The notes: a model not told the origin generated them from the letters alone. Shown: positions 1 to 64,000, counted from the first letter of the stretch. The stretch is 64,000 bases of DNA from an uncultured Planctomycetia bacterium (GCA_903929765.1 CAIYVX010000023.1:1-64000), one strand, 5' to 3'. Translations and numbers: made by a program.

Positions 1-1
1 G

Positions 2-172
2 CTCGCTACGCTCGCCTCCGCTCCGCCGCCCCAGGAAGATCAATTTACAGAAAGGATTTTACACCCCCGGCGTGTGCTTGCAGCCCTGGAAACTTCGGTA
101 GATTTGGTCGAACCTTTTGCCAGACTTGCCGAGGCGCTCAAAGAGGCAGCAAATTCCACCGGAAAACAATAG
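2..172 (+). CDS. Possible C-terminal end of an upstream gene (partial)
   Basis: A frame is open from the window edge to a TAG stop, 12 bases before the ATG of the SNF2 helicase gene. The last 40 or so residues look protein-like, with charged and aliphatic residues that could form a helix. The first 35 bases are low-complexity CTCGC/CTCCGC sequence, so the true gene may enter later or the start may be a contig-end repeat. Close coupling to the helicase gene would make it a partner in the same operon. No family can be recognised from this fragment. Confidence 0.35.
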   Translation, partial: LATLASAPPPQEDQFTERILHPRRVLAALETSVDLVEPFARLAEALKEAANSTGKQ

Positions 173-184
173 AGGAACAGCACG

Positions 185-2629
185 ATGAGCTGGTTTCTCG
201 ATGGTATGAGGAAGGCAGTCTACCCGTCGGACCGCGAGGCTTTTCGTCCGCAGCGTTATAAGTTAGATGACGGAACGCTAGATATTGATGCGTCAGTCGA
301 AGGTATTCACTCCGTTTGGCGGGTTGCAGTCCCAACAGGAGACCATTGTCGTTCAGGACTTGGGCGTCCGAAATCTGACAAGGCCATACCCTGGAACTCG
401 CTCGAATTCGAGTCTTTAGTTAATCGATTACCTCCTGACATTGAATCCCCTTCACCGTTGGTAAATACCGAGATCGAATTATCGCCGGCTTTTGTGATTG
501 CCGAAGCGATGTCTTTCGACGTAAAACCGCGTGTGCGACTGTTATCACCATTTGTTCCCACGATTGCTACAAGCGATTTGCTCAACGGAATATTGCCAAC
601 AATACATCCGATTACTGAATTCCGGTGCATCCTAAGCCATTTTACTTTCGGCCCTTTGAGGGCGGAGCCGCAGAACCTCTTTAGCAAGGCCCCGAATGCT
701 GCTCAGTCGGCACCCCGTGTCGCCCGTATTACCGAACCTCCAATGCCACCGTGTGCAAGGAAAGCAAGCATCGAAGAACGCCTGCGTTGGATATTGACAC
801 CCCCGATTCACGAGATTCTTTCCGACCCGCAACTCGCCCTTCCGGAGCGACCGTTTCCCTATCAAATGTTTGGCGTGAAGTGGCTCAAGGATAGAGACAG
901 CGCCCTTTTAGCGGACGAAATGGGACTCGGAAAGACAATGCAGGCGATTATCGCGGCTAGGCTCTTGTGGCGAGAGGGAAGAATAAAGCAAGTGCTCGTT
1001 GTTTGTCCCAAGATGCTGATATCAAACTGGAAAGAAGAGTTTAGAAAGTGGTGGCCCCAGGCGGCTTATAACATCATGGTTGCAGATCAGGACCGCCAAT
1101 GGTTTTTGCGTATGGGAACACCGAGTACATTAGTCAAAATCATTAACTACGAGTCACTCGGTAGGGAACTTGATTGGTTGAAAACCCAGACTTTCTCCCA
1201 TGACCTTGTCATAATCGACGAAGCCCAGCGCATCAAGAATCCCAAGGCCAAAGCTTCACAGGCGGTGAAATTTCTAAAAGCTGGAAGGAGATGGGCACTC
1301 ACCGGAACACCTCTTGAGAACAAAGTTGAGGATGTCATTTCTATCTTTGGATACGTAAATCCAGAACTCCTTGTTGCATGCGACTTGTCCAATCCAATTA
1401 CAGAACATATACGGCCTTTCATGCTTCGTAGGCGGACTGAGGAAGTTATGCCTGAGTTGCCGGAGAAATACGAACAGGACGTAGAGATCGAACTCGATGA
1501 TGCTCATCGTGAGACCTATAACCGTTTGGAGCGGGAGGGCGTCCTTGAACTGAACGAGAAGGGCGACCAGATAACCGTTACGCACGTTTTTGCTTTGATT
1601 AACAGATTGCGTCAGGTCTGCAACTTCGACCCACAAAAGAACTCCAGCGCCAAACTGGAACGTTTGTTGGCGGACCTTGAAGAAATTCGTGAAAGCGGCA
1701 AAAAAGCTCTCGTTTTCTCGCAGTTTGTATCGGAGAAATTTGGACTCCGACGACTCTCTTCGGAACTCGGCAAGGAGGGATACGGCGTAAGAGAACTCCA
1801 CGGTGGGATTTCCACACGTGATAGGGATGCAAACGTCCAATGGTTAAAGTCAGACCCGGACGCGAATATCCTACTTCTCAATTTTGCCGTAGGCGGCGTG
1901 GGTCTCAACCTGCAGGCTGCAAACTACGTTTACCTATTCGACAGATGGTGGAACCCCGCGGTTGAGGATCAGGCTGTAAAGCGTGCACACCGTATCGGCC
2001 AGATGCAGAAGGTTTTTATCCGCCGTTTCTATTGCGGCGGTACCATTGAGGAGAGGATACTGGAGGCGCTCGCCAAGAAGCGACAGCTTTTCAGACAAAT
2101 CATTGACGAGGCCAGTCCGCAGGCCGACAGCATGGGTTTAAATGAGGAGGAAATATTTTCACTCTTTAACCTGACCGTTCGTCCACGAAAGTCGGCGAAG
2201 CCAAAAATCTCCGTTGAACCCGTTACCCTAATTCTCAACAATATGGACCCAAAGCAGTTTGAGGAATTGGTGGCCGAGTTGTACGAGAAACAAGGGTTTT
2301 CGGCGGCGCTTACCGGCGGTAGCCACGATGGCGGGATCGATGTTCTCGCGGAACGTCAGGCGGGAGGAGCGAGAGAGCGAGTTATCATTCAGTGTAAGCA
2401 TCAAAGGGGCAAGGTTGGCCGCCCGGTTCTACAACAACTCTGGGGTGTCCTCCATGCTAATCAAAGCTATACCCGTGCGGACTGTGTGACAAGTTCCACC
2501 TTTACGCCGGAGGCTCAAGAGTTTGCCAAGGAGAAGCGGTTAACCTTAATCGACCGCACGATGCTCGAACAACTTGCGAGTGAATTCAGGGTTGCTAGCT
2601 TTGTTCAGCTTCCGCCGACGACGCAGTAG
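185..2629 (+). CDS. SNF2-family helicase fused to an Mrr-like restriction nuclease
   Basis: This 814-residue protein has three parts. Residues 1-215 form an N-terminal region without a recognised domain. Residues 220-660 form a complete SNF2 motor with Walker A ADEMGLGKT (about 243-251), DEAQ box (about 344), the LTGTP motif (about 370) and motif VI QAVKRAHRIGQ (about 595-605). The C-terminus from about 687 is an Mrr_cat-type endonuclease domain, with FEELVAELY, the acidic GGIDV and QCKHQ (the D-QxK core). SNF2 proteins translocate on double-stranded DNA, and Mrr domains cut modified or foreign DNA. The fusion therefore suggests a DNA-tracking nuclease in phage or plasmid defence (inference). 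GAGGAACAG lies upstream of the ATG. No methyltransferase is visible downstream; a partner could be cut off at the left edge. Confidence 0.88.
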   Translation: MSWFLDGMRKAVYPSDREAFRPQRYKLDDGTLDIDASVEGIHSVWRVAVPTGDHCRSGLGRPKSDKAIPWNSLEFESLVNRLPPDIESPSPLVNTEIELSPAFVIAEAMSFDVKPRVRLLSPFVPTIATSDLLNGILPTIHPITEFRCILSHFTFGPLRAEPQNLFSKAPNAAQSAPRVARITEPPMPPCARKASIEERLRWILTPPIHEILSDPQLALPERPFPYQMFGVKWLKDRDSALLADEMGLGKTMQAIIAARLLWREGRIKQVLVVCPKMLISNWKEEFRKWWPQAAYNIMVADQDRQWFLRMGTPSTLVKIINYESLGRELDWLKTQTFSHDLVIIDEAQRIKNPKAKASQAVKFLKAGRRWALTGTPLENKVEDVISIFGYVNPELLVACDLSNPITEHIRPFMLRRRTEEVMPELPEKYEQDVEIELDDAHRETYNRLEREGVLELNEKGDQITVTHVFALINRLRQVCNFDPQKNSSAKLERLLADLEEIRESGKKALVFSQFVSEKFGLRRLSSELGKEGYGVRELHGGISTRDRDANVQWLKSDPDANILLLNFAVGGVGLNLQAANYVYLFDRWWNPAVEDQAVKRAHRIGQMQKVFIRRFYCGGTIEERILEALAKKRQLFRQIIDEASPQADSMGLNEEEIFSLFNLTVRPRKSAKPKISVEPVTLILNNMDPKQFEELVAELYEKQGFSAALTGGSHDGGIDVLAERQAGGARERVIIQCKHQRGKVGRPVLQQLWGVLHANQSYTRADCVTSSTFTPEAQEFAKEKRLTLIDRTMLEQLASEFRVASFVQLPPTTQ

Positions 2630-2769
2630 TCAACGTCAATTCGAGAAACAAAAACAGCAACACCAATCTGAAAACGGCATTTGATTGCGGCGGCTGCAAA
2701 CGGCGCATCCGCCCTACATGAAAGCATCAGCCACGGTTACGATCTGGGGTTGTTGAACGAAGACACACC

Positions 2770-2814
2770 ATGCCCGGCGAAATGGCCCGCCGGGACAAGG
2801 TGTGGCACCCGGAA
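2770..2814. repeat. Short dispersed hairpin repeat (GTGCCAC family)
   Basis: The sequence holds CCCGGCG facing CGCCGGG and ends in AAGGTGTGGCACCC. The same GGTGCCACACYTTG motif recurs at about 44.6, 55.7, 56.8 and 63.05 kb. The rest of the gap between the helicase gene and the convergent GH43 gene shows no gene. Confidence 0.5.
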
Positions 2815-2837
2815 ATTACATCCAAACGTTAACTGCT

Positions 2838-4160
2838 CTATTCCTGTGGTTTCCTGGCCGAAGGTTGCCAGTTGAGAACCGGCTGGGGAAAGACCTCGAA
2901 CGGTGGATGGCCGGGCGGGGCGTTGGGTGAGGGGTTGGCGGGCAAGGGGTCGGAGGTCAGGGTGAAGCGCGCGACGGAGACGGCGCTGGTTTTGAGGCCG
3001 GACTTGAAGGCCCGGGCCTTGACGGTGACGGACTTGGTGAGCGTGAACGGCTGGTCGTAGCGCGGTGAAGATTCGGTAGGGTCGGAGCCGTTGAGGGTGT
3101 AGCGAATTTCGGCGCCGGCGGTGTTGGAGGTCAGGGCGACGGAGACGGACGGGCTGAAGACGGCGCCGCGGGGATGGAAGTCCGGAGACCAGGCGAGCGA
3201 CGGGTCGCAGACGGGGACCGGCTGGGCGAGGCCGCGCGTCGGCGTGCCGCTGAAAAGGCCGTGTTCGTCGAAGGAAACCGGATCAAGGCAGATGTCGCGG
3301 TCCCAGCCTTCCCTGGTGTCGGTCTTCTGGGCGTAGAGATGCCAGAGTTGGCCGGCCCGGTCGCGAATCACCGAGCCGTGGCCGGCGCCGTGGACCTTCG
3401 CCAGGTTCTGGAAGACGGGGTTGTGGGCGTACTTGGTGAACGGACCGAGGGGCGTCGGAGCGGTGGCGTAACCGACGGCGTAGTAAATCGATTGTCCGTC
3501 GCTGCCGGAGTAGAGCAGGTAGTAGCGGCCGTCGTGTTTGAGCAGCCACGGTCCCTCGTTGATGGGGAAGCTGTGCTTCTCCCAGTCTTGTGAAATTTCG
3601 AAGCACCTGGTGACCGGTCCGCCGGTTTCGGTGGGGCTTTTCAAGGGCACGCAGTACATGGTGAAGGTTGGCGTGTTGGTGAAATAGAGGTAAAGCCGCC
3701 CATCATCGTCGCGGAACAGGTCGGCGTCGATGCCATCAATGGCCAGGAGTCCCAGATCCTTAAACAAGGCATCGGGCCGGTCGGCGACGGCCACGCCGAT
3801 CTTGTATTTTCGCGTATAGTACAGGTAGAACTTGCCGTCCTCGGGATGGCGGTAAACTTCCGGGGCCCAGACGCCCTTGAACTCATCAGGCAACACCTGC
3901 GGCCCTTTTTTCCAGTGTACCAGGTCGGTGGAGATGAAGACGTTGTTGCCGGGGTTGGTGGAATAGAAGTAGTAAGTATCGTTGAAAAGAATAACGTCAG
4001 GGTCGGCGCCTCCGCCTTGGTCCAGGGCGAGAATCGGGTTAGTGTAGGTGGCCGGCGAGGCGCGGTCGGCGGCGCAGGAGAGGCCGGAAACGGCGGCCAA
4101 CAACAGACCCAGGCCGCACAGGAAACGCGTTTTGCAGAACCAGGAACAAGTCGATTTCAT
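2838..4160 (-). CDS. GH43-like glycoside hydrolase lipoprotein
   Basis: The 440-residue product starts with a signal peptide and a possible lipobox cysteine (LSC, residue 29), so it is exported and perhaps membrane-anchored. Residues 40-320 form a five-bladed beta-propeller typical of GH43: ADPDV (Asp about 53-55, general base), VWAPEVYRH, DGIDADLFRDDDG (pKa-modulating Asp about 146) and NEGPW (Glu about 202, acid). Such enzymes cleave arabinan, xylan or related side chains. A C-terminal segment (about 335-410) with SNTAGAEIRYTLNG..P resembles the chitobiase C-terminal (CHB_HEX_C) beta-sandwich, followed by a Pro-rich tail. It lies 38 bases downstream of the larA-like gene on the same strand and is likely co-transcribed. 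The exact substrate is not predictable. Confidence 0.9.
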   Translation of the reverse strand: MKSTCSWFCKTRFLCGLGLLLAAVSGLSCAADRASPATYTNPILALDQGGGADPDVILFNDTYYFYSTNPGNNVFISTDLVHWKKGPQVLPDEFKGVWAPEVYRHPEDGKFYLYYTRKYKIGVAVADRPDALFKDLGLLAIDGIDADLFRDDDGRLYLYFTNTPTFTMYCVPLKSPTETGGPVTRCFEISQDWEKHSFPINEGPWLLKHDGRYYLLYSGSDGQSIYYAVGYATAPTPLGPFTKYAHNPVFQNLAKVHGAGHGSVIRDRAGQLWHLYAQKTDTREGWDRDICLDPVSFDEHGLFSGTPTRGLAQPVPVCDPSLAWSPDFHPRGAVFSPSVSVALTSNTAGAEIRYTLNGSDPTESSPRYDQPFTLTKSVTVKARAFKSGLKTSAVSVARFTLTSDPLPANPSPNAPPGHPPFEVFPQPVLNWQPSARKPQE

Positions 4161-4198
4161 ACGGCCTCACAATTGGTGAAGTTGGTGGGACAAGAGGC

Positions 4199-5497
4199 TC
4201 AGGCGAGATAGGGCAGGACGTAGGCGCCTTTGGGCATGACGGTGATACGGGCATTGGGGCCGTGCTTGGCGAGGGCCTGGGCGAGGCCGGCTTCGAGCGA
4301 GCGGACGGGCGTGACGAAAAGCTTGTGCTGCAAATCCCAATCGAGGAAAGAGGAGTAGAAGAGGACTTCGTGCTTGGAGCAGACCTTGTGGAGGTATTGC
4401 AAGGCCCACTGGTCTTTTTCGACGTAGCCGCGCGTCAGGGCGTCGTGCATGAAGGCTTCGAGGGTGGGGTAGCGGAGGCACATGGCGGTGAACTCGGGGG
4501 AGCCGAGGCCCTCGGCGCAGGCCATGGCGTAGAGGATGGTTCCGCCGGGCTTGAGGATGGGCAGGGCGGCGATCAGGCCCTTCTGGCTCTGATAGTAAGT
4601 GAGGTCGAGCGGGTAGCCGCAACTGGTGGAGATGACGATGTCGGCGGGTTCGGGGACGGCGACGCGTGTGCCGCGCTCGGCGTGGAGGACGGCTTGCTGC
4701 CAGGCGGCGCGCCAGTCGCCGGCGAAGACGCCGGTGAGGCGGACCTGGCGGTTCAAGGTGACGTTGACGAGGAAGTGTGGCGGGCAGAGGGCGGCGACGG
4801 CGTGGGAGAGTTCGTTGACGGGGTTGCCGTCGATAATGCCGGGCAGGGCGTTGGGGTGGCCCATCATATCGGTGGCGTGGAAGCGTTTGACGGTTTCCTC
4901 GCCGGCGACGCCGGGGCAGAGGCCCTTGCGTCCGCCGGACCAGCCGGCCATCATGTGCGGCTCGACGAGGCCGGTGAGGAGGCGGAGGTCGGCGTCGACC
5001 CAGCGGCGGTTCATGAGGACGGTGGTGTCGAAGATGGTTTTGCCGACGGGGCGAAGAGTTTCGGTTTTCCAGGATTCGTGGCTGACGACTTCGACGCGGG
5101 CGGCGACGTCGGGTCCGACGAGTTCGACGATTTCGGAGGAGAGGGCGGCGCGGTGGAGGCCGGTGGCGATGAGGATGGTGACGGAAGAATCGGCGACTCC
5201 GGCGGCGCGGAGTTCGGCGAGGAGCGGCAGGAGGATTTCGTGATTGGGGCAGGGGCGGGTGATGTCGGAGATGACGATGACGGTGCGGAAATCTTTCTTC
5301 GTGCCGACGGCGCGGCGGCGTTCGGCGACGACTTCGGCCAGCGGCGGGCAGCCGGTGGGGCGGCGCAGGGCTTCGGTCACGGCGGCCTGTGGATCGTGGA
5401 GCGGCGCGAGGGCCTGGTCTTCGACGATGGCGATGAGGTTAGAGTCGGGGACGTCGAGGGTGAGGCCTTCATGATGGTAGGCTAATTTGATTTTCAT
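4199..5497 (-). CDS. larA: LarA-family nickel-pincer racemase/epimerase (DUF2088)
   Basis: The protein has 432 residues from the chosen ATG, close to the usual length of LarA. It carries the family motifs: DITRPCP near residue 90, ATGLHR (His about 112), VEPHMMAGWSGGRKGLCPG (His about 177, Lys about 189, the pincer-cofactor lysine) and a Rossmann-like C-terminal half. LarA uses a nickel pincer nucleotide to racemise lactate or related 2-hydroxy acids; many homologues act on other substrates. None of the cofactor synthesis genes larB, larC or larE is in the window. An upstream in-frame extension is rejected because TATAAT lies six bases before this ATG, which predicts a nearly leaderless mRNA. 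The symbol marks the family, not a proven lactate substrate. Confidence 0.85.
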   Translation of the reverse strand: MKIKLAYHHEGLTLDVPDSNLIAIVEDQALAPLHDPQAAVTEALRRPTGCPPLAEVVAERRRAVGTKKDFRTVIVISDITRPCPNHEILLPLLAELRAAGVADSSVTILIATGLHRAALSSEIVELVGPDVAARVEVVSHESWKTETLRPVGKTIFDTTVLMNRRWVDADLRLLTGLVEPHMMAGWSGGRKGLCPGVAGEETVKRFHATDMMGHPNALPGIIDGNPVNELSHAVAALCPPHFLVNVTLNRQVRLTGVFAGDWRAAWQQAVLHAERGTRVAVPEPADIVISTSCGYPLDLTYYQSQKGLIAALPILKPGGTILYAMACAEGLGSPEFTAMCLRYPTLEAFMHDALTRGYVEKDQWALQYLHKVCSKHEVLFYSSFLDWDLQHKLFVTPVRSLEAGLAQALAKHGPNARITVMPKGAYVLPYLA

Positions 5498-5503
5498 GGC
5501 GGA

Positions 5504-5509
5504 ATTATA
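5504..5509 (-). promoter_or_regulatory. -10 box of a leaderless promoter for the larA-like gene
   Basis: The minus strand reads TATAAT followed by six bases and then the ATG. Transcription would start at or next to the start codon, and no Shine-Dalgarno sequence is present. The -35 region is weak. Confidence 0.55.
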
Positions 5510-5571
5510 ACGCGTGGCGGAGGAAAATTCCAGTCTGGGCGATGGTTCGCAGACGCCGCGTGGGTGCAAGC

Positions 5572-6576
5572 CTAAACCAGCCTTCGCGTCCACTCCGCCA
5601 CCTGCTGCACCGTCGACCATTCGATGCGGTCGCCCAGGTGGCGGTTCACGCGGTCAACCACGATCTTCAGCGAATCGAAGCCTCGCCGTGTCCCATTAGA
5701 GAATAACGTTTGCCCGTGGGCATGGAACACCGCCGGCCCACCCGAGGCGACCAGGTCCACCAGCCGCCCGCTCCGACCGTCGGCCGCGATGAAGTACTCG
5801 GCCATGGTCAGCGGGTCGCCGGCGTCTCCGTAGAGCGAGGCCCAGAACGGCTCGTCGGCCCGGATGCCGCTCCAGATGCTGACCACGCTCTCACCGGCGG
5901 CCTGGTCATCGACCATCACCCGGGACGGCGCCGGCAGGGCCGTCGCCTCGCAATCCAGGAAGAAGAACGTCCGCTTGATCCCGCACGCCTCCTTCATGGC
6001 CCGCAAGACCGCCCTGGCGTACAGATCCCTGTCGCCCGGGAAGTAGCCCGGCTGGGTGATGCCCGTCGGCCGCAGGCCCACCTTTTGCAGCACCCGCAGT
6101 GCTCCGGCCATATAGTCCGCCAGCGTCTCCTCGTTCTGCAGGCCCATCCACTCTGGTTCAAACACCGGCCGCAGTCGCCGCTCGGCCATGTCCCAGGCCA
6201 TCGAGTGGGTCCAGATTTCCGGAGTGATGTCGAACGGTCCCAGCAGTTCTTCGCGGACGATGCAGAGCAGTTCTGAAAGCTCCGCCGCCGAGTAACCCTC
6301 GACCCGGTCGTCGATCGTGCCCAATCCCGCGGGGCAGGGCAGCATGGTGAACTTGCCTTTGACGCCGGCGTCGCGAGCCCAAGCCGCGAATTGCCGCCAG
6401 AAGTCGTTTGGAATAAGCATCGACGGTTCCTGCCGCCGCCAATCGGCCACGAACGTTCCGAACGCCCCCGTGGCCGGTCGGCTCACCCCCATTTCCTCGG
6501 CCTGCCGCCGCATCCAGTACGAGGAGTTGATCGGCGGATCGTCGATAATGAGTGCCATTGGGGTGCGTTCAGCCAT
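5572..6576 (-). CDS. Uncharacterised protein, possible polysaccharide-deacetylase-like barrel
   Basis: The product has 334 residues, no signal peptide and no membrane segment. The N-terminus contains ALIIDDPP followed by an aromatic-rich stretch, and later come GKFTMLPCP, PEIWTHSMAWD, ITQPGYFPGD, VFHAHGQTLF and a WSTVQQVAEWTRR C-terminal helix. Alternating short beta strands with acidic or His ends suggest a (beta/alpha) barrel like that of polysaccharide deacetylases, but the canonical HxxxH metal motif is not evident. The ATG was chosen over an upstream one because AGGAG lies five bases before it. It precedes the larA-like and GH43 genes on the same strand, which suggests a carbohydrate-related role (inference). 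Confidence 0.7.
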   Translation of the reverse strand: MAERTPMALIIDDPPINSSYWMRRQAEEMGVSRPATGAFGTFVADWRRQEPSMLIPNDFWRQFAAWARDAGVKGKFTMLPCPAGLGTIDDRVEGYSAAELSELLCIVREELLGPFDITPEIWTHSMAWDMAERRLRPVFEPEWMGLQNEETLADYMAGALRVLQKVGLRPTGITQPGYFPGDRDLYARAVLRAMKEACGIKRTFFFLDCEATALPAPSRVMVDDQAAGESVVSIWSGIRADEPFWASLYGDAGDPLTMAEYFIAADGRSGRLVDLVASGGPAVFHAHGQTLFSNGTRRGFDSLKIVVDRVNRHLGDRIEWSTVQQVAEWTRRLV

Positions 6577-6723
6577 GACCTCTCCTATCCTGTCGATTGA
6601 CAACACCGCCGATTCTACTTCTTCCCACCCCCGCCAAGCAACAAAACTCTGCCCTCACCATCGAGCCGTTCGGTATTCAGGTTGTACAGGAAGTCTTAGC
6701 CGTTGAGGCGGGTGGCAAGACGG

Positions 6724-7029
6724 TTACGCCTTGCCGGCAGCCAGGGACTTTAACCTGTTGACCATCTGTTTTCGGGCAGATCCGGTGAGGACGATCAAGA
6801 CCAGTTTCTGACGACGGGTCAGTTGCTTGATGGCGTACTCGAGCGACAAAGCGGCGCCATGGCTCTTGCAGGGCGTGCTCCACACCAGGGCAACCGGTCG
6901 TCTGGTCCGGGTGTATTTTGCGCCCCCGGCGCCATTGTGTGTTTTCAGGCGAGCCGGCAGCCGGTTCGTTATGCCCGTGTACAGCGTGTCGTCGGCACAG
7001 CGGAGAATGTAGACCAGCCAGGAACTCAT
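6724..7029 (-). CDS. GIY-YIG domain protein (UPF0213/YhbQ-like)
   Basis: This 101-residue single-domain protein begins with VYILRCADDTLYTGIT, the GIY-YIG signature in its VYI/YTG variant. It continues with an arginine in NRLPARLKTHN and a glutamate in LSLEYAIKQLTRRQK, the usual order of catalytic residues. Small stand-alone members of this family cleave branched or damaged DNA or remain uncharacterised. Its start lies ten bases after the end of the YcaQ-like gene on the same strand, so both are probably one DNA-repair transcript. Confidence 0.9.
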   Translation of the reverse strand: MSSWLVYILRCADDTLYTGITNRLPARLKTHNGAGGAKYTRTRRPVALVWSTPCKSHGAALSLEYAIKQLTRRQKLVLIVLTGSARKQMVNRLKSLAAGKA

Positions 7030-7039
7030 GCCGAAATCG

Positions 7040-8254
7040 TCACTCCGATGGCCGCCGAAGTTCGTTAACTAACGCACCACGGAGGCTTCGTGGGCTGCTG
7101 GCACTGACAACCACCTTCTCGCACCCGTTGAAAGTCGCGAACCTCCGCAGCGTTCCGGCCAGAGTTGTCAGGAGTTCGTCGGTGACAGCAACTCCACTTT
7201 CCAGGTGCAGGTGGTGTACAAGGTATCGGCCAGTGCGTCGGTCGGCCTTGGAGTCCAGACGCCCCACAAACCGTTCGCCCCACACGATCGGCAGGCAGAA
7301 GTATCCATAGCGCCGCTTGGGCTTCGGCACGTAGCACTCGATCTTGTAGTCAAACCCGAATAGGCGACGCAGTCGCAAGCGGTCGCCGGCAATCGAGTCA
7401 AAGGGTGAAAGCAGGTGCAGCAGGGTCGCCCGGCTCTTCCGCCGGCCAGCCGCGTCGATCACCTTCTTCAGGCCGTAGTGCGGCTCATTCTCAAGCCCCT
7501 CAATTTCGACGCGGACCACCTCGCCGGCAGTGACCAGTTCGCGCAGCGTTTCGGCCGGCAATCGCCAGGCGCTGCCCCAGCGCAGATCGCGGACTGTGGC
7601 CAAGCCGTGTGCCGCCAAGTACCGGCGGAGGCCGAAGCGATACGTTTCCGGCAGGTCCGGTTCGCGCGTGTCGAGTCCCGGGGGCAGAACACGCTCGGTC
7701 AGATCGTAACGTCGCTCGAACTTGCGGCGGCGGCTGATCATGAGCTGGCCACGGTTGAAGAGAAACTCCAGGGCGATCTTCGCCGGCTTCCAGTCCCACC
7801 ACGTGCCGCGGGTGGCGCCGGGCGGCGCCTCGAAATCCGATGAACCCAGCGGCCCCTCGCACTTGATCCGAGCGAGCACTTCACGGACCAGGCCCCGGTG
7901 AGCAGCCAGCCACTTGGACTGTGACCCACCTTCGCGGAAGCGCCGCATGCGCGGCAGATACCAGCGATAATCGACCATGGGAACGTATGCTGCCGCCGGC
8001 GCCGCCCAGTACTCAAACACCCGGCGGTCGTCGCCCAGCAGTTCATCCAGCATGTCCGGTCGATAGTCTGGCCGCCTGGTCCAGAGCGTGTGATGGTGGG
8101 CGCGCTCGATCACAGCAATCGTGTCGATCTGGACAAAACCCAGCCGCTCAACTGTTCGGGCGGCACCTTCCTTGCCAGAGGGAAGACGCCAGCTACCGTC
8201 CAGTCCCTGGCACGTCAGGATAAGTCGCCGGGCTTGTTGAAGCGATATTCTCAT
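7040..8254 (-). CDS. YcaQ/AlkX-family DNA glycosylase (winged-helix, HTH_42)
   Basis: The 405-residue protein matches the YcaQ fold throughout. The catalytic QxD motif is present as QID at residues 42-44 (FVQIDTI), followed by the HHTLWTR loop and an EYWAAPAAAY helix. The C-terminal part has LLSPFDSI and LPIVWGERFVGRLDSKADR. YcaQ unhooks interstrand DNA crosslinks and alkylated purines. The ATG before RISLQQAR was preferred because homologues begin at this helix; an ATG 36 bases upstream is possible. The 68-residue N-terminal extension of the open frame overlaps a dispersed repeat and is not considered coding. Confidence 0.88.
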   Translation of the reverse strand: MRISLQQARRLILTCQGLDGSWRLPSGKEGAARTVERLGFVQIDTIAVIERAHHHTLWTRRPDYRPDMLDELLGDDRRVFEYWAAPAAAYVPMVDYRWYLPRMRRFREGGSQSKWLAAHRGLVREVLARIKCEGPLGSSDFEAPPGATRGTWWDWKPAKIALEFLFNRGQLMISRRRKFERRYDLTERVLPPGLDTREPDLPETYRFGLRRYLAAHGLATVRDLRWGSAWRLPAETLRELVTAGEVVRVEIEGLENEPHYGLKKVIDAAGRRKSRATLLHLLSPFDSIAGDRLRLRRLFGFDYKIECYVPKPKRRYGYFCLPIVWGERFVGRLDSKADRRTGRYLVHHLHLESGVAVTDELLTTLAGTLRRFATFNGCEKVVVSASSPRSLRGALVNELRRPSE

Positions 8255-8330
8255 GGATCGGAGTCCACCCCGTATTGTTCCAAGACACATCCGCGACCTA
8301 CGCCGCCTTCCAGGAGACGACCCCGTTTCG

Positions 8331-8420
8331 GCGGGTGGCATGGTCCATCTTTTCGAAATCGTGTGAGGCGACCATGGTTCCCCGAACCAAAGAGAGAGTG
8401 AAATGCGGCTGAACAGCAAC
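8331..8420. repeat. 90-bp direct repeat, copy A
   Basis: This block is repeated 2.7 kb away with four mismatches in 90 bases (copy B). The two copies flank the double-metallopeptidase gene in the same orientation. On the minus strand both copies keep an open frame (TMVASHDxEKMDHATRR); on the plus strand both end in a purine-rich RBS-like stretch and ATGCGGCTGAACAGCAAC. Confidence 0.85.
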
Positions 8421-8516
8421 TGTACGGAGTTTGAACCGACCGTCATCGAGTTCATCGAAGCCTGCAGGGGTACTTACGCCGCCGGTCGCCCTGTGGCAGA
8501 GTCTGATTACCGTTGA
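8403..8516 (+). pseudogene. Fragment of a repeated small gene (37 codons)
   Basis: The frame starts at the ATG inside repeat copy A, preceded by GAGAGAGTGA, and contains TEFEPTVIEFIEAC. A near-identical coding stretch (KFEPTVIEFIKAC), differing mostly at third positions and one Glu/Lys change, lies at about 25.65 kb. The frame stops after 37 codons and overlaps the end of the convergent peptidase gene, so it is probably a remnant. No family is assigned. Confidence 0.35.
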
Positions 8517-10759
8517 AGGGCTGGCTGCCCGGCAGAGGACGGGGCCTGAGCGGTGCCACGTTCTGTGGCTGGGCGAATGGTGGACTTCTCCTGCAAGTCG
8601 AGGCCATCACGGAGTTGCCATCCCCCGCCGGTGAGCTGCTCACACCGCCAATTTCCGCGAACCGAGAAGGCCGCCCCATCCGTCAACGTGAAATGCAGGT
8701 GTGGTTGACCGCTGGCTCCTGAATTGCCGACCCGGGCTACGAGGTCGCCCGCCTTTACTCGCTGTCCCGCCTTGACGGCCGCGGAGCCTTTCCTTATGTG
8801 CGCGTAAAAGGCATAGATTCCGCCGCCGCAATCGAGCAACACCTGGTTCGCCTCATCGAATCGCCCTGGCTGTCCGGGCAGCAGATCGGCAAAGTTGTCG
8901 ATCACCCGGACGACCACGCCATCGGCCACGGCGTACAGCGGCTCATTCCAGCAGTAGAAGTCTTCCAGTGCAGCGCCCGAGCCTTTGTGGGTCTGGCCAT
9001 TGCGGCGGATCATCAGATCCCAGGCGAAAGCCGCACCGTGCTTCGCGCGATGATGGCATGTAGGATCCTCCGCCACATACCATTGACCGCGCATCGGAAG
9101 GTCGAAAGTGAATGGTGACGACCGCTTGGCGGCGAGCGTATACCACCAGTTCACGGCCCGGCGGTAGTCGGGATGGCTCAACTGACCGTACAGATCGTGG
9201 AGTACTTCGCGGAGCAGGAACTCGGCGCAGGGGGACAACTTCTGCTTCTCGCACCAGGTGGCGAGTTGGAACACCGCCTCGTGACGTCCCTCGTCTTCGC
9301 GCGCCGGCAACGCGCCGTATTTTTCGATAAACTCGGCGTGTGAGGCCTCCCACGGCACCGTCTTCCAGACATATTCCACTTGGGGATGGTCCGCGCCCGG
9401 CACCGAAAGCTTCCCCGCCTCCACCTTGGTCGGATGGAGGTAGGAGATGTGCGGGTACGGCAGAACCAGCGCGTCAACCTTGACGGGCCGATTCTCGGGG
9501 CATTCAGTTTGTCGCTTCTGGTACCCGTCATCGGCCGCGGGTTTTTCGGTGGCCGGCGGAGTTGCTGTTGAAGGCGCCGGGGCGACCGGCGGCCCGTTCC
9601 CGGCGGCCGGCTTGGCTGGTGGGTTTTGAGCCTGGCTCTGGACCCAGGCGAGAAACTCCTGTTCGAGTTTCGTGACCGTCGCGGGAAGTTTGTTGGTGGG
9701 GCCTTCTTTTTTGAGCCAGCCCGTCATGCCTTTGCCGGCCTTCTCGGCTTCGGCGATGGAAACGAAGAGCTTTTCGTTCCCGCTCCGTTCGATCATAAAA
9801 TCGGCAAGGGCCCGCAGTTGCCCGTAAAACTGGTCGGAGTCCCCTCCGGCGCTATTCTCCGTTCCCACGCCCACCTTCACGGTCACGGGAGAATCGCCGC
9901 TCATGGCCTCCTTGCAATCAGGATGGATCATGGTGAACAGTTTTTCCAAAGGGATGAACTGGTCGCGGTTCTTGGCAAAGGACCGATAGAACCCCTCGCG
10001 ACGGTTGGCGGTCATACGTTGGTTTTCCAGAAGGATGGCGGCCGTCTCATCCAGCCAGTCGGCGGCAGGGCCGCCATAGGAGGACGGTTTCGTTGCCCCC
10101 TGAAAGAGGAAGTCGGGCCAGAATCTGGCCACGAACCAGACGTGACCAAGTTCGTGGCCGAAAGCGTCAAAACCGTGGTGACTGAGGACGGCTTTGGCCT
10201 GTCTAATGGCTTCATCGGCCTGCGCCCCAACCATCTTGTCGATCTGTTCGTCGGTCAGATTGCCGCCGAATTGTTTGCGGACGGCCTCGCGGAGTTGCGC
10301 TCGGATCTGCTTTTCATCAATCGACTTGTCCACCTGGTCGGGGTTGACGAAGGGCAACAGCCAGGCGGCGCCGTACTGGCGCATCTTTCCTGGAAAATCA
10401 TCAGGGTATTTCTCGTTACCGGTGGGATTGAAGAAGATGCCGCGGCGGGGTTTCTCACCAAAGTACTTCTCGAAAAGCCGCGCCGCATCCTGCTCCGTTT
10501 CATACATGGTGGTGGCTTCTTTGGTGTCACTGGCGTAGATCCAACCGTACTCGTTTTCGTAACAACGCAGCGTGTCCCGCCAATGGAGTTGGGGGCGAGC
10601 CTGGCCGGTAAGTTCCTTGAGGCCTGGGCCTTGCAGGACCGCTGGTTGCGCCTGCTCTGCGCTAAGAGCAATAGTTGCCTGAACTTCGGTCTGGCCGCAC
10701 GATGTAGCCACCAGAAACAGGCTTGCAGCGGCCAACGAGTTCAACAGTCTCTTGTTCAT
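8507..10759 (-). CDS. Lipoprotein with HExxH-type and M23/LytM metallopeptidase domains
   Basis: The 750-residue protein starts with a lipoprotein signal (LFLVATSC, Cys about 21). Residues 60-380 form an unknown domain with HELGHVW at about 201-205, a zinc-binding HExxH motif, and a possible third ligand in DWLDETAA downstream. A Pro/Ala-rich linker spans about 385-425. The C-terminus is an M23/LytM fold: KHGAAFAWDL (His/Asp about 573-582), VADGVV, YAHI and PHLHF (His about 685-687), the residues that bind zinc in cell-wall endopeptidases. A role in envelope remodelling or proteolysis outside the cell is inferred. AAGGGAC precedes the ATG. Direct repeats on both sides suggest the gene moved as a cassette. 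Confidence 0.8.
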   Translation of the reverse strand: MNKRLLNSLAAASLFLVATSCGQTEVQATIALSAEQAQPAVLQGPGLKELTGQARPQLHWRDTLRCYENEYGWIYASDTKEATTMYETEQDAARLFEKYFGEKPRRGIFFNPTGNEKYPDDFPGKMRQYGAAWLLPFVNPDQVDKSIDEKQIRAQLREAVRKQFGGNLTDEQIDKMVGAQADEAIRQAKAVLSHHGFDAFGHELGHVWFVARFWPDFLFQGATKPSSYGGPAADWLDETAAILLENQRMTANRREGFYRSFAKNRDQFIPLEKLFTMIHPDCKEAMSGDSPVTVKVGVGTENSAGGDSDQFYGQLRALADFMIERSGNEKLFVSIAEAEKAGKGMTGWLKKEGPTNKLPATVTKLEQEFLAWVQSQAQNPPAKPAAGNGPPVAPAPSTATPPATEKPAADDGYQKRQTECPENRPVKVDALVLPYPHISYLHPTKVEAGKLSVPGADHPQVEYVWKTVPWEASHAEFIEKYGALPAREDEGRHEAVFQLATWCEKQKLSPCAEFLLREVLHDLYGQLSHPDYRRAVNWWYTLAAKRSSPFTFDLPMRGQWYVAEDPTCHHRAKHGAAFAWDLMIRRNGQTHKGSGAALEDFYCWNEPLYAVADGVVVRVIDNFADLLPGQPGRFDEANQVLLDCGGGIYAFYAHIRKGSAAVKAGQRVKAGDLVARVGNSGASGQPHLHFTLTDGAAFSVRGNWRCEQLTGGGWQLRDGLDLQEKSTIRPATERGTAQAPSSAGQPALQR

Positions 10760-11020
10760 TAAATGTCCCTTCTTAAGTGAAGGTGATTCATCGGTTCACC
10801 GCGAGGCCTCTTGCTCAGTTGCGGACCACCTCGGCCGCATGAATCACGGGCAAACGCGCCCAAGGACAAAGGCCTAACGACGCGCAAACCGAAGCCTGGC
10901 TAGCACGCTCCCCAGTGCCCTTAGTTAGTTTTAATTTTTTACCGCTTCACAGGAATTAATAATAACACGACCGCAGAAAAAATTCCACATGTCCTGGCCC
11001 GGCGTGGACTGGTTGGTGCG
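10760..11020. other. Gene-free stretch upstream of the metallopeptidase gene
   Basis: This stretch holds an RBS for the peptidase gene and an AT-rich patch with runs of T and A (about 10.93-10.98 kb), and runs into repeat copy B. No gene, tRNA or clear promoter could be identified. Confidence 0.5.
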
Positions 11021-11110
11021 GCGGGTGGCATGATCCATCTTTTCTAAATCGTGTGAGGCGACCATGGTTCCCCGATCCAGAGAGAGAGTGAAATGCGGCT
11101 GAACAGCAAC
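11021..11110. repeat. 90-bp direct repeat, copy B
   Basis: This copy matches copy A at 86 of 90 positions. The plus-strand frame that opens in copy A is closed here by TGA directly after the repeat (ATGCGGCTGAACAGCAAC then GGCTGA). On the minus strand the frame VAVQPHFTLSLDRGTMVASHDLEKMDHATRR runs through. Confidence 0.85.
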
Positions 11111-11190
11111 GGCTGAACCGGTGAACAGGGGAGCAGGCGACCGCAGGTGAGCAGCGAGTTGTCCTGACCGAGCAACCATCATTCCGCCAT

Positions 11191-11850
11191 TCACCGTGTC
11201 CGCCTGCTGGAGTTCAGTTGGCGGCGGGCGGCACGCAAGGCGGCCAGGGAGAAATCGGCGATGTGGGCGGCGATCTTATCGACGCCACTGGCGTCCAGCG
11301 TCGCCTCCGGGAATAGGCGGCGGAGTATTTCCTTGCCCTGTAAATAGAACAAGCATTGTGCCACGATGCTCATGGTCATCTGGGACACAAGTTGTTGCGA
11401 AGCGCGGGGACCCAGGATTTCGCGGACGATGGCCAGTTGGCAACGGTTGTGCGGCTCAATCAAGTCAGTCATGACGGCCTCCAGGGCCGCGGTGGGTTGA
11501 GCCAACTCGTGGCCGATGATGGTCCCTCGCCACGGCGGCAGGGCAGGATCGAAAATGTCCGTAATGATCCGGTTGATTAGCGCCCGCAGGCGGTCCTCGG
11601 GCGGACCCTCCATATCCTCGATGAGATGCGCCATGCTCCCGCAACTGAGAGCATGGCGAACCACGGCGGCATAGAGTTCGAACTTGTCATGGAAGTGATA
11701 GTTGACCGCGGCCTTGTTGGTGCCGGCCCGGTCCGTGATTTCCTGGAGCGTGGCCGCGTGCAGGCCGCGCTCGGCAAACACCTCCCCGGCGGCCTCGATC
11801 AGCTTGCGGCAGGTCTCCCTGGAAGACGCATTGTCTTTAACGTTGACCAT
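11191..11850 (-). CDS. TetR-family repressor, divergent from an RND efflux operon
   Basis: The 219-residue product has an N-terminal TetR helix-turn-helix (LIEAAGEVFAERGLHAATLQEI..RAGTNKAAVNYHFHDK) and a C-terminal effector domain of the CecR/DUF1956 type (LIEDMEGPPEDRLRALI, PHNRCQLAIVREIL). The start was set at the ATG preceded by AGGAGG; a longer frame upstream lacks an RBS. The gene faces away from the efflux genes, and a perfect inverted repeat lies in the gap. It most likely represses the pump and itself and is released by a drug or metabolite. Confidence 0.9.
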   Translation of the reverse strand: MVNVKDNASSRETCRKLIEAAGEVFAERGLHAATLQEITDRAGTNKAAVNYHFHDKFELYAAVVRHALSCGSMAHLIEDMEGPPEDRLRALINRIITDIFDPALPPWRGTIIGHELAQPTAALEAVMTDLIEPHNRCQLAIVREILGPRASQQLVSQMTMSIVAQCLFYLQGKEILRRLFPEATLDASGVDKIAAHIADFSLAALRAARRQLNSSRRTR

Positions 11851-11897
11851 GTCCGATTCCTCCTTCTGTGGGTGACAGTATAACCGCGCCCGCCACA

Positions 11898-11965
11898 TTA
11901 TTCAACCCTGTGTAACAATTTTCCTTGACATTTCTTCCAAACAGTTTAAATTTATGGTTGAATAA
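11898..11965 (+). promoter_or_regulatory. Efflux promoter bracketed by an inverted repeat (TetR operator candidate)
   Basis: TTATTCAACC (11898-11907) and GGTTGAATAA (11956-11965) are perfect inverted arms. Between them is TTGACA (11925-11930) with TAAATT 16 bases later, a usable sigma-70 promoter reading toward the adaptor gene. The arms are 48 bases apart, so they may be two half-sites or the ends of two operators. Confidence 0.6.
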
Positions 11966-12035
11966 ACGCGATTGATTTGGCCCCAAGCGTCCTGATGCGT
12001 AAAACCAAACCGTCTTGAAGTATCGGAGAGTGCCG

Positions 12036-13337
12036 ATGAATCGAATGACCTGGACACGGTATCTCGCAGCCGCCCTGGTTCTCGCCCTTCTCTTGCCCGG
12101 GTGCGATCACCAGCCGCCGCCTCTGCCGTCCTCGGCGCCGGTGGTGTCCACGATAACGGTACAGCCGCAGGAAGTGGTGTTGACCACCGAGTTGCCGGGG
12201 CGCACCTCGCCCTACCTCATTGCGGACATCCGGCCACAGGTTAACGGCTTGGTGCTGAAGCGACTCTTTACCGAAGGCGCTGACGTTCAGGCCGGCGAGG
12301 TGCTGTATGAACTCGACCCGGCGCCTTATAAGGCCGCACTGGACAATGCCGAGGCGAACCTCAATGTCATGCGGAAGAGCGCCGACCGGGCCCGAGCCGT
12401 CCTAGCGGCCAGTCAGGCCGGTGTAACGCGGCAGACGGCCACCCTGGCTTTCGCCAGGATCAACGGCAGGCGGATGGAGGAACTGTTCAAGGAGAAGACC
12501 GCCTCGGAGAGCGACCGCGACCAGGCGGTCACCACGGTCAAGGAGAACGAGGCCGCTCTTCAGGTGGATGAGGCCACGGTGGAGAGCGACCGACAGGCCA
12601 TCGCGGTAGCCGAAGCCGGCGTCAAGCAGGCCGAGGCTGCCGTGGAGACGGCCCGGATCAATCTGGGGTATACGAAGATCACCGCGCCCTTTGCCGGGCG
12701 CATCGGAAAATCCACGGTCACCAGTGGCGCCCTCGTGACCGCCTACCAGCCGGCGGCTCTGGCCACGATCCAGCAACTGGATCCCATTTACGTCGACGTT
12801 AGTCAGGCCAGCAGCGCACTGCTGAGCTTGAAACGCCGCCTGGAAGACGGGCGTCTCAACCACGATGGCGACCGGCAGAATATCGTTAACCTGATTCTGG
12901 AAGACGGCACGCCCTACGCGCTGGAAGGAACGCTGCAATTCCGCGACATCTCGGTGGATCAGACGACCGGGTCGGTCATTCTTAGGGTTGTCTTTACCAA
13001 TCCGCAGGGGGTGCTCCTGCCGGGCATGTTCGTCCGGGCGGTAGTGAAAGAAGGTGTGAACAAGCAGGCCATCCTGATTCCGCAACAGGCCGTATCGCGC
13101 AATCCCAAGGGCGATCCTCTGGCCATGATCGTCGACGCCGAAGGCAAGGTGGCGCTGCGTATGCTCACCCTGGACCGGGCGATCAAGGACCAATGGCTGG
13201 TCACGTCCGGTCTGGTTCCCGGAGATCACGTGATCGTCGAAGGGTTGCAACTTTTGCGGCCCGGCATGGCCGTAAAGGCCGCCCCCTTTGCGGCAGCTCC
13301 GGGTTCGGACACCAAATCTGGGAAGACGGTCCAGTAA
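12036..13337 (+). CDS. RND efflux periplasmic adaptor (MexA/AcrA type) lipoprotein
   Basis: The 433-residue protein begins with a lipoprotein signal (LALLLPGC). It has the membrane-fusion layout: a lipoyl half (PQVNGLVLKRLFTEGADVQAGEVLYELDP), a long helical hairpin (about residues 95-200), the second lipoyl half (YTKITAPFAGRIG) and beta-barrel and membrane-proximal domains ending in GLVPGDHVIVEGLQLLRPG. It links the inner-membrane pump to an outer-membrane channel. The ATG was chosen because GGAGAG lies seven bases upstream. The pump gene follows after 30 bases. Confidence 0.93.
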   Translation: MNRMTWTRYLAAALVLALLLPGCDHQPPPLPSSAPVVSTITVQPQEVVLTTELPGRTSPYLIADIRPQVNGLVLKRLFTEGADVQAGEVLYELDPAPYKAALDNAEANLNVMRKSADRARAVLAASQAGVTRQTATLAFARINGRRMEELFKEKTASESDRDQAVTTVKENEAALQVDEATVESDRQAIAVAEAGVKQAEAAVETARINLGYTKITAPFAGRIGKSTVTSGALVTAYQPAALATIQQLDPIYVDVSQASSALLSLKRRLEDGRLNHDGDRQNIVNLILEDGTPYALEGTLQFRDISVDQTTGSVILRVVFTNPQGVLLPGMFVRAVVKEGVNKQAILIPQQAVSRNPKGDPLAMIVDAEGKVALRMLTLDRAIKDQWLVTSGLVPGDHVIVEGLQLLRPGMAVKAAPFAAAPGSDTKSGKTVQ

Positions 13338-13367
13338 GCGGTCGGCACGCCTTGTTGGAGACACGAG

Positions 13368-16300
13368 ATGCTCTCGAAATTTTTTCTGGATCGTCCGGTT
13401 TTTTCCTGGGTCATCGCCATTATCCTGATGGTGGCGGGCGCTTTGGCCATCCACAGTCAGCCGATTTCGCAGTATCCGCCCATCGCGCCGCCGTCCATCG
13501 CCATTACCGCCTTTTATCCTGGGGCGTCGGCCGAGACGGTGGAAAACAGCGTGACCCAGATCATCGAGCAGAAGATGACCGGCTTCGACCGAATGCTATA
13601 CCTGTCCGGGACGAGCGATTCCTCCGGAGCGTCCCGCATTGAGCTGACCTTTGCCCCGGGGACCGACCCGGACCTGGCCTGGGCCCAGGTGCAGAACAAA
13701 CTTCAACTGGCCATGGCCAGCCTGCCGCAGGTGGTGCAACTCCAGGGCGTCCAGGTGAGCAAAAGCACGCGAAACTACTTGATGGTCGTGGGGCTGATTT
13801 CAGAAGACGGGAGCATGGATGGCAATGACTTGCGCGACTATGCCCAGTCCAGCCTGGAGAAGGTGCTTTCCCGGGTGCCGGGGGTGGGTGAAGTAGACGA
13901 ATTCGGCAGCCAGTATTCGATGCGCATCTGGCTGAATCCGGACAAGCTGACCGATTATCAGATGACCGTGCAGGATGTGATTACCGGGCTTCAGGCCTAC
14001 AACGTGGAAGTGTCCGCCGGCCAGTTCGGCGGCACGCCGGCCGAGCCAGGCCAGCGTCTGAACGCCTCCATCATCGTGCAGAGTCTGCTCAAGACCCCCG
14101 ATGAGTTTGCCGCCATTCCCCTGCGCACCAATCCCGACGGCTCCATTGTGCGGATCAAGGACGTGGGGCGGACGGAACTGGGCACGGAATCCTACGATGT
14201 CGAAGTTTTTCACAATGGCCGGCCCGCCGCCGGCATGGCCATCCGCCAGGCGGCCGGGGCCAATGCCCTGGACACCGCCAAGGCCATCCGGGCCAAATTG
14301 GACGAGATGAGTCAGTTCTTTCCTCCCGGCCTGAAGGTCGTCTATCCCTACGACACGACGCCCTTTATCACCGTGGCCATCGAAGAGGTGCTCAAGACTC
14401 TGTTGGAAGCCATCGTGCTGGTGTTCCTGGTGATGTATCTGTTCCTGGGCAATTTGCGGGCCACGTTGATTCCGACCATTGCCGTGCCCGTGGTGTTGCT
14501 GGGGACTTTCGCCGTGCTGGGGCTGTTCGGTTTTTCCATCAACATGCTGACCATGTTTGCGATGGTGCTGGCCATCGGTCTGCTGGTGGATGACGCCATC
14601 GTGGTGGTGGAAAACGTGGAACGGATCATGAGCGAGGAAGGCCTTTCACCCAAGGAAGCGACCAAAAAATCCATGAGCCAGATCACCAGCGCCCTGATCG
14701 GCATCGGGCTGGTGCTTTCGGCGGTCTTCGGTCCGATGGCGTTTTTTGCCGGTTCTACCGGGGTCATTTACCGTCAGTTTTCCGTCACGATCATCGCCGC
14801 GATGCTGCTTTCGGTGGTGGTGGCCCTGGTGCTGACACCGGTGCTGTGCGCCTCGTTCCTCAAGCCGGTGCCCAAGGGACATGAAGCGGCCGAGGGCGGG
14901 GTCTGGTTTCTGCGACCGTTCTTCCTTTGGTTTGACCGGTTGTTTGCGGGGGCGCGAAACCGGTATGTGCAACTGGTGGGCCGGTCACTTTCCAGGAAGA
15001 TCCGCTACGCGATCCTGTTTCTTCTGATCGTGGCGGCCATGAGTTACCTTTATAAGCAAATGCCCACGGCCTATCTTCCGGACGAAGATCAAGGCGTGCT
15101 GATTGTTCAGGCCATGCTGCCGGCCAACTCGACGCTGGAGCAGACCAAGAAGATAATGGCGCAGGTCAAAGAGCATTTTCTGGAACACGAGAAAGACGCC
15201 GTCGAATCCATCATGACGGCTTCCGGAATAAGCTTCTCGGGGAACGGCCAGAATGTGGGCATGGCCTTTGTCAAAATGAAGGATTGGAAGATCCGCAACC
15301 GCGCGGAGCTCAAGGTGGCCGCCGTGGCGGGCCGGGCGATGGGGGCCTTTTCCCAGATTCGCGGGGCCATGGTGTTTGCCTTTCCGCCGCCAGCGGTTGT
15401 GGAACTAGGCATGGCCAAGGGGTTCGATTTCCAGTTGCTGGATCGCGGCGGGCTGGGCCACGCCGGCCTGATGGTGGCCCGCAACCAACTCCTGGGCCTG
15501 GCCTCTCAGGATCCCACCATGACTAAGGTGCGGCCGAACGGTCTGGAAGACGTGCCCGAATACCGGGTGGACGTGGATTGGGAGAAAGCCGGCGCGTTAG
15601 GCGTCCCCATCACCTCGATCCACGAGACGATCTCCGCGGCTTTCGGCAGTGCGTATGTCAACGACTTCATTCAAGGCGGGCGCGTGAAACGGGTCTTTGC
15701 CCAGGCCGACGCGCCCTACCGCATGTTGCCCCAGGACCTGGATAAACTCTATGTTCGCAACAACACGGGCAAGATGGTGCCCTTTGCCGCCTTTGCCTCC
15801 GGGCACTGGACGTCCGGCTCGCCGAAGCTGGAGCGGTTCAACGGGTTCCCGTCCATAAACATTCTGGGTGAATCGGCGCCGGGGCGGAGTTCCGGCGAAG
15901 CGATGGCCGCGATGGAAGGTTTCGTGAAACAACTGCCGCAAGGGGTCGGTTTTGACTGGAACGGACTTTCCTACCAGGAACGGCAGGCCGGTTCGCAGAC
16001 GGCGCCCCTGTACGCCTTTTCCATCCTGGTGATCTTCCTCTGTCTGGCGGCCCTCTACGAGAGTTGGCCCGTTCCAATTTCGATTCTGCTGGTCCTGCCC
16101 TTGGGCGTCATCGGCGGCGTGCTGGGCTCGTCGTGGCGGGGGCTGCCCAACGACATTTATTTTCAGATCGGGCTGTTGACGACCCTCGGTCTGACCACTA
16201 AGAACGCCATCCTGATCGTTCAATTTGCCATGGCCCGGGTGGCCGAGGGGCAAGGACTGATCGAGGCGACCCTGGAGGGAGCCAAGCTGCGGCTGCGACC

Positions 16301-16550
16301 CATCGTCATGACCTCACTGGCCTTCGGTTTTGGCGTCATGCCGCTGGCTTTTGCGACCGGAGCCGGGGCCGGGGCCCAAAAAGCCATCGGCACCGCCGTG
16401 CTGGGCGGAGTCGTGACCTCCACCTTCCTGGTGACCATCTTTGCGCCGCTCTTCTTCGTGTTGATCGAGCAGACCTTTGGCAAACGCCGCAAGTCTCCAA
16501 CGGTCGAGAATGCCGTGAGCAATCCATCCGGGAATCAAGCAGATGAATAA
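13368..16550 (+). CDS. RND multidrug efflux permease, HAE1 (AcrB/MexB) family
   Basis: The 1060-residue length and order of segments match AcrB. The first transmembrane helix (FSWVIAIILMVAGALAI) is followed by the porter domain with SQYPPIAPPSIAITAFYPGASAETVE. The fourth helix carries the proton-relay pair in AIGLLVDDAIVVVENVER, and a second helix block near the C-terminus contains GLTTKNAILIVQFA and RLRPIVMTSLAFGFGVMPL. The pump exchanges protons for drugs, detergents or metabolites. Its stop codon overlaps the start of the truncated channel gene by eight bases, showing the original three-gene operon. Confidence 0.95.
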   Translation: MLSKFFLDRPVFSWVIAIILMVAGALAIHSQPISQYPPIAPPSIAITAFYPGASAETVENSVTQIIEQKMTGFDRMLYLSGTSDSSGASRIELTFAPGTDPDLAWAQVQNKLQLAMASLPQVVQLQGVQVSKSTRNYLMVVGLISEDGSMDGNDLRDYAQSSLEKVLSRVPGVGEVDEFGSQYSMRIWLNPDKLTDYQMTVQDVITGLQAYNVEVSAGQFGGTPAEPGQRLNASIIVQSLLKTPDEFAAIPLRTNPDGSIVRIKDVGRTELGTESYDVEVFHNGRPAAGMAIRQAAGANALDTAKAIRAKLDEMSQFFPPGLKVVYPYDTTPFITVAIEEVLKTLLEAIVLVFLVMYLFLGNLRATLIPTIAVPVVLLGTFAVLGLFGFSINMLTMFAMVLAIGLLVDDAIVVVENVERIMSEEGLSPKEATKKSMSQITSALIGIGLVLSAVFGPMAFFAGSTGVIYRQFSVTIIAAMLLSVVVALVLTPVLCASFLKPVPKGHEAAEGGVWFLRPFFLWFDRLFAGARNRYVQLVGRSLSRKIRYAILFLLIVAAMSYLYKQMPTAYLPDEDQGVLIVQAMLPANSTLEQTKKIMAQVKEHFLEHEKDAVESIMTASGISFSGNGQNVGMAFVKMKDWKIRNRAELKVAAVAGRAMGAFSQIRGAMVFAFPPPAVVELGMAKGFDFQLLDRGGLGHAGLMVARNQLLGLASQDPTMTKVRPNGLEDVPEYRVDVDWEKAGALGVPITSIHETISAAFGSAYVNDFIQGGRVKRVFAQADAPYRMLPQDLDKLYVRNNTGKMVPFAAFASGHWTSGSPKLERFNGFPSINILGESAPGRSSGEAMAAMEGFVKQLPQGVGFDWNGLSYQERQAGSQTAPLYAFSILVIFLCLAALYESWPVPISILLVLPLGVIGGVLGSSWRGLPNDIYFQIGLLTTLGLTTKNAILIVQFAMARVAEGQGLIEATLEGAKLRLRPIVMTSLAFGFGVMPLAFATGAGAGAQKAIGTAVLGGVVTSTFLVTIFAPLFFVLIEQTFGKRRKSPTVENAVSNPSGNQADE

Positions 16551-16736
16551 AAGCGTGTTTTCTCTACTGGCGGGAGTGGCCCTGGCCACGAGTGGCTGCA
16601 CCATGGCCCCGCAGTACAGTCGACCGCCGGCATGGTCGCCAAGGAATTCGCCTATGCGCTGGTCGCGTGTCTCGGCGTAAACGACACTATGAAGGTCGCG
16701 CTGATCAAGTGGCGCGTGCCTGCGGCCGTGGCTTAG
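16543..16736 (+). pseudogene. Truncated outer-membrane channel (OprM/TolC-like) gene
   Basis: The frame begins with a lipoprotein leader (MNKSVFSLLAGVALATSGC) followed by MAPQYSRPPA, the hallmark N-terminus of OprM-type channels. Sequence similarity ends there, and the frame stops at codon 46 (16680). From 16632 a different frame, ending at 16736, reads MVAKEFAYALVACLGVNDT and looks like the tail of an unrelated gene. The joint suggests a deletion or insertion that removed more than 400 codons of the channel. The pump would need another channel from elsewhere in the genome. Confidence 0.75.
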
Positions 16737-16846
16737 AAAGCGTCTAAACTCTCGCAAGCTTTTCTCGTTCCAAACGGTGACGTTCCAGATCGCACTTCTT
16801 CTGCCGATCTCCTACGTGACTACCCGTCGCCGGAACTGTGCCGACC

Positions 16847-16874
16847 TTGACATGGCCGCTCTTTGTCGTATACT
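16847..16874 (+). promoter_or_regulatory. Sigma-70 promoter of the arsR-reductase-ATPase operon
   Basis: TTGACA and TATACT are separated by 16 bases, one base short of ideal. Downstream is a direct repeat of GTCGTA that overlaps the -10 region and could be part of the regulator's own site. Confidence 0.75.
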
Positions 16875-16918
16875 GGAACAGTCGTAAGCTATCGACCTTT
16901 TGTCTGAAGGAGCAGGTT

Positions 16919-17251
16919 ATGTCATCCGCCCCAGCCCTCCTGCCGAACAGCATTCTGGTTCAGGCCACCGAGTGTCTCAAGGTCATGGCCCACCCGGTCC
17001 GCTTGCGGATCGTCGATATCCTGATGCAGGGCGAATTTCCGGTCCATGAAATTGCCGCTCTGTGCGAACTGCCGACGGCCCAGACGAGTGAGCACTTGCG
17101 ACTCCTGCAGGGCCGCGGGCTTCTGGCGGCCGACCGGCGAGGGCGCAACGTCTACTACAAGATTGCTAGCCCGCAACTGCCGGCGCTGGTGAACTGCATT
17201 CGTCATACGTGCGCTGGTGCAGCGCGGAAACCGAAGCGTACGGAACGTTGA
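16919..17251 (+). CDS. ArsR/SmtB-family regulator, probably of persulfide or metal stress genes
   Basis: The 110-residue protein has the ArsR winged helix: LKVMAHPVRLRIVDIL, then the recognition helix LPTAQTSEHLRLLQGRGLL and the wing RRGRNVYYKI. Cysteines occur in ALCELP and at the end (NCIRHTC), positions compatible with thiol or metal sensing as in BigR/SqrR-type persulfide sensors. It does not show the classic arsenic CxC loop. AAGGAGCAGG precedes the ATG. The next gene, 32 bases on, encodes a persulfide/CoA-disulfide reductase, which supports sulfur sensing, while the copper ATPase further on leaves metal sensing open. Confidence 0.88.
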   Translation: MSSAPALLPNSILVQATECLKVMAHPVRLRIVDILMQGEFPVHEIAALCELPTAQTSEHLRLLQGRGLLAADRRGRNVYYKIASPQLPALVNCIRHTCAGAARKPKRTER

Positions 17252-17283
17252 ACTGAAGCAAACCTGAAGTGGAGGAGGATGCA

Positions 17284-19791
17284 ATGCCTACTGTGAAACA
17301 GAAACGAATCGTTATCGTTGGCGGCGTGGCCGGCGGCGCGTCGGCCGCCACACGAGCCCGCCGGCTCTCCGAGGACGCCGAGATTACCCTCTTCGAGCGC
17401 GGCGAGCAGATCTCCTTCGCCAATTGCGGCATGCCCTACCACATCGGCGGCACCATCCCCGACCGCGACCAACTGCTCGTTCAGACGGCCGAGGGGCTGC
17501 GCAATCGCTATCGCATCGACGTGCGGACCCGCAGCGAGGTCCTGCGGATCGACCGGACCGGGCGGCAGGTTCAGGCGCGGAACCTGGACACGGGTGAGGA
17601 ATATTGGCAACCTTACGACGCTCTGATTCTGAGCCCCGGAGCCGAGCCGGTCCGCCCGCCGATTCCCGGGGCCACGAGCCCCCGCGTCTTCACCTTGCGC
17701 AGCCTGGCCGACATGGACCGCATCAAGCAGGTGATCGACGAGCAGCACCCTGAGCGGGCCGTAATCGTAGGCGGCGGCTACATCGGCCTGGAGATGGCCG
17801 AGGCGTTGCGGCACCGCAAGGTCGACGTCACTCTGGTCGAACTGGCTCCGCAGGTTTTCTCAGCGGCGGACCCCGAGATGGTCGCCCCGATTCAGCAGCA
17901 ACTGGAACTTCACGGCGTGGATCTGCGACTCGGCAGTTCTATTACCTCGATCCAGGAACTGCCGGCCGGCGGACTGCGCGTCTCCCTCAGCAACGGCGAG
18001 ACGGCCGACTGCGGCCTGGTGATTATGGCCATCGGCGTGCGTCCCGAGGTTAAGCTGGCCCGCGAGGCCGGCCTGGAGATCGGTCAGACTTCGGGCGGCA
18101 TCGTCGTGGACGCGCAGATGCGTACGAGCGATCCGCACATCTGGGCCGTCGGCGACGTCGTCGAAGGCCCCAACCTGGTCAGCGGACTGAAAGGCGTCAT
18201 GCCCCTGGCCGGGCCGGCCAACCGTCAGGGCCGCATCGCCGCCGACAATGCCCTGGGCGGTCGCAGCGTCTATGGCCAGAGCCAGGGCACCGCCATCTGC
18301 AAGGTCTTCGACCTGGCCATTGGCATCACCGGGCTGAGCGAACGCGCCCTCAAGCAGGCCGGCCGGACCTACGAGAAGGTTTACGTCCACCCATCCGATC
18401 ACGCGACATACTATCCCGGAGCCAGCCAACTCAGCCTCAAGCTGCTCTTCGACCCGAGCAACGGGAAGATTCTCGGCGGGCAGGTCGTCGGCGCGCACGG
18501 CGTCGATAAGAGGATCGACGTGCTGGCGGTAGCGATTCGCGCTGGCCTCACGGTCGACGACCTGAAGGACCAGGAACTGTCCTACGCGCCGCCCTATGGC
18601 TCAGCCAAGGATGCCCTGAACTACGCCGGGTTCGTGGCCTCGAATGTCATGGCGGGCTTGGTGCGTATCTGCCACGTCGAAGACGTCACGGCTCCGACGA
18701 AAAACCAGATGCTGCTCGATGTGCGCACGCCGGAAGAAGTGCAGGCCGGGACCATTCCCGGAGCGAAGAGCATCCCCATCGACGACCTGCGGCAACGGCT
18801 CGACGAACTGCCGCGCGACAAGGAAATTCTGGCCTTCTGCCGGGTCGGCCTGCGCGGCTACCTGGCCTGCCGGGTGCTCGAGCAGCGGGGCTTTCGCTGC
18901 CGCAACCTGACCGGCGGCTACCTGACTTACCAGGCCGCGGCGGGATTGCTCAAAGGTAAGAACTCGCCGACGAAGAAGGAGAAGAGCCAGGACTCGGGTG
19001 AAAAGGAGATCACGATGGACAAACAGAACACAGCCGCCAAATCAGCCGCGCCGGACGTAGTCCGCGAGATCGATTGCCGCGGGCTGCAATGTCCCGGCCC
19101 GATCATGCGGCTGAAGAATGAACTGGGTCAAGTGGCCGAGGGCCAATCGCTGCGTATTGTGGCCAGCGACCCCGGTTTCCCTGCCGATGTGGCCGCCTGG
19201 TGCCACAGTACGGGACACACACTTGTGGCCATTAAACCACAGGACGGTGCGTTCCAGGCCACGGTGCGCCGCTCCGCCAAACCCGCCACAGCCACAGCCG
19301 CAACAGACCTGACGCCAAAGGCTAACAAGAAGACCATGGTGGTCTTCAGTGGCGACTTCGACAAGGCCATGGCCGCTTTCGTCATCGCCAACGGGGCCGT
19401 GGCTATGGGGGGCGAGGTCACGATGTTCTTCACCTTCTGGGGGCTGAACATCCTGCGGCGTCCGGAAAAAGTGTCCGTCCGCAAGAACCTGATCGAGCGC
19501 ATGTTCGGCTGGATGATGCCGCGTGGGGCCGACCGGCTGGGCCTGTCGCAGATGAACATGGGCGGTATGGGCCTCCGCATGATCAAAGGCATCATGGCCC
19601 GCAAGGGCGTGGCCTCACTGCCGGAACTGATCAGTAGCGCCCGGCAGGCCGGGGTGCGGCTCGTCGCCTGTACTATGTCGATGGACCTGATGGGCATCCA
19701 CCACGAAGAACTGGTCGACGGCGTGGAGGAAGGCGGGGTGGCTACGTTCCTGGACAACGCCGAGGCCAGCAACGTCAACCTGTTCATCTGA
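17284..19791 (+). CDS. Four-domain CoA-disulfide/persulfide reductase: CoADR-rhodanese-TusA-DsrE
   Basis: The 835-residue protein is a fusion of four sulfur-handling modules. Residues 1-450 form an FAD/NAD(P)H reductase (IVGGVAGGASAA dinucleotide motif; redox Cys in ISFANCGMPYHIGG at about 47; ATED-like AVGDVVE). Residues 465-560 are a rhodanese domain with its active cysteine in AFCRVGLRGY. Residues 595-665 are a TusA/SirA domain (DCRGLQCPGPIMRLKNEL). Residues 680-835 are a DsrE/DsrF-like domain ending in VRLVACTMSMDLMGI. The enzyme probably reduces polysulfide or CoA-persulfide and relays sulfane sulfur between its own cysteines. GGAGGAGG precedes the ATG. The combination is known in other bacteria, so it is rare rather than new. 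Confidence 0.93.
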   Translation: MPTVKQKRIVIVGGVAGGASAATRARRLSEDAEITLFERGEQISFANCGMPYHIGGTIPDRDQLLVQTAEGLRNRYRIDVRTRSEVLRIDRTGRQVQARNLDTGEEYWQPYDALILSPGAEPVRPPIPGATSPRVFTLRSLADMDRIKQVIDEQHPERAVIVGGGYIGLEMAEALRHRKVDVTLVELAPQVFSAADPEMVAPIQQQLELHGVDLRLGSSITSIQELPAGGLRVSLSNGETADCGLVIMAIGVRPEVKLAREAGLEIGQTSGGIVVDAQMRTSDPHIWAVGDVVEGPNLVSGLKGVMPLAGPANRQGRIAADNALGGRSVYGQSQGTAICKVFDLAIGITGLSERALKQAGRTYEKVYVHPSDHATYYPGASQLSLKLLFDPSNGKILGGQVVGAHGVDKRIDVLAVAIRAGLTVDDLKDQELSYAPPYGSAKDALNYAGFVASNVMAGLVRICHVEDVTAPTKNQMLLDVRTPEEVQAGTIPGAKSIPIDDLRQRLDELPRDKEILAFCRVGLRGYLACRVLEQRGFRCRNLTGGYLTYQAAAGLLKGKNSPTKKEKSQDSGEKEITMDKQNTAAKSAAPDVVREIDCRGLQCPGPIMRLKNELGQVAEGQSLRIVASDPGFPADVAAWCHSTGHTLVAIKPQDGAFQATVRRSAKPATATAATDLTPKANKKTMVVFSGDFDKAMAAFVIANGAVAMGGEVTMFFTFWGLNILRRPEKVSVRKNLIERMFGWMMPRGADRLGLSQMNMGGMGLRMIKGIMARKGVASLPELISSARQAGVRLVACTMSMDLMGIHHEELVDGVEEGGVATFLDNAEASNVNLFI

Positions 19792-19817
19792 TGATGTGAC
19801 CTGACGGAAAGAACCAA

Positions 19818-22154
<2,337 letters not shown>

Positions 22155-22200
22155 ATAGGCGTGAAAACTGAGCCATGGAGAGTCGTGGACCGACCGCGAG

Positions 22201-22503
22201 ATGGAGCACAAGTTGGCCGATGCGAAAAAGATGGTGGAGGCGATCGGCGAGTTTGGCAGTCTACTCGCCTCCAGGAAACAGGCTGACGGTCCGGCCGGCC
22301 GCAGATCCAGTTCGACGCCTGAACCGGAGTCGGCCGCCGATGAAGAGCTGATCCCGTTGGGCTCGCGCGAGCCCACGAGCCAGAAGCTCGTCTTGTCGTC
22401 CCGGAAGATCCTGTCCACGGCCGGACTCTTCAGCGAACTGCACGCGGAAAGGATGCCTCTCTATGTTCTTCTTTCTACTGCTCTCCGGCTCTATCAGCAA
22501 TAA
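22201..22503 (+). CDS. Small hypothetical protein at the end of the copper operon
   Basis: The frame gives 100 residues with a helical start (MEHKLADAKKMVEAIGEFGSL), a Ser/Pro-rich middle and a hydrophobic end (MPLYVLLSTALRLYQQ). An intrinsic terminator begins three bases after its stop codon, which supports translation. No RBS is obvious, and competing frames exist. No family is recognised. Confidence 0.4.
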   Translation: MEHKLADAKKMVEAIGEFGSLLASRKQADGPAGRRSSSTPEPESAADEELIPLGSREPTSQKLVLSSRKILSTAGLFSELHAERMPLYVLLSTALRLYQQ

Positions 22504-22506
22504 ATA

Positions 22507-22530
22507 AAGCCGACTTTCGTCGGCTTTTTT
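22507..22530 (+). terminator. Intrinsic terminator after the copper operon
   Basis: AAGCCGAC, a TTTC loop and GTCGGCTT form a perfect eight-base-pair stem followed by a T run. Confidence 0.9.
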
Positions 22531-22531
22531 A

Positions 22532-22565
22532 TTGCTGGTCTGGGTGACTATACGGAGTTCGAACC
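22532..22565. repeat. tRNA-end-like repeat copy after a terminator
   Basis: TTGCTGGTC follows the terminator. The stretch from 22536 reads TGGTCTGGGTGAC, 12 of 13 identical to the reversed 3' end of the tRNA-Pro gene at 36.5 kb (TGGTCGGGGTGAC), and continues to TACGGAGTTCGAACC. A related copy follows another terminator at 25.6 kb. It may be a decayed attachment site. Confidence 0.45.
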
Positions 22566-22893
22566 AAACCGCGTTTCTGATGAAATAATGCCGTTTTTGG
22601 TCTCGGACTTCCTTGATATGCCCGAGCTACCTGTTCGGGGGGTGTGCCTTGAAGCAGCCTGCGGGGCAGGCAGGGCACCCGGCAATCGCACCTGTCGTCC
22701 TGCGGTCAATCCGCATACCTTAAGAGATGGTGGTCGTTTTCCGGGTCGGCCAACCCGCTTGGGCGGCGGTCGTGAAAACATGTTGCTGCCTTTTCCTCTT
22801 GCTTCTGAACGGGAATGGACGTAAGGTTCAAGATAAGCCTTAGATGTGAAGGTGATTTGGCGCAGACCGCGCCGGCCGCATAAGGAGAAAACC
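22566..22893. other. Gene-free stretch before the DUF883 gene
   Basis: Open frames here are short and have no RBS or recognisable family. One feature is a CCTGCGGGGCAGG-type hairpin near 22.66 kb. AAGGAG for the next gene lies at the right end. Confidence 0.4.
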
Positions 22894-23193
22894 ATGACCA
22901 AGATCGATTACGAAGCCAAGATTGTGACACTCGAGACCGAACTCCGGAAATTGCGGCATGCCCTCGCCGGAAGGGATGGGCACGCTGATGATGACGACAG
23001 CCCCATCCAGGCCAGCTTCGCCGAGGCTGCCGAGCGCATCAAGGAGGCCCTCGGCGGCGTTCGCGACACCAGCAAGAAGGCCGCCCATACCGTCGAGACC
23101 AAGATCCAGGACCATCCCTGGATCAGCGTCTTGGCGGCGACCGGCGTCGGCCTGCTCCTGGGTAGCCTGCTCTTCAGAAGGCGAGGCGACTGA
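22894..23193 (+). CDS. DUF883 (ElaB/YqjD-like) membrane-anchored protein
   Basis: The 99-residue protein is helical with charged heptads (IVTLETELRKLRHAL), a segment typical of the family (FAEAAERIKEAL..VRDTSKKAAHTVETKIQDHPW) and one C-terminal membrane helix with glycines (AATGVGLLLGSLLF) ending in basic residues. ElaB/YqjD proteins anchor at the inner membrane and can bind ribosomes in stationary phase. AAGGAG precedes the ATG. It is the first gene of a three-gene group. Confidence 0.88.
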   Translation: MTKIDYEAKIVTLETELRKLRHALAGRDGHADDDDSPIQASFAEAAERIKEALGGVRDTSKKAAHTVETKIQDHPWISVLAATGVGLLLGSLLFRRRGD

Positions 23194-23194
23194 A

Positions 23195-23470
23195 TTGCTC
23201 AACGAAATTCTTTCCCTCCTGGTTGACCTCGTCCATGCCCAGGTCAGGTCGGTGGAGCGGCGCTGGCAGCGCTTTTGCATCGCCCTCATTCTGATCCTGG
23301 CTGCCGGCCTGGTCGCCGTGCTGGCCGTGGCTATTCTGGCTTTCGCCCTGTTCGCCTTCCTGACGGTGAACGCCAAGCTCGGCCTGCCTTTGGCGGCCGT
23401 CCTGACGGCCGTGGCCTTGGGCGGCGTGATCCTCCCGGTACTGCTGATCGCCCGGTCGCTGCTGCGCTGA
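23195..23470 (+). CDS. YqjE-like membrane protein (holin-X superfamily)
   Basis: The 91-residue protein starts at a TTG one base after the stop of the DUF883 gene, with AAGGCGAGG upstream. It has an N-terminal amphipathic helix (LLNEILSLLVDLVHAQVRSVERRW) and two transmembrane helices separated by LTVNAKLG. DUF883 and YqjE genes are neighbours in many bacteria. An ATG further upstream in the same frame lies inside the DUF883 gene and was not used. Confidence 0.8.
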   Translation: MLNEILSLLVDLVHAQVRSVERRWQRFCIALILILAAGLVAVLAVAILAFALFAFLTVNAKLGLPLAAVLTAVALGGVILPVLLIARSLLR

Positions 23471-23522
23471 ACGCCGACGGCCGGTCGGCTTACCCGGCAG
23501 AAAATGTCTGGAGGACTCTGTC

Positions 23523-25544
23523 CTGAGGCAAAAGAGTGTCCGTTCGATCAGGTCGTCGCCTGTCATCACGGTCGCGGCCGCCTGTGTGGTCGTGGCCGCG
23601 CTCTACTATGCCCGCGATGTCCTCATTCCCTTGGCCTTGGCGGTCCTGCTGGCCTTCCTGCTTAACCCGCTGGCCAGCCTGCTGGAGAAGTGGCGTCTCG
23701 GGCGTGTGGCCCCGGCCTTTCTGGCGGTGCTGCTGGCCATGAGCGTGGTCGGTCTGTTGGGCTGGCTGGTGGAGACCCAGTTCGTCGAAGTGGCCAACAA
23801 ACTGCCCGCCCTCCAGGACGAGATTCACCGCAAGGTCGTCGACCTCCGCAGTTGGTCCGGGGAGTTCGGCCAGGCCACCAGAAACGTCGAGAAGACGGTC
23901 CGCGAGGCGGCTGTTCCCTCGAGCGATCAAGCCGCGGCCACCACCTCAACCCCCGGTCTCACCCCTGTGCCGCAGCCGCCCTTCTCCCACCCGGGCGTGC
24001 CCGCCCTGCCGCAGGTCAGTCCGCTAAACCCGCTCCCCGTCCGCATCTACCCAGAGCCTCTCCCACCCGCCGACAGCGTCACACAACTCTTCATGCACAC
24101 GCCGCGTCATTTGGCTACCGCCGGCCTGGTCCTCGTCTTTACCATCTTCATGCTCTTGAAACGCGAGGACCTGCGCGACCGCATCCTCCGGCTGGTCAGC
24201 CACGGCCGAGTCAACTTTTCCACTCAGGCGGTCGATGACGCCGGAGCCCGTATCAGCCGCTACCTGCTCAAACAGTTGTTCATCAACACCGCCTACGGCC
24301 TGACCGTCGCCCTGGGACTGTGGATCATCGGCCTCACCCTCGGCGCCGCCGAAGGCGGCTTCCCCAACGTGCTGCTCTGGGGATTCCTCTGCGGGGTCTT
24401 GCGCTTCGTCCCCTACGGCGGGCCGGTGCTTGGAGCGATCTTCCCGCTGGCCATCGCTTTCGGCTTTTTCCACAGCAACACCGTCTTCCTGGCCGCCCTG
24501 CTGCTGTTCGTCGGGATCGAGATCGTCGTCAGCCAGTTCATCGAACCGCTCCTTTACAGTTCCAGCACCGGCATCTCCGCCTTGGCCGTGCTCATCTCGG
24601 CCATCTTCTGGACCACGGTCTGGGGCGTCACCGGCCTGCTGCTTTCGGTGCCGCTGACCGTGCTCCTGGTGGTCCTGGGCAAGTACGTTCCACAACTGAA
24701 GTTCCTGGAAATTCTTCTGGGCGACGAACCGGTTCTGGAGCCCGCAGAGCGGATCTACCAGCGGCTGTTGGCCCTGGACCAGGAGGAAGCCGTCGAACTG
24801 GCCCAGGCCTACGTCAAAGACCATTCCGTGGAGGCCCTCTACGACGAGGTACTCATACCCGTCCTGACTATGACGGCGCGCGACAGCACCCGCGGCAGGG
24901 TCGACGACCGCCGCGAGCGGTTCATCCACCAGAGCCTCCGCGCGATCATCGAAGAGCTGGGCGAAACACCGCCCCCACCCCCGCCGCCCGAGGAACCGCC
25001 ACCGTTTCAGACGCCCGCCAACGGAAAGCCGGAAGAGACCCCACCGGAACCATCCGGCAAGCCGCTGGAACCACCGGTGGTCCGGGTTCAGGCGCCGCTG
25101 GGCGGCACGGCCAACGTCCTGGTCCTTCCGGCCGGGGAAGAGGCGGACGAAATCGCCGGCCTGATGCTCGCCCAACTGCTGGCCGGCCGGGGCTACGGTG
25201 CGACCGTCTCCTCGGCCTCGGCCCTGGTCGGCGAAGTCCTGGCCCTGGTCGAGCAACGGCAGGCCCACGTCGTCTGCATATCCGCCATACCGCCGGGCTC
25301 CGTAACCCGGGCCCGCTACCTCTGCAAGCGGTTGCACGAGAAATACCCGGACCTGAGGATCATCGTCGCTCTGTGGTCCTTCCGCGGCGAACTGGCGCCG
25401 ACCAACAGTCGGCTAGCTCTGACCGCACCCGGACAACTGGTCATTAACTTGCGAGATGCCCAGGAATGCATTGACCATTTGGCCCAGCCCGTCTTTGTGG
25501 CCGGACAAGCTGCCGCGAACAAACCAGTCGGCCCGCCCTCGTGA
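23523..25544 (+). CDS. AI-2E/PerM family permease with extra C-terminal domain
   Basis: The core (about residues 25-400) has the eight-helix AI-2E family layout, with ALYYARDVLIPLALAVLLAFLLNPL near the start, a periplasmic loop with a Pro-rich stretch, and FLCGVLRFVPYGGPVLGAIFPL. A segment with DQEEAVELAQAYVKDHSVEALYDEVLIP follows, then a polyproline linker (about 482-500). The C-terminal 140 residues look like a Rossmann-type, cobalamin-binding-like fold (ANVLVLPAGEEADEIAGLMLAQLLAGRGYGATV). Family members export autoinducer-2, indole or ions. The only good RBS (GGAGGA) points to a rare CTG start, which was used; the first GTG is 63 bases later. Confidence 0.85.
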   Translation: MRQKSVRSIRSSPVITVAAACVVVAALYYARDVLIPLALAVLLAFLLNPLASLLEKWRLGRVAPAFLAVLLAMSVVGLLGWLVETQFVEVANKLPALQDEIHRKVVDLRSWSGEFGQATRNVEKTVREAAVPSSDQAAATTSTPGLTPVPQPPFSHPGVPALPQVSPLNPLPVRIYPEPLPPADSVTQLFMHTPRHLATAGLVLVFTIFMLLKREDLRDRILRLVSHGRVNFSTQAVDDAGARISRYLLKQLFINTAYGLTVALGLWIIGLTLGAAEGGFPNVLLWGFLCGVLRFVPYGGPVLGAIFPLAIAFGFFHSNTVFLAALLLFVGIEIVVSQFIEPLLYSSSTGISALAVLISAIFWTTVWGVTGLLLSVPLTVLLVVLGKYVPQLKFLEILLGDEPVLEPAERIYQRLLALDQEEAVELAQAYVKDHSVEALYDEVLIPVLTMTARDSTRGRVDDRRERFIHQSLRAIIEELGETPPPPPPPEEPPPFQTPANGKPEETPPEPSGKPLEPPVVRVQAPLGGTANVLVLPAGEEADEIAGLMLAQLLAGRGYGATVSSASALVGEVLALVEQRQAHVVCISAIPPGSVTRARYLCKRLHEKYPDLRIIVALWSFRGELAPTNSRLALTAPGQLVINLRDAQECIDHLAQPVFVAGQAAANKPVGPPS

Positions 25545-25600
25545 TCCCGGCCACCGCTTGTCGGGGTATTCTTTGAAGCAACCAGTCATTTAATAAAGAA

Positions 25601-25625
25601 AGCCGCCATTTCTGGCGGCTTTTTT
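25601..25625 (+). terminator. Intrinsic terminator after the AI-2E permease gene
   Basis: AGCCGCCA, loop TTTC, and TGGCGGCT form a perfect stem followed by five T. Stem and loop design equals that of the terminator at 22.5 kb. Confidence 0.9.
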
Positions 25626-25626
25626 G

Positions 25627-25745
25627 TTGCTGGTCGGGTAGTCGGGCCGAAGTTTGAACCGACGGTCATCGAGTTTATCAAAGCCTGCGACGGCGACCGG
25701 CCGTATCTCGCGGCTGGCAAACAGGTTCTGGTCCAGCCGGCTTGA
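25627..25745. repeat. Repeat copy with tRNA-end-like start and KFEPTVIEFIKAC coding remnant
   Basis: TTGCTGGTCGGGTAGTC follows the terminator and leads to GAAGTTTGAACCGACGGTC. The plus-strand frame then reads FEPTVIEFIKACDGDRPYLAAG and stops at 25745. It matches the fragment at 8.43 kb over about 40 bases with mainly third-position changes, which points to a once-coding repeated gene. Confidence 0.5.
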
Positions 25746-25843
25746 TATTTCAGGCCATAGCATTGCGGCACGCCATCGGCAGCGTGACGCACGTCGGCGC
25801 TAAGTAGATTTGTGGATGCCGCTTCACGCCGTTTTTTTTGCTT

Positions 25844-25871
25844 TTGCAGTGATTTTGTATTAGAATATAAG
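25844..25871 (+). promoter_or_regulatory. Promoter of the first PEP-CTERM/HAF gene
   Basis: TTGCAG and TATAAG are 16 bases apart. An inverted repeat ATAAG/CTTAT overlaps the -10 box and the predicted start point and could be an operator. Confidence 0.6.
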
Positions 25872-25886
25872 TCATAGGGCTTATCT

Positions 25887-25991
25887 GGGCGGCGGGGGCC
25901 GTCCGACATGAGCAGTACGCATCCGGGGATTGCGGTTCGATACGCGCCAGGTCTAGGCGCTGTGCCGAGGACCGCAGTCCACGGTTTTTTT
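25887..25991 (+). ncRNA. Structured leader RNA ahead of the PEP-CTERM genes
   Basis: Two stem-loops follow the promoter. The first is GGGCGGC-GGGG-GCCGTCC. The second is a nine-pair stem GGATTGCGG/CCGCAGTCC (25927-25935 with 25972-25980) enclosing an inner GCGCC/GGCGC hairpin, and it is followed after four bases by seven T. The layout is that of an attenuator or riboswitch expression platform. It does not match a riboswitch class I can recall by eye. Confidence 0.45.
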
Positions 25992-26068
25992 GCGCTGTTG
26001 CTGCAATGGATTGCGGGACATACAATGTGAGGGATCAATAGGGCCTACATCGTAGGGGAGGACTGCTC

Positions 26069-27139
26069 ATGTCCACGTTGCGCATCGCTCTTGCTGTCAC
26101 CGTTCTTGCGGCCGCCTTGTGTTCGCCTGCTGCCGCCGCAGCCTACACCGTCACCGACTTGGGGCAGGGCCAAGCTTACGGTATCAACAGTTCCGGCGAG
26201 GTTGTTGGCACCTTCGGCCTCTACAACGGCGGCGTAACGACCCCCCTTGGAGGCACGGCCTACGGCATCAACGATTCCGGGCAAGTCGTTGGTACCTTTG
26301 GCCTGTATAGTGGAGGCGCAACAATCGGCCTTGCAGGAACGGGCTACGCTATCAATAACGCTGGGTATGTGGTCGGACAGAACAGTGGCCAAGGGCAGGC
26401 TTACGTCTACAATATCAACGACAGAAGGACATACGGTCTTGGAACTCTGGGCGGTGCGACAAGCTGCGCCTATGGCATAAACAGCGCGGGACAGGTTGTC
26501 GGCGGGTCACTCCCGGCGAACAGCGGTGGTTATCCCAATTTGCCGAACCCATTCACCTGCACGACCACGACCTACCGAGGCCATATTATTGGATCAACCA
26601 TGACGAACCTTTTGACATATACTAGCCTTCCAAGCTTCGATTACCAATATTGGCCGAGCCAGGCCCAAGGAATAAACAACGCCGGGACGATTGTCGGCTA
26701 CATGTACGATTCCAACTTCATCGCCTTCCAATACAGCAACGGAGCTTTGACAGTCCTCGGAACGCTTGCCGGGTTGAATCCCCCCGAAGGGGCACCCGTT
26801 TGGTGCGGATACAGCTATGCTGAAGCAATAAACAACGCCGGTCAGATAGTGGGTGCCAGTACGCCGGGGAGTAGTGAACAAGCATACTTTGGACCATTAC
26901 ATGCCTTCATCTACGACAATGGTGTTATGACCGACCTCAACAATCTCATCGATCCGACCTTGGGCTGGACGCTTGAATATGCCCAGGCAATAAACGACAA
27001 CGGCCAAATCGTCGGCTACGGAATCGGCCCGGACGGCAACACTGACGCTTTTCTTCTGACGCCGACTCCCGAACCGGCCACGATGAGTCTGCTAGCCGTG
27101 GGGCTGGCCGCACTGGTGGCGCGGCGCAGGCGAAGTTGA
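26069..27139 (+). CDS. PEP-CTERM exported protein with HAF-type repeats (first copy)
   Basis: The 356-residue protein has a signal peptide (LRIALAVTVLAAALCSPAAAA) and about seven repeats of the form YGINxxGQVVG, the HAF/extracellular repeat pattern that probably builds a beta-propeller. It ends with the PEP-CTERM sorting signal: EPATMSLLAVGLAALVARRRRS. Such proteins are processed by an exosortase and placed in the envelope or extracellular matrix. GGAGG lies upstream of the ATG. No exosortase gene is in the window. Confidence 0.9.
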   Translation: MSTLRIALAVTVLAAALCSPAAAAAYTVTDLGQGQAYGINSSGEVVGTFGLYNGGVTTPLGGTAYGINDSGQVVGTFGLYSGGATIGLAGTGYAINNAGYVVGQNSGQGQAYVYNINDRRTYGLGTLGGATSCAYGINSAGQVVGGSLPANSGGYPNLPNPFTCTTTTYRGHIIGSTMTNLLTYTSLPSFDYQYWPSQAQGINNAGTIVGYMYDSNFIAFQYSNGALTVLGTLAGLNPPEGAPVWCGYSYAEAINNAGQIVGASTPGSSEQAYFGPLHAFIYDNGVMTDLNNLIDPTLGWTLEYAQAINDNGQIVGYGIGPDGNTDAFLLTPTPEPATMSLLAVGLAALVARRRRS

Positions 27140-27168
27140 ACATCAGACATCTTTGCGGAGGGCTGCTC

Positions 27169-28119
27169 ATGGTTACGTTGCGCATCGCTCTTGCTGTCAC
27201 CGTTCTTGCGGCCGCCTTGTGTTCGCCTGCTGCCGCCGCCGTGGCCTACACCGTCACGGACCTGGGGCCGGGCAATGCCCGGGGCATCAACGACGCCGGG
27301 CAAGTCGCCGTAGCGTACGCGGTCAATGGCTGGGTTTACAATAGCAGTAATGGCACGACGACATACCTCATCGACGGCGCTGCGTGCGCCATCAACAATC
27401 CGGGCCAAGTAGCCGGGGGGATGCCTGGGTGGGCCCCACCTTTCATCTATAGTAATGGAGCGTACACTTGGTTGCCGACGGGGAATAATTACGGCTATGC
27501 GAACGGCATCAACAACGCCGGCCAGGCCGTCGGCAGCTACTATCCGTCCGGTTACCCCGGCACCTCCTACGCCTTCCTTTATAGCAACGGGCAGCTAACC
27601 AACCTCGGGTCCGGTACTGCGTGGGGCATCAATAATTCGGGGCAGATTGCCGGGCAGAACGGGGCCGGCGATGCCTTCATCCGTAGTGGTGGCAAGACGA
27701 CCGACCTTGGGGCGGGGGCCGCTTATGCAATAAATGACTCCGGCGTGGCCGTAGGGCAAAACGGGGCGGGCGATGCCTGCATCTGGGTTGGTGGTGCGAT
27801 GACCGACCTCGGCTTTGCGGGCTGTGCCTACGGGATAAACGGGGTCGGCCAGGTCGTCGGAGGGAATGGCACAGGAGCCTTCCTCTACAGCGGCGGGGTG
27901 ATGACGAATCTTAACACACTCATTGATCCGGTATCCGGCTGGACGCTCGAATGTGCCTATGGCATAAACGATAACGGCCAGATTTGCGGGTACGGCAGGG
28001 AAACAGCAGGCCCCATGATGGGGAGTACGGAGGGCTTTCTGTTGACGCCGGAGCCGGCCACGATGGGCCTGCTCGGCCTCGGCCTGGCCGCGCTGATCGC
28101 CCGCCGCAAACGCAAGTAA
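27169..28119 (+). CDS. PEP-CTERM exported protein with HAF-type repeats (second copy)
   Basis: The 316-residue paralogue follows after 29 bases. Its signal-peptide DNA is identical to that of the first copy over about 60 bases, whereas the repeat region has diverged. It carries repeats such as AWGINNSGQIAGQNGAG and ends in EPATMGLLGLGLAALIARRKRK, a second PEP-CTERM signal. The ATG was chosen because GGAGGG lies nine bases upstream; a TTG further upstream is in frame but lacks an RBS. Confidence 0.9.
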   Translation: MVTLRIALAVTVLAAALCSPAAAAVAYTVTDLGPGNARGINDAGQVAVAYAVNGWVYNSSNGTTTYLIDGAACAINNPGQVAGGMPGWAPPFIYSNGAYTWLPTGNNYGYANGINNAGQAVGSYYPSGYPGTSYAFLYSNGQLTNLGSGTAWGINNSGQIAGQNGAGDAFIRSGGKTTDLGAGAAYAINDSGVAVGQNGAGDACIWVGGAMTDLGFAGCAYGINGVGQVVGGNGTGAFLYSGGVMTNLNTLIDPVSGWTLECAYGINDNGQICGYGRETAGPMMGSTEGFLLTPEPATMGLLGLGLAALIARRKRK

Positions 28120-28136
28120 TCTTGCCGCCTCTTTAC

Positions 28137-28190
28137 GCGAGGAAGATTCTTTGGCGGGCTTCATCCCCCCAGGAATCTTCCTCGCTTCTT
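28137..28190 (+). terminator. Long-stem terminator after the PEP-CTERM pair
   Basis: GCGAGGAAGATTC and GAATCTTCCTCGC form a perfect 13-base-pair stem with a 23-base loop, followed by TTCTTTTA. Confidence 0.75.
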
Positions 28191-28345
28191 TTATGCCTTA
28201 TGGCCGGAGCCATGCCATGCCCGCGGGCATGGTTAGAACAGTTAAGGTTGGGGCGTCCCCCCGGCCGTCGGGCCGCCCGTAAGGGTTTTCGGGTGGTCTG
28301 GAGCGAAACCCGGCCCGGACCCTTCGCCTTTGCTCATGGCAAGCG

Positions 28346-28370
28346 GGCCACCCTCTTCCAAGGGAGAGGG
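28346..28370. repeat. Dispersed CACCCTCTCCC hairpin repeat, partial
   Basis: GCCACCCTCTTCC and GGGAGAGGG form part of a hairpin that recurs at about 41.4, 43.0, 51.7, 60.2, 60.9 and 62.9 kb. It lies directly after the stop of the truncated hydrolase frame. Confidence 0.7.
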
Positions 28371-28371
28371 A

Positions 28372-28620
28372 TTACTGCGGGGCGGAGATGTCCTGGGCGA
28401 AGAAGTCGAGAATGATTTTGCGGTAGGTGTCGCCGTGGCGAAGATCGACGGCGTCGCAATGGCGGCCACCGGGGACACAGATGAAAGTTCTAGGCTGGGC
28501 GGCTTGGTCGTAGAGGCTCCGGCCCTGGTTGAAGGGGACGATCTGGTCAGCATCGCCGTGCAGCACCAAGAGCGGCGTGGTGACGAGGCGGTTGCCACAA
28601 TGGCCACTTGACGGACATCC
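28372..28620 (-). pseudogene. Truncated alpha/beta hydrolase (C-terminal part only)
   Basis: The frame reads TPLLVLHGDADQIVPFNQ, the catalytic-Asp strand of an alpha/beta hydrolase, then PGGRHCDAVDLRHGDTY with the catalytic His region, and ends normally. Upstream of NRLVTTP the similarity stops, and the nucleophile elbow is absent. The gene was cut at about 28.62 kb, which marks a rearrangement at the left side of the capsid-encoding island. Confidence 0.7.
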
Positions 28621-28825
28621 CGTCCCCCCGCCACCTGGCCGCTCGCAACTGCCACGTCACCCATATACTATGACGTCTGTCCACACGAGGTCTATCCCTT
28701 CGGAGACGACTGCGTTGACGACCGAAATATTCTGGACGGCTGGACTGCTACGCCAACGTCGCGCAAGATATGACACTGGAAGGGGTTAGCGACAGGACGG
28801 AAATTATTCGAGAAGATTTTTTCAA

Positions 28826-28914
28826 TCTGCTTTACGAATAGCCCCTCCGGTGGGAAATAAGTTGTTAGGCGGGCAATAGTGCCCCCGCGACAATGGCAAA
28901 GGAGAAGAGCGATG
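28826..28914 (+). repeat. Duplicated leader, copy 1
   Basis: This copy shares CTTTACGAAT, GGGAAATAAGTTGTTAG, a hairpin and GGAGAAGAG plus ATG with the copy 47 bases further on. Its hairpin is GCGGGC-AATAGT-GCCCCCGC (28869-28888). The ATG at its end opens a frame of only a few codons, so this copy leads to no gene. Confidence 0.7.
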
Positions 28915-28960
28915 GTCTGGGGTTAGGGGCAGCACGACTTTTTTTGATGGAATTTTCCCG

Positions 28961-29054
28961 TCTCGCTTTACGAATCGGCCCTTCGACGGGAAATAAGTTG
29001 TTAGAGGGGGGTAATGGTGCCCCCCAAGACCACTGGCAAGGAGAAAAGAGTATG
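28961..29054 (+). repeat. Duplicated leader, copy 2, in front of the first island gene
   Basis: This copy ends in the RBS (AAGGAG) and ATG of the first island gene. Its hairpin is GGGGGG-TAATGGTG-CCCCCC (29006-29025). The stems differ in sequence between copies while both remain paired, which argues for a functional RNA structure. The DNA between 28620 and the first copy shows no gene. Confidence 0.7.
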
Positions 29055-29597
29055 ACGCGAATCGGGTTGACGTTCGAGGAGTACGTGGACCTCAAGTTGA
29101 AGCCGCATGCAGGGGCCGACCGGGCTTTCCACGAGGCGGCCGAGATGGAGGCGGCGCAGATGTTCCCGATGACCCTGGCGGGGGCGTCCAGCCACCTGCG
29201 GTCGCGGGGCTATGACTGCCGCCCGGAGATGTTGGAGGTGCTCGTCCGCAACGAGGTGGTGAAGCCCGCCGGCGAAGACGCCTGGTCTCAAGCGGACGTG
29301 GACGTCGCCGCCGAACACTTCGAGGAGGCCCAGATGTTCGTCCCGTACGCCGACATGTGCCTGACGTTGGGCTGCCGCTACGCCGATTTTGTGCGGCCGC
29401 TGCGCGAGGCGGCAGAACGGGAATCGGCCAAGTATGGCTGCCGGGTGATCAACGACGACCAATACTTCGTCATGCACCGCGAACCGCCCCGGGGCGTGAC
29501 CGGCGCGGACGGAGAGTACACGATCAAACCGGCGGTCATCACCTTCACGCTCTGCGACGACATTCGGGAACGCCTTGAACACGGCGAGGAGGTCTGA
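29052..29597 (+). CDS. Island protein of unknown function
   Basis: The 181-residue protein is acidic and soluble. Notable stretches are TFEEYVDLKLKP, SHLRSRGYDCRPEMLEVLVRNEVV (which could be a small winged-helix or MerR-like segment), DVDVAAEHFEEAQMFVPYADMCLTLGCRYADFVRPLREA and a beta-rich end. The ATG was chosen because AAGGAGAAAAGAGT lies directly upstream; the longer frame runs through the duplicated leader. It is followed after two bases by the sigma-like gene and is probably translationally coupled to it. Confidence 0.75.
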   Translation: MTRIGLTFEEYVDLKLKPHAGADRAFHEAAEMEAAQMFPMTLAGASSHLRSRGYDCRPEMLEVLVRNEVVKPAGEDAWSQADVDVAAEHFEEAQMFVPYADMCLTLGCRYADFVRPLREAAERESAKYGCRVINDDQYFVMHREPPRGVTGADGEYTIKPAVITFTLCDDIRERLEHGEEV

Positions 29598-29599
29598 TT

Positions 29600-30229
29600 A
29601 TGGCCTCCGAACCACAGGAACTGAAACTGACACCTGACCTCTTGGAGTACGCCAAGGCGGTGGCGATCAAGGAGGCTCCCAAACATTGCCAGATGCATCT
29701 CTCTCGCCCAACTGGTAGGCGGTCCGAATTCGATGAGAAACCTTGGGATGACGTGGTTCAGCAGGTCATTCTGCAGTTGCTAAGGCGTCCACCGAAATAC
29801 GACCCGTCGCGGGGGGCTTCGCCCAAGACGCTCATCTACATCATCGTGGTCAGGGCGCTCATGAAGTACGGCACCCGCGAGCATAAACTTACGGAGCCCC
29901 TGCAGCAATTTGATGAGACGGTGAACGTGTCATCTGAAACTCCTCCCGGCCTGACGAACGAGCAGTTGCAGACACATCAGCACCTGACCGGCAAGGGGCC
30001 GACCAAGCATGAGGAGATCGAAGCCACCGTGGATGACATGCTTCGCTTCATCGACAGCGAGGATAGCCGGGCCTTGTGCAAACTGGTGATCGAGTGCCAG
30101 GGCAACATGAGCAAAGCGGCGAAGCGTCTGGGCCTGTCCGAGGGGACGGTTCGCCATCGACTGAAGATGTTAGGTCCGAAGTTATTGGCAGCGGGATTCA
30201 ACCCGTTTGCGACAGAGGAGGAAACATGA
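29600..30229 (+). CDS. Sigma-70-like regulator of the island
   Basis: The 209-residue protein resembles a minimal sigma factor: a helical middle (DDVVQQVILQLLRRPPKYDPSRG..SPKTLIYIIVVRALMKYG) like region 2, and a C-terminal helix-turn-helix (NMSKAAKRLGLSEGTVRHRLKML, about 172-194) like region 4. It could drive late expression of the capsid gene, whose start overlaps its stop (ATGA). It may instead be a transcription activator without core-polymerase binding. Similarity is by motif only. Confidence 0.7.
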   Translation: MASEPQELKLTPDLLEYAKAVAIKEAPKHCQMHLSRPTGRRSEFDEKPWDDVVQQVILQLLRRPPKYDPSRGASPKTLIYIIVVRALMKYGTREHKLTEPLQQFDETVNVSSETPPGLTNEQLQTHQHLTGKGPTKHEEIEATVDDMLRFIDSEDSRALCKLVIECQGNMSKAAKRLGLSEGTVRHRLKMLGPKLLAAGFNPFATEEET

Positions 30230-32106
30230 CGGCAGTTGCGGAACCGGTTGAAATGCGGGCAGAAGTTCTGAACCTCGTGGCCGACGTAACCCTGAGCGCC
30301 GCCGCCGGGAGTCCTGATAAACTCCCGACGGCGAGCATCATGGCCTACGCCGGCGGCCTCATGAGGGTTCCGGCCTGGGGCGACATCGTCATCGATTTCA
30401 ACGGCCTCGACGTGTCGGCGGCAGTGACGCTGTTGAGCGACCACGATTCGAGCCGCCGGGGCGTTTTGGGGCATGGCCGAGCCAAGGTGGTCGGCGGCCA
30501 GCTGATCGTGGCGGGCACAATTTCAGCGGCGACCCAGGCGGCCAAAGAGATCGTGGCGGCGGCGAAGAATGGGTTCCCGTGGCAGGCCTCCGTCGGCGTC
30601 GAAGTGCTGGCGCAGCGGCGTGTGGCGGCGGGTGAAACGGTAGCGGTGAACGGCAGGACGATCAAAGCCCCGGCGGGCGGGTTTGCGCTCGTTACCCGGG
30701 GACGTCTGCGGGAAGTGAGTATTGTCGGCATCGGCTGCGATCCGGCCACCAGCGTGGCGATTGCAGCCGCCAGGAAACAGGAGAGGAAAATGGAGACTGC
30801 GGTGATGGTGGAGCAGCAGGAAGTTCAGACCCAGGAGGCCGAGACGGTCGAGGCCGGGCGTGTGGCGGGCATTCAGAAGATCTGTGCGGGGCGGTTCTCG
30901 GAGATCGAGACCAAGGCCATCGACGAGGGCTGGAACGAGAACCAGACGGAACTGGAGGTGTTGCGGGCTTCGCGTCCGAGGGCACCGCAGGCCCACATCC
31001 CCCAGCAGCGGGTGCCGACGGCGACGAGCCTGGAGGCGGCTATCCTGACGCACATGGGCATGACCGGCCTGGGCGAGAAGGCTCTGGGCGCTCCGGCGAT
31101 GGAAATGGGCTCGCAGATGCACGTGACGCACATGCTCGACATTTGCCGCGCCGCGCTGCTCTCGGAGGGCCAGGAAGTGCCGCATGGCCGCCTCGACCTG
31201 GTGAGGGCGGCGCTTTCGACCATGGCGCTGCCCGTGGCGTTGGGCAATGTTGCCAACAAGATTCTCCTGAACGCTTATATCGAGTCGCCGGCGACCTGGC
31301 GGTCGTTCTGCTCGACCCGGAACGTTCCGGACTTCAAGCCCAACACCACCATCCGGCCGAGCTTCACCGGCAACCTCCAACCGGTTGCGCCGGGCGGCGA
31401 ACTCAAGCATGGCACGGTCACCGAAACGACGGTGTCGTTCGCCATCGACACCTACGGCAAGTTGCTCGGCGTGGACCGCCGGGACATCATCAATGACGAT
31501 TTGGGCCTCTTCCATGACGCCGCCGCAGCCCACGGCCGGGCCGCTATGCGGAGTCTGAACGACCTGGTCTACTCGGTCCTGCTGGCCAACGCCAACGGCT
31601 TCTTTGGCAGCGGCAATGGCAACTACCTGAGCGGGGCCGATAGCGCGCTCGGGTTCGACGCCCTGGCCTCGGCCATCTCGCTGATGCGGTCGCAGCGTGA
31701 CGCCGATCATAACGACCTGGACCTGAAGCCCGCCGTGCTGCTCGTGGGGCCGGATAAGGAACCGCTGGCCCGGGCGCTTTTGCAGAGCGATTACATCATG
31801 CAAGCCGTCGGTCAGCCGATGGGCAACTCCCTGCGGCAGGCCGTGAGCCTGGAAGTGGAGCCGCGCCTCTCCAACAGCGCCAAGTTCGGTTCGGTGGCGA
31901 GCGGGCAACAGTGGTTCCTGTTCACCAACCCGGCCTTCGCCGCGATGGTCGTGGCCTTCCTGAACGGGGTCGAGACGCCGACGGTGGAATACTTCGGCTT
32001 GGAGCAGACCGTTGAACGGTTGGCCGTCAGTTGGCGGGTCTTCTTTGATTATGGCGCAGGCCTCTGCGATCCGCGAGCCGGAGTGATGAGCAAGGGCCAG
32101 GCCTGA
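30226..32106 (+). CDS. Prohead protease-major capsid protein fusion
   Basis: The 626-residue polyprotein starts with a prohead-protease-like domain (about 20-180): TLLSDHDSSR with the candidate catalytic His, FPWQASVGVEVL with the candidate Ser, and RLREVSIVGIGCDPATSVAIA, the usual ending of the S78/U35 fold. A charged linker (about 185-280) may act as scaffold. The rest matches HK97-type capsids: MRSLNDLVYSVLLANANGF, LMRSQRDADHNDLDLKPAVLLVGP, and a beta-rich end with TPTVEYFGLEQTVERLAVSWRVFFDYGAGLCDPRAGV. Such fusions are known from some phage genomes. GAGGAGGAAAC precedes the ATG. Confidence 0.85.
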   Translation: MTAVAEPVEMRAEVLNLVADVTLSAAAGSPDKLPTASIMAYAGGLMRVPAWGDIVIDFNGLDVSAAVTLLSDHDSSRRGVLGHGRAKVVGGQLIVAGTISAATQAAKEIVAAAKNGFPWQASVGVEVLAQRRVAAGETVAVNGRTIKAPAGGFALVTRGRLREVSIVGIGCDPATSVAIAAARKQERKMETAVMVEQQEVQTQEAETVEAGRVAGIQKICAGRFSEIETKAIDEGWNENQTELEVLRASRPRAPQAHIPQQRVPTATSLEAAILTHMGMTGLGEKALGAPAMEMGSQMHVTHMLDICRAALLSEGQEVPHGRLDLVRAALSTMALPVALGNVANKILLNAYIESPATWRSFCSTRNVPDFKPNTTIRPSFTGNLQPVAPGGELKHGTVTETTVSFAIDTYGKLLGVDRRDIINDDLGLFHDAAAAHGRAAMRSLNDLVYSVLLANANGFFGSGNGNYLSGADSALGFDALASAISLMRSQRDADHNDLDLKPAVLLVGPDKEPLARALLQSDYIMQAVGQPMGNSLRQAVSLEVEPRLSNSAKFGSVASGQQWFLFTNPAFAAMVVAFLNGVETPTVEYFGLEQTVERLAVSWRVFFDYGAGLCDPRAGVMSKGQA

Positions 32107-32198
32107 TCGTAATGCAGTAGCCCACGAAACGGGGGGCGGGGTTCTGATCTCCTTGCCCCGCCCCCCAACTTCTTTTTCACATCTAACCGGAGACCCAC

Positions 32199-33854
32199 AT
32201 GGTTGTCGCCGAAGAGAGGGCGGCCCCGGCGCATCTAGCGGAAATTCCGCTAGATGCGCGAAGCGCCGCCGGGCCTCAACTGCTCCGCGACTACGACGAC
32301 GGCGCGGGCTGGCCCAATGCCACCCGCGAGAAGGAACTCGCCTTCCGCAAGGGTTTCGTCGAAGAGGCCCGGCGCATCGTTCGCGCGTGGCCGGGCCACG
32401 ACGAACAGATGCATCTCCAAGAGGCCGAGGAACGCGCCGCCCACCAGTTGCGGCTTCGGGTGCGCGAGCGGTATGCAGTCTACGGTGCTGCCCACGGCCC
32501 TGGCTGCGCGGGACGCAAAACATACCACCTTGGCTACCGGCCCGGCCACGAAGTGCCCGCCGCCCGCCTGCGCGGTCGTCACCACGCCCTGGCCTATGTG
32601 ATCCAGTCCTGGGATGAGACGGCGGACTCGAAGATGTACGAGCGGATCATCCTGCCCGCGTGGTTGACGGCCGTCGAGCGGTGGGCCGAGCGCCCAATCA
32701 GGCCGGACAGAACCACGCCGCCGCCGAGGCCCATCGAGATCGAGGAGGCCGCGCCGTACCTGGCTGAAGTGGCAGAGGCGGCTTCACGGAGTGATTCGCA
32801 GGATGCGAACAAGCCCCCGGCGGATGCACCAACCGCGCCGCCGCCGTCGCGGTTGCGGTTGCGCCTCACCCGCGCCGACCAGATCGAAATGCGCCCGCCC
32901 GACTGGCTGCTCCGCGGCATGCTCGAACGCGATATGTTGGCCCTGATTTTCGGCGACCCCGGCAGCGGCAAATCATTCCTGGCCATCGACTGGGCCTGCC
33001 GGGTGGCCACGGGGACACCTTGGCGCGGCCACGGCGTCCGCGTCGGGCCGGTGCTCTACATCGCCGGGGAAGGTCGTCAGGGATTCGGACGGCGCGTGCG
33101 GGCCTGGCAGGAGCACAACGGGGTGAGCATGGACGGTGCGCCCTTGTTCGTCGCCCCGGCGCTGGCCATCTCCGATGCTCTCCAACTGGCCGACCTGGTA
33201 CAGGTGGTCGAGGCCACAGCCCCGGCCGAGCGCCCGTCGCTGGTGGTGCTCGATACCCTGGCCCGCTGCTTCGGCGGCGGTGATGAAAACAGCACTCAGG
33301 ACATGTCCCGGTTCGTGTCGGCCTGCGATGCCCTCCGGCAGCGCTGGGGTTGCACCGTGCTGGTGGTACATCACACCGGCCACGCCGACAAGTCCAGGGC
33401 TCGCGGCGCTATCGCCCTCAAGGCCGCCCTCGACGCCGAGTACCGGCTGACGAACAACGGCGGTCTGCTGCTGTCGGCCACGAAGATGAAGGAGGCCGAA
33501 ATGCCGCCGCCCTTGGTCATGAACCTGGCCACGGTGGAACTGCCCGGTCTCGTGGACGAGTATGGCAACCCCGTTACCTCGGCCGCCATTGAAGTACTCG
33601 ACGCCGACACCAGCGCGATCGTCTCCAAGGTCATGGCCGCCAAGCCGGGCCAGCGCGGCAAATGGCAGGAGGTCGGCCTGGCCGTCGCCCGACGGCTGTT
33701 GGCCCAAGGTGACGATGGGCAGGCCAGCGTGACGGACTGGCATGCCGAGTGCGAGAAAGCCGGGATGCGACAGTCCACCAGGTATCACGTGCTGGCCAAG
33801 CTGCATGCCCAGGGGACCGTTGTCGTAGACGGCGAGACGCTGGTTACAGCATGA
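32199..33854 (+). CDS. RepA-like AAA ATPase (hexameric helicase type)
   Basis: The 551-residue protein has an N-terminal region of about 210 residues without a clear domain, a Pro-rich linker (about 195-220), and an AAA_25/RepA-type RecA fold. Walker A is FGDPGSGKSFLA (about 250-260), VLYIAGEGRQGFGRR follows, Walker B is SLVVLDTLARC (about 347-357), and VVHHTGH is a sensor-like strand. The C-terminal 90 residues look like a winged helix (DWHAECEKAGMRQSTRYHVLAKL). RepA-like ATPases unwind plasmid or phage origins. A perfect palindrome lies inside its first 25 codons. The iteron block directly downstream supports a replication role. Confidence 0.85.
   Translation: MVVAEERAAPAHLAEIPLDARSAAGPQLLRDYDDGAGWPNATREKELAFRKGFVEEARRIVRAWPGHDEQMHLQEAEERAAHQLRLRVRERYAVYGAAHGPGCAGRKTYHLGYRPGHEVPAARLRGRHHALAYVIQSWDETADSKMYERIILPAWLTAVERWAERPIRPDRTTPPPRPIEIEEAAPYLAEVAEAASRSDSQDANKPPADAPTAPPPSRLRLRLTRADQIEMRPPDWLLRGMLERDMLALIFGDPGSGKSFLAIDWACRVATGTPWRGHGVRVGPVLYIAGEGRQGFGRRVRAWQEHNGVSMDGAPLFVAPALAISDALQLADLVQVVEATAPAERPSLVVLDTLARCFGGGDENSTQDMSRFVSACDALRQRWGCTVLVVHHTGHADKSRARGAIALKAALDAEYRLTNNGGLLLSATKMKEAEMPPPLVMNLATVELPGLVDEYGNPVTSAAIEVLDADTSAIVSKVMAAKPGQRGKWQEVGLAVARRLLAQGDDGQASVTDWHAECEKAGMRQSTRYHVLAKLHAQGTVVVDGETLVTA
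32229..32259. repeat. Perfect 31-base palindrome inside the RepA-like gene
   Basis: Arms GCGCATCTAGCGGA and TCCGCTAGATGCGC are separated by AAT. The stretch is translated as AHLAEIPLDAR without breaking the frame. Confidence 0.95.
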
Positions 33855-33874
33855 CGTTCCAGCAGCTCTTCCAA

Positions 33875-34066
33875 CATTCCAATTCCAATGTCCCTGTAGG
33901 GACATTGGAATTGGAATGGAAGTTGGAATGAGAGCCGAAAATTGGAGATTGGAAGTTGGAATTGGATGTTGGAATGACGGGAACGCCTTGTGCCGTAAGC
34001 ACTTACGCATCGCGGCAGCAAGGCGAGAGGCAGCAGATTGGAATGTTGGAATCCGATGTTGGAATC
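33875..34066. repeat. Iteron array with a perfect 20-bp hairpin (origin candidate)
   Basis: The block begins with perfect 20-base arms (33875-33894 and 33899-33918) around the loop TGTA. Within and after the second arm, TTGGAA occurs nine times, often as TTGGAATG or GTTGGAAT, up to 34066. No convincing gene overlaps it. Position directly after the RepA-like ATPase gene suggests a replication origin of the excised element. From 34067 to the zinc-finger gene the sequence shows only decayed-looking open frames. Confidence 0.75.
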
Positions 34067-34338
34067 GACGGGTCCGAAGCCGCTATCGCCACCATGTTGG
34101 GCGTGGTTCCTCTCTCGCCAATGGCCTCGCCGGACGGCAAGCGGAGTAGCCGGCGTCCTGCTTTTTGTTTGTTATCGCGACGCACACGCGAGGTGGCCAC
34201 GGTGGCGACGTGAGTTTTCTTGGTTCCTTACTGCCCGAAACGCAAAGAGAGGGCACTGGGAGCAGCCGCGATGGGACACAGAGTTTGTTCAAGAGCGTGT
34301 CCATTCTGCCGTAACGCGCCACCGGAGGCATCGCCGCC

Positions 34339-34656
34339 ATGTTGATGGTCCTGACCCACGAAGCGATCCTGGAGGCCACGTGGCGGCTCTACGGCGAAGG
34401 TCGCGGCTGCCATCGCCACCAGTGCCGGGCATGCGGGCGCGAGTTCTTCAGCCGACGCCCCGAGGCCTGCTACTGCCGCGCCGCCTGTCGCCAGCGGGCC
34501 TATCGCCGGCGGCTTCGGCAATCGCACCATGCACAATTTGTACAAGATGCGCATCATACAACAGGTTGTAAGATGCCCGCGCGGTGGCCATCTATAACGG
34601 GCGTTATAGATGCGCTGCCGACCCCGGTCGCGTTGGCGGCCAAGGAAACAACTTGA
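34339..34656 (+). CDS. Small zinc-finger protein of the island
   Basis: The 105-residue protein carries CHRHQCRACGREFFSRRP followed by YCRAACRQRAYRRR, a zinc ribbon with two CxxC-like pairs seen in small phage and plasmid proteins. The N-terminus (LTHEAILEATWRLYGEG) is helical. GGAGG lies upstream of the ATG. DNA or RNA binding is likely. The C-terminal 35 residues are partly encoded by a palindrome and look unstructured. Confidence 0.7.
   Translation: MLMVLTHEAILEATWRLYGEGRGCHRHQCRACGREFFSRRPEACYCRAACRQRAYRRRLRQSHHAQFVQDAHHTTGCKMPARWPSITGVIDALPTPVALAAKETT
34589..34612. repeat. Palindrome in the zinc-finger gene
   Basis: CATCTATAACG and CGTTATAGATG are perfect arms with a GG centre. It is AT-rich compared with its surroundings and could be an operator or a small inserted palindrome. 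Confidence 0.85.
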
Positions 34657-34675
34657 GGCATAGGGAGTGACGAAC

Positions 34676-35050
34676 ATGGTCGCACTGGCCACCAACATCG
34701 CAGACAGGGCTGACCTGGAGCAGGAACCCCACGACGACAGGCGTTTCGCGTCCGGCAAGACCATCACTGGGCTGAGGCCGGAATTGGCTGGACTGCGGCC
34801 ACGACATGAGGCCTCATGTCCACGGTCCGGGACGGTCCCGGACCGGCCGTTGGACATCGCCTGGATCAGCGACGAGTTGCTCGCCAAAACCCGCACCGTC
34901 TGGTCGAAAGAGTATGGGCGGGTGATCTCCGAGAGCGAAGCCATCGAGATTCTGGTGAACGTAAAGCGGCTGGCGGAAGTTCTTCTGGGTCCCCAGTGGA
35001 GAAAGAGCAGCCATGAACGTGATCATTTGGACGCGCGTGTCGTCGCGTGA
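34676..35050 (+). CDS. Small island protein preceding the recombinase
   Basis: The 124-residue protein has a poorly conserved-looking N-terminal half and a compact C-terminal segment: IAWISDELLAKTRTVWSKEYGRVISESEAIEILVNVKRLAEVLL. That segment is helical and may be a small DNA-binding or recombinase accessory domain (inference). GGGAG lies eight bases before the ATG. Its end overlaps the recombinase start by 38 bases. Two palindromes interrupt the region between the two halves. Confidence 0.65.
   Translation: MVALATNIADRADLEQEPHDDRRFASGKTITGLRPELAGLRPRHEASCPRSGTVPDRPLDIAWISDELLAKTRTVWSKEYGRVISESEAIEILVNVKRLAEVLLGPQWRKSSHERDHLDARVVA
34803..34844. repeat. Two adjacent palindromes inside the small island gene
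   Basis: GACATGAGGCCTCATGTC is an 18-base perfect palindrome. Three bases later GGTCCGGGA and TCCCGGACC form a second perfect hairpin with a CGG loop. Together they encode RHEASCPRSGTVPDR in frame. Confidence 0.95.
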
Positions 35051-36515
35051 GCAAAGAGAAGGGTACAGCATCGACGCCCAGTTGCGGGTCACCCGCGACC
35101 GGGCGGCCAGGGAAGGCTGGCGGGTGGTCCGCGAGTTCGCCGTTGCCGAGTCGGCCAAGCGCGGAGCCGAACGCCTGGCCTTCAACGAGATGTTCGCCTG
35201 GGTTCGCAAGAACGCCCGCCGCGAGGGCATCCAGGCCATCCTGAGCCACAAACTCGACCGCGTCTGCCGCAACATGCGGGACGCCGTGCGTCTTCAGGAA
35301 CTCGAAGACCTCTGTGGCGTCAAGTTGGCTTTCGTTGACAACCAATTCGGCCCGGGCGCGGCCGGGGCGCTGTCGTTCAATGTCATGGCCGCTGTGGCCC
35401 AGTACTACTCGGACAACCTCCAGACCGAGGTCTTAAAAGGCATGGACGAAAAAGTTCGGCAGGGCTGGCTGCCCGGCTGGGCACCCTATGGATACCGCAA
35501 CGTGCCCGGCGACCGTGAGCAGCCGATTCAGATCGACCCGACTCCGGCCCGCGCCGTGGCCCGAATCTTCGAGCTCTACTCCAAGGGCGACACGACCTTC
35601 GAGGCCCTGGCCGACCAACTGGCCGCCGAAGGTTATGTCTACCGCCCGACCATGCCGCGTTTCTACCGCACCGAACTCTCCCGCATCCTGCACAACCGCT
35701 TCTACCTCGGCGAAATCATCTGGCACGGCAAGACCTATCCCGGCAAACAACCGCACCTGGTCTCCCGTGAAATCTTTGACCAGTGCCAGGCCATCCTGGC
35801 GGGCAAGAACCGCCGCTTCCGCAAGGCCGACCATTCCTATGCCGGCGGCCTGTTCCGCTGCGCCTATTGCGGCCAGTCGCTGACGGGCGAACGCATCCGG
35901 CGGCGGCTCAGGGGCGGCGAAGTTCGGGAGCACCTGTACTATCGATGTGCCAACAACCACCCCGGTCATGACCATCCGCCGGTCCGCTGGCGCGCCGAGA
36001 AGTTGGAGCAGGCCGTCCTCGACGAACTCGACAAACTGCGGCTGCCGACCGAGGAGTTGCAGGATTGGTTCCGGGAGTCGCTCGTCGCCGCGTTCGCCGA
36101 CGTGACCAACCACCATCGCCGCCAGACACAGGCCGTCGAGAAACGGCGCACCGATCTCAAGGGCCAGCAGGACCGACTGCTGAACGGTTATTTGAACGGC
36201 ATCATCGACGAGGCGGTGTTTCAGACCAAATCAGCGGAGTTTAAGTGCCTGGAAACCGATGTACGCGAATCGGGGGAGGCAGCCAGTGTGTTCGACCCGG
36301 CCCAGGGCCAACGCGTCCTCGAGACGTTTGATTTCAGCCAACGGGCGGCAGACGAGTGGCGCGGTTCAAACAATTCGCGTCGGCGCGAAATCATCGAGGC
36401 GGTGAGTTTGAACCGCGCTGTGAGTGACGTAAGTCTTTGTGTGACAAAGAGAAAGCCGTTCGACATTCTTGCCGAACGGCCTTCTGTTACATGTGGTCGG
36501 GGTGACTGGATTTGA
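35013..36515 (+). CDS. Large serine recombinase (integrase of the island)
   Basis: The 500-residue protein starts with the resolvase catalytic domain: IIWTRVSSREQREGYSIDAQL with the nucleophile Ser at about 10-11, SHKLDRVCRN and FNVMAAVAQYYSDNL. The recombinase domain follows (GWLPGWAPYGYRNVPGDREQPIQID, RILHNRFYLGEIIWHGKTYPG). A zinc ribbon (LFRCAYCGQSL..YYRCANNHPG) and a coiled-coil stretch (about 365-420) complete the family architecture. It should catalyse integration and excision between attP and the tRNA. The last seven codons and the stop lie inside the tRNA-Pro gene, so the end of the protein changes when the element excises. Confidence 0.93.
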   Translation: MNVIIWTRVSSREQREGYSIDAQLRVTRDRAAREGWRVVREFAVAESAKRGAERLAFNEMFAWVRKNARREGIQAILSHKLDRVCRNMRDAVRLQELEDLCGVKLAFVDNQFGPGAAGALSFNVMAAVAQYYSDNLQTEVLKGMDEKVRQGWLPGWAPYGYRNVPGDREQPIQIDPTPARAVARIFELYSKGDTTFEALADQLAAEGYVYRPTMPRFYRTELSRILHNRFYLGEIIWHGKTYPGKQPHLVSREIFDQCQAILAGKNRRFRKADHSYAGGLFRCAYCGQSLTGERIRRRLRGGEVREHLYYRCANNHPGHDHPPVRWRAEKLEQAVLDELDKLRLPTEELQDWFRESLVAAFADVTNHHRRQTQAVEKRRTDLKGQQDRLLNGYLNGIIDEAVFQTKSAEFKCLETDVRESGEAASVFDPAQGQRVLETFDFSQRAADEWRGSNNSRRREIIEAVSLNRAVSDVSLCVTKRKPFDILAERPSVTCGRGDWI

Positions 36516-36571
36516 ACCAGCGACCTCCTGGTCCCGAACCAGGCGCTCTAGCCAAACTGAGCCACACCCCG
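36494..36571 (-). tRNA. tRNA-Pro (anticodon CGG), CCA encoded
   Basis: Read on the minus strand, acceptor CGGGGTG pairs with CACCCCG, the D-arm is GCTC/GAGC, the anticodon stem CCTGG/CCAGG holds the loop TTCGGGA (anticodon CGG, proline), and the T-arm is GCTGG-TTCAAAT-CCAGT. The discriminator A is followed by a genomically encoded CCA. Its 3' end is the right attachment site of the capsid-encoding island. Confidence 0.95.
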
Positions 36572-36744
36572 AGGAAAACGGTTGTCGTCGGCGCCGGTCG
36601 GGAAAAGCGGGAAACATTGGCGCCGAGAAAGGATTATAACCAAAGCGAAGCGTTTGTCAATTGCATGAGGGAAGTCGCCGGGAGAAAAGTGCGCGGGGAA
36701 AGTTGTAGAAGAATGCGGCGAGGGCCATTAGAATACGAAGCCAT

Positions 36745-38298
36745 ATGGAATATCGCGGCGGGAAAATTGTTCTGGTGGCGGCGCTGGCGGTCGGGACGGC
36801 GGTGTGGCTGGGGGCTTGCCGGTCGGGTCCGTCTGGCCCGGCGGCGGGGCAGGGGGCTTCGACCGGGTCGGCTTCATCGGCGACGGCGGTTGGGGCAGCG
36901 CGGCGGGACATGTCGCCGCACTCGGCGTGGGCGGGTTATGTCACGCTCGGTCCGGGCGAAACGGAAGCGCTGATCGTCTATTCCGGGGCGATGCACGGCA
37001 TGATCGAGTCGTGCGGGTGTGCGGGGAACCCGGCGGGCGGGATGACCAAAGAGAAGACGGTGGTCGACCAGATTCGGCGGCGCGGGCAGCCGATGTTGTA
37101 TGTGCAGCCGGGCGATCTGTTTCCCTTTGATAAGCGACCGGCGAAGATGAAGGCCATAGCCGAGGCGGCGGCGCTGATGGGCTGGGACGCCCTGGCCATC
37201 GGCGATCAGGAAATGGTCGAAGGACTGGGGCGGTTCCGCGAACTGGCGGGCCAGTACCGACTGCCGTATTTGTCGGCGAACCTGCGCGGCCCGGACGGCG
37301 AACGGTTGGCGCCGGGGTATGTGATTAAGGAAATGGCGGGGATCAAGGTCGGAATAATCGCCGTGCTGGGCGACCAGAGCTACCTCTATTTTCGCAACGA
37401 TTACCTGAAGGGCCTGACGATTGAGCCGACGCTGGCGGCGATCAGGGACGCGCTTCAGGAGCTGCGCGGGAAGGTAGATTACATCATTCTGATCAGCCAC
37501 CAGGACAAGTACCTGGACCTCGAGGTGGCCCGGCGGTTTCCGGAGATTAACCTGATCGTGGGCGGGCACGACGAGGTGACGCTGCTCACGCCGATCCTGA
37601 CGGCGGCGACGTTGCGGGTGGGCGTGGGGCCGACGGGGGATTACGTGGGGGTGGTGCATCTGGGGATCAATCCGCAGTGCTGTTTGCGCGTGCTGAGCAA
37701 CGAGATCCTGCCGGTGACGGCCCAGGTGGCCCAGGATCCGCAGGTGCTGAAGATTTACCAGGACTACGTGAAGGAGGCCAAGGTGGAGGTGGCGGCCACG
37801 GAAGATCCGCTGCCGCCGGCCTACCAGTCGTCGGCGACTTGCCAGCCGTGTCACCAGGCGATTTATGCGGATTACCTGAAGACGCGGCACGGGCGGGCCT
37901 GGGCGACGCTGACCAGGGCCGGACGGTCGGACGATCAGGAATGCTGGTATTGCCATACGGCGGGGTTCGGTCGCAAGAGCGGGTTCCGGGGGCCGAAGGA
38001 AACGGCGGAGCTGGCGGGGGTGACCTGCCAGGCCTGCCACCTGGTGACGCACGACCACGCGGACCGGAAGATCAAGGACGACCTGGACTACGCCCGGGAC
38101 CAGAAGACGTGCCAGCAATGTCATACGGACGTGACGGCGCCGGATTTCATTTTCTGGGAAGCGGTGGAGAAGATCGACCATCACGCGGTGAAGGAAAAAT
38201 CGAATGAGCCGCCGGCGGGATACAAGCATTGGCAGGTGACGCTGGTGAACAAAGGGCCGCAAGCGGCGGCGAGCGATGAGGCGGCGGGGAAGAAGTGA
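36745..38298 (+). CDS. Exported metallophosphatase-like protein fused to a tetraheme cytochrome c
   Basis: The 517-residue protein has a lipoprotein signal (AVWLGAC). Residues 65-340 resemble the N-terminal domain of 5'-nucleotidase/UshA phosphoesterases (GMIESCGCAGNPAGG, LYVQPGDLFPF, DALAIGDQE, LISHQDKYLDLEVA, LIVGGHDE). The C-terminus (about 360-470) holds four heme motifs: CQPCH, CWYCH, CQACH and CQQCH, as in cytochrome c554-like proteins. Several metal-binding residues of true phosphoesterases seem replaced, so the first domain may be non-catalytic. It probably carries electrons at the outer face of the cytoplasmic membrane. No dedicated partner gene is adjacent. Confidence 0.85.
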   Translation: MEYRGGKIVLVAALAVGTAVWLGACRSGPSGPAAGQGASTGSASSATAVGAARRDMSPHSAWAGYVTLGPGETEALIVYSGAMHGMIESCGCAGNPAGGMTKEKTVVDQIRRRGQPMLYVQPGDLFPFDKRPAKMKAIAEAAALMGWDALAIGDQEMVEGLGRFRELAGQYRLPYLSANLRGPDGERLAPGYVIKEMAGIKVGIIAVLGDQSYLYFRNDYLKGLTIEPTLAAIRDALQELRGKVDYIILISHQDKYLDLEVARRFPEINLIVGGHDEVTLLTPILTAATLRVGVGPTGDYVGVVHLGINPQCCLRVLSNEILPVTAQVAQDPQVLKIYQDYVKEAKVEVAATEDPLPPAYQSSATCQPCHQAIYADYLKTRHGRAWATLTRAGRSDDQECWYCHTAGFGRKSGFRGPKETAELAGVTCQACHLVTHDHADRKIKDDLDYARDQKTCQQCHTDVTAPDFIFWEAVEKIDHHAVKEKSNEPPAGYKHWQVTLVNKGPQAAASDEAAGKK

Positions 38299-38349
38299 GT
38301 GTAGGTCAAGGAACTGTCGAAAGGTCAGAGTCATGATCCCCGACCCGGC

Positions 38350-38604
38350 GCAAAAAAATAGCGGCAGCGACCGAGGGGTATGTAGTCACTGCCGCGTCCG
38401 AAAAGCACCCTTGCGGGTGCATTCGTTTAAAATGGACATAAGTCGAACCGTCTTGGAGGCCGGCGCGAGACAAAGCCCCCGGGTCTGACGGTGCAGCCAT
38501 CCCTGGCAATAACTGAAACGGTACGAAGACTTGCGGCGACCGGATCCCCACGGCCCAAACTCACCCTCTTCCGGCATCCGAGCGGGGAAAAGGGGCTGAG
38601 GACT
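38350..38604 (-). ncRNA. Candidate small RNA of about 255 nt
   Basis: The region between the cytochrome and trpE has a near-perfect promoter and a strong terminator on the minus strand but no convincing reading frame. Between them are a GCACCC-GCAA-GGGTGC hairpin and long-range pairing of AAGTC..ACCGT with ACGGT..GACTT. Length and context would suit a 6S-like or other housekeeping RNA, but no known family could be confirmed by eye. Two competing frames of 63 and 81 codons lack good start signals. Confidence 0.5.
38352..38395 (-). terminator. Terminator of the candidate small RNA
   Basis: On the minus strand GCGGCAGTGAC pairs with GTCGCTGCCGC (one G-U pair) and is followed by TATTTTTTT. Confidence 0.85.
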
Positions 38605-38609
38605 GTTAA

Positions 38610-38638
38610 CTTATAGGATATCCGCGAGGGGCTGTCAA
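38610..38638 (-). promoter_or_regulatory. Strong sigma-70 promoter of the candidate small RNA
   Basis: TTGACA and TATAAG are 17 bases apart on the minus strand. Two further TTGACA hexamers lie upstream on the same strand. No other gene uses this promoter. Confidence 0.75.
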
Positions 38639-38726
38639 AGGGTCTTTGTCAAGTTTTGATAATATTTTGTCAACTCGGACGAGATTATAGCGGAGAAGGC
38701 CAGATCGAGCCAAAAAAGGTATCAGA

Positions 38727-40217
38727 TTAGCGATTGAAGGCCTGTTCGGCGGCCTTGACGGCCAGGAGCAGGGCCAGGGCCTTGTGAAGGGTTTCCTCGT
38801 ATTCGCGCTCTGGTACGCTGTCGGCGACCAGTCCGCCACCGCTTTGAATGTAGATTTTGCGGCCCTGGATGACCATGGTTCGCAGGGCGATGCAGGTGTC
38901 GAGGTTGCCGCCGAAATCGACGTAGCCGACGGCGCCGCCGTAAGGACCGCGGCGCGTCGGTTCGAACTGGTCGATGATTTCCATAGCCCGGACCTTCGGA
39001 GCGCCGGAGACGGTGCCGACGGGCAGGCAGGCGACCAGGGCGTCCAGGGCGGTCATGCCTTTCTTGAGCCGGCCTTCGACGTTCGAGGTGATGTGCATGA
39101 CGTGGCTGTAACGTTCGACCTTCAGCACGTCGGCGAGTTTGACGGAATTAAACTCGGCGACGCGGCCGACGTCGTTGCGGGCCAGGTCGACGAGCATGAT
39201 GTGCTCGGCCCGTTCCTTGGGGTCGGCCAGGAGTTCGGTTTCGAGGCGGTCGTCGTCCTCGGGCGTGGCGCCGCGCGGGCGGGTGCCGGCCAGGGGGCGG
39301 CTGGTGATGACGCCGTCTTCGACGCGGACCAGGATTTCCGGGCTGGCCCCGACCAGTTCCACGTCGTCGGCCCGGAGGTGGAACATGAAGGGGCTGGGAT
39401 TGATGATGCGCAAGGCGCGGTAAATGTCGAGGCTGCTGGCGTCGGACTCGACGGCCAGACGCTGCGAGATGACGACCTGGAAAATATCGCCGGCCTTGAT
39501 GTATTCCTGGCAGCCGAGGACGGCGCGCTGGTAATCTTCCTTGCTGAAGGTACTCTCGAATTTCAAGTCGTCGCGGGGACCGACGAGGATGTCTTCGACC
39601 TGGTGTTCGGTGGGACGGCGGAGTTTTTCGACGAGCAGGTCGATCTTGCGGCAGGCGTCGTCATAGGCGGCGCGGACGGTGCGGCCGTCGGTCATGGCGT
39701 TGGCGATGACGCGGATGGTTTTGTCGACGTGGTCGAAGAGGACCATGGAATCGTAAAGGGCGAAGTGCAGATCGGCCAGGTGGCGGTCGTCGGCCGGCGG
39801 GTGGGGGAGATTCTCGTAATAGCGGATCACGTCGTAGCCGGCGTAACCGACAGCGCCGCCGACGAAGCGCGGCAGGCCGCGCTGGTGGACGGCCTTAAAT
39901 TTTTCCATGAGGCGTCCGAGGCAGCGGACGGGATCGCTGTCCTGGAATTCGCGGACGCCTTCGGCGGACTCGGTGCGGACGCGCGAGCCGTGGGCCCGGA
40001 TGGTCAGAAAGGGGTCGGCGCCGGCGAAGGAATAGCGGGCGATTTTTTCCCCGCCGACAACGCTTTCGAGGAGAAAAGAGTTCTTGCCGCCGGCGATCTG
40101 GCGGTAGGCCGAGACGGGGGTCAGGCTGTCGCCGAAAAGTCGGCGATAGACGGGAATGACGTTGCCCTGGCGGGCCAAATCCGCGAAGGTTTCAAAATCC
40201 GGATAGTACCTGGTCAT
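38727..40217 (-). CDS. trpE: Anthranilate synthase component I
   Basis: The 496-residue enzyme has the TrpE N-terminal domain (FADLARQGNVIPVYRRLFGDSLTPVSAYRQI, with NSFLLESVVGGEKIARYSF, the tryptophan-binding LLES element) and the chorismate-binding domain (AGDIFQVVISQRLAVE, SPSPFMFHLR-like region, SRPLAGTRPRG, DLARNDVGRV, GTVSGAPKVRAMEIID, YGGAVGYVDFGGNLD, IQSGGGLVADS). With TrpG it converts chorismate and glutamine to anthranilate. No other trp gene is in the window. GGAG is present before the ATG. The LLES motif argues for TrpE over PabB. Confidence 0.93.
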   Translation of the reverse strand: MTRYYPDFETFADLARQGNVIPVYRRLFGDSLTPVSAYRQIAGGKNSFLLESVVGGEKIARYSFAGADPFLTIRAHGSRVRTESAEGVREFQDSDPVRCLGRLMEKFKAVHQRGLPRFVGGAVGYAGYDVIRYYENLPHPPADDRHLADLHFALYDSMVLFDHVDKTIRVIANAMTDGRTVRAAYDDACRKIDLLVEKLRRPTEHQVEDILVGPRDDLKFESTFSKEDYQRAVLGCQEYIKAGDIFQVVISQRLAVESDASSLDIYRALRIINPSPFMFHLRADDVELVGASPEILVRVEDGVITSRPLAGTRPRGATPEDDDRLETELLADPKERAEHIMLVDLARNDVGRVAEFNSVKLADVLKVERYSHVMHITSNVEGRLKKGMTALDALVACLPVGTVSGAPKVRAMEIIDQFEPTRRGPYGGAVGYVDFGGNLDTCIALRTMVIQGRKIYIQSGGGLVADSVPEREYEETLHKALALLLAVKAAEQAFNR

Positions 40218-40315
40218 GCTCTGGCTCCGCTCTATTGCTCCAATACCGTCGCCGTCATGGTCATGGTAGCGGCGGCGGCCTGTGGCGTCAACGGCGGGAC
40301 GCTACTCTACGCAGC

Positions 40316-40339
40316 TTGGTGCGTGCAAGTACGCACCAA
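40316..40339. repeat. GGTGCGTGC-type hairpin repeat
   Basis: TTGGTGCGT and ACGCACCAA form a perfect stem with loop GCAAGT. The same type occurs at 51.82 and 57.24 kb. Confidence 0.8.
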
Positions 40340-40345
40340 ACCCAG

Positions 40346-41371
40346 TTACTCCATCGCCGCTTCGGCCATGGCCCGGACGTTGGCCGGGGGCACGTTCGGC
40401 AGGATCGCTTCGTGGCTGGGGCTGACCACCAGATTTGGCCCGAGCAGCCGCCGAACGCGGCGCACATCGGCCCGTACTTCCTCCGGGGTTCCGTGGACCA
40501 GAAGTTGTTGCGTGTCGATGCCGCCCATGAAGGCCACCTGGCCGGTAAATTCGCGAGCCAGCGTCTCGGCGTCCATGTTGGCGGCCAGGGCCTGGAGCGG
40601 GTGGAGGGCGTCGACGCCCAGGGCGATCAGGTCGGGAATGACGCGGTGAATCGCCCCGCAGGAATGGAGGATGACCTGGTAGCCGCGCCCGTGGGCCTGG
40701 TCGGTCAATTCTTTGAAATACGGGAAAACGAACTCGCGCATCTGTTCCGGCCCGACCAGCAGGTCGAGTTGGGTGCCGAAATCGTTGCCGAAGAACAAGC
40801 CGTCGATTTCGCCGCCGACGCGGTCGTAGAGCCGCCGGTTGGCCTCCAGGTAGAAATCGACCATGTGCCGCGTCGCGGCATGGACCACCTCGGGATGCGT
40901 GAACATCTTGATAAAGTAGTTTTCCATGCCGAACAGATCGGCCAGGAAGTGGAAAAAGGGGGACCAGAAGCCGCTGCCCCGGTAGAGGTCGCCGGACGCC
41001 TTAAGGTCGGCCAGCCACGCGGTGAAGTCGAGGTAATCGGGATTGGGCCAGGGATAATCGTCAACCTGCTGCACGCTTTCGCATTCGGCCAAAACCCCGG
41101 CGGCGCTCAGGCCCGGGCCGGCGCGCGGATTGTCGAACATGGGCTTGCCCGCGGGATGCTTGTAGCAGCCCCACTCGTGGCAGACCCAACGGTAATCGTC
41201 GCCGAGCATCTGCCGCACTTCCTCCTGCGTGGAGAGGCCGAAGGCGGCAAAATAGGCCGTCCAGGAATCGGCATGGGGCAGGCCCATCCAGAAACCCGTC
41301 CGATCAGCTTTCTTTTTTCCAAAAATCGCCCGTAATCGTTCGCGGCTCGTCATAGGGTACGTCCTTTTCAT
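40346..41371 (-). CDS. Uroporphyrinogen decarboxylase-like (MtaA/CmuA-type) methyltransferase
   Basis: The 341-residue protein has a UroD TIM-barrel pattern: SRERLRAIFGKKKADRTGFWMGLPH, MENYFIKMFTHPEVVHAATRHMVDFYLE, FFGNDFGTQLDLLVGPE, YQVILHSCGAIHRVIPDLIALGVDALHPLQ and VAFMGGIDTQQLL. The HSCG motif (HxC) and the D in GNDFGTQ match corrinoid-dependent methyltransferases rather than heme-pathway HemE. It likely moves a methyl group from an unknown donor to a corrinoid protein or thiol. The start at MKRTYP follows AGGGG; the longer frame is made by a hairpin repeat. Confidence 0.85.
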   Translation of the reverse strand: MKRTYPMTSRERLRAIFGKKKADRTGFWMGLPHADSWTAYFAAFGLSTQEEVRQMLGDDYRWVCHEWGCYKHPAGKPMFDNPRAGPGLSAAGVLAECESVQQVDDYPWPNPDYLDFTAWLADLKASGDLYRGSGFWSPFFHFLADLFGMENYFIKMFTHPEVVHAATRHMVDFYLEANRRLYDRVGGEIDGLFFGNDFGTQLDLLVGPEQMREFVFPYFKELTDQAHGRGYQVILHSCGAIHRVIPDLIALGVDALHPLQALAANMDAETLAREFTGQVAFMGGIDTQQLLVHGTPEEVRADVRRVRRLLGPNLVVSPSHEAILPNVPPANVRAMAEAAME

Positions 41372-41373
41372 AT

Positions 41374-41421
41374 CACCCCTCTTCCTGGGGAGAGGGTGGC
41401 CCTTCAAGGCCGGGTGAGGGT
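41374..41421. repeat. Dispersed CACCCTCTCCC hairpin repeat
   Basis: CACCCCTCTTCC, GGGGAGAGGGTGGCC and GGCCGGGTGAGGG repeat the arms of the family. It lies just upstream of the UroD-like gene start. Confidence 0.8.
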
Positions 41422-41597
41422 TGTGGCCAGAGTCCTGCCACTGAACTTTGACCGTCACGATACCTTACGCACCAGGAGTTGGCAAGCCCCGCGCCTCCCG
41501 CCGTTGACTTGCCGGGGCAGGGGCTGTAAACTGGTTCGCCTTACACCAAGCGCCGCCTTTCGGGCGCCTGCCATCCATCACACAAAGGAGATTTACC

Positions 41598-42995
41598 GTG
41601 GCAAAATATGATGTCGTCGTTTTGGGAGCCGGGCCGGGCGGGTACGTCGCCGCCCTTCGCGCCGCTGTTCTGGGCGCCAAAACCTGCCTGATCGAGAAGC
41701 AGCATGTCGGCGGCACGTGCCTGAACGTCGGCTGCATTCCCTCGAAGTCGCTCCTGCACACCAGCGAAATTTTCAGCCACATGACCCACGCCGCCGATTT
41801 CGGCCTGTCCTCCGGCGGCACGCCCACTAACGATTTTGAGAAGATCATGGAGCGGACGCGCAAGATGGTCGGCCAGCTTACTGGCGGCGTCGGCCAACTG
41901 CTGAAGGCCCGCAAGGTCGAGACGATCATGGGCACGGGCAAACTCCTCGGCGGCGGGCTGGTCGAAGTCACCGACAAGGACGGCAAAGCGCAGACCATCA
42001 GCGCCGACAGCATCATCATCGCCACCGGCTCCGCGCCGGCCCGGCCGAAGCTCTTTCCCTTCGACGGCAAGCACGTCGTCACCACCGACGAAACCACCCG
42101 CAACGGTTTCCTGCCCGAGGAAGTCATCATCGTCGGCGGCGGGATCATCGGCTGCGAGTTTGCCACGGTTTACAGCGAACTTGGCCGCAAGGTCACGATG
42201 ATCGAGATGCTCGATTCGCTCTGCCCGGGCCTCGACAAGGAAATTTCCCGCGAGGTGGCCAAGAGTCTGAAGAAGCGCGGCGTGGAAATCCTGACCTCGT
42301 CGCAGATCACCGAAATGTCGGTTTCGGGCGGCACGGTGACGGCCCGGATCGAGGGCAAGGGCGAAGTGCGGGCGGGGATGGCCCTGATCGCCGTGGGCCG
42401 CGCGCCGGTCACGGCGGGCCTGGGCCTGGAAGCCGCGGGCGTGGCGATGGACGGCAAGCTCATCAAAGTCGATGCGACGTGCCGCACCAGCGCGGCGGGG
42501 ATTTACGCCATCGGCGACTGTGCCTGCAAATTGCAGTTCGCCCACGTCGCCAGCCGCACGGGCCTCATCGCCGCCGAGAACGCCTGCGGCGGGCGGGCGT
42601 CTGATGACCTGAAAGTAGTCGTGGCCGGGCTGTACACGCACCCGGAAGCGGCCACCGTGGGCCTGTCCGAGGCGTCGGCCAAAGAGAGCGGCGCGGAAAT
42701 CAAGGTCGCCAAGTTCCCCTACACCGCCTCCGGCATGGCCCTGGCCTACGGCGACACCGCCGGTTTCGTCAAGCTGATCGCCGTTGCCAAGACCGGCGAA
42801 ATCCTCGGCGCCGTCTGCATCGGCCAACACGCCACCGACGTGATTCACGAGGTCGCCCTGGCCATGAAGAACGAACTGACCATCGACGAAATCGCCGAAC
42901 TGATTCACGCCCATCCGACCTTCTCCGAAGCAGTTGGCGAAGCGGCGGAACTCTGGGAAGACAAGCCGGTGCACACCATCGGGCAGATCGCGTGA
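41598..42995 (+). CDS. lpdA: Dihydrolipoyl dehydrogenase
   Basis: The 465-residue flavoenzyme has VVVLGAGPGGYVAALRAAVLG (FAD), the redox disulfide in GGTCLNVGCIPSK (about 39-50), IIVGGGIIGCEFATVYSELG (NAD), AIGDCACKLQFAHVAS and the C-terminal HAHPTFSEAVGEAA with the catalytic His/Glu. It reoxidises dihydrolipoyl groups of 2-oxoacid dehydrogenases or the glycine cleavage system. AAAGGAG precedes the ATG. It opens a cluster of lipoate genes (lipB, lipA, lipoyl domain). Confidence 0.95.
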   Translation: MAKYDVVVLGAGPGGYVAALRAAVLGAKTCLIEKQHVGGTCLNVGCIPSKSLLHTSEIFSHMTHAADFGLSSGGTPTNDFEKIMERTRKMVGQLTGGVGQLLKARKVETIMGTGKLLGGGLVEVTDKDGKAQTISADSIIIATGSAPARPKLFPFDGKHVVTTDETTRNGFLPEEVIIVGGGIIGCEFATVYSELGRKVTMIEMLDSLCPGLDKEISREVAKSLKKRGVEILTSSQITEMSVSGGTVTARIEGKGEVRAGMALIAVGRAPVTAGLGLEAAGVAMDGKLIKVDATCRTSAAGIYAIGDCACKLQFAHVASRTGLIAAENACGGRASDDLKVVVAGLYTHPEAATVGLSEASAKESGAEIKVAKFPYTASGMALAYGDTAGFVKLIAVAKTGEILGAVCIGQHATDVIHEVALAMKNELTIDEIAELIHAHPTFSEAVGEAAELWEDKPVHTIGQIA

Positions 42996-43010
42996 GCGTT
43001 GTTTCTTCTT

Positions 43011-43049
43011 CACCCCTCCCCCTTGACGGGGGAGGGTAGGGTGAGGGTG
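43011..43049. repeat. Dispersed CACCCTCTCCC hairpin repeat
   Basis: CACCCCTCCCCC, TTGAC and GGGGGAGGGTAGGGTGAGGG form a nearly perfect stem after the lpdA stop codon and could act in transcript ending. Confidence 0.8.
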
Positions 43050-43082
43050 ATGTTGTTTCTTCTTCTGTTTTCGTTGTTGCCG

Positions 43083-43141
43083 TCCGCCCCAAAGGGGCGC
43101 GGGGTTCCTAGCCGGGGGTGAAACCCCCGGTACTCAACCCC
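43083..43141. repeat. Two short hairpins between lpdA and lipB
   Basis: GCCCC-AAA-GGGGC and CCGGGGG-TGAAA-CCCCCGG lie next to each other. Further right is a poly-pyrimidine stretch with AAAAAAATTTTCTTCTTC; no gene is visible. Confidence 0.7.
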
Positions 43142-43230
43142 ACAAAAAAATTTTCTTCTTCTTTTTCTTTCTGTTTCACCCCTCTCATTGTCGGCTTGTC
43201 CGACCGTGTTCTTTTCGAGGGCCATTTACC

Positions 43231-43950
43231 TTGCCCCCCGCCTCAAACATCCTCAACCTCATCCGCCTCGGGCGCATGAACTACGCCGCCGCCCTGGCCC
43301 TCCAACTCCGCGCCGTCGAGCGGGTGAAGGTGAGCCGCGAGGCCGGGGCGACGGAGGAGTTTTTGTTTCTGGTCGAACACGATCCGCCGGTCATCACGGT
43401 GGGGCGTGGCGGTGAACGTGAAAACGTGCTGGCGTCGGCGGAGCAGTTGGCGGCGCTGGGGGTGGAGTTGCATGAAGCGTCGCGCGGGGGCGACGTGACT
43501 TATCACGGGCCGGGGCAGATCGTGGCTTATCCCGTGATCGACCTGGCGGCGCGCGGGCGGGACATTCACGGCTACCTGCGGAACTTGGAGGAGGCGGTGA
43601 TTCGCGTGCTGGCCGAGTATGGGTTGGCCGGCGAACGCGACGCGAAATATACCGGCGTCTGGGTCGGCCGCGAAAAAATCTGTGCCATCGGCGTGGCCAT
43701 TACCCGCTGGGTGACGTATCATGGACTGGCGCTGAACGTTTCGACCGCACTCGACCATTTCGACCTGATCGTCCCCTGTGGCATCCGCGAGCGCGGCGTA
43801 ACCAGCCTGGAGAAACTGCTCGGTCGACCGGTAGACATGGATGAAGTGGAGATGGCATTGGCGGCGGAGTTGGCGAAGGTGTTGAAGTTTGCGGGGACGG
43901 CGGAGGCGGATGAATTCAAAATTAAAAATGAAAAATTAAAAAAGAAATAG
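43231..43950 (+). CDS. lipB: Lipoyl(octanoyl) transferase
   Basis: The 239-residue enzyme has [17 protein letters not shown] at the start, [14 protein letters not shown], the [17 protein letters not shown] signature, the lysine region [20 protein letters not shown] and the active cysteine in LIVPCGI. It transfers octanoate from acyl carrier protein to lipoyl domains. A TTG start was used because the IRLGRMNYA segment belongs to the conserved fold and GAGGG lies nine bases upstream; an ATG start 45 bases later would cut the fold. The lysine-rich tail [10 protein letters not shown] comes from AT-rich DNA. Confidence 0.9.
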
Positions 43951-43951
43951 T

Positions 43952-44917
43952 ATGGAAGAAGCGGTTCATAATTCTTCGGCGAAAAAGCGGTTGCCGCCGT
44001 GGCTGCGGAAGCGGTTGCCGCAGGGCGGCGGCGCGGCCGAGACGCGGGCCATTCTCCAGGAACTGGGGCTGGAGACGGTCTGCCGGTCGGCCCATTGCCC
44101 GAACCTGCCGGAATGTTTCGCCCGGCACACGGCCACGTTTATGATTCTCGGCGCTCATTGCACTCGCAACTGCCGTTTCTGTGCGGTCGATCACGCCGCA
44201 CCCGACCCGGTCCGCGCGGACGAGCCGCAGGCTGTGGCCGAGGCGGCGGCGCGGATGAAGTTGCGGCACGTCGTGGTGACGAGCGTGACACGGGACGATT
44301 TGCCGGACGGCGGGGCAGGGCATTTTGCCCGGGTTATTCTGGCGATTCGGCAGCGGTTGCCGGAGGCGATTGTTGAGGTGCTGACGCCGGACTTCCAGGG
44401 TTCGCGCGAAGCCATTGCCACGGTGATCGAGGCAGCGCCGAATATTTTCAATCACAATATCGAAACGGTGCCGCGACTCTATCCGGCGATTCGCCCGCAG
44501 GCGGGGTATGAACGGAGTTTGGAAGTGCTGCGGTATGCGGGGGAACTGGCGGGGAGGCCGACCGACATGGCCGCTAGCGGCCATGCCACCCAAATGGGGG
44601 GGCAAAGTATGGCACCCAAACAACTCTACACCAAGAGCGGGTTGATGGTCGGTTGCGGCGAGACGCGGGCGGAATTGTCGGCGGCACTGGCGGACTTGCG
44701 GCGCGTCGGTTGCCGGATTGTGACCGTCGGCCAGTACCTGGCCCCGAGCGGAAGCCACTATCCGGTCGAGCGATTCGTGCCGCCGGAGGAGTTCGCGGAG
44801 ATCGAGGCCGAGGCCCGCGGGCTGGGATTTGCCGCCGTTGCCTCTGGCCCCTTTGTCCGGTCGAGCTATAATGCCCAGGCGGTTTTTGAGAAAATGAGAG
44901 GCAGAATTAAAAGTTAA
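43952..44917 (+). CDS. lipA: Lipoyl synthase with an in-frame repeat insertion
   Basis: The 321-residue radical SAM enzyme has the auxiliary cluster cysteines ([12 protein letters not shown]), the SAM cluster [44 protein letters not shown] and [12 protein letters not shown]. It inserts two sulfurs into octanoyl domains. Between YAGELAG and YTKSGLMVG, where homologues have a few residues, about 22 extra residues ([14 protein letters not shown]) appear; they are encoded by a palindrome and a piece of a dispersed repeat. The insertion lies in a loop and keeps the frame. The C-terminal arginine/serine region (FVRSSYNA) is intact, so the enzyme is probably functional. Confidence 0.93.
44554..44622. 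repeat. Dispersed repeat inserted in frame into lipA
   Basis: ATGGCCGCTAGCGGCCAT (44567-44584) is a perfect palindrome. The following bases end in CAAAGTATGGCACCC, the reverse complement of the GGGTGCCAYACTTTG motif of intergenic repeats at 55.7, 56.8 and 63.05 kb. Confidence 0.75.
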
Positions 44918-44977
44918 AAATGCAAAATTAAAAATTGAGAAGGAACGGCAACAAAAAAAGATAGGCGGGAGGTTGAA

Positions 44978-45226
44978 ATGGCTGAGATCGAAGTGCGGTT
45001 GCCGTCGCTGGGCGAGGACGCCGGCGACACGGCGGAGGTCAGTTTCTGGCAGGTCGAAGAAGGCGAGTCCGTGGCCGCGGGCGACAGCATCGTCCAGATG
45101 CTGACCGACAAGGCGACTTTCGACGTGCCGTGTCCCGCCGCCGGCCACCTCAAGGAACACAAAGTCGCTGAGGGCGACAGGGTCAAAGTCGGCGACGTGC
45201 TCTGCGTTTTGGAAACGGCGGACTGA
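44978..45226 (+). CDS. Free-standing lipoyl-domain protein
   Basis: The 82-residue protein is one complete lipoyl domain: MAEIEVRLPSLGEDAGDTAEVSFW, the modified lysine in LTDKATFDVPCPAAG (Lys about 45), and EGDRVKVGDVLCVLE. It resembles the E2 lipoyl domain of 2-oxoacid dehydrogenases, but no catalytic or E3-binding part follows; the next gene starts two bases later. It may serve as a mobile acyl or redox carrier for a separate enzyme, or be a target for regulation. Its place next to lipA, lipB and lpdA fits lipoylation and reoxidation in one operon. Confidence 0.88.
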   Translation: MAEIEVRLPSLGEDAGDTAEVSFWQVEEGESVAAGDSIVQMLTDKATFDVPCPAAGHLKEHKVAEGDRVKVGDVLCVLETAD

Positions 45227-45228
45227 CC

Positions 45229-45855
45229 ATGGCCAAGCGGCGTCGCGGATATTTTCTAGTACTCGACGGGCCTGACGGCTCCGGCAAGTCGACCCAGGTG
45301 GCCCTGCTGGCGGCGCGGCTCAAGAAGGCCGGCCTGGAAGTCACCTGCGTCCGCGACCCCGGCGGCACGATGGTTAGCGAACGGGTCCGCGACATCCTGC
45401 TGGACCCGGCCCTGGGCGATATCGATTCACACACCGAAATGTTTCTCTACATGGCCAGCCGGGCCGAAATGGTGGCCCGCGTGGTCCGCCCGGCCTTGGC
45501 CAACGGGCTGTCGATTGTCAGCGACCGCTTCGTTACCAGCACCGTGGCCTATCAGGGCTACGCCGGCGGCCTCGATCCGAAGCAAATTCTCCGCGTCGGC
45601 AAAATCGCTTGTGGCGACACCTGGCCCGATCTGGTGATTATCCTCGACGTGCCGGCCAAGGTCGGCTTCGAGCGGATTCGCCGGGCGCACGACCGCATGG
45701 AAATGAAGGGCTTGGACTATCACGAGCGGGTCGTCGCGGGCTACCGCAAAGTGGCCGCCGTCGATCCGAAGCGGCACGTTCTGGTGGACGGGCGCGGCTC
45801 GGTGGAGACCGTGTCCGGGCGGGTCTGGAAGGCGGTGCAGCGTGCGCTTCTCTGA
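45229..45855 (+). CDS. tmk: Thymidylate kinase
   Basis: The 208-residue kinase has the P-loop LDGPDGSGKSTQVALL, the DPGGT..ERVRDILLD segment (DR(E/P)GG variant), the VSDRFVTSTVAYQGY motif that binds dTMP, and a LID region with RIRRAHDRME. It phosphorylates dTMP to dTDP. The P-loop lacks the basic residue of class I enzymes, while the LID carries arginines, which suggests the E. coli-like type. The holB gene overlaps its end by 14 bases. Confidence 0.92.
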   Translation: MAKRRRGYFLVLDGPDGSGKSTQVALLAARLKKAGLEVTCVRDPGGTMVSERVRDILLDPALGDIDSHTEMFLYMASRAEMVARVVRPALANGLSIVSDRFVTSTVAYQGYAGGLDPKQILRVGKIACGDTWPDLVIILDVPAKVGFERIRRAHDRMEMKGLDYHERVVAGYRKVAAVDPKRHVLVDGRGSVETVSGRVWKAVQRALL

Positions 45856-46957
45856 CATCCGCCATCAGGAACCGGCGCTGGCGGCCATCGCCGGCGCTTT
45901 CGCGGCCGACCGCTTGCCGCACGGTTTTATCTTTTGCGGCCCCAGCGGCGTCGGCAAGGCCCTGGCGGCGCGGGCGTTGGCGAACGCGCTCCTGTGCGAT
46001 TCGCCAAAGCGCGGCAGTAGCCACACCGCCCCGGAGCCGTGCGGCCAATGCGACCAGTGCCGCCTGACCGAACGCGAGGCCCATCCCGACCTGAACTGGT
46101 TTCGCAAGCCCCTGGAGAGGACCGAGTTAACCATCGGCGTGGTGGCGCGGAAAGAAGGACGCAAAGATTCGCCCGACGGCTTCACGATCAACGAGTCGGT
46201 GCAGTTCAAGCCGATGCAGGCGCGACGCCGGGTGACGGTGATCGAGGGCGCGGAGCTGATGAACGTCGAGGCGGCCAACGCCTTTCTGAAAACTTTCGAG
46301 GAGGCGCCGGAAGGGTCGTACCTGGTGCTGCTGGTGACGGCGCTCGATCGGCTCTTGCCGACGATTCGCAGCCGCGGCCGACTGGTGCGGTTTCGGGCCT
46401 TGCCGGACGAATTTGTGAGCGAACTCCTGGCCCGCGATCACAAGCTTCCCGCGACCGATGCCGCCGTGGTTGCCCGCTTCGCCGAGGGGAGCATGGAGCG
46501 GGCCGCCGAGTTGGTTCGCTCCGACTTCGCGGCTCTGCGGCGAAAGGTTCTGGAAGCGTTGTCTCGGCTCGACGGCCCGGCGGCGCTGAACCTTGCTGAC
46601 GAGATCAACGATTGGGCCTCCGAGCAGGCCAAGAGCGAAATTCAGACCGACGCCAAGGTCGAGGAAAACACCTTGCGGCGGCTCTATCTGAAACGTGCTT
46701 TGGCTCTGGTGGCTTCGCTCATGCGCGACGCGGCGCTGGTCCGGGCCGGAGTGCCGCAGACGCAACTGATGAATCCCGACGCGACGGCACTGGTCGAGCA
46801 GTTGGCAGCGCGGCTCTCGCCGCAGGCGCTCCACGGCGCAACGCGGCAATTCGTCGATTGGCAAACGGCCGTCGACCGCAACGCCCACAATCAATTACTC
46901 ATGGAAAACGCCTGCCTGGAACTGAGCCGGTTGGCCGGCACTTCACCCACACGCTGA
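45842..46957 (+). CDS. holB: DNA polymerase III subunit delta'
   Basis: The 371-residue AAA+ protein has FSDIRHQEPALAAIAGAFAADRLPHGFIF, a P-loop-like GPSGVGKALAARAL, cysteines of the zinc module (CDSPKRG..PCGQCDQC), IEGAELMNVEAANAFLKTFEEAPEGSYLVL and TIRSRGRLVRF. It is part of the clamp loader. The start is a GTG inside the end of tmk; the tmk-holB order is common. A segment with HPDLNWF and FTINESVQFKPMQARRRVTVIEGAE is typical of HolB in this group. Confidence 0.9.
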   Translation: MRFSDIRHQEPALAAIAGAFAADRLPHGFIFCGPSGVGKALAARALANALLCDSPKRGSSHTAPEPCGQCDQCRLTEREAHPDLNWFRKPLERTELTIGVVARKEGRKDSPDGFTINESVQFKPMQARRRVTVIEGAELMNVEAANAFLKTFEEAPEGSYLVLLVTALDRLLPTIRSRGRLVRFRALPDEFVSELLARDHKLPATDAAVVARFAEGSMERAAELVRSDFAALRRKVLEALSRLDGPAALNLADEINDWASEQAKSEIQTDAKVEENTLRRLYLKRALALVASLMRDAALVRAGVPQTQLMNPDATALVEQLAARLSPQALHGATRQFVDWQTAVDRNAHNQLLMENACLELSRLAGTSPTR

Positions 46958-46959
46958 CT

Positions 46960-47862
46960 TCACCTCTTCCCCGGACAGCGCATCGCCGCGACCACGCACG
47001 AACCGGCGAACCACACCACGGCGACCAGCACGACCGTCGCCCCGGTGGCGGTATGGGCCCAGTCCTGGGCACTGATAATCAGTCCCGTCACGGCCGAAGT
47101 CAGGCCGACCACGATGGCCCACCAGAACATGCCGCCGGCCGAACGGGCCAGGTTCCGGGCCGTGGCCGCCGGGACGATCAGCAGCGCCGTGACCAGAAAC
47201 ACGCCGACCGTCCAGACGGCAAAGATCGCCACCAGGGTCAGCAGCGCCGCATAAGTGTACTGGTAAAACCGAGTTCGGACGCGATGGGCCGTCGCCAGGA
47301 CCGGATTGAGACCGACGTACAACATGCGGTTGTAGCCGATCACCTGAAAGGCCAGCAGGGCCACGAAAAGCAGGGCTTCCCAAAGAATCAGGTTCTCATC
47401 GCGGCCGATGGTAAGAATGTCACCAAATAGGAACATCTGTACGTCGCGAACGATGTTCGGTTCCCGGCTGACGATGGCCAACCCGAAGGCCACCACCGCG
47501 GCAAAGAACACGCCGATCACCGTGTCCGTCGAGAGCGACGAGCGCCGGCCGACGCTCGTGATGGCCAAGCCGATGACCAGGGCCAGGGCGACCATCGTCA
47601 AATGCACGTCCTGGGCCAGCAGCAGTCCGATGGCCACGCCGGCAAAGGCCGAGTGGCTGATCGCGTCGGAGAAGAAGGCCATGCGGAAATTGACCACCTG
47701 CACGCCCATGGCCGCCGCCATCGGGGCCAGGAGCAACAGGCCCAGCAGAGCCTGTTGCATGAAGCGGGCCTGCATGCAATCGAGGGCGCGGCAGTGCGTC
47801 GTGTTCGCCAAAAAAGCGAACAGGTCGGCGATGGTTTGGTAGAGCGGGCTGAGGTCAATCAT
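46960..47862 (-). CDS. znuB: Zinc/manganese ABC transporter permease
   Basis: The 300-residue protein has about eight hydrophobic helices and the ABC-3 family pattern: MQQALLGLLLLAPMAAAMGVQVVNFRMAFFSDAISHSAFAGVAIGLLL, SVGRRSSLSTDTVIGVFFAAVVAFGLAIV, and VGVFLVTALLIVPAATARNLARSAGGMFWWAI. It forms the membrane channel for metal delivered by the binding protein. Its start overlaps the ATPase gene by eight bases. The symbol marks the family; zinc or manganese cannot be separated from sequence. Confidence 0.9.
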   Translation of the reverse strand: MIDLSPLYQTIADLFAFLANTTHCRALDCMQARFMQQALLGLLLLAPMAAAMGVQVVNFRMAFFSDAISHSAFAGVAIGLLLAQDVHLTMVALALVIGLAITSVGRRSSLSTDTVIGVFFAAVVAFGLAIVSREPNIVRDVQMFLFGDILTIGRDENLILWEALLFVALLAFQVIGYNRMLYVGLNPVLATAHRVRTRFYQYTYAALLTLVAIFAVWTVGVFLVTALLIVPAATARNLARSAGGMFWWAIVVGLTSAVTGLIISAQDWAHTATGATVVLVAVVWFAGSCVVAAMRCPGKR

Positions 47863-48637
47863 GGCGGTGCTCCGCCTGATGGCGCGGCCAGTCGCAATGC
47901 TTGCCGATGATCTGTTGCGGCACGTCGAGGCCGGCCACGCCGAAGTGGACGCCGAAAGTCGCCGCCAGGATTTCCGCCGTCAGCGTCTCCATCGTCGGCC
48001 CCTGGCCGAAGACCTTGCGGTTCAGGCAGATGCAATAGTCGGTGTGGGCCGCGACCATCGACAGGTCGTGCGTCACCATGATCCGCGTGAACCCCTGTTC
48101 GATCTGGAGCGAGTCGAGGAGTTCGCAGAGCAGGCTGCCGCCGGAGATATCGACGCCCGCCGACGGCTCGTCGAGAATCAGCACCTCCGGCCGGTCCTGG
48201 AGGGCCAGGGCCAGCAGCACGCGCTGAAGTTCGCCGCCGGAAAGGGCTCCCAGCCGCCGCGAAACCAAGTGATCGGCCTTGATCCGCGCCAGCAAGGCCA
48301 CGGCCTCATCGCGCCGCTTGCGGGCATGGCCGAACCAGAGCGGCCGGCGCTGGCGGCCCATGACCATCGCGTCCAGCACCGTGACCGGCAGGCCGCGGTC
48401 GAAATCGAGAACCTGCGGCACGTAGCCCAGGCGCGGCCGGTCGCCGTGGTCCATGACGATCCGGCCGGAGAAGGGCATCTGTCCCAGCAGGGCCAGCAGC
48501 AGTGTCGTCTTGCCCGCGCCGTTGGGCCCGATGATGGCCGCGGAGCTGCCCTTGGGGACAGCGGCCGTGACGCCGGAGAGAATCTGGACGCCGCCCAGCG
48601 TCACGGTGACATTGTCGAATAGAACCGCTGTTTCCAT
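47855..48637 (-). CDS. znuC: Zinc/manganese ABC transporter ATP-binding protein
   Basis: The 260-residue ATPase has Walker A GPNGAGKTTLLLALLG, the Q-loop in GYVPQVLDFDRGLPVTVLDAV, signature LSGGELQRVLLALAL, Walker B VLILDEPSAGVDISG and the switch His in RIMVTHDLSMV. It lies between the binding protein and the permease, with one base of spacing on one side and an overlap on the other, so all three are one operon. Confidence 0.92.
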   Translation of the reverse strand: METAVLFDNVTVTLGGVQILSGVTAAVPKGSSAAIIGPNGAGKTTLLLALLGQMPFSGRIVMDHGDRPRLGYVPQVLDFDRGLPVTVLDAMVMGRQRRPLWFGHARKRRDEAVALLARIKADHLVSRRLGALSGGELQRVLLALALQDRPEVLILDEPSAGVDISGGSLLCELLDSLQIEQGFTRIMVTHDLSMVAAHTDYCICLNRKVFGQGPTMETLTAEILAATFGVHFGVAGLDVPQQIIGKHCDWPRHQAEHRHD

Positions 48638-48638
48638 G

Positions 48639-49592
48639 TCACTTTGTTCCCGCGACGAGAAGTTTTTTCAATGTTTCCAGGTTGGCCCGCATGGTTTTCT
48701 CGTAATAGTCGGCTGGGGGGTTCGCCGGGCCGGTGGTCGCCGGATCGAGCGTGGCCAGGGGAATCCCGGCTTCCCGGGCGATTGTTTCGCCGACCTTGGC
48801 CGGATATTGCGGCTCGGTGAACAGGGCCACGGCGCCGCTGGACTTGATGGTCTTGACCAGTTCCAGCATTTCGGAGGCGGCGGGTTCCTGGCCGGGATTT
48901 TCCTCGACCACGGCCACGACCGCCAGAGCGCAATCCCGAGCCAGGTAATCAAACACCGCATGTTCCGTGACGATCTTCCTCGACGCGGCCGGCTTCAACT
49001 CCGCTGCAAAATCGTCAGCAAGTTGGTTGAGCTTCGCGGCATAGGCTTCGGCGTTGTGGTGGAACAGGCCGGCCTCCGCCGCATCGGTCCGGGCCAGAGC
49101 TTCGCCGATATTCCCGACGAGTCGCGCCGCCATCCGCGGCGCGGCGAACAGGTGCGGGTTCGGACCGTGGTGATGATGGCCCTCGTGCGTTGCGGCGTCA
49201 GGACTGGTTTCTTCCTTGATTTGAATCAGGTCGCCGATGCCGGCCGAGGTATCGATCACCTTAACCCGGGGGTTGGCGTTCTTGAAGGTTGGGCCAAGGA
49301 AATCTTCCAGCCCCAGCCCGTTGGCCACGAACACGTCGGCCGTAGCGATCTTCTGCATGTCCTGCGGCGTCAGGGCGTAATCGTGCGGGCAGCCCATCCC
49401 GGCCAGAATCATCAGATCGACCTGGAGATTTTTGCAGCCCGCGGCCACGGTCCGGGTGAACAGATAGATCGGATAAGTGCTGCATAGCACCCGGATCTTC
49501 GTGCCGTCCTTCTCGGCCGGAGCCGCCTGCTTCGAGCAACCGAAGGAAGCCACGGCCAACAGCGCCGCCAGATACATTGCGAATAGTCGCAT
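48639..49592 (-). CDS. znuA: Zinc/manganese ABC transporter substrate-binding lipoprotein
   Basis: The 317-residue protein has a lipobox (VASFGC), the cluster A-I layout with the first metal ligand in MGCPHDYAL, a His-rich loop (HEGHHHHGPNPH), VTEHAVFDYLARDCAL and ALFTEPQYPAKVGETIAREAGI. The His-rich loop favours zinc. The ATG with GGAGGGAGAGG upstream was chosen over an earlier in-frame start. A dyad of Zur/Fur type lies 38 bases upstream. Confidence 0.92.
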   Translation of the reverse strand: MRLFAMYLAALLAVASFGCSKQAAPAEKDGTKIRVLCSTYPIYLFTRTVAAGCKNLQVDLMILAGMGCPHDYALTPQDMQKIATADVFVANGLGLEDFLGPTFKNANPRVKVIDTSAGIGDLIQIKEETSPDAATHEGHHHHGPNPHLFAAPRMAARLVGNIGEALARTDAAEAGLFHHNAEAYAAKLNQLADDFAAELKPAASRKIVTEHAVFDYLARDCALAVVAVVEENPGQEPAASEMLELVKTIKSSGAVALFTEPQYPAKVGETIAREAGIPLATLDPATTGPANPPADYYEKTMRANLETLKKLLVAGTK

Positions 49593-49629
49593 GATGGCCT
49601 CTCCCTCCGGGCCTGCCACACCCACGGCA

Positions 49630-49647
49630 ATGATAACCGATTATCAT
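49630..49647. promoter_or_regulatory. Zur/Fur-type operator upstream of the metal transporter
   Basis: ATGATAA-CCGA-TTATCAT is a perfect dyad. The half-site resembles those of Fur/Zur boxes (TGATAA). It fits repression of the transporter when metal is plentiful. Confidence 0.7.
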
Positions 49648-49706
49648 GTTGCACGCAAGCCCCCGCGCTGTTTCGTGATCGGGCTAATCCTGGAAATCTA
49701 TTTTGG

Positions 49707-50858
49707 CTAGAGTCGGTCGAAAGGCTCGAAAAGCTTGCGATACTCGTCCTGGGCGAAGCGGTCGGTCATGCCGGCGACGTAGTCGGCGATGGTGCGGCGC
49801 GGGCCGAACTCGCGGGCTAACGTCTGGTAGGCGGGCGGAAGCTGGCCGAGGTCGGACAGATAGACGTCAAGCATCCGGTGGAGGAACCGCTGGGCCTTGG
49901 TGGTCATGCGCATGACGTGGTGATGGTGATAGACGCGGTCCATGAGAAACTTTTCGATCTGCCGGAGGCGGGGTTCCCATTCGGCGCTGAAATGGACGAG
50001 GCGGGCCGGGGCGCGACGAATGTCGTCGACGGAATCGGCGGCGCTCTGGGTGATTTCTTCATCGGCGACAGTGAGGACGTCGCGGACGAGCATTTCGATG
50101 AGGAGCTTGGCGGCGCGGCGGGCGCGCTGGTCGAGGGTGAGGTTTTTCATGGCCCCGGCGAAGTCGGATTCGGCCTGGGCGAAAAGGTCGAGCGTGGCCA
50201 GTTCCTCGGCTTCGATGAGGTTCATGGTCAGGGCGTCATCGAGGTCGTGACTGTCGTAGGCGATGCGGTCGGCGACTTCGACGACCTGGCCTTCGAGCGG
50301 CGGCTGGAGGCCGGGGAATTCGGGCATGGCGACGGGCTTGTCGTGGACAGTGCAATGTTTGGCGATACATTCACGCGTTTCATAGGTCAGGTTGAGGCCG
50401 CGAAAGCCGGGGTAGGGGTGTTCGAGGAGATCGATGACGCGGAGGCCGTGGCGATTGTGCTCGAAGCCGCCTTCGGATTTGAGGAACTCGTCGAGGGCGG
50501 CCTCGCCGCTGTGGCCAAAGGGCGTGTGGCCGAGGTCGTGACCGAGGGCGACGGCTTCGGTCAGGTCTTCGTTGAGGTTGAGGGCGCGGGCCAGGGTGCG
50601 GGCGATCTGGGAGACCTCCAGGGTGTGGGTCAGGCGGGTGCGGTAGTGGTCGCCCTCGTGGGTGATGAAGACCTGGGTTTTGTATTCGAGGCGGCGGAAG
50701 GCGGTGGAGTGGACGATGCGGTCGCGGTCGCGCTGGAAGGCGGTGCGCATGGCGTGCTCTGGTTCGCTGTGGAGGCGGCCGCGGCTCTGGCCGCTCTTGA
50801 CGGCGTAGGGGGCGAGGGTGGCGGCCTCGCGGGCTTCGACGGCTTCTCTATTCAACAT
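49707..50858 (-). CDS. dgt: HD-domain deoxyguanosine triphosphohydrolase-like protein
   Basis: The 383-residue protein has the dNTPase set: RTAFQRDRDRIVHSTAFRRLEYKTQVF, the HD metal site in RLTHTLEVSQIARTLARAL and VALGHDLGHTPFGHSGE, and EVADRIAYDSHDLDDAL. It removes triphosphate from dNTPs in the cytoplasm and controls dNTP pools. It starts inside the last codons of the HIT gene. The length is that of the shorter, tetramer-type family. Confidence 0.92.
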   Translation of the reverse strand: MLNREAVEAREAATLAPYAVKSGQSRGRLHSEPEHAMRTAFQRDRDRIVHSTAFRRLEYKTQVFITHEGDHYRTRLTHTLEVSQIARTLARALNLNEDLTEAVALGHDLGHTPFGHSGEAALDEFLKSEGGFEHNRHGLRVIDLLEHPYPGFRGLNLTYETRECIAKHCTVHDKPVAMPEFPGLQPPLEGQVVEVADRIAYDSHDLDDALTMNLIEAEELATLDLFAQAESDFAGAMKNLTLDQRARRAAKLLIEMLVRDVLTVADEEITQSAADSVDDIRRAPARLVHFSAEWEPRLRQIEKFLMDRVYHHHHVMRMTTKAQRFLHRMLDVYLSDLGQLPPAYQTLAREFGPRRTIADYVAGMTDRFAQDEYRKLFEPFDRL

Positions 50859-51345
50859 AGTTCTGCTCCTTCCAGGCGGCGACGAGCTTTTCGTGGAGTT
50901 CTTCCAGGGCCTGCGGAATGACTTTGACGTCGGCCAGGACGGGCATGAAGTTGGTGTCGCCGGACCAGCGGGGGACGATGTGCATGTGGAGATGATCAGG
51001 CAGACCGGCGCCGGCGACGCGGCCGAAGTTCAGGCCGACGTTGAAGCCGTCGGGACGCATGAGTTTTTTCTGGATATTCATGAGGCGGCCGGTGGTGCGC
51101 ATCAGGTCGGCGAGGGCGGGTTCGGAGATCTGGTCGAGCGAGGCGGCGTGGTCGTTGGGGCAGACCAGCGTGTGGCCGTTGTTGTAGGGGTAGCGGTTGA
51201 GGACGACGAAACAGTGAGGGCGGCGGGCGATGACGAGGTTTTCGGCGTCTTTATCGGATTTTTGAATGTGACAAAGGAAGCAGCCGTCGGCGTCAGGGAT
51301 GGAGCCGATGTAGTGCATGCGCCAGGGGGCCCAGAGACGTTCCAT
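50848..51345 (-). CDS. HIT-family hydrolase/phosphorylase
   Basis: The 165-residue protein has the AP4A-phosphorylase-like form of the HIT fold: MERLWAPWRMHYI, CFLCHIQKSDKDAENLVIARRPHCFVVLNRYPYNNGHTLV and the triad HLHMHIVPRWSGDTNF. Cysteines near the N-terminus (CFLCH) may bind zinc. It cleaves nucleoside phosphates or phosphoramidates; its place beside the dNTPase gene suits nucleotide clean-up. Confidence 0.92.
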   Translation of the reverse strand: MERLWAPWRMHYIGSIPDADGCFLCHIQKSDKDAENLVIARRPHCFVVLNRYPYNNGHTLVCPNDHAASLDQISEPALADLMRTTGRLMNIQKKLMRPDGFNVGLNFGRVAGAGLPDHLHMHIVPRWSGDTNFMPVLADVKVIPQALEELHEKLVAAWKEQNYVE

Positions 51346-51360
51346 TGTGGTTACTCCTAA

Positions 51361-51585
51361 TCAATGACAGCCGGAACAACTGGAACGCGAACAGCCGCCG
51401 CAGCCGCCGCTGGAAGAGCCGGAATCGCCGCTGGCCTTGCCGCCCATAGCGAAGCTGCTGAATTTTTTGCTGACTTCGGAAGAGCCGCAGGATGGGCAGG
51501 CGGGTCGGCGGCGCTCGGAGGCGCTGCGGTAGAGTTCGTCGAAAGATTTGTGGCAGGAGAGACAGAGGAATTCGTAGATGGGCAT
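51361..51585 (-). CDS. FmdB-family zinc ribbon protein
   Basis: The 74-residue protein starts with MPIYEFLCLSCHKSFDEL and has a second pair in RRPACPSCGSSEVSKKF, a zinc ribbon of the FmdB/CxxC_CxxC_SSSS family. A Gly/Ser/Cys-rich tail ends in SGCH. The function is unknown; a regulatory role is often assumed. The HIT gene follows after 15 bases. Confidence 0.9.
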   Translation of the reverse strand: MPIYEFLCLSCHKSFDELYRSASERRRPACPSCGSSEVSKKFSSFAMGGKASGDSGSSSGGCGGCSRSSCSGCH

Positions 51586-51648
51586 GGAAGAGTCCTTCCG
51601 GCAAAGAAGAAAAAGAAAAGAATATTTTCGTGAGGTGGTCAGCCAAAA

Positions 51649-51698
51649 CCCCTCACCCGGCCGCTAAAGCGGCCACCCTCTCCCAAGGGAGAGGGGTG
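51649..51698. repeat. Dispersed CACCCTCTCCC hairpin repeat
   Basis: CCCCTCACCCGGCCGC, TAAA, GCGGCCACCCTCTCCC and GGGAGAGGGGTG contain both family hairpins and lie between glmM and fmdB. Confidence 0.85.
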
Positions 51699-51817
51699 AA
51701 GAAGAAGCAACAGAAACAACAACAGCCTCCCGTCTGACGCTTTATTTTTCATGGCCCGTCTGCGCCGGACCATGCCACCCACGGTTCAGATTATACAACA
51801 ACGGCAACGGCAAGATG

Positions 51818-51837
51818 GTGCGTGCAAGCACGCACCC
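51818..51837. repeat. GGTGCGTGC-type hairpin repeat
   Basis: GGTGCGTGC-AA-GCACGCACC is a perfect stem just behind the glmM stop codon. Confidence 0.85.
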
Positions 51838-53183
51838 TACATGAATTTTTTCGCCAGGGCGTCGATGCGGTCGAGCAGGGCGGTCAGCCAGGCGGCATCG
51901 GCGGATTCGCCGATGGTGCGGTAAATCGGTTCGGTGTTGCTGGGGCGGACGTGGACCCAGCCCTCGGGCCAGTCGAGGCGGACGCCGTCCTGGGTGTCCG
52001 AGCGGGCCTCTGGGAATTCGGCGGGCAGGCGGGCGATTAGTTTTTTAACGGCGTCTGGCGCGGCGGTGGCTTTGCGCTTGGTCATGGTGTAACGAGGCAA
52101 TTCGTCGACGATGGCGCTCAGGGGCTTGTTGCGCGTGGCGAGAAGTTCGAGGATCAGACCGATGCCGGCGAAGCTATCGCGGATCGGGCAGACGCGCGGG
52201 TCGATGACGCCGCCATTGCCCTCGCCGCCGATAACGCATTTTTCGACGATCATTTTGTCGGCGACGTGGACTTCGCCGACGGGCGTGCGGTGGCAGACCT
52301 GGCCGAAGCGGCGGGCCACGTCGTCAATCATGCGGCTGGTGGAAAGATTGGCGGCGCACGGGCCGGGTTCCTGCGAGAGGCGGTAAAGGGCGGCGAGGGC
52401 GAGGGTGTATTCCTCGCCGATGAAGCGGCCCTGTTCGTCGATGAGGGCGAGGCGGTCGGCGTCGGGGTCCTGGACGAGGCCGAGGTCGGCGTGGTGGGCG
52501 AGGACGGCCTTGGTGACGGAAGAAAGATTTTCGAGGATCGGTTCGGGCGGATGGTCGAAGCGGCCGTCGGGCGTGCCGCCGAGGATGTGGACCTGGCAAC
52601 CGAGTTCATCGAGCAGTTGGGGCGTGGCGATGGCGCCGGCGCCGTGGCAGGAGTCGAGGACGACGTTGAGGCGGCGCGCCGCCACGGCTTTGCGCGCGGT
52701 GGCGGCCAGGACGCGGGCGACGTGGCGGGTGTGGGTGGTGCCGTCGTGGATGAGGGGGCGGTAGCCGTCGGCGCCGACGAAAGCGAACTTGTCGGCGAGC
52801 CAGAATTCTTTGAGTTTCGTGCCCAGGGCGGCGCTAAGGTCGATGCCGTCGGAGCGGAAGAATTTGAGGCCGTTCCAGGGGAAGGGATTGTGACTGGCGG
52901 TGATCATGACGCCGCCGGCGGCTTCGAGTTCGTCGATCATGACGGTGACGCCGGGGGTGGAAACGATGCCGAGATCGATGGTTTCGCAGCCGGTGGCGAG
53001 CAGGGCGGAGGCGACGGCGGCAGCGAGAGATTCGCCGGAGGTGCGGGAATCGCGGCCGACGACGACGCGGCCTCCGCCGAGAAGGGTGCCGAAAGCGGCG
53101 GCGAAGCGGGCGGCAACGAGCGGGGTCATGGTCTCGCCGACGAGGCCGCGAACGCCGCTGACGGAGACGATGAGATCGGACAT
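51837..53183 (-). CDS. glmM: Phosphoglucosamine mutase / phosphohexomutase
   Basis: The 448-residue enzyme has the phosphoserine loop MITASHNPFPWNGLKF (Ser about 97), the metal loop in VQDPDADRLALID, the sugar loop GGEGNGGVIDP and the phosphate loop RPSNTEPIYR. In the GlmM family it converts glucosamine-6-phosphate to glucosamine-1-phosphate for peptidoglycan. Asn in RPSNTEP rather than the bacterial GlmM consensus leaves the possibility of a phosphomannomutase-type sugar. TTGGAGAAC precedes the ATG. Confidence 0.85.
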   Translation of the reverse strand: MSDLIVSVSGVRGLVGETMTPLVAARFAAAFGTLLGGGRVVVGRDSRTSGESLAAAVASALLATGCETIDLGIVSTPGVTVMIDELEAAGGVMITASHNPFPWNGLKFFRSDGIDLSAALGTKLKEFWLADKFAFVGADGYRPLIHDGTTHTRHVARVLAATARKAVAARRLNVVLDSCHGAGAIATPQLLDELGCQVHILGGTPDGRFDHPPEPILENLSSVTKAVLAHHADLGLVQDPDADRLALIDEQGRFIGEEYTLALAALYRLSQEPGPCAANLSTSRMIDDVARRFGQVCHRTPVGEVHVADKMIVEKCVIGGEGNGGVIDPRVCPIRDSFAGIGLILELLATRNKPLSAIVDELPRYTMTKRKATAAPDAVKKLIARLPAEFPEARSDTQDGVRLDWPEGWVHVRPSNTEPIYRTIGESADAAWLTALLDRIDALAKKFM

Positions 53184-53298
53184 TTGTTCTCCAAGAACAG
53201 CAGTGGACTGTGGGCAATTACAACAAAAGCTACAACAGCCCCGAAGGTAAACGCCCGGGTGTCCTTCAAGTTACCTGTACGGGCCTTGCTGCGGAATC

Positions 53299-54585
53299 TT
53301 ACGGCCACAGGCCGCGCATCTTGAAGGCGTCGGCGACGCGGCTGACGGCCAGGGCGACGGCGCCTTGGCGCATCGGGACTTTGAGTTTCCGGCCCATGTC
53401 GTAGACATCGTCAAAGGCGGCGACCATGATTTCCTGGAGCTTGCTGTAGACTTCGGCCCGCTTCCAGAAGAAGTTGGTCAGGCCCTGGACCCACTCGAAG
53501 TAGGAGACGGTGACGCCGCCGGCGTTGGCCAGGATGTCGGGAATAATGAAAATGCCGTTGGCTTCGAGAATGAGGTCGGCCTCCGGGGTGGTCGGACCGT
53601 TGGCGGCCTCAATGATGACCCTGGCCTTGACGTTCCCGGCGTTCTCGGCGGTGATGGTTCCTTCCAGAGCGGCAGGGCAGAGGACGTCGCATTTGAGGGC
53701 CAGAAGTTCGGCGTTGGTCATCTGGTCGCCGCCCTTGAAGGCGAGGAGGTTGCCGATCTGGCGGTAGTGAGCGGCGGCGGCTTCGACGTCGAGGCCCTTA
53801 GAGTTGTAGACGCCGCCCTTGTCGGAGGAGACGGCGAGAACCTTGCCGCCGGCTTCTTGCCAGAGTTTGGCCATGGGGTAGCCGACGTTGCCGAAACCCT
53901 GGACGACGAGCTTGGAGCCGGCGACCTTCATTTTGAAGAGCGGGAGGGCTTTGAGGCAGATGTAGAAACAGCCGCGGCCGGTGGCGTCTTCGCGGCCGGG
54001 TGAGCCGCCGAGGCTGACGGGCTTGCCGGTGACGACGCCCAGAGCGCTGCGGCCGACTTCCATGGCGTAGGTGTCGTGGATCCAGGCCATGACCTGGGCG
54101 TTGGTGTTGACGTCGGGGGCGGGGATGTCGGTCTCCGGCCCGATGATGGGGATGAGTTCCTTGGCGTAGCGTCGGGTGAGGCGTTCGAGTTCGCCCAGGC
54201 TCATATTATGGGGATCGCAGATGACGCCGCCCTTGCCGCCGCCGAAAGGCACGTTGACGACGGCGCACTTCCAAGTCATGAGCATGGAGAGGGCCATGAC
54301 CTCTTCGCGGGTCACGTCGGGATGGTAGCGGATGCCGCCCTTGTAGGGGCCGCGATGGTTGCTGTGCTGGGCGCGAAAACCGGTGAAGGTGTGAATGACG
54401 CCGTTGTCCCGTTTGATCGGCAGGCTGACCTGGACGACACGGCGGCAGTTGCCCAGAACTTCGCGGCAGGACTCATCGAGATTAATCAGGTCGGCGGTGG
54501 CATGGAACTGCTGGCGCGCCCGATCCCAGAAGGTCGCGGCAGGGCCTTTAGCCTTTGTTATCTTAGCTGCCGGTGAAGTCGCCAT
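53299..54585 (-). CDS. gdhA: Glutamate dehydrogenase (Glu/Leu/Phe/Val family)
   Basis: The 428-residue protein has FTGFRAQHSNHRGPYKGGIRYHPDVTREEV, the catalytic lysine region MTWKCAVVNVPFGGGKGGV, PAPDVNTNAQVMAWI and VQGFGNVGYPMAKL (nucleotide-binding GxGNVG). It interconverts glutamate with 2-oxoglutarate and ammonia; the short loop pattern is that of hexameric bacterial/archaeal enzymes. Cofactor choice is uncertain. AAGGA lies before the ATG. The 180 bases upstream show no gene. Confidence 0.92.
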   Translation of the reverse strand: MATSPAAKITKAKGPAATFWDRARQQFHATADLINLDESCREVLGNCRRVVQVSLPIKRDNGVIHTFTGFRAQHSNHRGPYKGGIRYHPDVTREEVMALSMLMTWKCAVVNVPFGGGKGGVICDPHNMSLGELERLTRRYAKELIPIIGPETDIPAPDVNTNAQVMAWIHDTYAMEVGRSALGVVTGKPVSLGGSPGREDATGRGCFYICLKALPLFKMKVAGSKLVVQGFGNVGYPMAKLWQEAGGKVLAVSSDKGGVYNSKGLDVEAAAAHYRQIGNLLAFKGGDQMTNAELLALKCDVLCPAALEGTITAENAGNVKARVIIEAANGPTTPEADLILEANGIFIIPDILANAGGVTVSYFEWVQGLTNFFWKRAEVYSKLQEIMVAAFDDVYDMGRKLKVPMRQGAVALAVSRVADAFKMRGLWP

Positions 54586-54764
54586 AAACGTTCCTTAAAC
54601 CAGGATTATTCCTCTGGCCATAACCTCAGAACCATTCTGAGCTTGCGACCAGTGATTATAAAATGCAGCTACGGGAAAAAGAATAGAGATAAACCGAGGC
54701 TCGTGCAATAGAAAATAGCACCGGCGGGCGCATTATTCCGCAGCCAACAAGGGCTAACTTCAAG

Positions 54765-55607
54765 CTAGATCAGGACTTCGCCGTGGCGGTGGCTGTGGCA
54801 ATCGAGGTTGACGGCGACGGGCAGGGCGGCGATGTGGCAGGGGCGGGAGGCGACGTGGACGGCCAGGGCGGTGGTGCGGCCGCCGAGGCCCATGGGGCCG
54901 ACGCCGGTCGAGTTGAGTGCGGCGAGGAGTTCGCGTTCGAGTGCGGCGTCGCGTTCGTCGAGGGCGGGTTCGCCGAGCGGGCGGAGCAGGGCTTCCTTGG
55001 CGGCCAGGGCGACGGTTTCAAAGTTGCCGCCCAGGCCGACGCCGACCACCAGCGGCGGGCAGGGATTGGCCAGGCTTTCGCGGACGGTTCGCACGACAAA
55101 ATCGACGACGCCGGCGCGGCCGGCGGAGGGCGTGAGCATGGCCAGGCGCGACATGTTCTCGGCTCCACCGCCCTTGGCGGCAAAACGGAGCCGCACCCGG
55201 TCGCCGGGGACAATTCGGACGTGGAGGATGGCCGGGGTGTTGTCGCCAGTGTTGCGGCGGTCGAGCGGGTGGGCGACGACGCTGAGGCGGAGGTGGAGTT
55301 CGGTGTAGGCCCGGGCGACGGCGGAGTTGACGGCGGCGGTCAGGTCGCCGTCGACGAGGGCGACCTCCTGGCCGAGGTCGAGGAAGACCACGGCCAGTCC
55401 GGTGTCCTGACAGAGAGGCCGGCGCTCGGTGCGGGCGATGTCGGCGTTGCGTAGGAGTTGGTCGAGGATATTTTTACCCGTGTCGCTGGTTTCGGAATCG
55501 CGGGCGCGGCGGAGGGCGTCGAGTTCGCGCGGGCCGAGGTCGAAACTGGATTGGCGGATGCAGTCGAAGAGGGCATCTTCGATGGAACGGACGGAAATCT
55601 TTCGCAT
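54765..55607 (-). CDS. Class I fumarase/tartrate dehydratase alpha subunit
   Basis: The 280-residue protein matches the N-terminal half of class I fumarases: RPLCQDTGLAVVFLDLGQEV (first cluster cysteine), GGGAENMSRLAMLTPSAGRAGVVDFV, NPCPPLVVGVGLGGNFETVALAAKEALLRP and a GVGPMGLGGRTTALAV, HIAALPVAVNLDCHSHRHGEV ending with the third cysteine. It holds the 4Fe-4S cluster for water addition to fumarate. The beta subunit, normally the next gene, is absent here; the next gene on this strand is glutamate dehydrogenase. The start at MRKISV was set because upstream codons come from a repeat. Confidence 0.9.
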   Translation of the reverse strand: MRKISVRSIEDALFDCIRQSSFDLGPRELDALRRARDSETSDTGKNILDQLLRNADIARTERRPLCQDTGLAVVFLDLGQEVALVDGDLTAAVNSAVARAYTELHLRLSVVAHPLDRRNTGDNTPAILHVRIVPGDRVRLRFAAKGGGAENMSRLAMLTPSAGRAGVVDFVVRTVRESLANPCPPLVVGVGLGGNFETVALAAKEALLRPLGEPALDERDAALERELLAALNSTGVGPMGLGGRTTALAVHVASRPCHIAALPVAVNLDCHSHRHGEVLI

Positions 55608-55648
55608 GGTGGGATGTTCCTCTCGCGCCAGCGGCGATTTTTCTCTCT

Positions 55649-55742
55649 GGGTGCCACCTTGGCTCGGCGGGCTGTTCGCTGGGCAAAGTGAGTTCTTTGT
55701 CGCACACCTTGCCCCAAACAGCCGGGGGCCAAGGTGTGGCAC
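55649..55742. repeat. Long member of the GTGCCAC repeat family
   Basis: GGGTGCCACCTTG at the left and CCAAGGTGTGGCACC at the right form outer arms. Inside are GGGCTGTTCGCTGGGC and its partner GCCCCAAACAGCC. It occupies the space between the fumarase and ribF genes. Confidence 0.75.
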
Positions 55743-55799
55743 CATGGACTGCGATTGTACTAGGATCAATAGAAAAGCCCAAGAGGTTTCAGCTAGGCG

Positions 55800-55828
55800 T
55801 TGAACCCTCGTTTCCGGTCTGCTATATT
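55800..55828 (+). promoter_or_regulatory. Promoter of ribF, nearly leaderless
   Basis: TTGAAC and TATATT are 17 bases apart, and the ATG begins 14 bases after the -10 box. No RBS is present, so the mRNA leader is about eight bases at most. Confidence 0.65.
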
Positions 55829-55842
55829 GCCCCGGCCAGACC

Positions 55843-56778
55843 ATGAAACTAATTCGCGACATTTTCTCTTTGCACAACGCCTTTCCCCGCGCCGCCCTGA
55901 CCATCGGCAACTTCGACGGCGTCCACCTCGGCCACCGTCGGATCGTCGAGGAGACCGTTGCTGCGGCCCGCGCTGCCGGCGGACCAGCCCTGGCCTTCAC
56001 CTTCGAACCTCATCCCGAAATTATCCTCCGTGGCGGCCGGGGGCCCGGGCGACTCCTCTCGTTCGAGCGCCGTCTCGAACTCCTCCACGCCGCCGGAATC
56101 GAAACCGTCATCTGCCCCGACGACCCGCGGGCCGTTCTCGAGCTCACCGCCGAAGATTTCGTTCAGCGCATCATTGTCGCCGCCCTGGGCGCGGCCGTTG
56201 TCGTCGAAGGGCCTAGTTTCCATTTCGGGCGCGGCGGGCAGGGCAACATCGAACTCCTGCTCCGCCTCGGTCCCGCCGGCGGTTTCCGCCTCGTCGTCGT
56301 GCCTCCGCTCCAGATCGCCGGACAGGAAGTTTCCAGCACGCTCATCCGCCAGGCCGTGCGCGAAGGCCGACTCGCCGACGCCAATCTTCTCCTCGGCCGC
56401 CCCTTCGAAATTACCGCCCGCGTGGTCCCCGGCCTGGGCCGCGGCCGCCAACTCGGTTTCCCCACGGCCAACCTCGAAGGCGACTTTCTCGTTCCGGCCG
56501 ACGGCGTCTATGCCGCCCGGGTCAGTCTCGATGACCGCTCTTTTCCCACGGCCGTCAGCATCGGCCATGCCTCCACCTTCGGCGACCAGGAACAACCTCT
56601 GGTCGAGGCCCATCTGCTCGATTTCGACGGCGACCTTTATGATTGCACCATGCGCGTCGAATTTCTCCAGCGCCTGCGCCACCAGCAAAAATTCTCCGGC
56701 CCCGACGCCCTGATCAGCCAGATCCGCGCCGACTGTGACGCCGTCCGGAGGATATTCTCTCCGGGTGCCGCACTTTGA
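55843..56778 (+). CDS. ribF: Bifunctional riboflavin kinase/FAD synthetase
   Basis: The 311-residue enzyme has an N-terminal nucleotidyltransferase domain (LTIGNFDGVHLGHRRIV, FEPHPEIIL, FHFGRGGQGN, STLIRQAVREGRLADANLLLGRPF) and a C-terminal flavokinase domain (RGRQLGFPTANLEGDFLVPADGVYA). It makes FMN and then FAD from riboflavin. It is transcribed alone, divergent from the fumarase gene. Confidence 0.95.
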   Translation: MKLIRDIFSLHNAFPRAALTIGNFDGVHLGHRRIVEETVAAARAAGGPALAFTFEPHPEIILRGGRGPGRLLSFERRLELLHAAGIETVICPDDPRAVLELTAEDFVQRIIVAALGAAVVVEGPSFHFGRGGQGNIELLLRLGPAGGFRLVVVPPLQIAGQEVSSTLIRQAVREGRLADANLLLGRPFEITARVVPGLGRGRQLGFPTANLEGDFLVPADGVYAARVSLDDRSFPTAVSIGHASTFGDQEQPLVEAHLLDFDGDLYDCTMRVEFLQRLRHQQKFSGPDALISQIRADCDAVRRIFSPGAAL

Positions 56779-56806
56779 AGGTCCGACGAAGTCGGGACCA
56801 AAGTGT
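56765..56806. repeat. GTGCCAC repeat family copy after ribF
   Basis: GGTGCCGCACTTTG and CCAAAGTGT face each other around GTCCGACGAAGTCGGGAC. The first arm overlaps the last codons of ribF. A direct CTTAAG(T/C)CTTAAG stretch follows at about 56.85 kb. Confidence 0.7.
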
Positions 56807-56886
56807 ATTCTTCTTCTGCCGTTGTTTTTGTTGCCGTACCTGAAGTCTTAAGCCTTAAGTCTTAAGCCTCTCTTTCTCAAACAGAG

Positions 56887-56914
56887 TAGACTTTTCCCGG
56901 ACCATCCGTATAAT
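56887..56914 (+). promoter_or_regulatory. Promoter of the NifU-like gene
   Basis: TAGACT and a perfect TATAAT are 16 bases apart. The leader contains the hairpin GGGGCGCACGGTGCGCCCC. Confidence 0.6.
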
Positions 56915-56981
56915 ACGGCGAGTTCGTAGGGGCGCACGGTGCGCCCCAAACAGAGAGCGCCCAGAGAACAGGGGAAAAAAA

Positions 56982-57209
56982 GTGATCGATAAAGAAAAAG
57001 TCGCGGTCGTCATCAATGAAATCCGCCCGTACCTTCAGGCCGACGGCGGCGACATTGAACTCGTCGAAGTTCAGCCCGACGGCGTGGTCAAGGTCCGCCT
57101 GCGCGGAGCCTGTTCCTGTTGCCCCGGCGCCAAGATGACCCTTCAGATGGGCGTCGAACGCAAGCTCAAAGAAGCCATCCCGGAAGTCACCAAGGTCGTC
57201 GGCGTCTGA
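56982..57209 (+). CDS. NifU-like iron-sulfur scaffold protein
   Basis: The 75-residue protein is the NifU C-terminal domain alone: INEIRPYLQADGGDIELVEV, then VRLRGACSCCPGAKMTLQMGVERKLKEAIPEV. The CxxC pair normally holds a transient 4Fe-4S cluster; here it reads CSCC. It likely delivers clusters to nearby Fe-S enzymes such as ferredoxin and Hdr proteins. The ATG lies behind a purine-rich leader. Confidence 0.92.
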   Translation: MIDKEKVAVVINEIRPYLQADGGDIELVEVQPDGVVKVRLRGACSCCPGAKMTLQMGVERKLKEAIPEVTKVVGV

Positions 57210-57231
57210 TCGTTTTGCGGTTATTATGTAG

Positions 57232-57251
57232 GGTGGCTGCTTGCAGCCACC
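57232..57251. repeat. GGTGGCTGC-type hairpin repeat
   Basis: GGTGGCTGC-TT-GCAGCCACC is a perfect stem followed by GTCTTTTTA, so it could end the NifU-like transcript. Confidence 0.8.
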
Positions 57252-57300
57252 GTCTTTTTATTCTGCGGAGCCCCGCTCCGCACCAGGAAAGGAGTTAGTT

Positions 57301-57474
57301 GTGGCACATGTAATTAATGATGAATGCGTAAGCTGCGGCACCTGCGAAGGCGAATGTTCCGTCGAGGCCATCAGCCAGGGCTCTGACAAGTACGTCATCG
57401 ACGCCGCCAAGTGCACCGACTGCGGCGCCTGCGCCGAAGTCTGCCCCGTCGAGTGCATCAAGCCGGCCAAGTAA
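57301..57474 (+). CDS. 2[4Fe-4S] ferredoxin
   Basis: The 57-residue protein has two cluster motifs, CVSCGTCEGEC and CTDCGACAEVC, each followed by a distant cysteine-proline. It is a clostridial-type electron carrier. The GTG start is preceded by AAAGGAG; an upstream extension of the frame passes through a repeat and is not used. Confidence 0.93.
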   Translation: MAHVINDECVSCGTCEGECSVEAISQGSDKYVIDAAKCTDCGACAEVCPVECIKPAK

Positions 57475-57581
57475 GCTGCGGGTCGTCTGTAAGCAGGGCC
57501 GAGACAAGCTCTGCCCCTGCGAGAAACCAGCGCGGGCCTGCCCTCTCGTGGCGGGCCCGCCGGCCACTTTGAGGATCCCCC

Positions 57582-58583
57582 ATGCCCGACGCCAAAGCCT
57601 GGAAGCAGATCGTCGCCGCCCGGCGCATCCTCATGCTCACCCACACCAAGCCCGACGGCGACGGCCTCGGCTCCCTGGCCGCCCTGCAGGAAGCCCTGAC
57701 CGCGCTCGGCAAAGAGGTCCGCGTCATCCTGCCCAGCGAACCGGCCGCCAAGTACGCCTTTCTCGCCGGAAGCGAAAAGTTCGAGGTGCTCGGGCGCGAC
57801 GTTCAGGCCGACCAGTTTCCGCGCGATTGGGATCTGATCCTGGTCGTCGATACCTGCACCTGGGACCAGCTCGAAGGCCTGCGCGGCCTCATCGAGGACT
57901 ATTCCGATCGCGTCCTGGTCATTGACCATCACATGACCCGCGACGACCTCCGCCACCAGGAACTGGTCGACGTCGGCGCCGCCGCCGCCGGAGAGATCGT
58001 CGCCCGGCTCATGGAACGCCAGGCCGTCGCCATCACGCCGACTATCGCCGAATCCCTTTTCGTCTCCCTCGTGAGCGACACCGGCTGGTTCCGGTTTCCC
58101 AGCGTCACGCCCGCCGTCCTGCACCTGGGCGCCCGCCTGGTGGAGCAGGGGGCCAGGCCCTCGGTCGTCTACGAACGCCTTTATCAGTCCGAGTCGCTGG
58201 CCAAGATGAACCTCATCCGCGAGGCCCTCTCCACGCTCACCCTCTCGCCCGAGGGCGACGTGGCCTGGTTCTGGCTCACCCGCGACACGTTCGCCCGCTC
58301 GGGCGCCAAGCTCTCCGACACCGAAAATATTATCGACGAATGCCAGAAGGTCGCCGGCGTCCTGGTCGGACTGCTGTTCACCGAGATCGAAGACGGCTCC
58401 GTCCGCGTCAGCCTCCGGTCCAAGCGCGACGTCGACATGGCCGCCGTCTCCGCCCGCTTCGGCGGCGGCGGTCACGCCCGGGCCGCCGGTTGCCGCTTGC
58501 CCGGCCCGCTGCCGGCCGCCCGCCGGGCCGTTCTCGAAGCCGTCTACGCCGCCCTGGGCCGTCCGCCCTGCCCCTGGATGTGA
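57582..58583 (+). CDS. nrnA: DHH/DHHA1 phosphoesterase (NrnA-like)
   Basis: The 333-residue enzyme has the DHH site: LTHTKPDGDGLGSLAAL, LILVVDTCTWDQLEGL and VLVIDHHMTRD, and the DHHA1 substrate-binding end GGGGHARAAGCRL. NrnA-type proteins degrade short oligoribonucleotides and dephosphorylate pAp; some hydrolyse cyclic dinucleotides. The gene stands between the ferredoxin and hdrC genes. Confidence 0.9.
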   Translation: MPDAKAWKQIVAARRILMLTHTKPDGDGLGSLAALQEALTALGKEVRVILPSEPAAKYAFLAGSEKFEVLGRDVQADQFPRDWDLILVVDTCTWDQLEGLRGLIEDYSDRVLVIDHHMTRDDLRHQELVDVGAAAAGEIVARLMERQAVAITPTIAESLFVSLVSDTGWFRFPSVTPAVLHLGARLVEQGARPSVVYERLYQSESLAKMNLIREALSTLTLSPEGDVAWFWLTRDTFARSGAKLSDTENIIDECQKVAGVLVGLLFTEIEDGSVRVSLRSKRDVDMAAVSARFGGGGHARAAGCRLPGPLPAARRAVLEAVYAALGRPPCPWM

Positions 58584-58642
58584 CACCAGTCACCTCCGGG
58601 GGTTGACCCGGCGTATACGATTAAGGTGGAAAGTGTGAGTGC

Positions 58643-58666
58643 CACGGCGGGTCTCGTCCCGCCGTG
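58643..58666. repeat. CACGGCGGG hairpin directly before hdrC
   Basis: CACGGCGGG-TCTCGT-CCCGCCGTG is a perfect nine-pair stem. It ends 20 bases before the hdrC start codon and could affect its translation. Confidence 0.8.
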
Positions 58667-58685
58667 CCGGATGGGGAGTTCGTAT

Positions 58686-59249
58686 ATGGTCGTCAAAGAA
58701 ATCGGCACGCCCGAAGCCGCGCGGTTCCGCCAGGACATCAATCGCCGCATCGCCGGTCAGGTCGAAAAATGCTACCAGTGCGGCAAGTGTTCCGCCGGTT
58801 GCCCCATCGCCAACGAAATGGACCTCATGCCCAACCAGGTCATCCGCCTGGTCCAAATCGGCCTCAAGGACAAAGCCACCCATTGCCGTTCCATCTGGCT
58901 CTGTGCCGGCTGCGTCACCTGCACCACCCGTTGCCCGCAGGAAGTCGAGATTGCCTCCGTCATGGAAGCCGTTCGCCACGTTGCCATCGAGGAAGGCGTC
59001 GAGCCGCCGCCGGAGGTCCGTCATACCGCCACCTTCACCGAGGTCTTCCTGCGCAGCGTGCGCCGGCATGGCCGCATCTTCGAGCCCGGCATGGTCATGG
59101 GCTTCAACCTGCGCTCGTGCCAGCCGATGAAGGATGCCGAAAAGGGACCGAAAATGTTCCTCAAGGGCAAGCTCAACCTCTTGCCCCATCGCGTAAAGGA
59201 TCGCGGCCCGGTCCGGCGCATTTTCCAACGCCTCGTGCCGAAGCTCTGA
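58686..59249 (+). CDS. hdrC: Heterodisulfide reductase subunit C-like Fe-S protein
   Basis: The 187-residue protein has two 4Fe-4S motifs, CYQCGKCSAGCP and CAGCVTCTTRCP, in the HdrC order, with NEMDLMPNQVIRLVQIGLKD between them and a basic C-terminal tail. HdrC passes electrons to HdrB. The ATG preceded by GGGGAG was chosen; the longer frame is made by a hairpin repeat. In bacteria without methanogenesis such pairs work with flavin subunits in sulfur or electron-bifurcating systems. Confidence 0.9.
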   Translation: MVVKEIGTPEAARFRQDINRRIAGQVEKCYQCGKCSAGCPIANEMDLMPNQVIRLVQIGLKDKATHCRSIWLCAGCVTCTTRCPQEVEIASVMEAVRHVAIEEGVEPPPEVRHTATFTEVFLRSVRRHGRIFEPGMVMGFNLRSCQPMKDAEKGPKMFLKGKLNLLPHRVKDRGPVRRIFQRLVPKL

Positions 59250-59345
59250 TTTTGTTTTTATGTAGGGCGGCTGGTAACAACCGCCATAATAAAAGACTGT
59301 TTTCCGCATGGTGTTGCTGTTGTTGTGGCCGTCTTGGAGAGGCTC

Positions 59346-60221
59346 ATGAAATACGCCTATTTCCCCGGTTGCAGTCTCGAAGGCACGGCCAAGGACTTCG
59401 GCGAATCCGCCCGCGCCGTCTGCCAGGCCCTCGGCATCGAAATCCAGGACGTCCCCGACTGGGTCTGCTGCGGCGCCACGCCCGGCCACGCCTACGACGA
59501 AGCCCTCGGCGTCGCCCTCAGTGTTCGCACCATGCTTAACGCCAAGCGCGTCAGCAATAGCATGATGGTCCTCTGCGCCGCCTGTTACAACCGGGCCAAG
59601 ATGTCCAATCACGCCATGAAAACCCGCCCCGAAATCCGGGCCAAGGTCGAGACGGCAGTCGGCGAACCCTACGCCGGCGACGTCGAGGTCGTCCACCTCC
59701 TCGAAGTTCTCGACCGCCAGTACGGCCTGGAGAATCTCAAGAAGAAAATCGTCCGCCCGCTCACCGGCCTCAAGGTCGCCTGCTATTACGGCTGCCTGCT
59801 CGTCCGCCCGCCCAAGATCATGCAGTTCGACGATCCCGAAAACCCGACCATCATGGAGCGCATCCTCGCCACGACCGGCGTCGAACTGGTCGAGGACTGG
59901 TCCCACAAGGTCGAATGTTGCGGCGCCGCCTTCGCCATGGCCCGCACCGACGTCGTCGTCCGCTGCGTCAACGACATCCTCAAGAGCGCCGAGGCCGCCG
60001 GGGCCGACGCCCTGGTCGTCGCCTGTCCGCTCTGCCAGGCCAATTGCGACATGCGCCAGGGGGAGGCCAACCAGGCCTTCGGCGAACATCACGATCTGCC
60101 CGTCGTCTACTTCACCCAGCTCCTGGGCCTGGCCCTCGGCCTCTCGCCGCACCAGGTCGGCCTGCAGCGCCCGATGATCTCCACCGGCGGGCTCCTGGAA
60201 AAACTTCATGTCGGGGCCTGA
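59346..60221 (+). CDS. hdrB: Heterodisulfide reductase subunit B-like protein
   Basis: The 291-residue protein has both cysteine-rich CCG motifs: YFPGCSLEG, PDWVCCGATPGHAYDE, LCAACYN, and ACYYGCLLVRPP, VECCGAAFAM, ACPLCQANC. These bind the non-cubane clusters that cleave disulfides in HdrB. TTGGAGAGGCTC precedes the ATG. It follows hdrC after 96 bases that include a GTAGGGCGGCTG hairpin repeat. No hdrA flavin subunit is in the window; a partner must be encoded elsewhere. Confidence 0.92.
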   Translation: MKYAYFPGCSLEGTAKDFGESARAVCQALGIEIQDVPDWVCCGATPGHAYDEALGVALSVRTMLNAKRVSNSMMVLCAACYNRAKMSNHAMKTRPEIRAKVETAVGEPYAGDVEVVHLLEVLDRQYGLENLKKKIVRPLTGLKVACYYGCLLVRPPKIMQFDDPENPTIMERILATTGVELVEDWSHKVECCGAAFAMARTDVVVRCVNDILKSAEAAGADALVVACPLCQANCDMRQGEANQAFGEHHDLPVVYFTQLLGLALGLSPHQVGLQRPMISTGGLLEKLHVGA

Positions 60222-60237
60222 TTTTTTGCTGTTTCTT

Positions 60238-60298
60238 CACCCCTCTCCCTTGGGAGAGGGTGGCCGCTTTTGCGGCCGGGTGAGGGGTTTAGGGGAGT
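60238..60298. repeat. Dispersed CACCCTCTCCC hairpin repeat
   Basis: CACCCCTCTCCCTTGGGAGAGGGTG and GGCCGC-TTTT-GCGGCC contain two nested or adjacent stems, as in the copy at 51.65 kb but inverted. Confidence 0.9.
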
Positions 60299-60338
60299 TG
60301 GTATTCAACTTGTCTCCTGATTTTTCGCCGGCTTGTGG

Positions 60339-60344
60339 TACAAT
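60339..60344 (+). promoter_or_regulatory. Extended -10 box of a leaderless promoter
   Basis: TGGTACAAT is followed by seven bases and the ATG of the isomerase gene. No RBS and no good -35 box are visible. Confidence 0.5.
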
Positions 60345-60351
60345 CAGACCC

Positions 60352-60909
60352 ATGGAATTCCAAAATCGCGTCGACCAGATCCTCGCCGAGATTCAAAACG
60401 TCCTCCAGCGCGTCGACACCGTCGCCGCCGCGGCCGTCGTCGCCCGCCTCCTGCGCGCCCGGCGCGTTTACGTCGCCGGCGGCGGTCGCTCCGGCCTGAT
60501 GGCCCGCGCCTTTGCCCAACGGCTCATGCACCTCGGCCTGACCACCTACGTCGTCGGCGAAACCACCACCCCGGCCATCCGCCCCGAGGACGTCCTGGTC
60601 GTCTGTTCCGGCTCCGGCGAGACCCAGGTCACCATCCTCGTCAGCGAAGTCGCCAAGGGCATCGGCGCTCACGTCGTCGCCGTCACCGCCAACCGCGATT
60701 CGCCCATCGCCCGCCTGGCCGACACGCTGCTCATCCTCGAAACGCCGCACAAAGGCGCCCCCGGCGAAGGCGCTCCCTCCGTCCAATACGGCGGCGCCCT
60801 CTTCGAGCAGAGCGTCCTCATCCTCTTCGACGCCATCGCCCTGGACATCGGCCTCTCCCTCGGCCGCTCCGAGGAAGAGCTCCGCCAGCGACACGCCAAT
60901 CTGGAATAG
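60352..60909 (+). CDS. hxlB: 6-phospho-3-hexuloisomerase (SIS domain)
   Basis: The 185-residue protein is a single SIS domain with RRVYVAGGGRSGLMARAFAQRLMHLG, VVGETTTPAI, DVLVVCSGSGET and AVTANRDSPIARLAD. The length and the GGRSG/SGSGET pattern match PHI, which converts 3-hexulose-6-phosphate to fructose-6-phosphate in formaldehyde fixation or pentose synthesis. The hxlA synthase is not seen here. A general sugar-phosphate isomerase role cannot be excluded. Confidence 0.85.
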   Translation: MEFQNRVDQILAEIQNVLQRVDTVAAAAVVARLLRARRVYVAGGGRSGLMARAFAQRLMHLGLTTYVVGETTTPAIRPEDVLVVCSGSGETQVTILVSEVAKGIGAHVVAVTANRDSPIARLADTLLILETPHKGAPGEGAPSVQYGGALFEQSVLILFDAIALDIGLSLGRSEEELRQRHANLE

Positions 60910-60921
60910 TGGTTGTTTCTT

Positions 60922-60960
60922 CACCCCTCTCCCTTGACGGGAGAGGGTAGGGTGAGGGTG
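60922..60960. repeat. Dispersed CACCCTCTCCC hairpin repeat
   Basis: CACCCCTCTCCC-TTGAC-GGGAGAGGGTAGGGTGAGGGTG lies behind the isomerase gene, where it could separate it from the convergent sigma factor gene. Confidence 0.85.
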
Positions 60961-61021
60961 CACCTGTTGCTACCATTTCGCCGGAAAAAGTTTTGTCTGT
61001 TTCTGCTTCTTCATGTTGCCG

Positions 61022-62698
61022 CTACTTCCCCGCCAACGTAATCTCCATCGTCTCCCGGTCGATCATGTGCCGCAACTTGTCCAGCGCCTTCGACTCGATC
61101 TGCCGCACCCGTTCCTTGGTCACCCCGAAGTGCCGGCCCACTTGCTCCAGCGTCTGCGGCCCCGGCGTCCCCGCCAGCCCGAACCGCCGCTCCACCACCT
61201 CGCGCTCCCGCTCCGACAGCTTGTGCAGCACCTCCTCGATCGATTGCTTCACGCTCGCGTCCAGTTCCTGCGCCCCTTCCTCTTCGCTCGGGTGCAGGTC
61301 TTCACTGGCCGCCAGGATCTCCTCTTTCCCGGTCATGAACCGATCCAGCCGATAATTTTCCTCCGGAATCGTCCGGGCGAAATTCTTGATGATCGCCCAC
61401 GAAGCGTAGGTCGAGAACTTGAATCCGCGAGCATAATCGAACTTCTCCACCGCCCGCATCAGTGAAATGTTCCCGTCGCTGATCAGTTCAAAGAAGTTCG
61501 ACACGTTCCCGATGTGCCGCTTGGCGATGTTCACCACCAGCCGCAGGTTCGCCTTCACGATCCGGTTCTTCATCTCGTTGGCCTGGGCCAGTAGCCGCTC
61601 CACTTCGTCGATGTCCCGCGACTTTGGCGCCCGCGCCCGCTGCAACTTCTCCTTCAACTTGCTCGTCCGATATTTCAGGTAGTTATATTTGCGGAACAGG
61701 AACGCCTCCTGCTCCTTCGTCAAGAGCGGCGTCCGGTAGAGCGTCCGCAGATAGACCGGCAGCCCCGCCGGGGGCTTGGGCAACCGCGCCGTCGGCTCCG
61801 GCGGCTCCGGCCCCAGTATCACCTTCTCCACCTCCGGCTTGTCGAACTCCGGACTGTAAATGCACTCCGTCGGCTCGCGCAGCAAATGCTCCACCCGCAT
61901 CTCGTTGATGATCCGGTAGATGCTCGACCGCGTCCGGCAATAACGCTTGGCCAGGTTGTGTACGCTCACGCCGCGCCGAAAGCCCCGGTAGAGCGTCTCC
62001 CGGTCCTTTTCGTTCAACTGCTCCAGGGCGTTGGGAAACAGCTTCAGGTCCGGGTGCGTGTCGTCGTAATGCTTGATCGTGTACCGCACCGTCTCCACCG
62101 CCCGGCCCATCTTCCGGGCGATGCGCTTGCTCACCTCGTACAGGCAGCAATGGCAATAATGGCTCAGCCGCCGCGCCCGCCGGATGATCTCCCGCTTCTC
62201 CTCCGGCGTCAGTTGCGAAAACCGCGACGCCTTCTCCACCTTCGGCTGATTACGGCTGATGAACGCCGTCACGCTCGACCCCAGAAACCCGACACGCTTC
62301 TTGCCGTCCGGGAAAACGAATTTCCGCGACACCAGCCCCGCCTTCCGCCACCGGCTGATCGTCTTGCTCGTCACTTTGAACCGGGCCGAAATTTCCTCGA
62401 TCGTCAGCACCTCTTCCGCCTGGTCCGCCGCCCGCAGGTTCATGCTGTCGCTCAGCGTCTCGATCATCCGCACCAGGTCCTGCCGCAACACCGCCCCGGC
62501 AATCGTTTCCAGCGCCGCCGTCCGCGGCCGGTAGCCCGTGATCTGGTAACAGATAAAATCGTATGGGTAATTCTTGGTGGGATCGATCATCCCCAGAAAC
62601 TTTTCCGCCCGCCCCACTTCCTGGGCCCGCACGTGCTCCGGCGAAAAGACCAACTGTTTCGCCAGTTCCTGAATTGCCGCACTGTGGTAGTTCACCAT
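61022..62698 (-). CDS. Sigma-70 family factor with long N-terminal helix-turn-helix region
   Basis: The 558-residue protein has regions 2-4 of a group 1/2 sigma factor in its C-terminal half: IVKANLRLVVNIAKRHIGNVSNFFELISDGNISLMRAVEKFDYARGFKFSTYASWAIIKNF (region 2) and LSEREREVVERRFGLAG, TLEQVGRHFGVTKERVRQIESKALDKLRHM (region 4). The N-terminal 300 residues replace region 1.1 and contain MerR/excisionase-like (LTIEEISARFKVTSKTISRWRKAGLV) and further HTH segments (VSVHNLAKRYCRTRSSIYRIINEM). I recall similar long factors in Planctomycetes. It may be the housekeeping or an alternative sigma factor. Confidence 0.88.
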   Translation of the reverse strand: MVNYHSAAIQELAKQLVFSPEHVRAQEVGRAEKFLGMIDPTKNYPYDFICYQITGYRPRTAALETIAGAVLRQDLVRMIETLSDSMNLRAADQAEEVLTIEEISARFKVTSKTISRWRKAGLVSRKFVFPDGKKRVGFLGSSVTAFISRNQPKVEKASRFSQLTPEEKREIIRRARRLSHYCHCCLYEVSKRIARKMGRAVETVRYTIKHYDDTHPDLKLFPNALEQLNEKDRETLYRGFRRGVSVHNLAKRYCRTRSSIYRIINEMRVEHLLREPTECIYSPEFDKPEVEKVILGPEPPEPTARLPKPPAGLPVYLRTLYRTPLLTKEQEAFLFRKYNYLKYRTSKLKEKLQRARAPKSRDIDEVERLLAQANEMKNRIVKANLRLVVNIAKRHIGNVSNFFELISDGNISLMRAVEKFDYARGFKFSTYASWAIIKNFARTIPEENYRLDRFMTGKEEILAASEDLHPSEEEGAQELDASVKQSIEEVLHKLSEREREVVERRFGLAGTPGPQTLEQVGRHFGVTKERVRQIESKALDKLRHMIDRETMEITLAGK

Positions 62699-63208
62699 GT
62701 CGCACCTTCCGTTTCCGGTCGCCGCCGCTCTTGCCTTCTTCTCTCACCGTCCTCACCCTACCGCGCCGCCCGTTTCCGGTCAACTAGCGCCGTTTTATCC
62801 CCCAAGTGTCCCGCCGCCACGCCCAGTGCCGCAAGTCCCTTAATTCCCGAATTCTACGCCTCTTTTCTGTCCTGTCCACCAGAAGTCCAATCTGGCGTTT
62901 TGCCATTGATGTTTCACCCCTCCCCCTTGGGGGAGGGTAGGGTGAGGGTCGCTGTTTTTTCTTCACCACTCTCCCTTGAGGGGAGAGGGTAGGGTGAGGG
63001 TGTGATGTTTCTGTTGTTGTTTGCTGTTGTTGTTTCCAGGTGCCACACTTTGAAGCTCCGGCCCTGCCGGGGCCAAAGTGTGTTCTTTGTCGTGCCCCCT
63101 TGCCACAGAATGTCACCAAGTCCCATCAGGGCAGCCGTTTTTCTTGCTTCCCACGCCCCTTTTCCTTATCCTGTTCAATACGGAATTTTTTTCGCCGAGG
63201 CATAGCCG
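62699..63208. other. Repeat-filled region between sigma factor and Rieske genes
   Basis: Two copies of the CACCCTCTCCC hairpin (62915-62949 and 62964-63001) and one GTGCCACACTTTG repeat (63040-63085) fill the space between divergent genes. No reading frame here looks real. The divergent promoters could not be identified by eye. Confidence 0.7.
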
Positions 63209-63679
63209 ATGACCGACCCCGCCCCCCAACCTCTCTCGCGCCGCGGCTTTCTCCAGGCCGCCGCCGTCGGCCTCGCCGCTGTCGCCACGGGCCTCGCCGC
63301 CTTCATGGCCGCACGCTTCATCACGCCCGCCCTCCCGCACGCCCAACTCTCCGATTTCACCCTCGACCTCCCCGCCGCATATCCCGAAGGCCAGTCCTTT
63401 GTCCCCACCGCGCGAATTTTCATTGAGCGCCGCGGCAACCGCTTCCGCTGCCTCTCCGCCGAGTGCACCCACCTCGGCTGCATCGTCGCCTGGAATGCCC
63501 CGCGCCGCGAGTTCGACTGTCCCTGTCACGGCTCGGTCTTCACCGCCGACGGCGCCGTACTCAAAGGCCCGGCCGCCCGCCCGCTTCCCGTCCTCCGCCT
63601 GACGCGCGACGCCGGCGGCCGACTCCTCGTCCAGCGCCGCACCTCCGTCGCCCCCGACCAGGCCTGGATCACAATTTGA
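63209..63679 (+). CDS. Rieske iron-sulfur protein of a bc-type complex
   Basis: The 156-residue protein has a twin-arginine N-terminus (LSRRGFLQAAAVGLAAVATGLAAFMA) that also forms the membrane anchor. The 2Fe-2S site is CTHLGC and CPCHGS, in a Rieske fold with GPAARPLPVLRL. It passes electrons from quinol to a cytochrome. The cytochrome b gene follows after eight bases, so both belong to one complex. Confidence 0.93.
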   Translation: MTDPAPQPLSRRGFLQAAAVGLAAVATGLAAFMAARFITPALPHAQLSDFTLDLPAAYPEGQSFVPTARIFIERRGNRFRCLSAECTHLGCIVAWNAPRREFDCPCHGSVFTADGAVLKGPAARPLPVLRLTRDAGGRLLVQRRTSVAPDQAWITI

Positions 63680-63687
63680 GAACTGCT

Positions 63688-64000
63688 ATGAATACCATCA
63701 CGCCAACTCCCGACCGCCCCCGTTCCGCGTACCGCAACTTCTACCACCACCTCCACCCGCTTCGCATCCGCCGCGACAGCCTCCGTCCCGCCGCCACCTT
63801 CGGCCTCGGCCTGATCGCCGTCTCGCTCGTCATCATCATCGTCCTCACCGGTCTCCTCCTCATGTTCCACTACGTCCCCTCGACCGACCCGACCGCCGGG
63901 GCCTACGCTTCGATGCAGGACCTCCGCTGGATTGTCCCCTTCGGCCGCCTCGTCCGGGCCATGCACCGCTGGGCCGCCCACTTCCTCGTCCTCGTCGTCG
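63688..64000 (+). CDS. Cytochrome b subunit (partial, cut by window end)
   Basis: The visible 104 residues begin MNTITPTPDRPRSAYRNFYHHLHPLRI. A first transmembrane helix follows (FGLGLIAVSLVIIIVLTGLLLMFHYVP), then WIVPFGRLVRAMHRWAAHFLVLVV, which carries the His of the heme-binding helix (HRWAAH). This is the N-terminal half of a b6/bc1-type cytochrome b. Its pairing with the Rieske gene gives a quinol-oxidising complex. Confidence 0.9.
   Translation, partial: MNTITPTPDRPRSAYRNFYHHLHPLRIRRDSLRPAATFGLGLIAVSLVIIIVLTGLLLMFHYVPSTDPTAGAYASMQDLRWIVPFGRLVRAMHRWAAHFLVLVV

Follow-up and report, generated by a model that had tools for sequence, protein, structure and literature searches.

A capsid-encoding planctomycete element without packaging or tail genes: a likely shell-making phage satellite

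What kind of mobile element would encode a virus shell and none of the proteins that fill the shell or give it a tail? The question is raised by a locus in a stretch of 64,000 nucleotides from an uncultured Planctomycetia bacterium (GCA_903929765.1 CAIYVX010000023.1:1-64000), the whole of which is called the window here. The genes at 28.6–36.57 kb, the shell gene included, are all of one orientation, and the 3' end of the last one, a recombinase, overlaps a tRNA-Pro gene. The element is most likely a virus parasite, because it has a shell gene without filling or tail genes and because its relatives are situated at tRNA ends or in phage structural genes. Judging from sequence comparisons, we consider it likely, though well short of certain, that this is a shell-encoding phage satellite of the tRNA type, which would build its own shell, use the portal, terminase and tail of a helper, and be packaged by the latter.

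Genes and boundaries of the window copy

An earlier note, made from the sequence of the window, named a sigma-like factor, a protease-capsid fusion, a RepA-like ATPase and a serine recombinase. All four are present and have Pfam and PHROG matches (Table 1), and the tRNA-Pro gene reported beside them is indeed there. The iteron block is real as well: ten of the thirteen TTGGAAT words of the 64 kb fall within 250 bp, where the rest of the window would predict 0.01. As the genes recur at 50–80% identity in other families, they do not form a chance set of ORFs.

Table 1. Features of the element and its borders (window coordinates)
Feature	Coordinates	Strand	Evidence or remark
C-terminal remnant of alpha/beta hydrolase gene, chromosomal, adjoining the element	28372..28611	-	65-aa fragment; homology ends near 28587
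Leader copy 1, TTTACGAAT..GGAAATAAGTTG	28831..28892	+	motif also upstream of the first gene in related elements
Leader copy 2, with hairpin-like GGGGGGTAATGGTGCCCCCC, directly 5' of g1	28967..29051	+	kept in 12 related elements
g1, predicted double-HTH-like protein, conserved first gene	29052..29597	+	23–78% identity, 12 elements
Sigma-like factor	29600..30229	+	Sigma70_r2 (PF04542) E=9e-7; phrog_1740; conserved in relatives
Protease-scaffold-major capsid fusion, Mu gpT/PF25209 type	30226..32106	+	PF25209 E=3e-39; phrog_4523 E=2e-70
RepA-like AAA_25 ATPase, putative replicative helicase	32199..33854	+	AAA_25 E=9e-46; phrog_2850 E=5e-61
Putative origin: (A)TTGGAAT iterons around a palindrome, 3' of RepA-like gene	33868..34066	+	repeat counts
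Small zinc-finger-like protein	34339..34656	+	phrog_6975 E=6e-7; 51–78% identity in other elements
Small protein p127	34667..35050	+	62% identity over 48 residues, L100
Large serine recombinase (integrase)	35013..36515	+	Resolvase, Recombinase, Zn_ribbon domains; phrog_95 E=9e-75
tRNA-Pro(cgg), integration target	36494..36571	-	ARAGORN; Rfam 66.6 bits
Putative attR core GTCGGGGTGACTGG	36496..36509	+	homologous to tRNA-Pro att repeats of L100 (23 bp) and L037 (13 bp)

The absence of portal, terminase and tail genes, which the earlier note had pointed out, is confirmed: none was found in the element by Pfam or PHROGs, a lysis gene likewise not, and reference TerL, TerS, portal, tail-tube and tape-measure proteins produced no tblastn match over the whole 64-kb window. 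With an integrase and an incomplete complement of virion genes, the integrative element answers to the general description of a phage satellite. AlpA had no match among the window ORFs, and no cos or pac site was identified.

The right limit of the element is the 3' end of the tRNA-Pro gene, and the left limit lies anywhere from 28588 to 28831, hence the copy is at most 7.9 kb long; it has no cargo, and its remaining genes are open. The hydrolase gene on the left, described earlier as broken, is reduced to its last ~75 codons, and both the same genome (a 308-aa frame on contig C40 of G000) and genome G001 (349 aa) contain full-length homologs. Neither exact repeats, nor a mismatch search, nor comparison with other left arms yielded a left att copy above chance. 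Since attL and cargo are absent, the length does not exceed 7.9 kb and the adjoining hydrolase is only C-terminal, the left end of the copy has probably been lost, a truncation that the earlier note had missed. The simplest account would be a deletion in which the left end was lost along with the cargo and the 5' portion of the hydrolase gene. The coding genes look intact, yet the copy may no longer be able to excise, given the probable loss of its left end.

The leader is doubled in the window, the copies being spaced about 136 bp apart, whereas the relatives have one copy; this may be a mark of duplication near the truncated left end. Further to the left (26069-28119) there are two neighbouring genes for PEP-CTERM-type repeat proteins, alike in sequence.

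The shell gene and the family of related elements

The shell gene encodes a single chain in which a helical middle part lies between a head-maturation protease and a major capsid domain similar to Mu gpT. The protein matches PF25209, phrog_4523 ('major head and protease'), phrog_133 and phrog_3244, and a PDB profile search with it retrieves gpT-type capsids. Residues H73, S122 and E163 of the protease part are invariant in 16 satellite and prophage sequences; in residue type and H–S spacing they may resemble the HK97 protease triad. The AlphaFold model of the capsid was too poor (pLDDT 55) and was left out of the fold searches.

Relatives of the capsid were found with alignment queries, as a short-pattern search with the single protein gave no match, its patterns being too specific. 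Two relatives in the same genome, on contigs C94 and C93, are 35–38% identical to it; those in other genomes are closer (55–66%) and have the same neighbour genes. A profile built from five family members was run on 397 genomes of the class, and its bit scores were 663–1153 in 21 genomes; a small intermediate group scored 478–562, and ordinary prophages no more than 438. As the profile came from five family members, the capsid tree serves as an independent check. Its 28 satellite capsids group in a clade (99/96), as do its 31 prophage-type capsids (100/100), with the intermediate group placed between the two. Satellite-clade capsids are present in 21 of the 397 genomes, and also in viral contigs. 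At L045 (G032:C16), only the first half of a capsid gene (5221-6156, 46% identity) lies beside a full prophage-type capsid gene on the same contig.

A search of genomes with the capsid and the ATPase, proposed in the earlier note, yields as recurring neighbours g1, the sigma-like factor, the RepA-like and zinc-finger-like proteins and the serine recombinase; the set g1-sigma-capsid-RepA-Zn-recombinase is conserved in other families and in IMG/VR contigs. Twelve elements, delimited by att repeats or by junctions, some of them with a precision of tens of bases only, are 10.06–11.57 kb long (mean 10.8, sd 0.51). The RepA-like ATPase is 53–79% identical in three other elements and 63–78% among the closer capsid relatives. 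The recombinase is 59% identical to that of L100, inserted at the same tRNA-Pro, and in a quick tree with SH-aLRT support only, the recombinase groups partly follow the target: the window copy with L100; L035, L037 and L231; the four cases in DUF5309-type head genes; and the two in tail-tube genes.

The g1 protein has no Pfam or PHROG match; its model is confident (pLDDT 93) and has no fold match in PDB or BFVD. The leader TTTACGAAT..GGAAATAAG is seen 5' of g1 in 12 related elements and might be a promoter reserved for the sigma-like factor. The folding of the hairpin 5' of g1 is only modestly better than that of shuffled sequences, hence we claim a sequence motif and not an RNA structure. TTGGAAT iterons occupy the equivalent place in L035, L037, L100 and L058, and in L036 and L066 it is taken by AACGTGAC-type repeats instead. 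Iterons at one place, but of differing type, fit an origin co-evolving with the RepA-like protein. Rfam matches at the iterons are miRNA-model artefacts, far below the gathering scores.

The same genes might also be what is left of a decayed full prophage, or a mosaic formed after the loss of packaging and tail genes. RepA-like homologs do occur in full prophages, beside methylase and terminase genes (L068, L102), the left flank of the window copy is damaged, and one locus described below, L104, suggests that deletions between satellite and helper happen. However, unrelated hosts share the short gene set, devoid of packaging genes, in elements whose ends are mapped and whose length is uniform, the satellite capsids are monophyletic and stand apart from those of full prophages, and the codon positions show constraint, position 3 differing 1.6–2.9 times more than position 2 between the window genes and their relatives. 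We therefore hold decay to be very improbable. Nor did we see any sign of a remnant of a larger known prophage, the outcome which the earlier note had set against its own reading, as the satellite capsid clade is separate; we reject the remnant reading on the capsid tree and the recurrence of the gene set.

Insertion sites, cargo and candidate helpers

The same gene set was found at other tRNA sites, as the earlier note had suggested looking for: at tRNA-Met in L035 (att repeat of 17 bp) and L231, and at tRNA-Pro in L037 (13 bp) and L100 (23 bp, in tandem with a second recombinase). The cultured Planctomycetales bacterium ZRK34 (CP050848) carries an intact relative, with tandem elements at tRNA-Pro. 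Other relatives interrupt phage genes. In L105 the TerL gene is split exactly at Walker B, between VVLD and DPQT, and joining the flanks produces RPSLVVLD-DPQTDES, in frame. The uninterrupted phage L164 reads the same there, its segments that match the two flanks being directly adjacent. The element of L066 interrupts the major tail (tube) gene (phrog_1407), whose flanks again join in frame, the intact gene being present in L148; L236 uses the same tail-tube site, as seen at its right end. The element in L067 (also L062, genome G096) lies in a tape-measure gene, close to its 3' end. Four others, in L227, L233, L237 (from the single-contig genome G166) and L239, interrupt a major head gene of DUF5309 type (phrog_1328) that has a portal gene beside it. 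In L038 and L104 a DNA methylase is cut at the same codon, after RKD, followed by the conserved left arm, and in L036 the element lies between phage genes. Integration specificity, gene content, its conservation and the restoration of TerL and the tail tube on joining the flanks can all be read directly from the compared loci.

The element is co-oriented with the interrupted gene at the TerL, tail-tube, tape-measure and methylase sites, and antisense to it at the DUF5309 sites; the latter orientation, unlike that in helper-embedded PICIs (HE-PICIs), counts against a satellite.

Two of these loci are rearranged. L058 (G065:C41:54001-74000) has two tandem recombinases amid inverted pieces of the portal and capsid genes of a DUF5309-type phage, with the N-terminal piece at one junction and an inverted flank, as if recombination had inverted part of the prophage. 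In L104 (1-16093) a satellite-type capsid and g1 follow the methylase cut at the att codon and are themselves followed directly by prophage tail genes, with no terminase, portal or recombinase matches in this interval; it is possibly a deletion fusion of a satellite and its helper.

The slot between the left end and g1 contains varied genes, which in most sampled elements are restriction-modification or otherwise defence-related. L035, L038, L058, L231 and L239 have type II restriction-modification there; L066 has a methyltransferase and an Mrr-like endonuclease, L233 a type I methylase-specificity fusion, and L237 a methyltransferase. The two-gene cargo of L037 (5012-8967) resembles, in PADLOC, ZacA (weakly) and ZacB, has a PLD-like domain and is possibly a divergent defence system. 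The slot of L227 matches the protease part of a reverse-transcriptase defence model, a match of uncertain meaning, and those of L036 and L240 have no defence match. Such genes would benefit the host, and one may ask whether the element serves mainly for host defence, its shell being a compartment or a phage sensor and no particle being transferred; the absence of packaging genes would agree with that. But packaging agrees better with insertion into structural genes of phages and with the uniform length, and the maturation protease points to a virus-like shell: an encapsulin-type compartment has an HK97-fold shell without a maturation protease and with a cargo protein, whereas here the capsid is fused to a head-maturation protease. 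Such a mainly defensive role seems to us very unlikely.

The same genome offers two candidate helpers, both with capsids of the related phage group. One, on C94 (L033, G000:C94:82001-102000), has a prophage-type capsid with terminase, portal and tape measure; the other, on C93 (L034, G000:C93:21001-41000), has a prophage-type capsid with a related terminase. Homologs of the C94 TerL (E<=1e-80) are present in 14 of the 21 satellite-bearing genomes and in 89 of the 376 others (p=6.5e-5, a statistic that ignores phylogeny). This association may come partly from shared host ancestry, and in some genomes the counted terminase belongs to the prophage hosting the satellite. Among the satellite genomes, G059 has no related TerL and G053 only a fragment, which counts against the satellite reading. 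Taken with the conserved gene set, the mapped att sites, the uniform size and the insertions into phage genes, the co-occurrence with full prophages gives strong support, by comparison, to the suggestion already made in the earlier note, that of a satellite with a shell of its own and the remaining parts borrowed.

Relation to known satellites and a proposed life cycle

HE-PICIs (Tommasini et al. 2023, PMC10111431) are satellites of Enterobacterales, about 10–20 kb long, that occupy late genes of prophages (those for capsid, terminase, tail and others), the gene being mended on excision. L105 and L066 are like them in that a late-gene insertion is restored when the flanks are joined, while the window copy is at a tRNA-Pro gene instead. 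Both groups have a replication module of their own and integrase groups or subgroups that follow the target sites, and a lone capsid gene is common in HE-PICIs as a single shell gene is found here (PMC10111431). On the other hand, HE-PICIs have an integrase with AlpA, a primase, and the hosts of lambda-like helpers (PMC10111431), whereas the planctomycete elements have large serine recombinases, a RepA-like AAA_25 ATPase, a sigma-like factor, a protease-capsid fusion, Planctomycetota hosts, and both tRNA and phage-gene targets. With another class of integrase, another replication gene, and other regulators and hosts, the element is not an HE-PICI; the best reading is that it works most like one without being a member, by convergence.

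Other satellites with capsid genes are further away. As PMC10690885 summarises them, capsid-forming PICIs (cf-PICIs) share with our element their own capsid and maturation protease, and use helper tails, but also encode portal, connectors and terminase; as portal and terminase are absent here, the element is not a cf-PICI. The Streptomyces satellites MulchRoom and MiniFlayer have their own capsid genes too, but along with genes for terminase, portal and scaffold; they have no primases, and the phages that they exploit are virulent (PMC10690885).

Gram-negative PICIs with a lone capsid gene, as PMC10111431 summarises them, have one head gene and need a helper, as is proposed here, but differ in integrase, regulators and capsid family. 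In the same paper their common capsid genes are reported as not required for transfer, and a backup copy is suggested, a point against a shell of the element's own. By analogy, the capsid could interfere with the helper capsid in a dominant-negative way or substitute for it, the element travelling in shells made by the helper; homology to the capsids of one helper group, at about 35–38% identity, would agree with this. However, at that identity co-assembly with the helper capsid, or its replacement, is less likely, and the shell gene has lost neither its protease nor its scaffold-like part, the candidate catalytic residues being invariant. Moreover, the same capsid clade is found in elements within DUF5309-type phages, whose capsids are from another PHROG family. 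We thus regard such interference or substitution as unlikely.

For the satellite that we favour, the following cycle may be proposed. The serine integrase, as the sequences show, inserts the element at the 3' ends of tRNA genes or, in the case of relatives, into genes of tailed prophages already resident, and embedding would hold the helper gene broken till the satellite leaves, as argued for HE-PICIs (PMC10111431). On induction of the helper or infection by it, the element would excise, mending the interrupted gene where embedded, and replicate from its iterons with its own ATPase. The g1-sigma-capsid operon would be turned on, and the one self-contained fusion protein, with protease, scaffold-like region and major capsid in one chain, would build the shell. 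Portal, terminase and tail would presumably be borrowed from the helper, which would package and tail the DNA. A stronger version has about an even chance in our view: Planctomycetota satellites, with an integrase unrelated to that of HE-PICIs, would have convergently evolved serine-integrase embedding in structural and packaging genes of two unrelated groups of tailed phages, together with a dedicated small one-gene shell, filled by the helper, for a genome of 10–11.6 kb.

If so, satellites became embedded in helper genes on more than one occasion, using different recombinases. With a minimal one-gene shell one may ask which parts of the head have to be a satellite's own and which may come from a helper, and the cargo slot is a systematic place to seek new defence systems. 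Satellite biology would also be extended to a new phylum, since no paper joining Planctomycetes, prophages and phage satellites was found in a search that left most subscription papers outside; provisionally, the family is new to the literature covered. It has been found so far almost only in planctomycetes. At L099 (CAUJGQ010000020.1) a satellite lies on a 6-kb contig binned as Chloroflexota, with a capsid about 80% identical to that of L037, which is either a transfer across phyla or a binning error.
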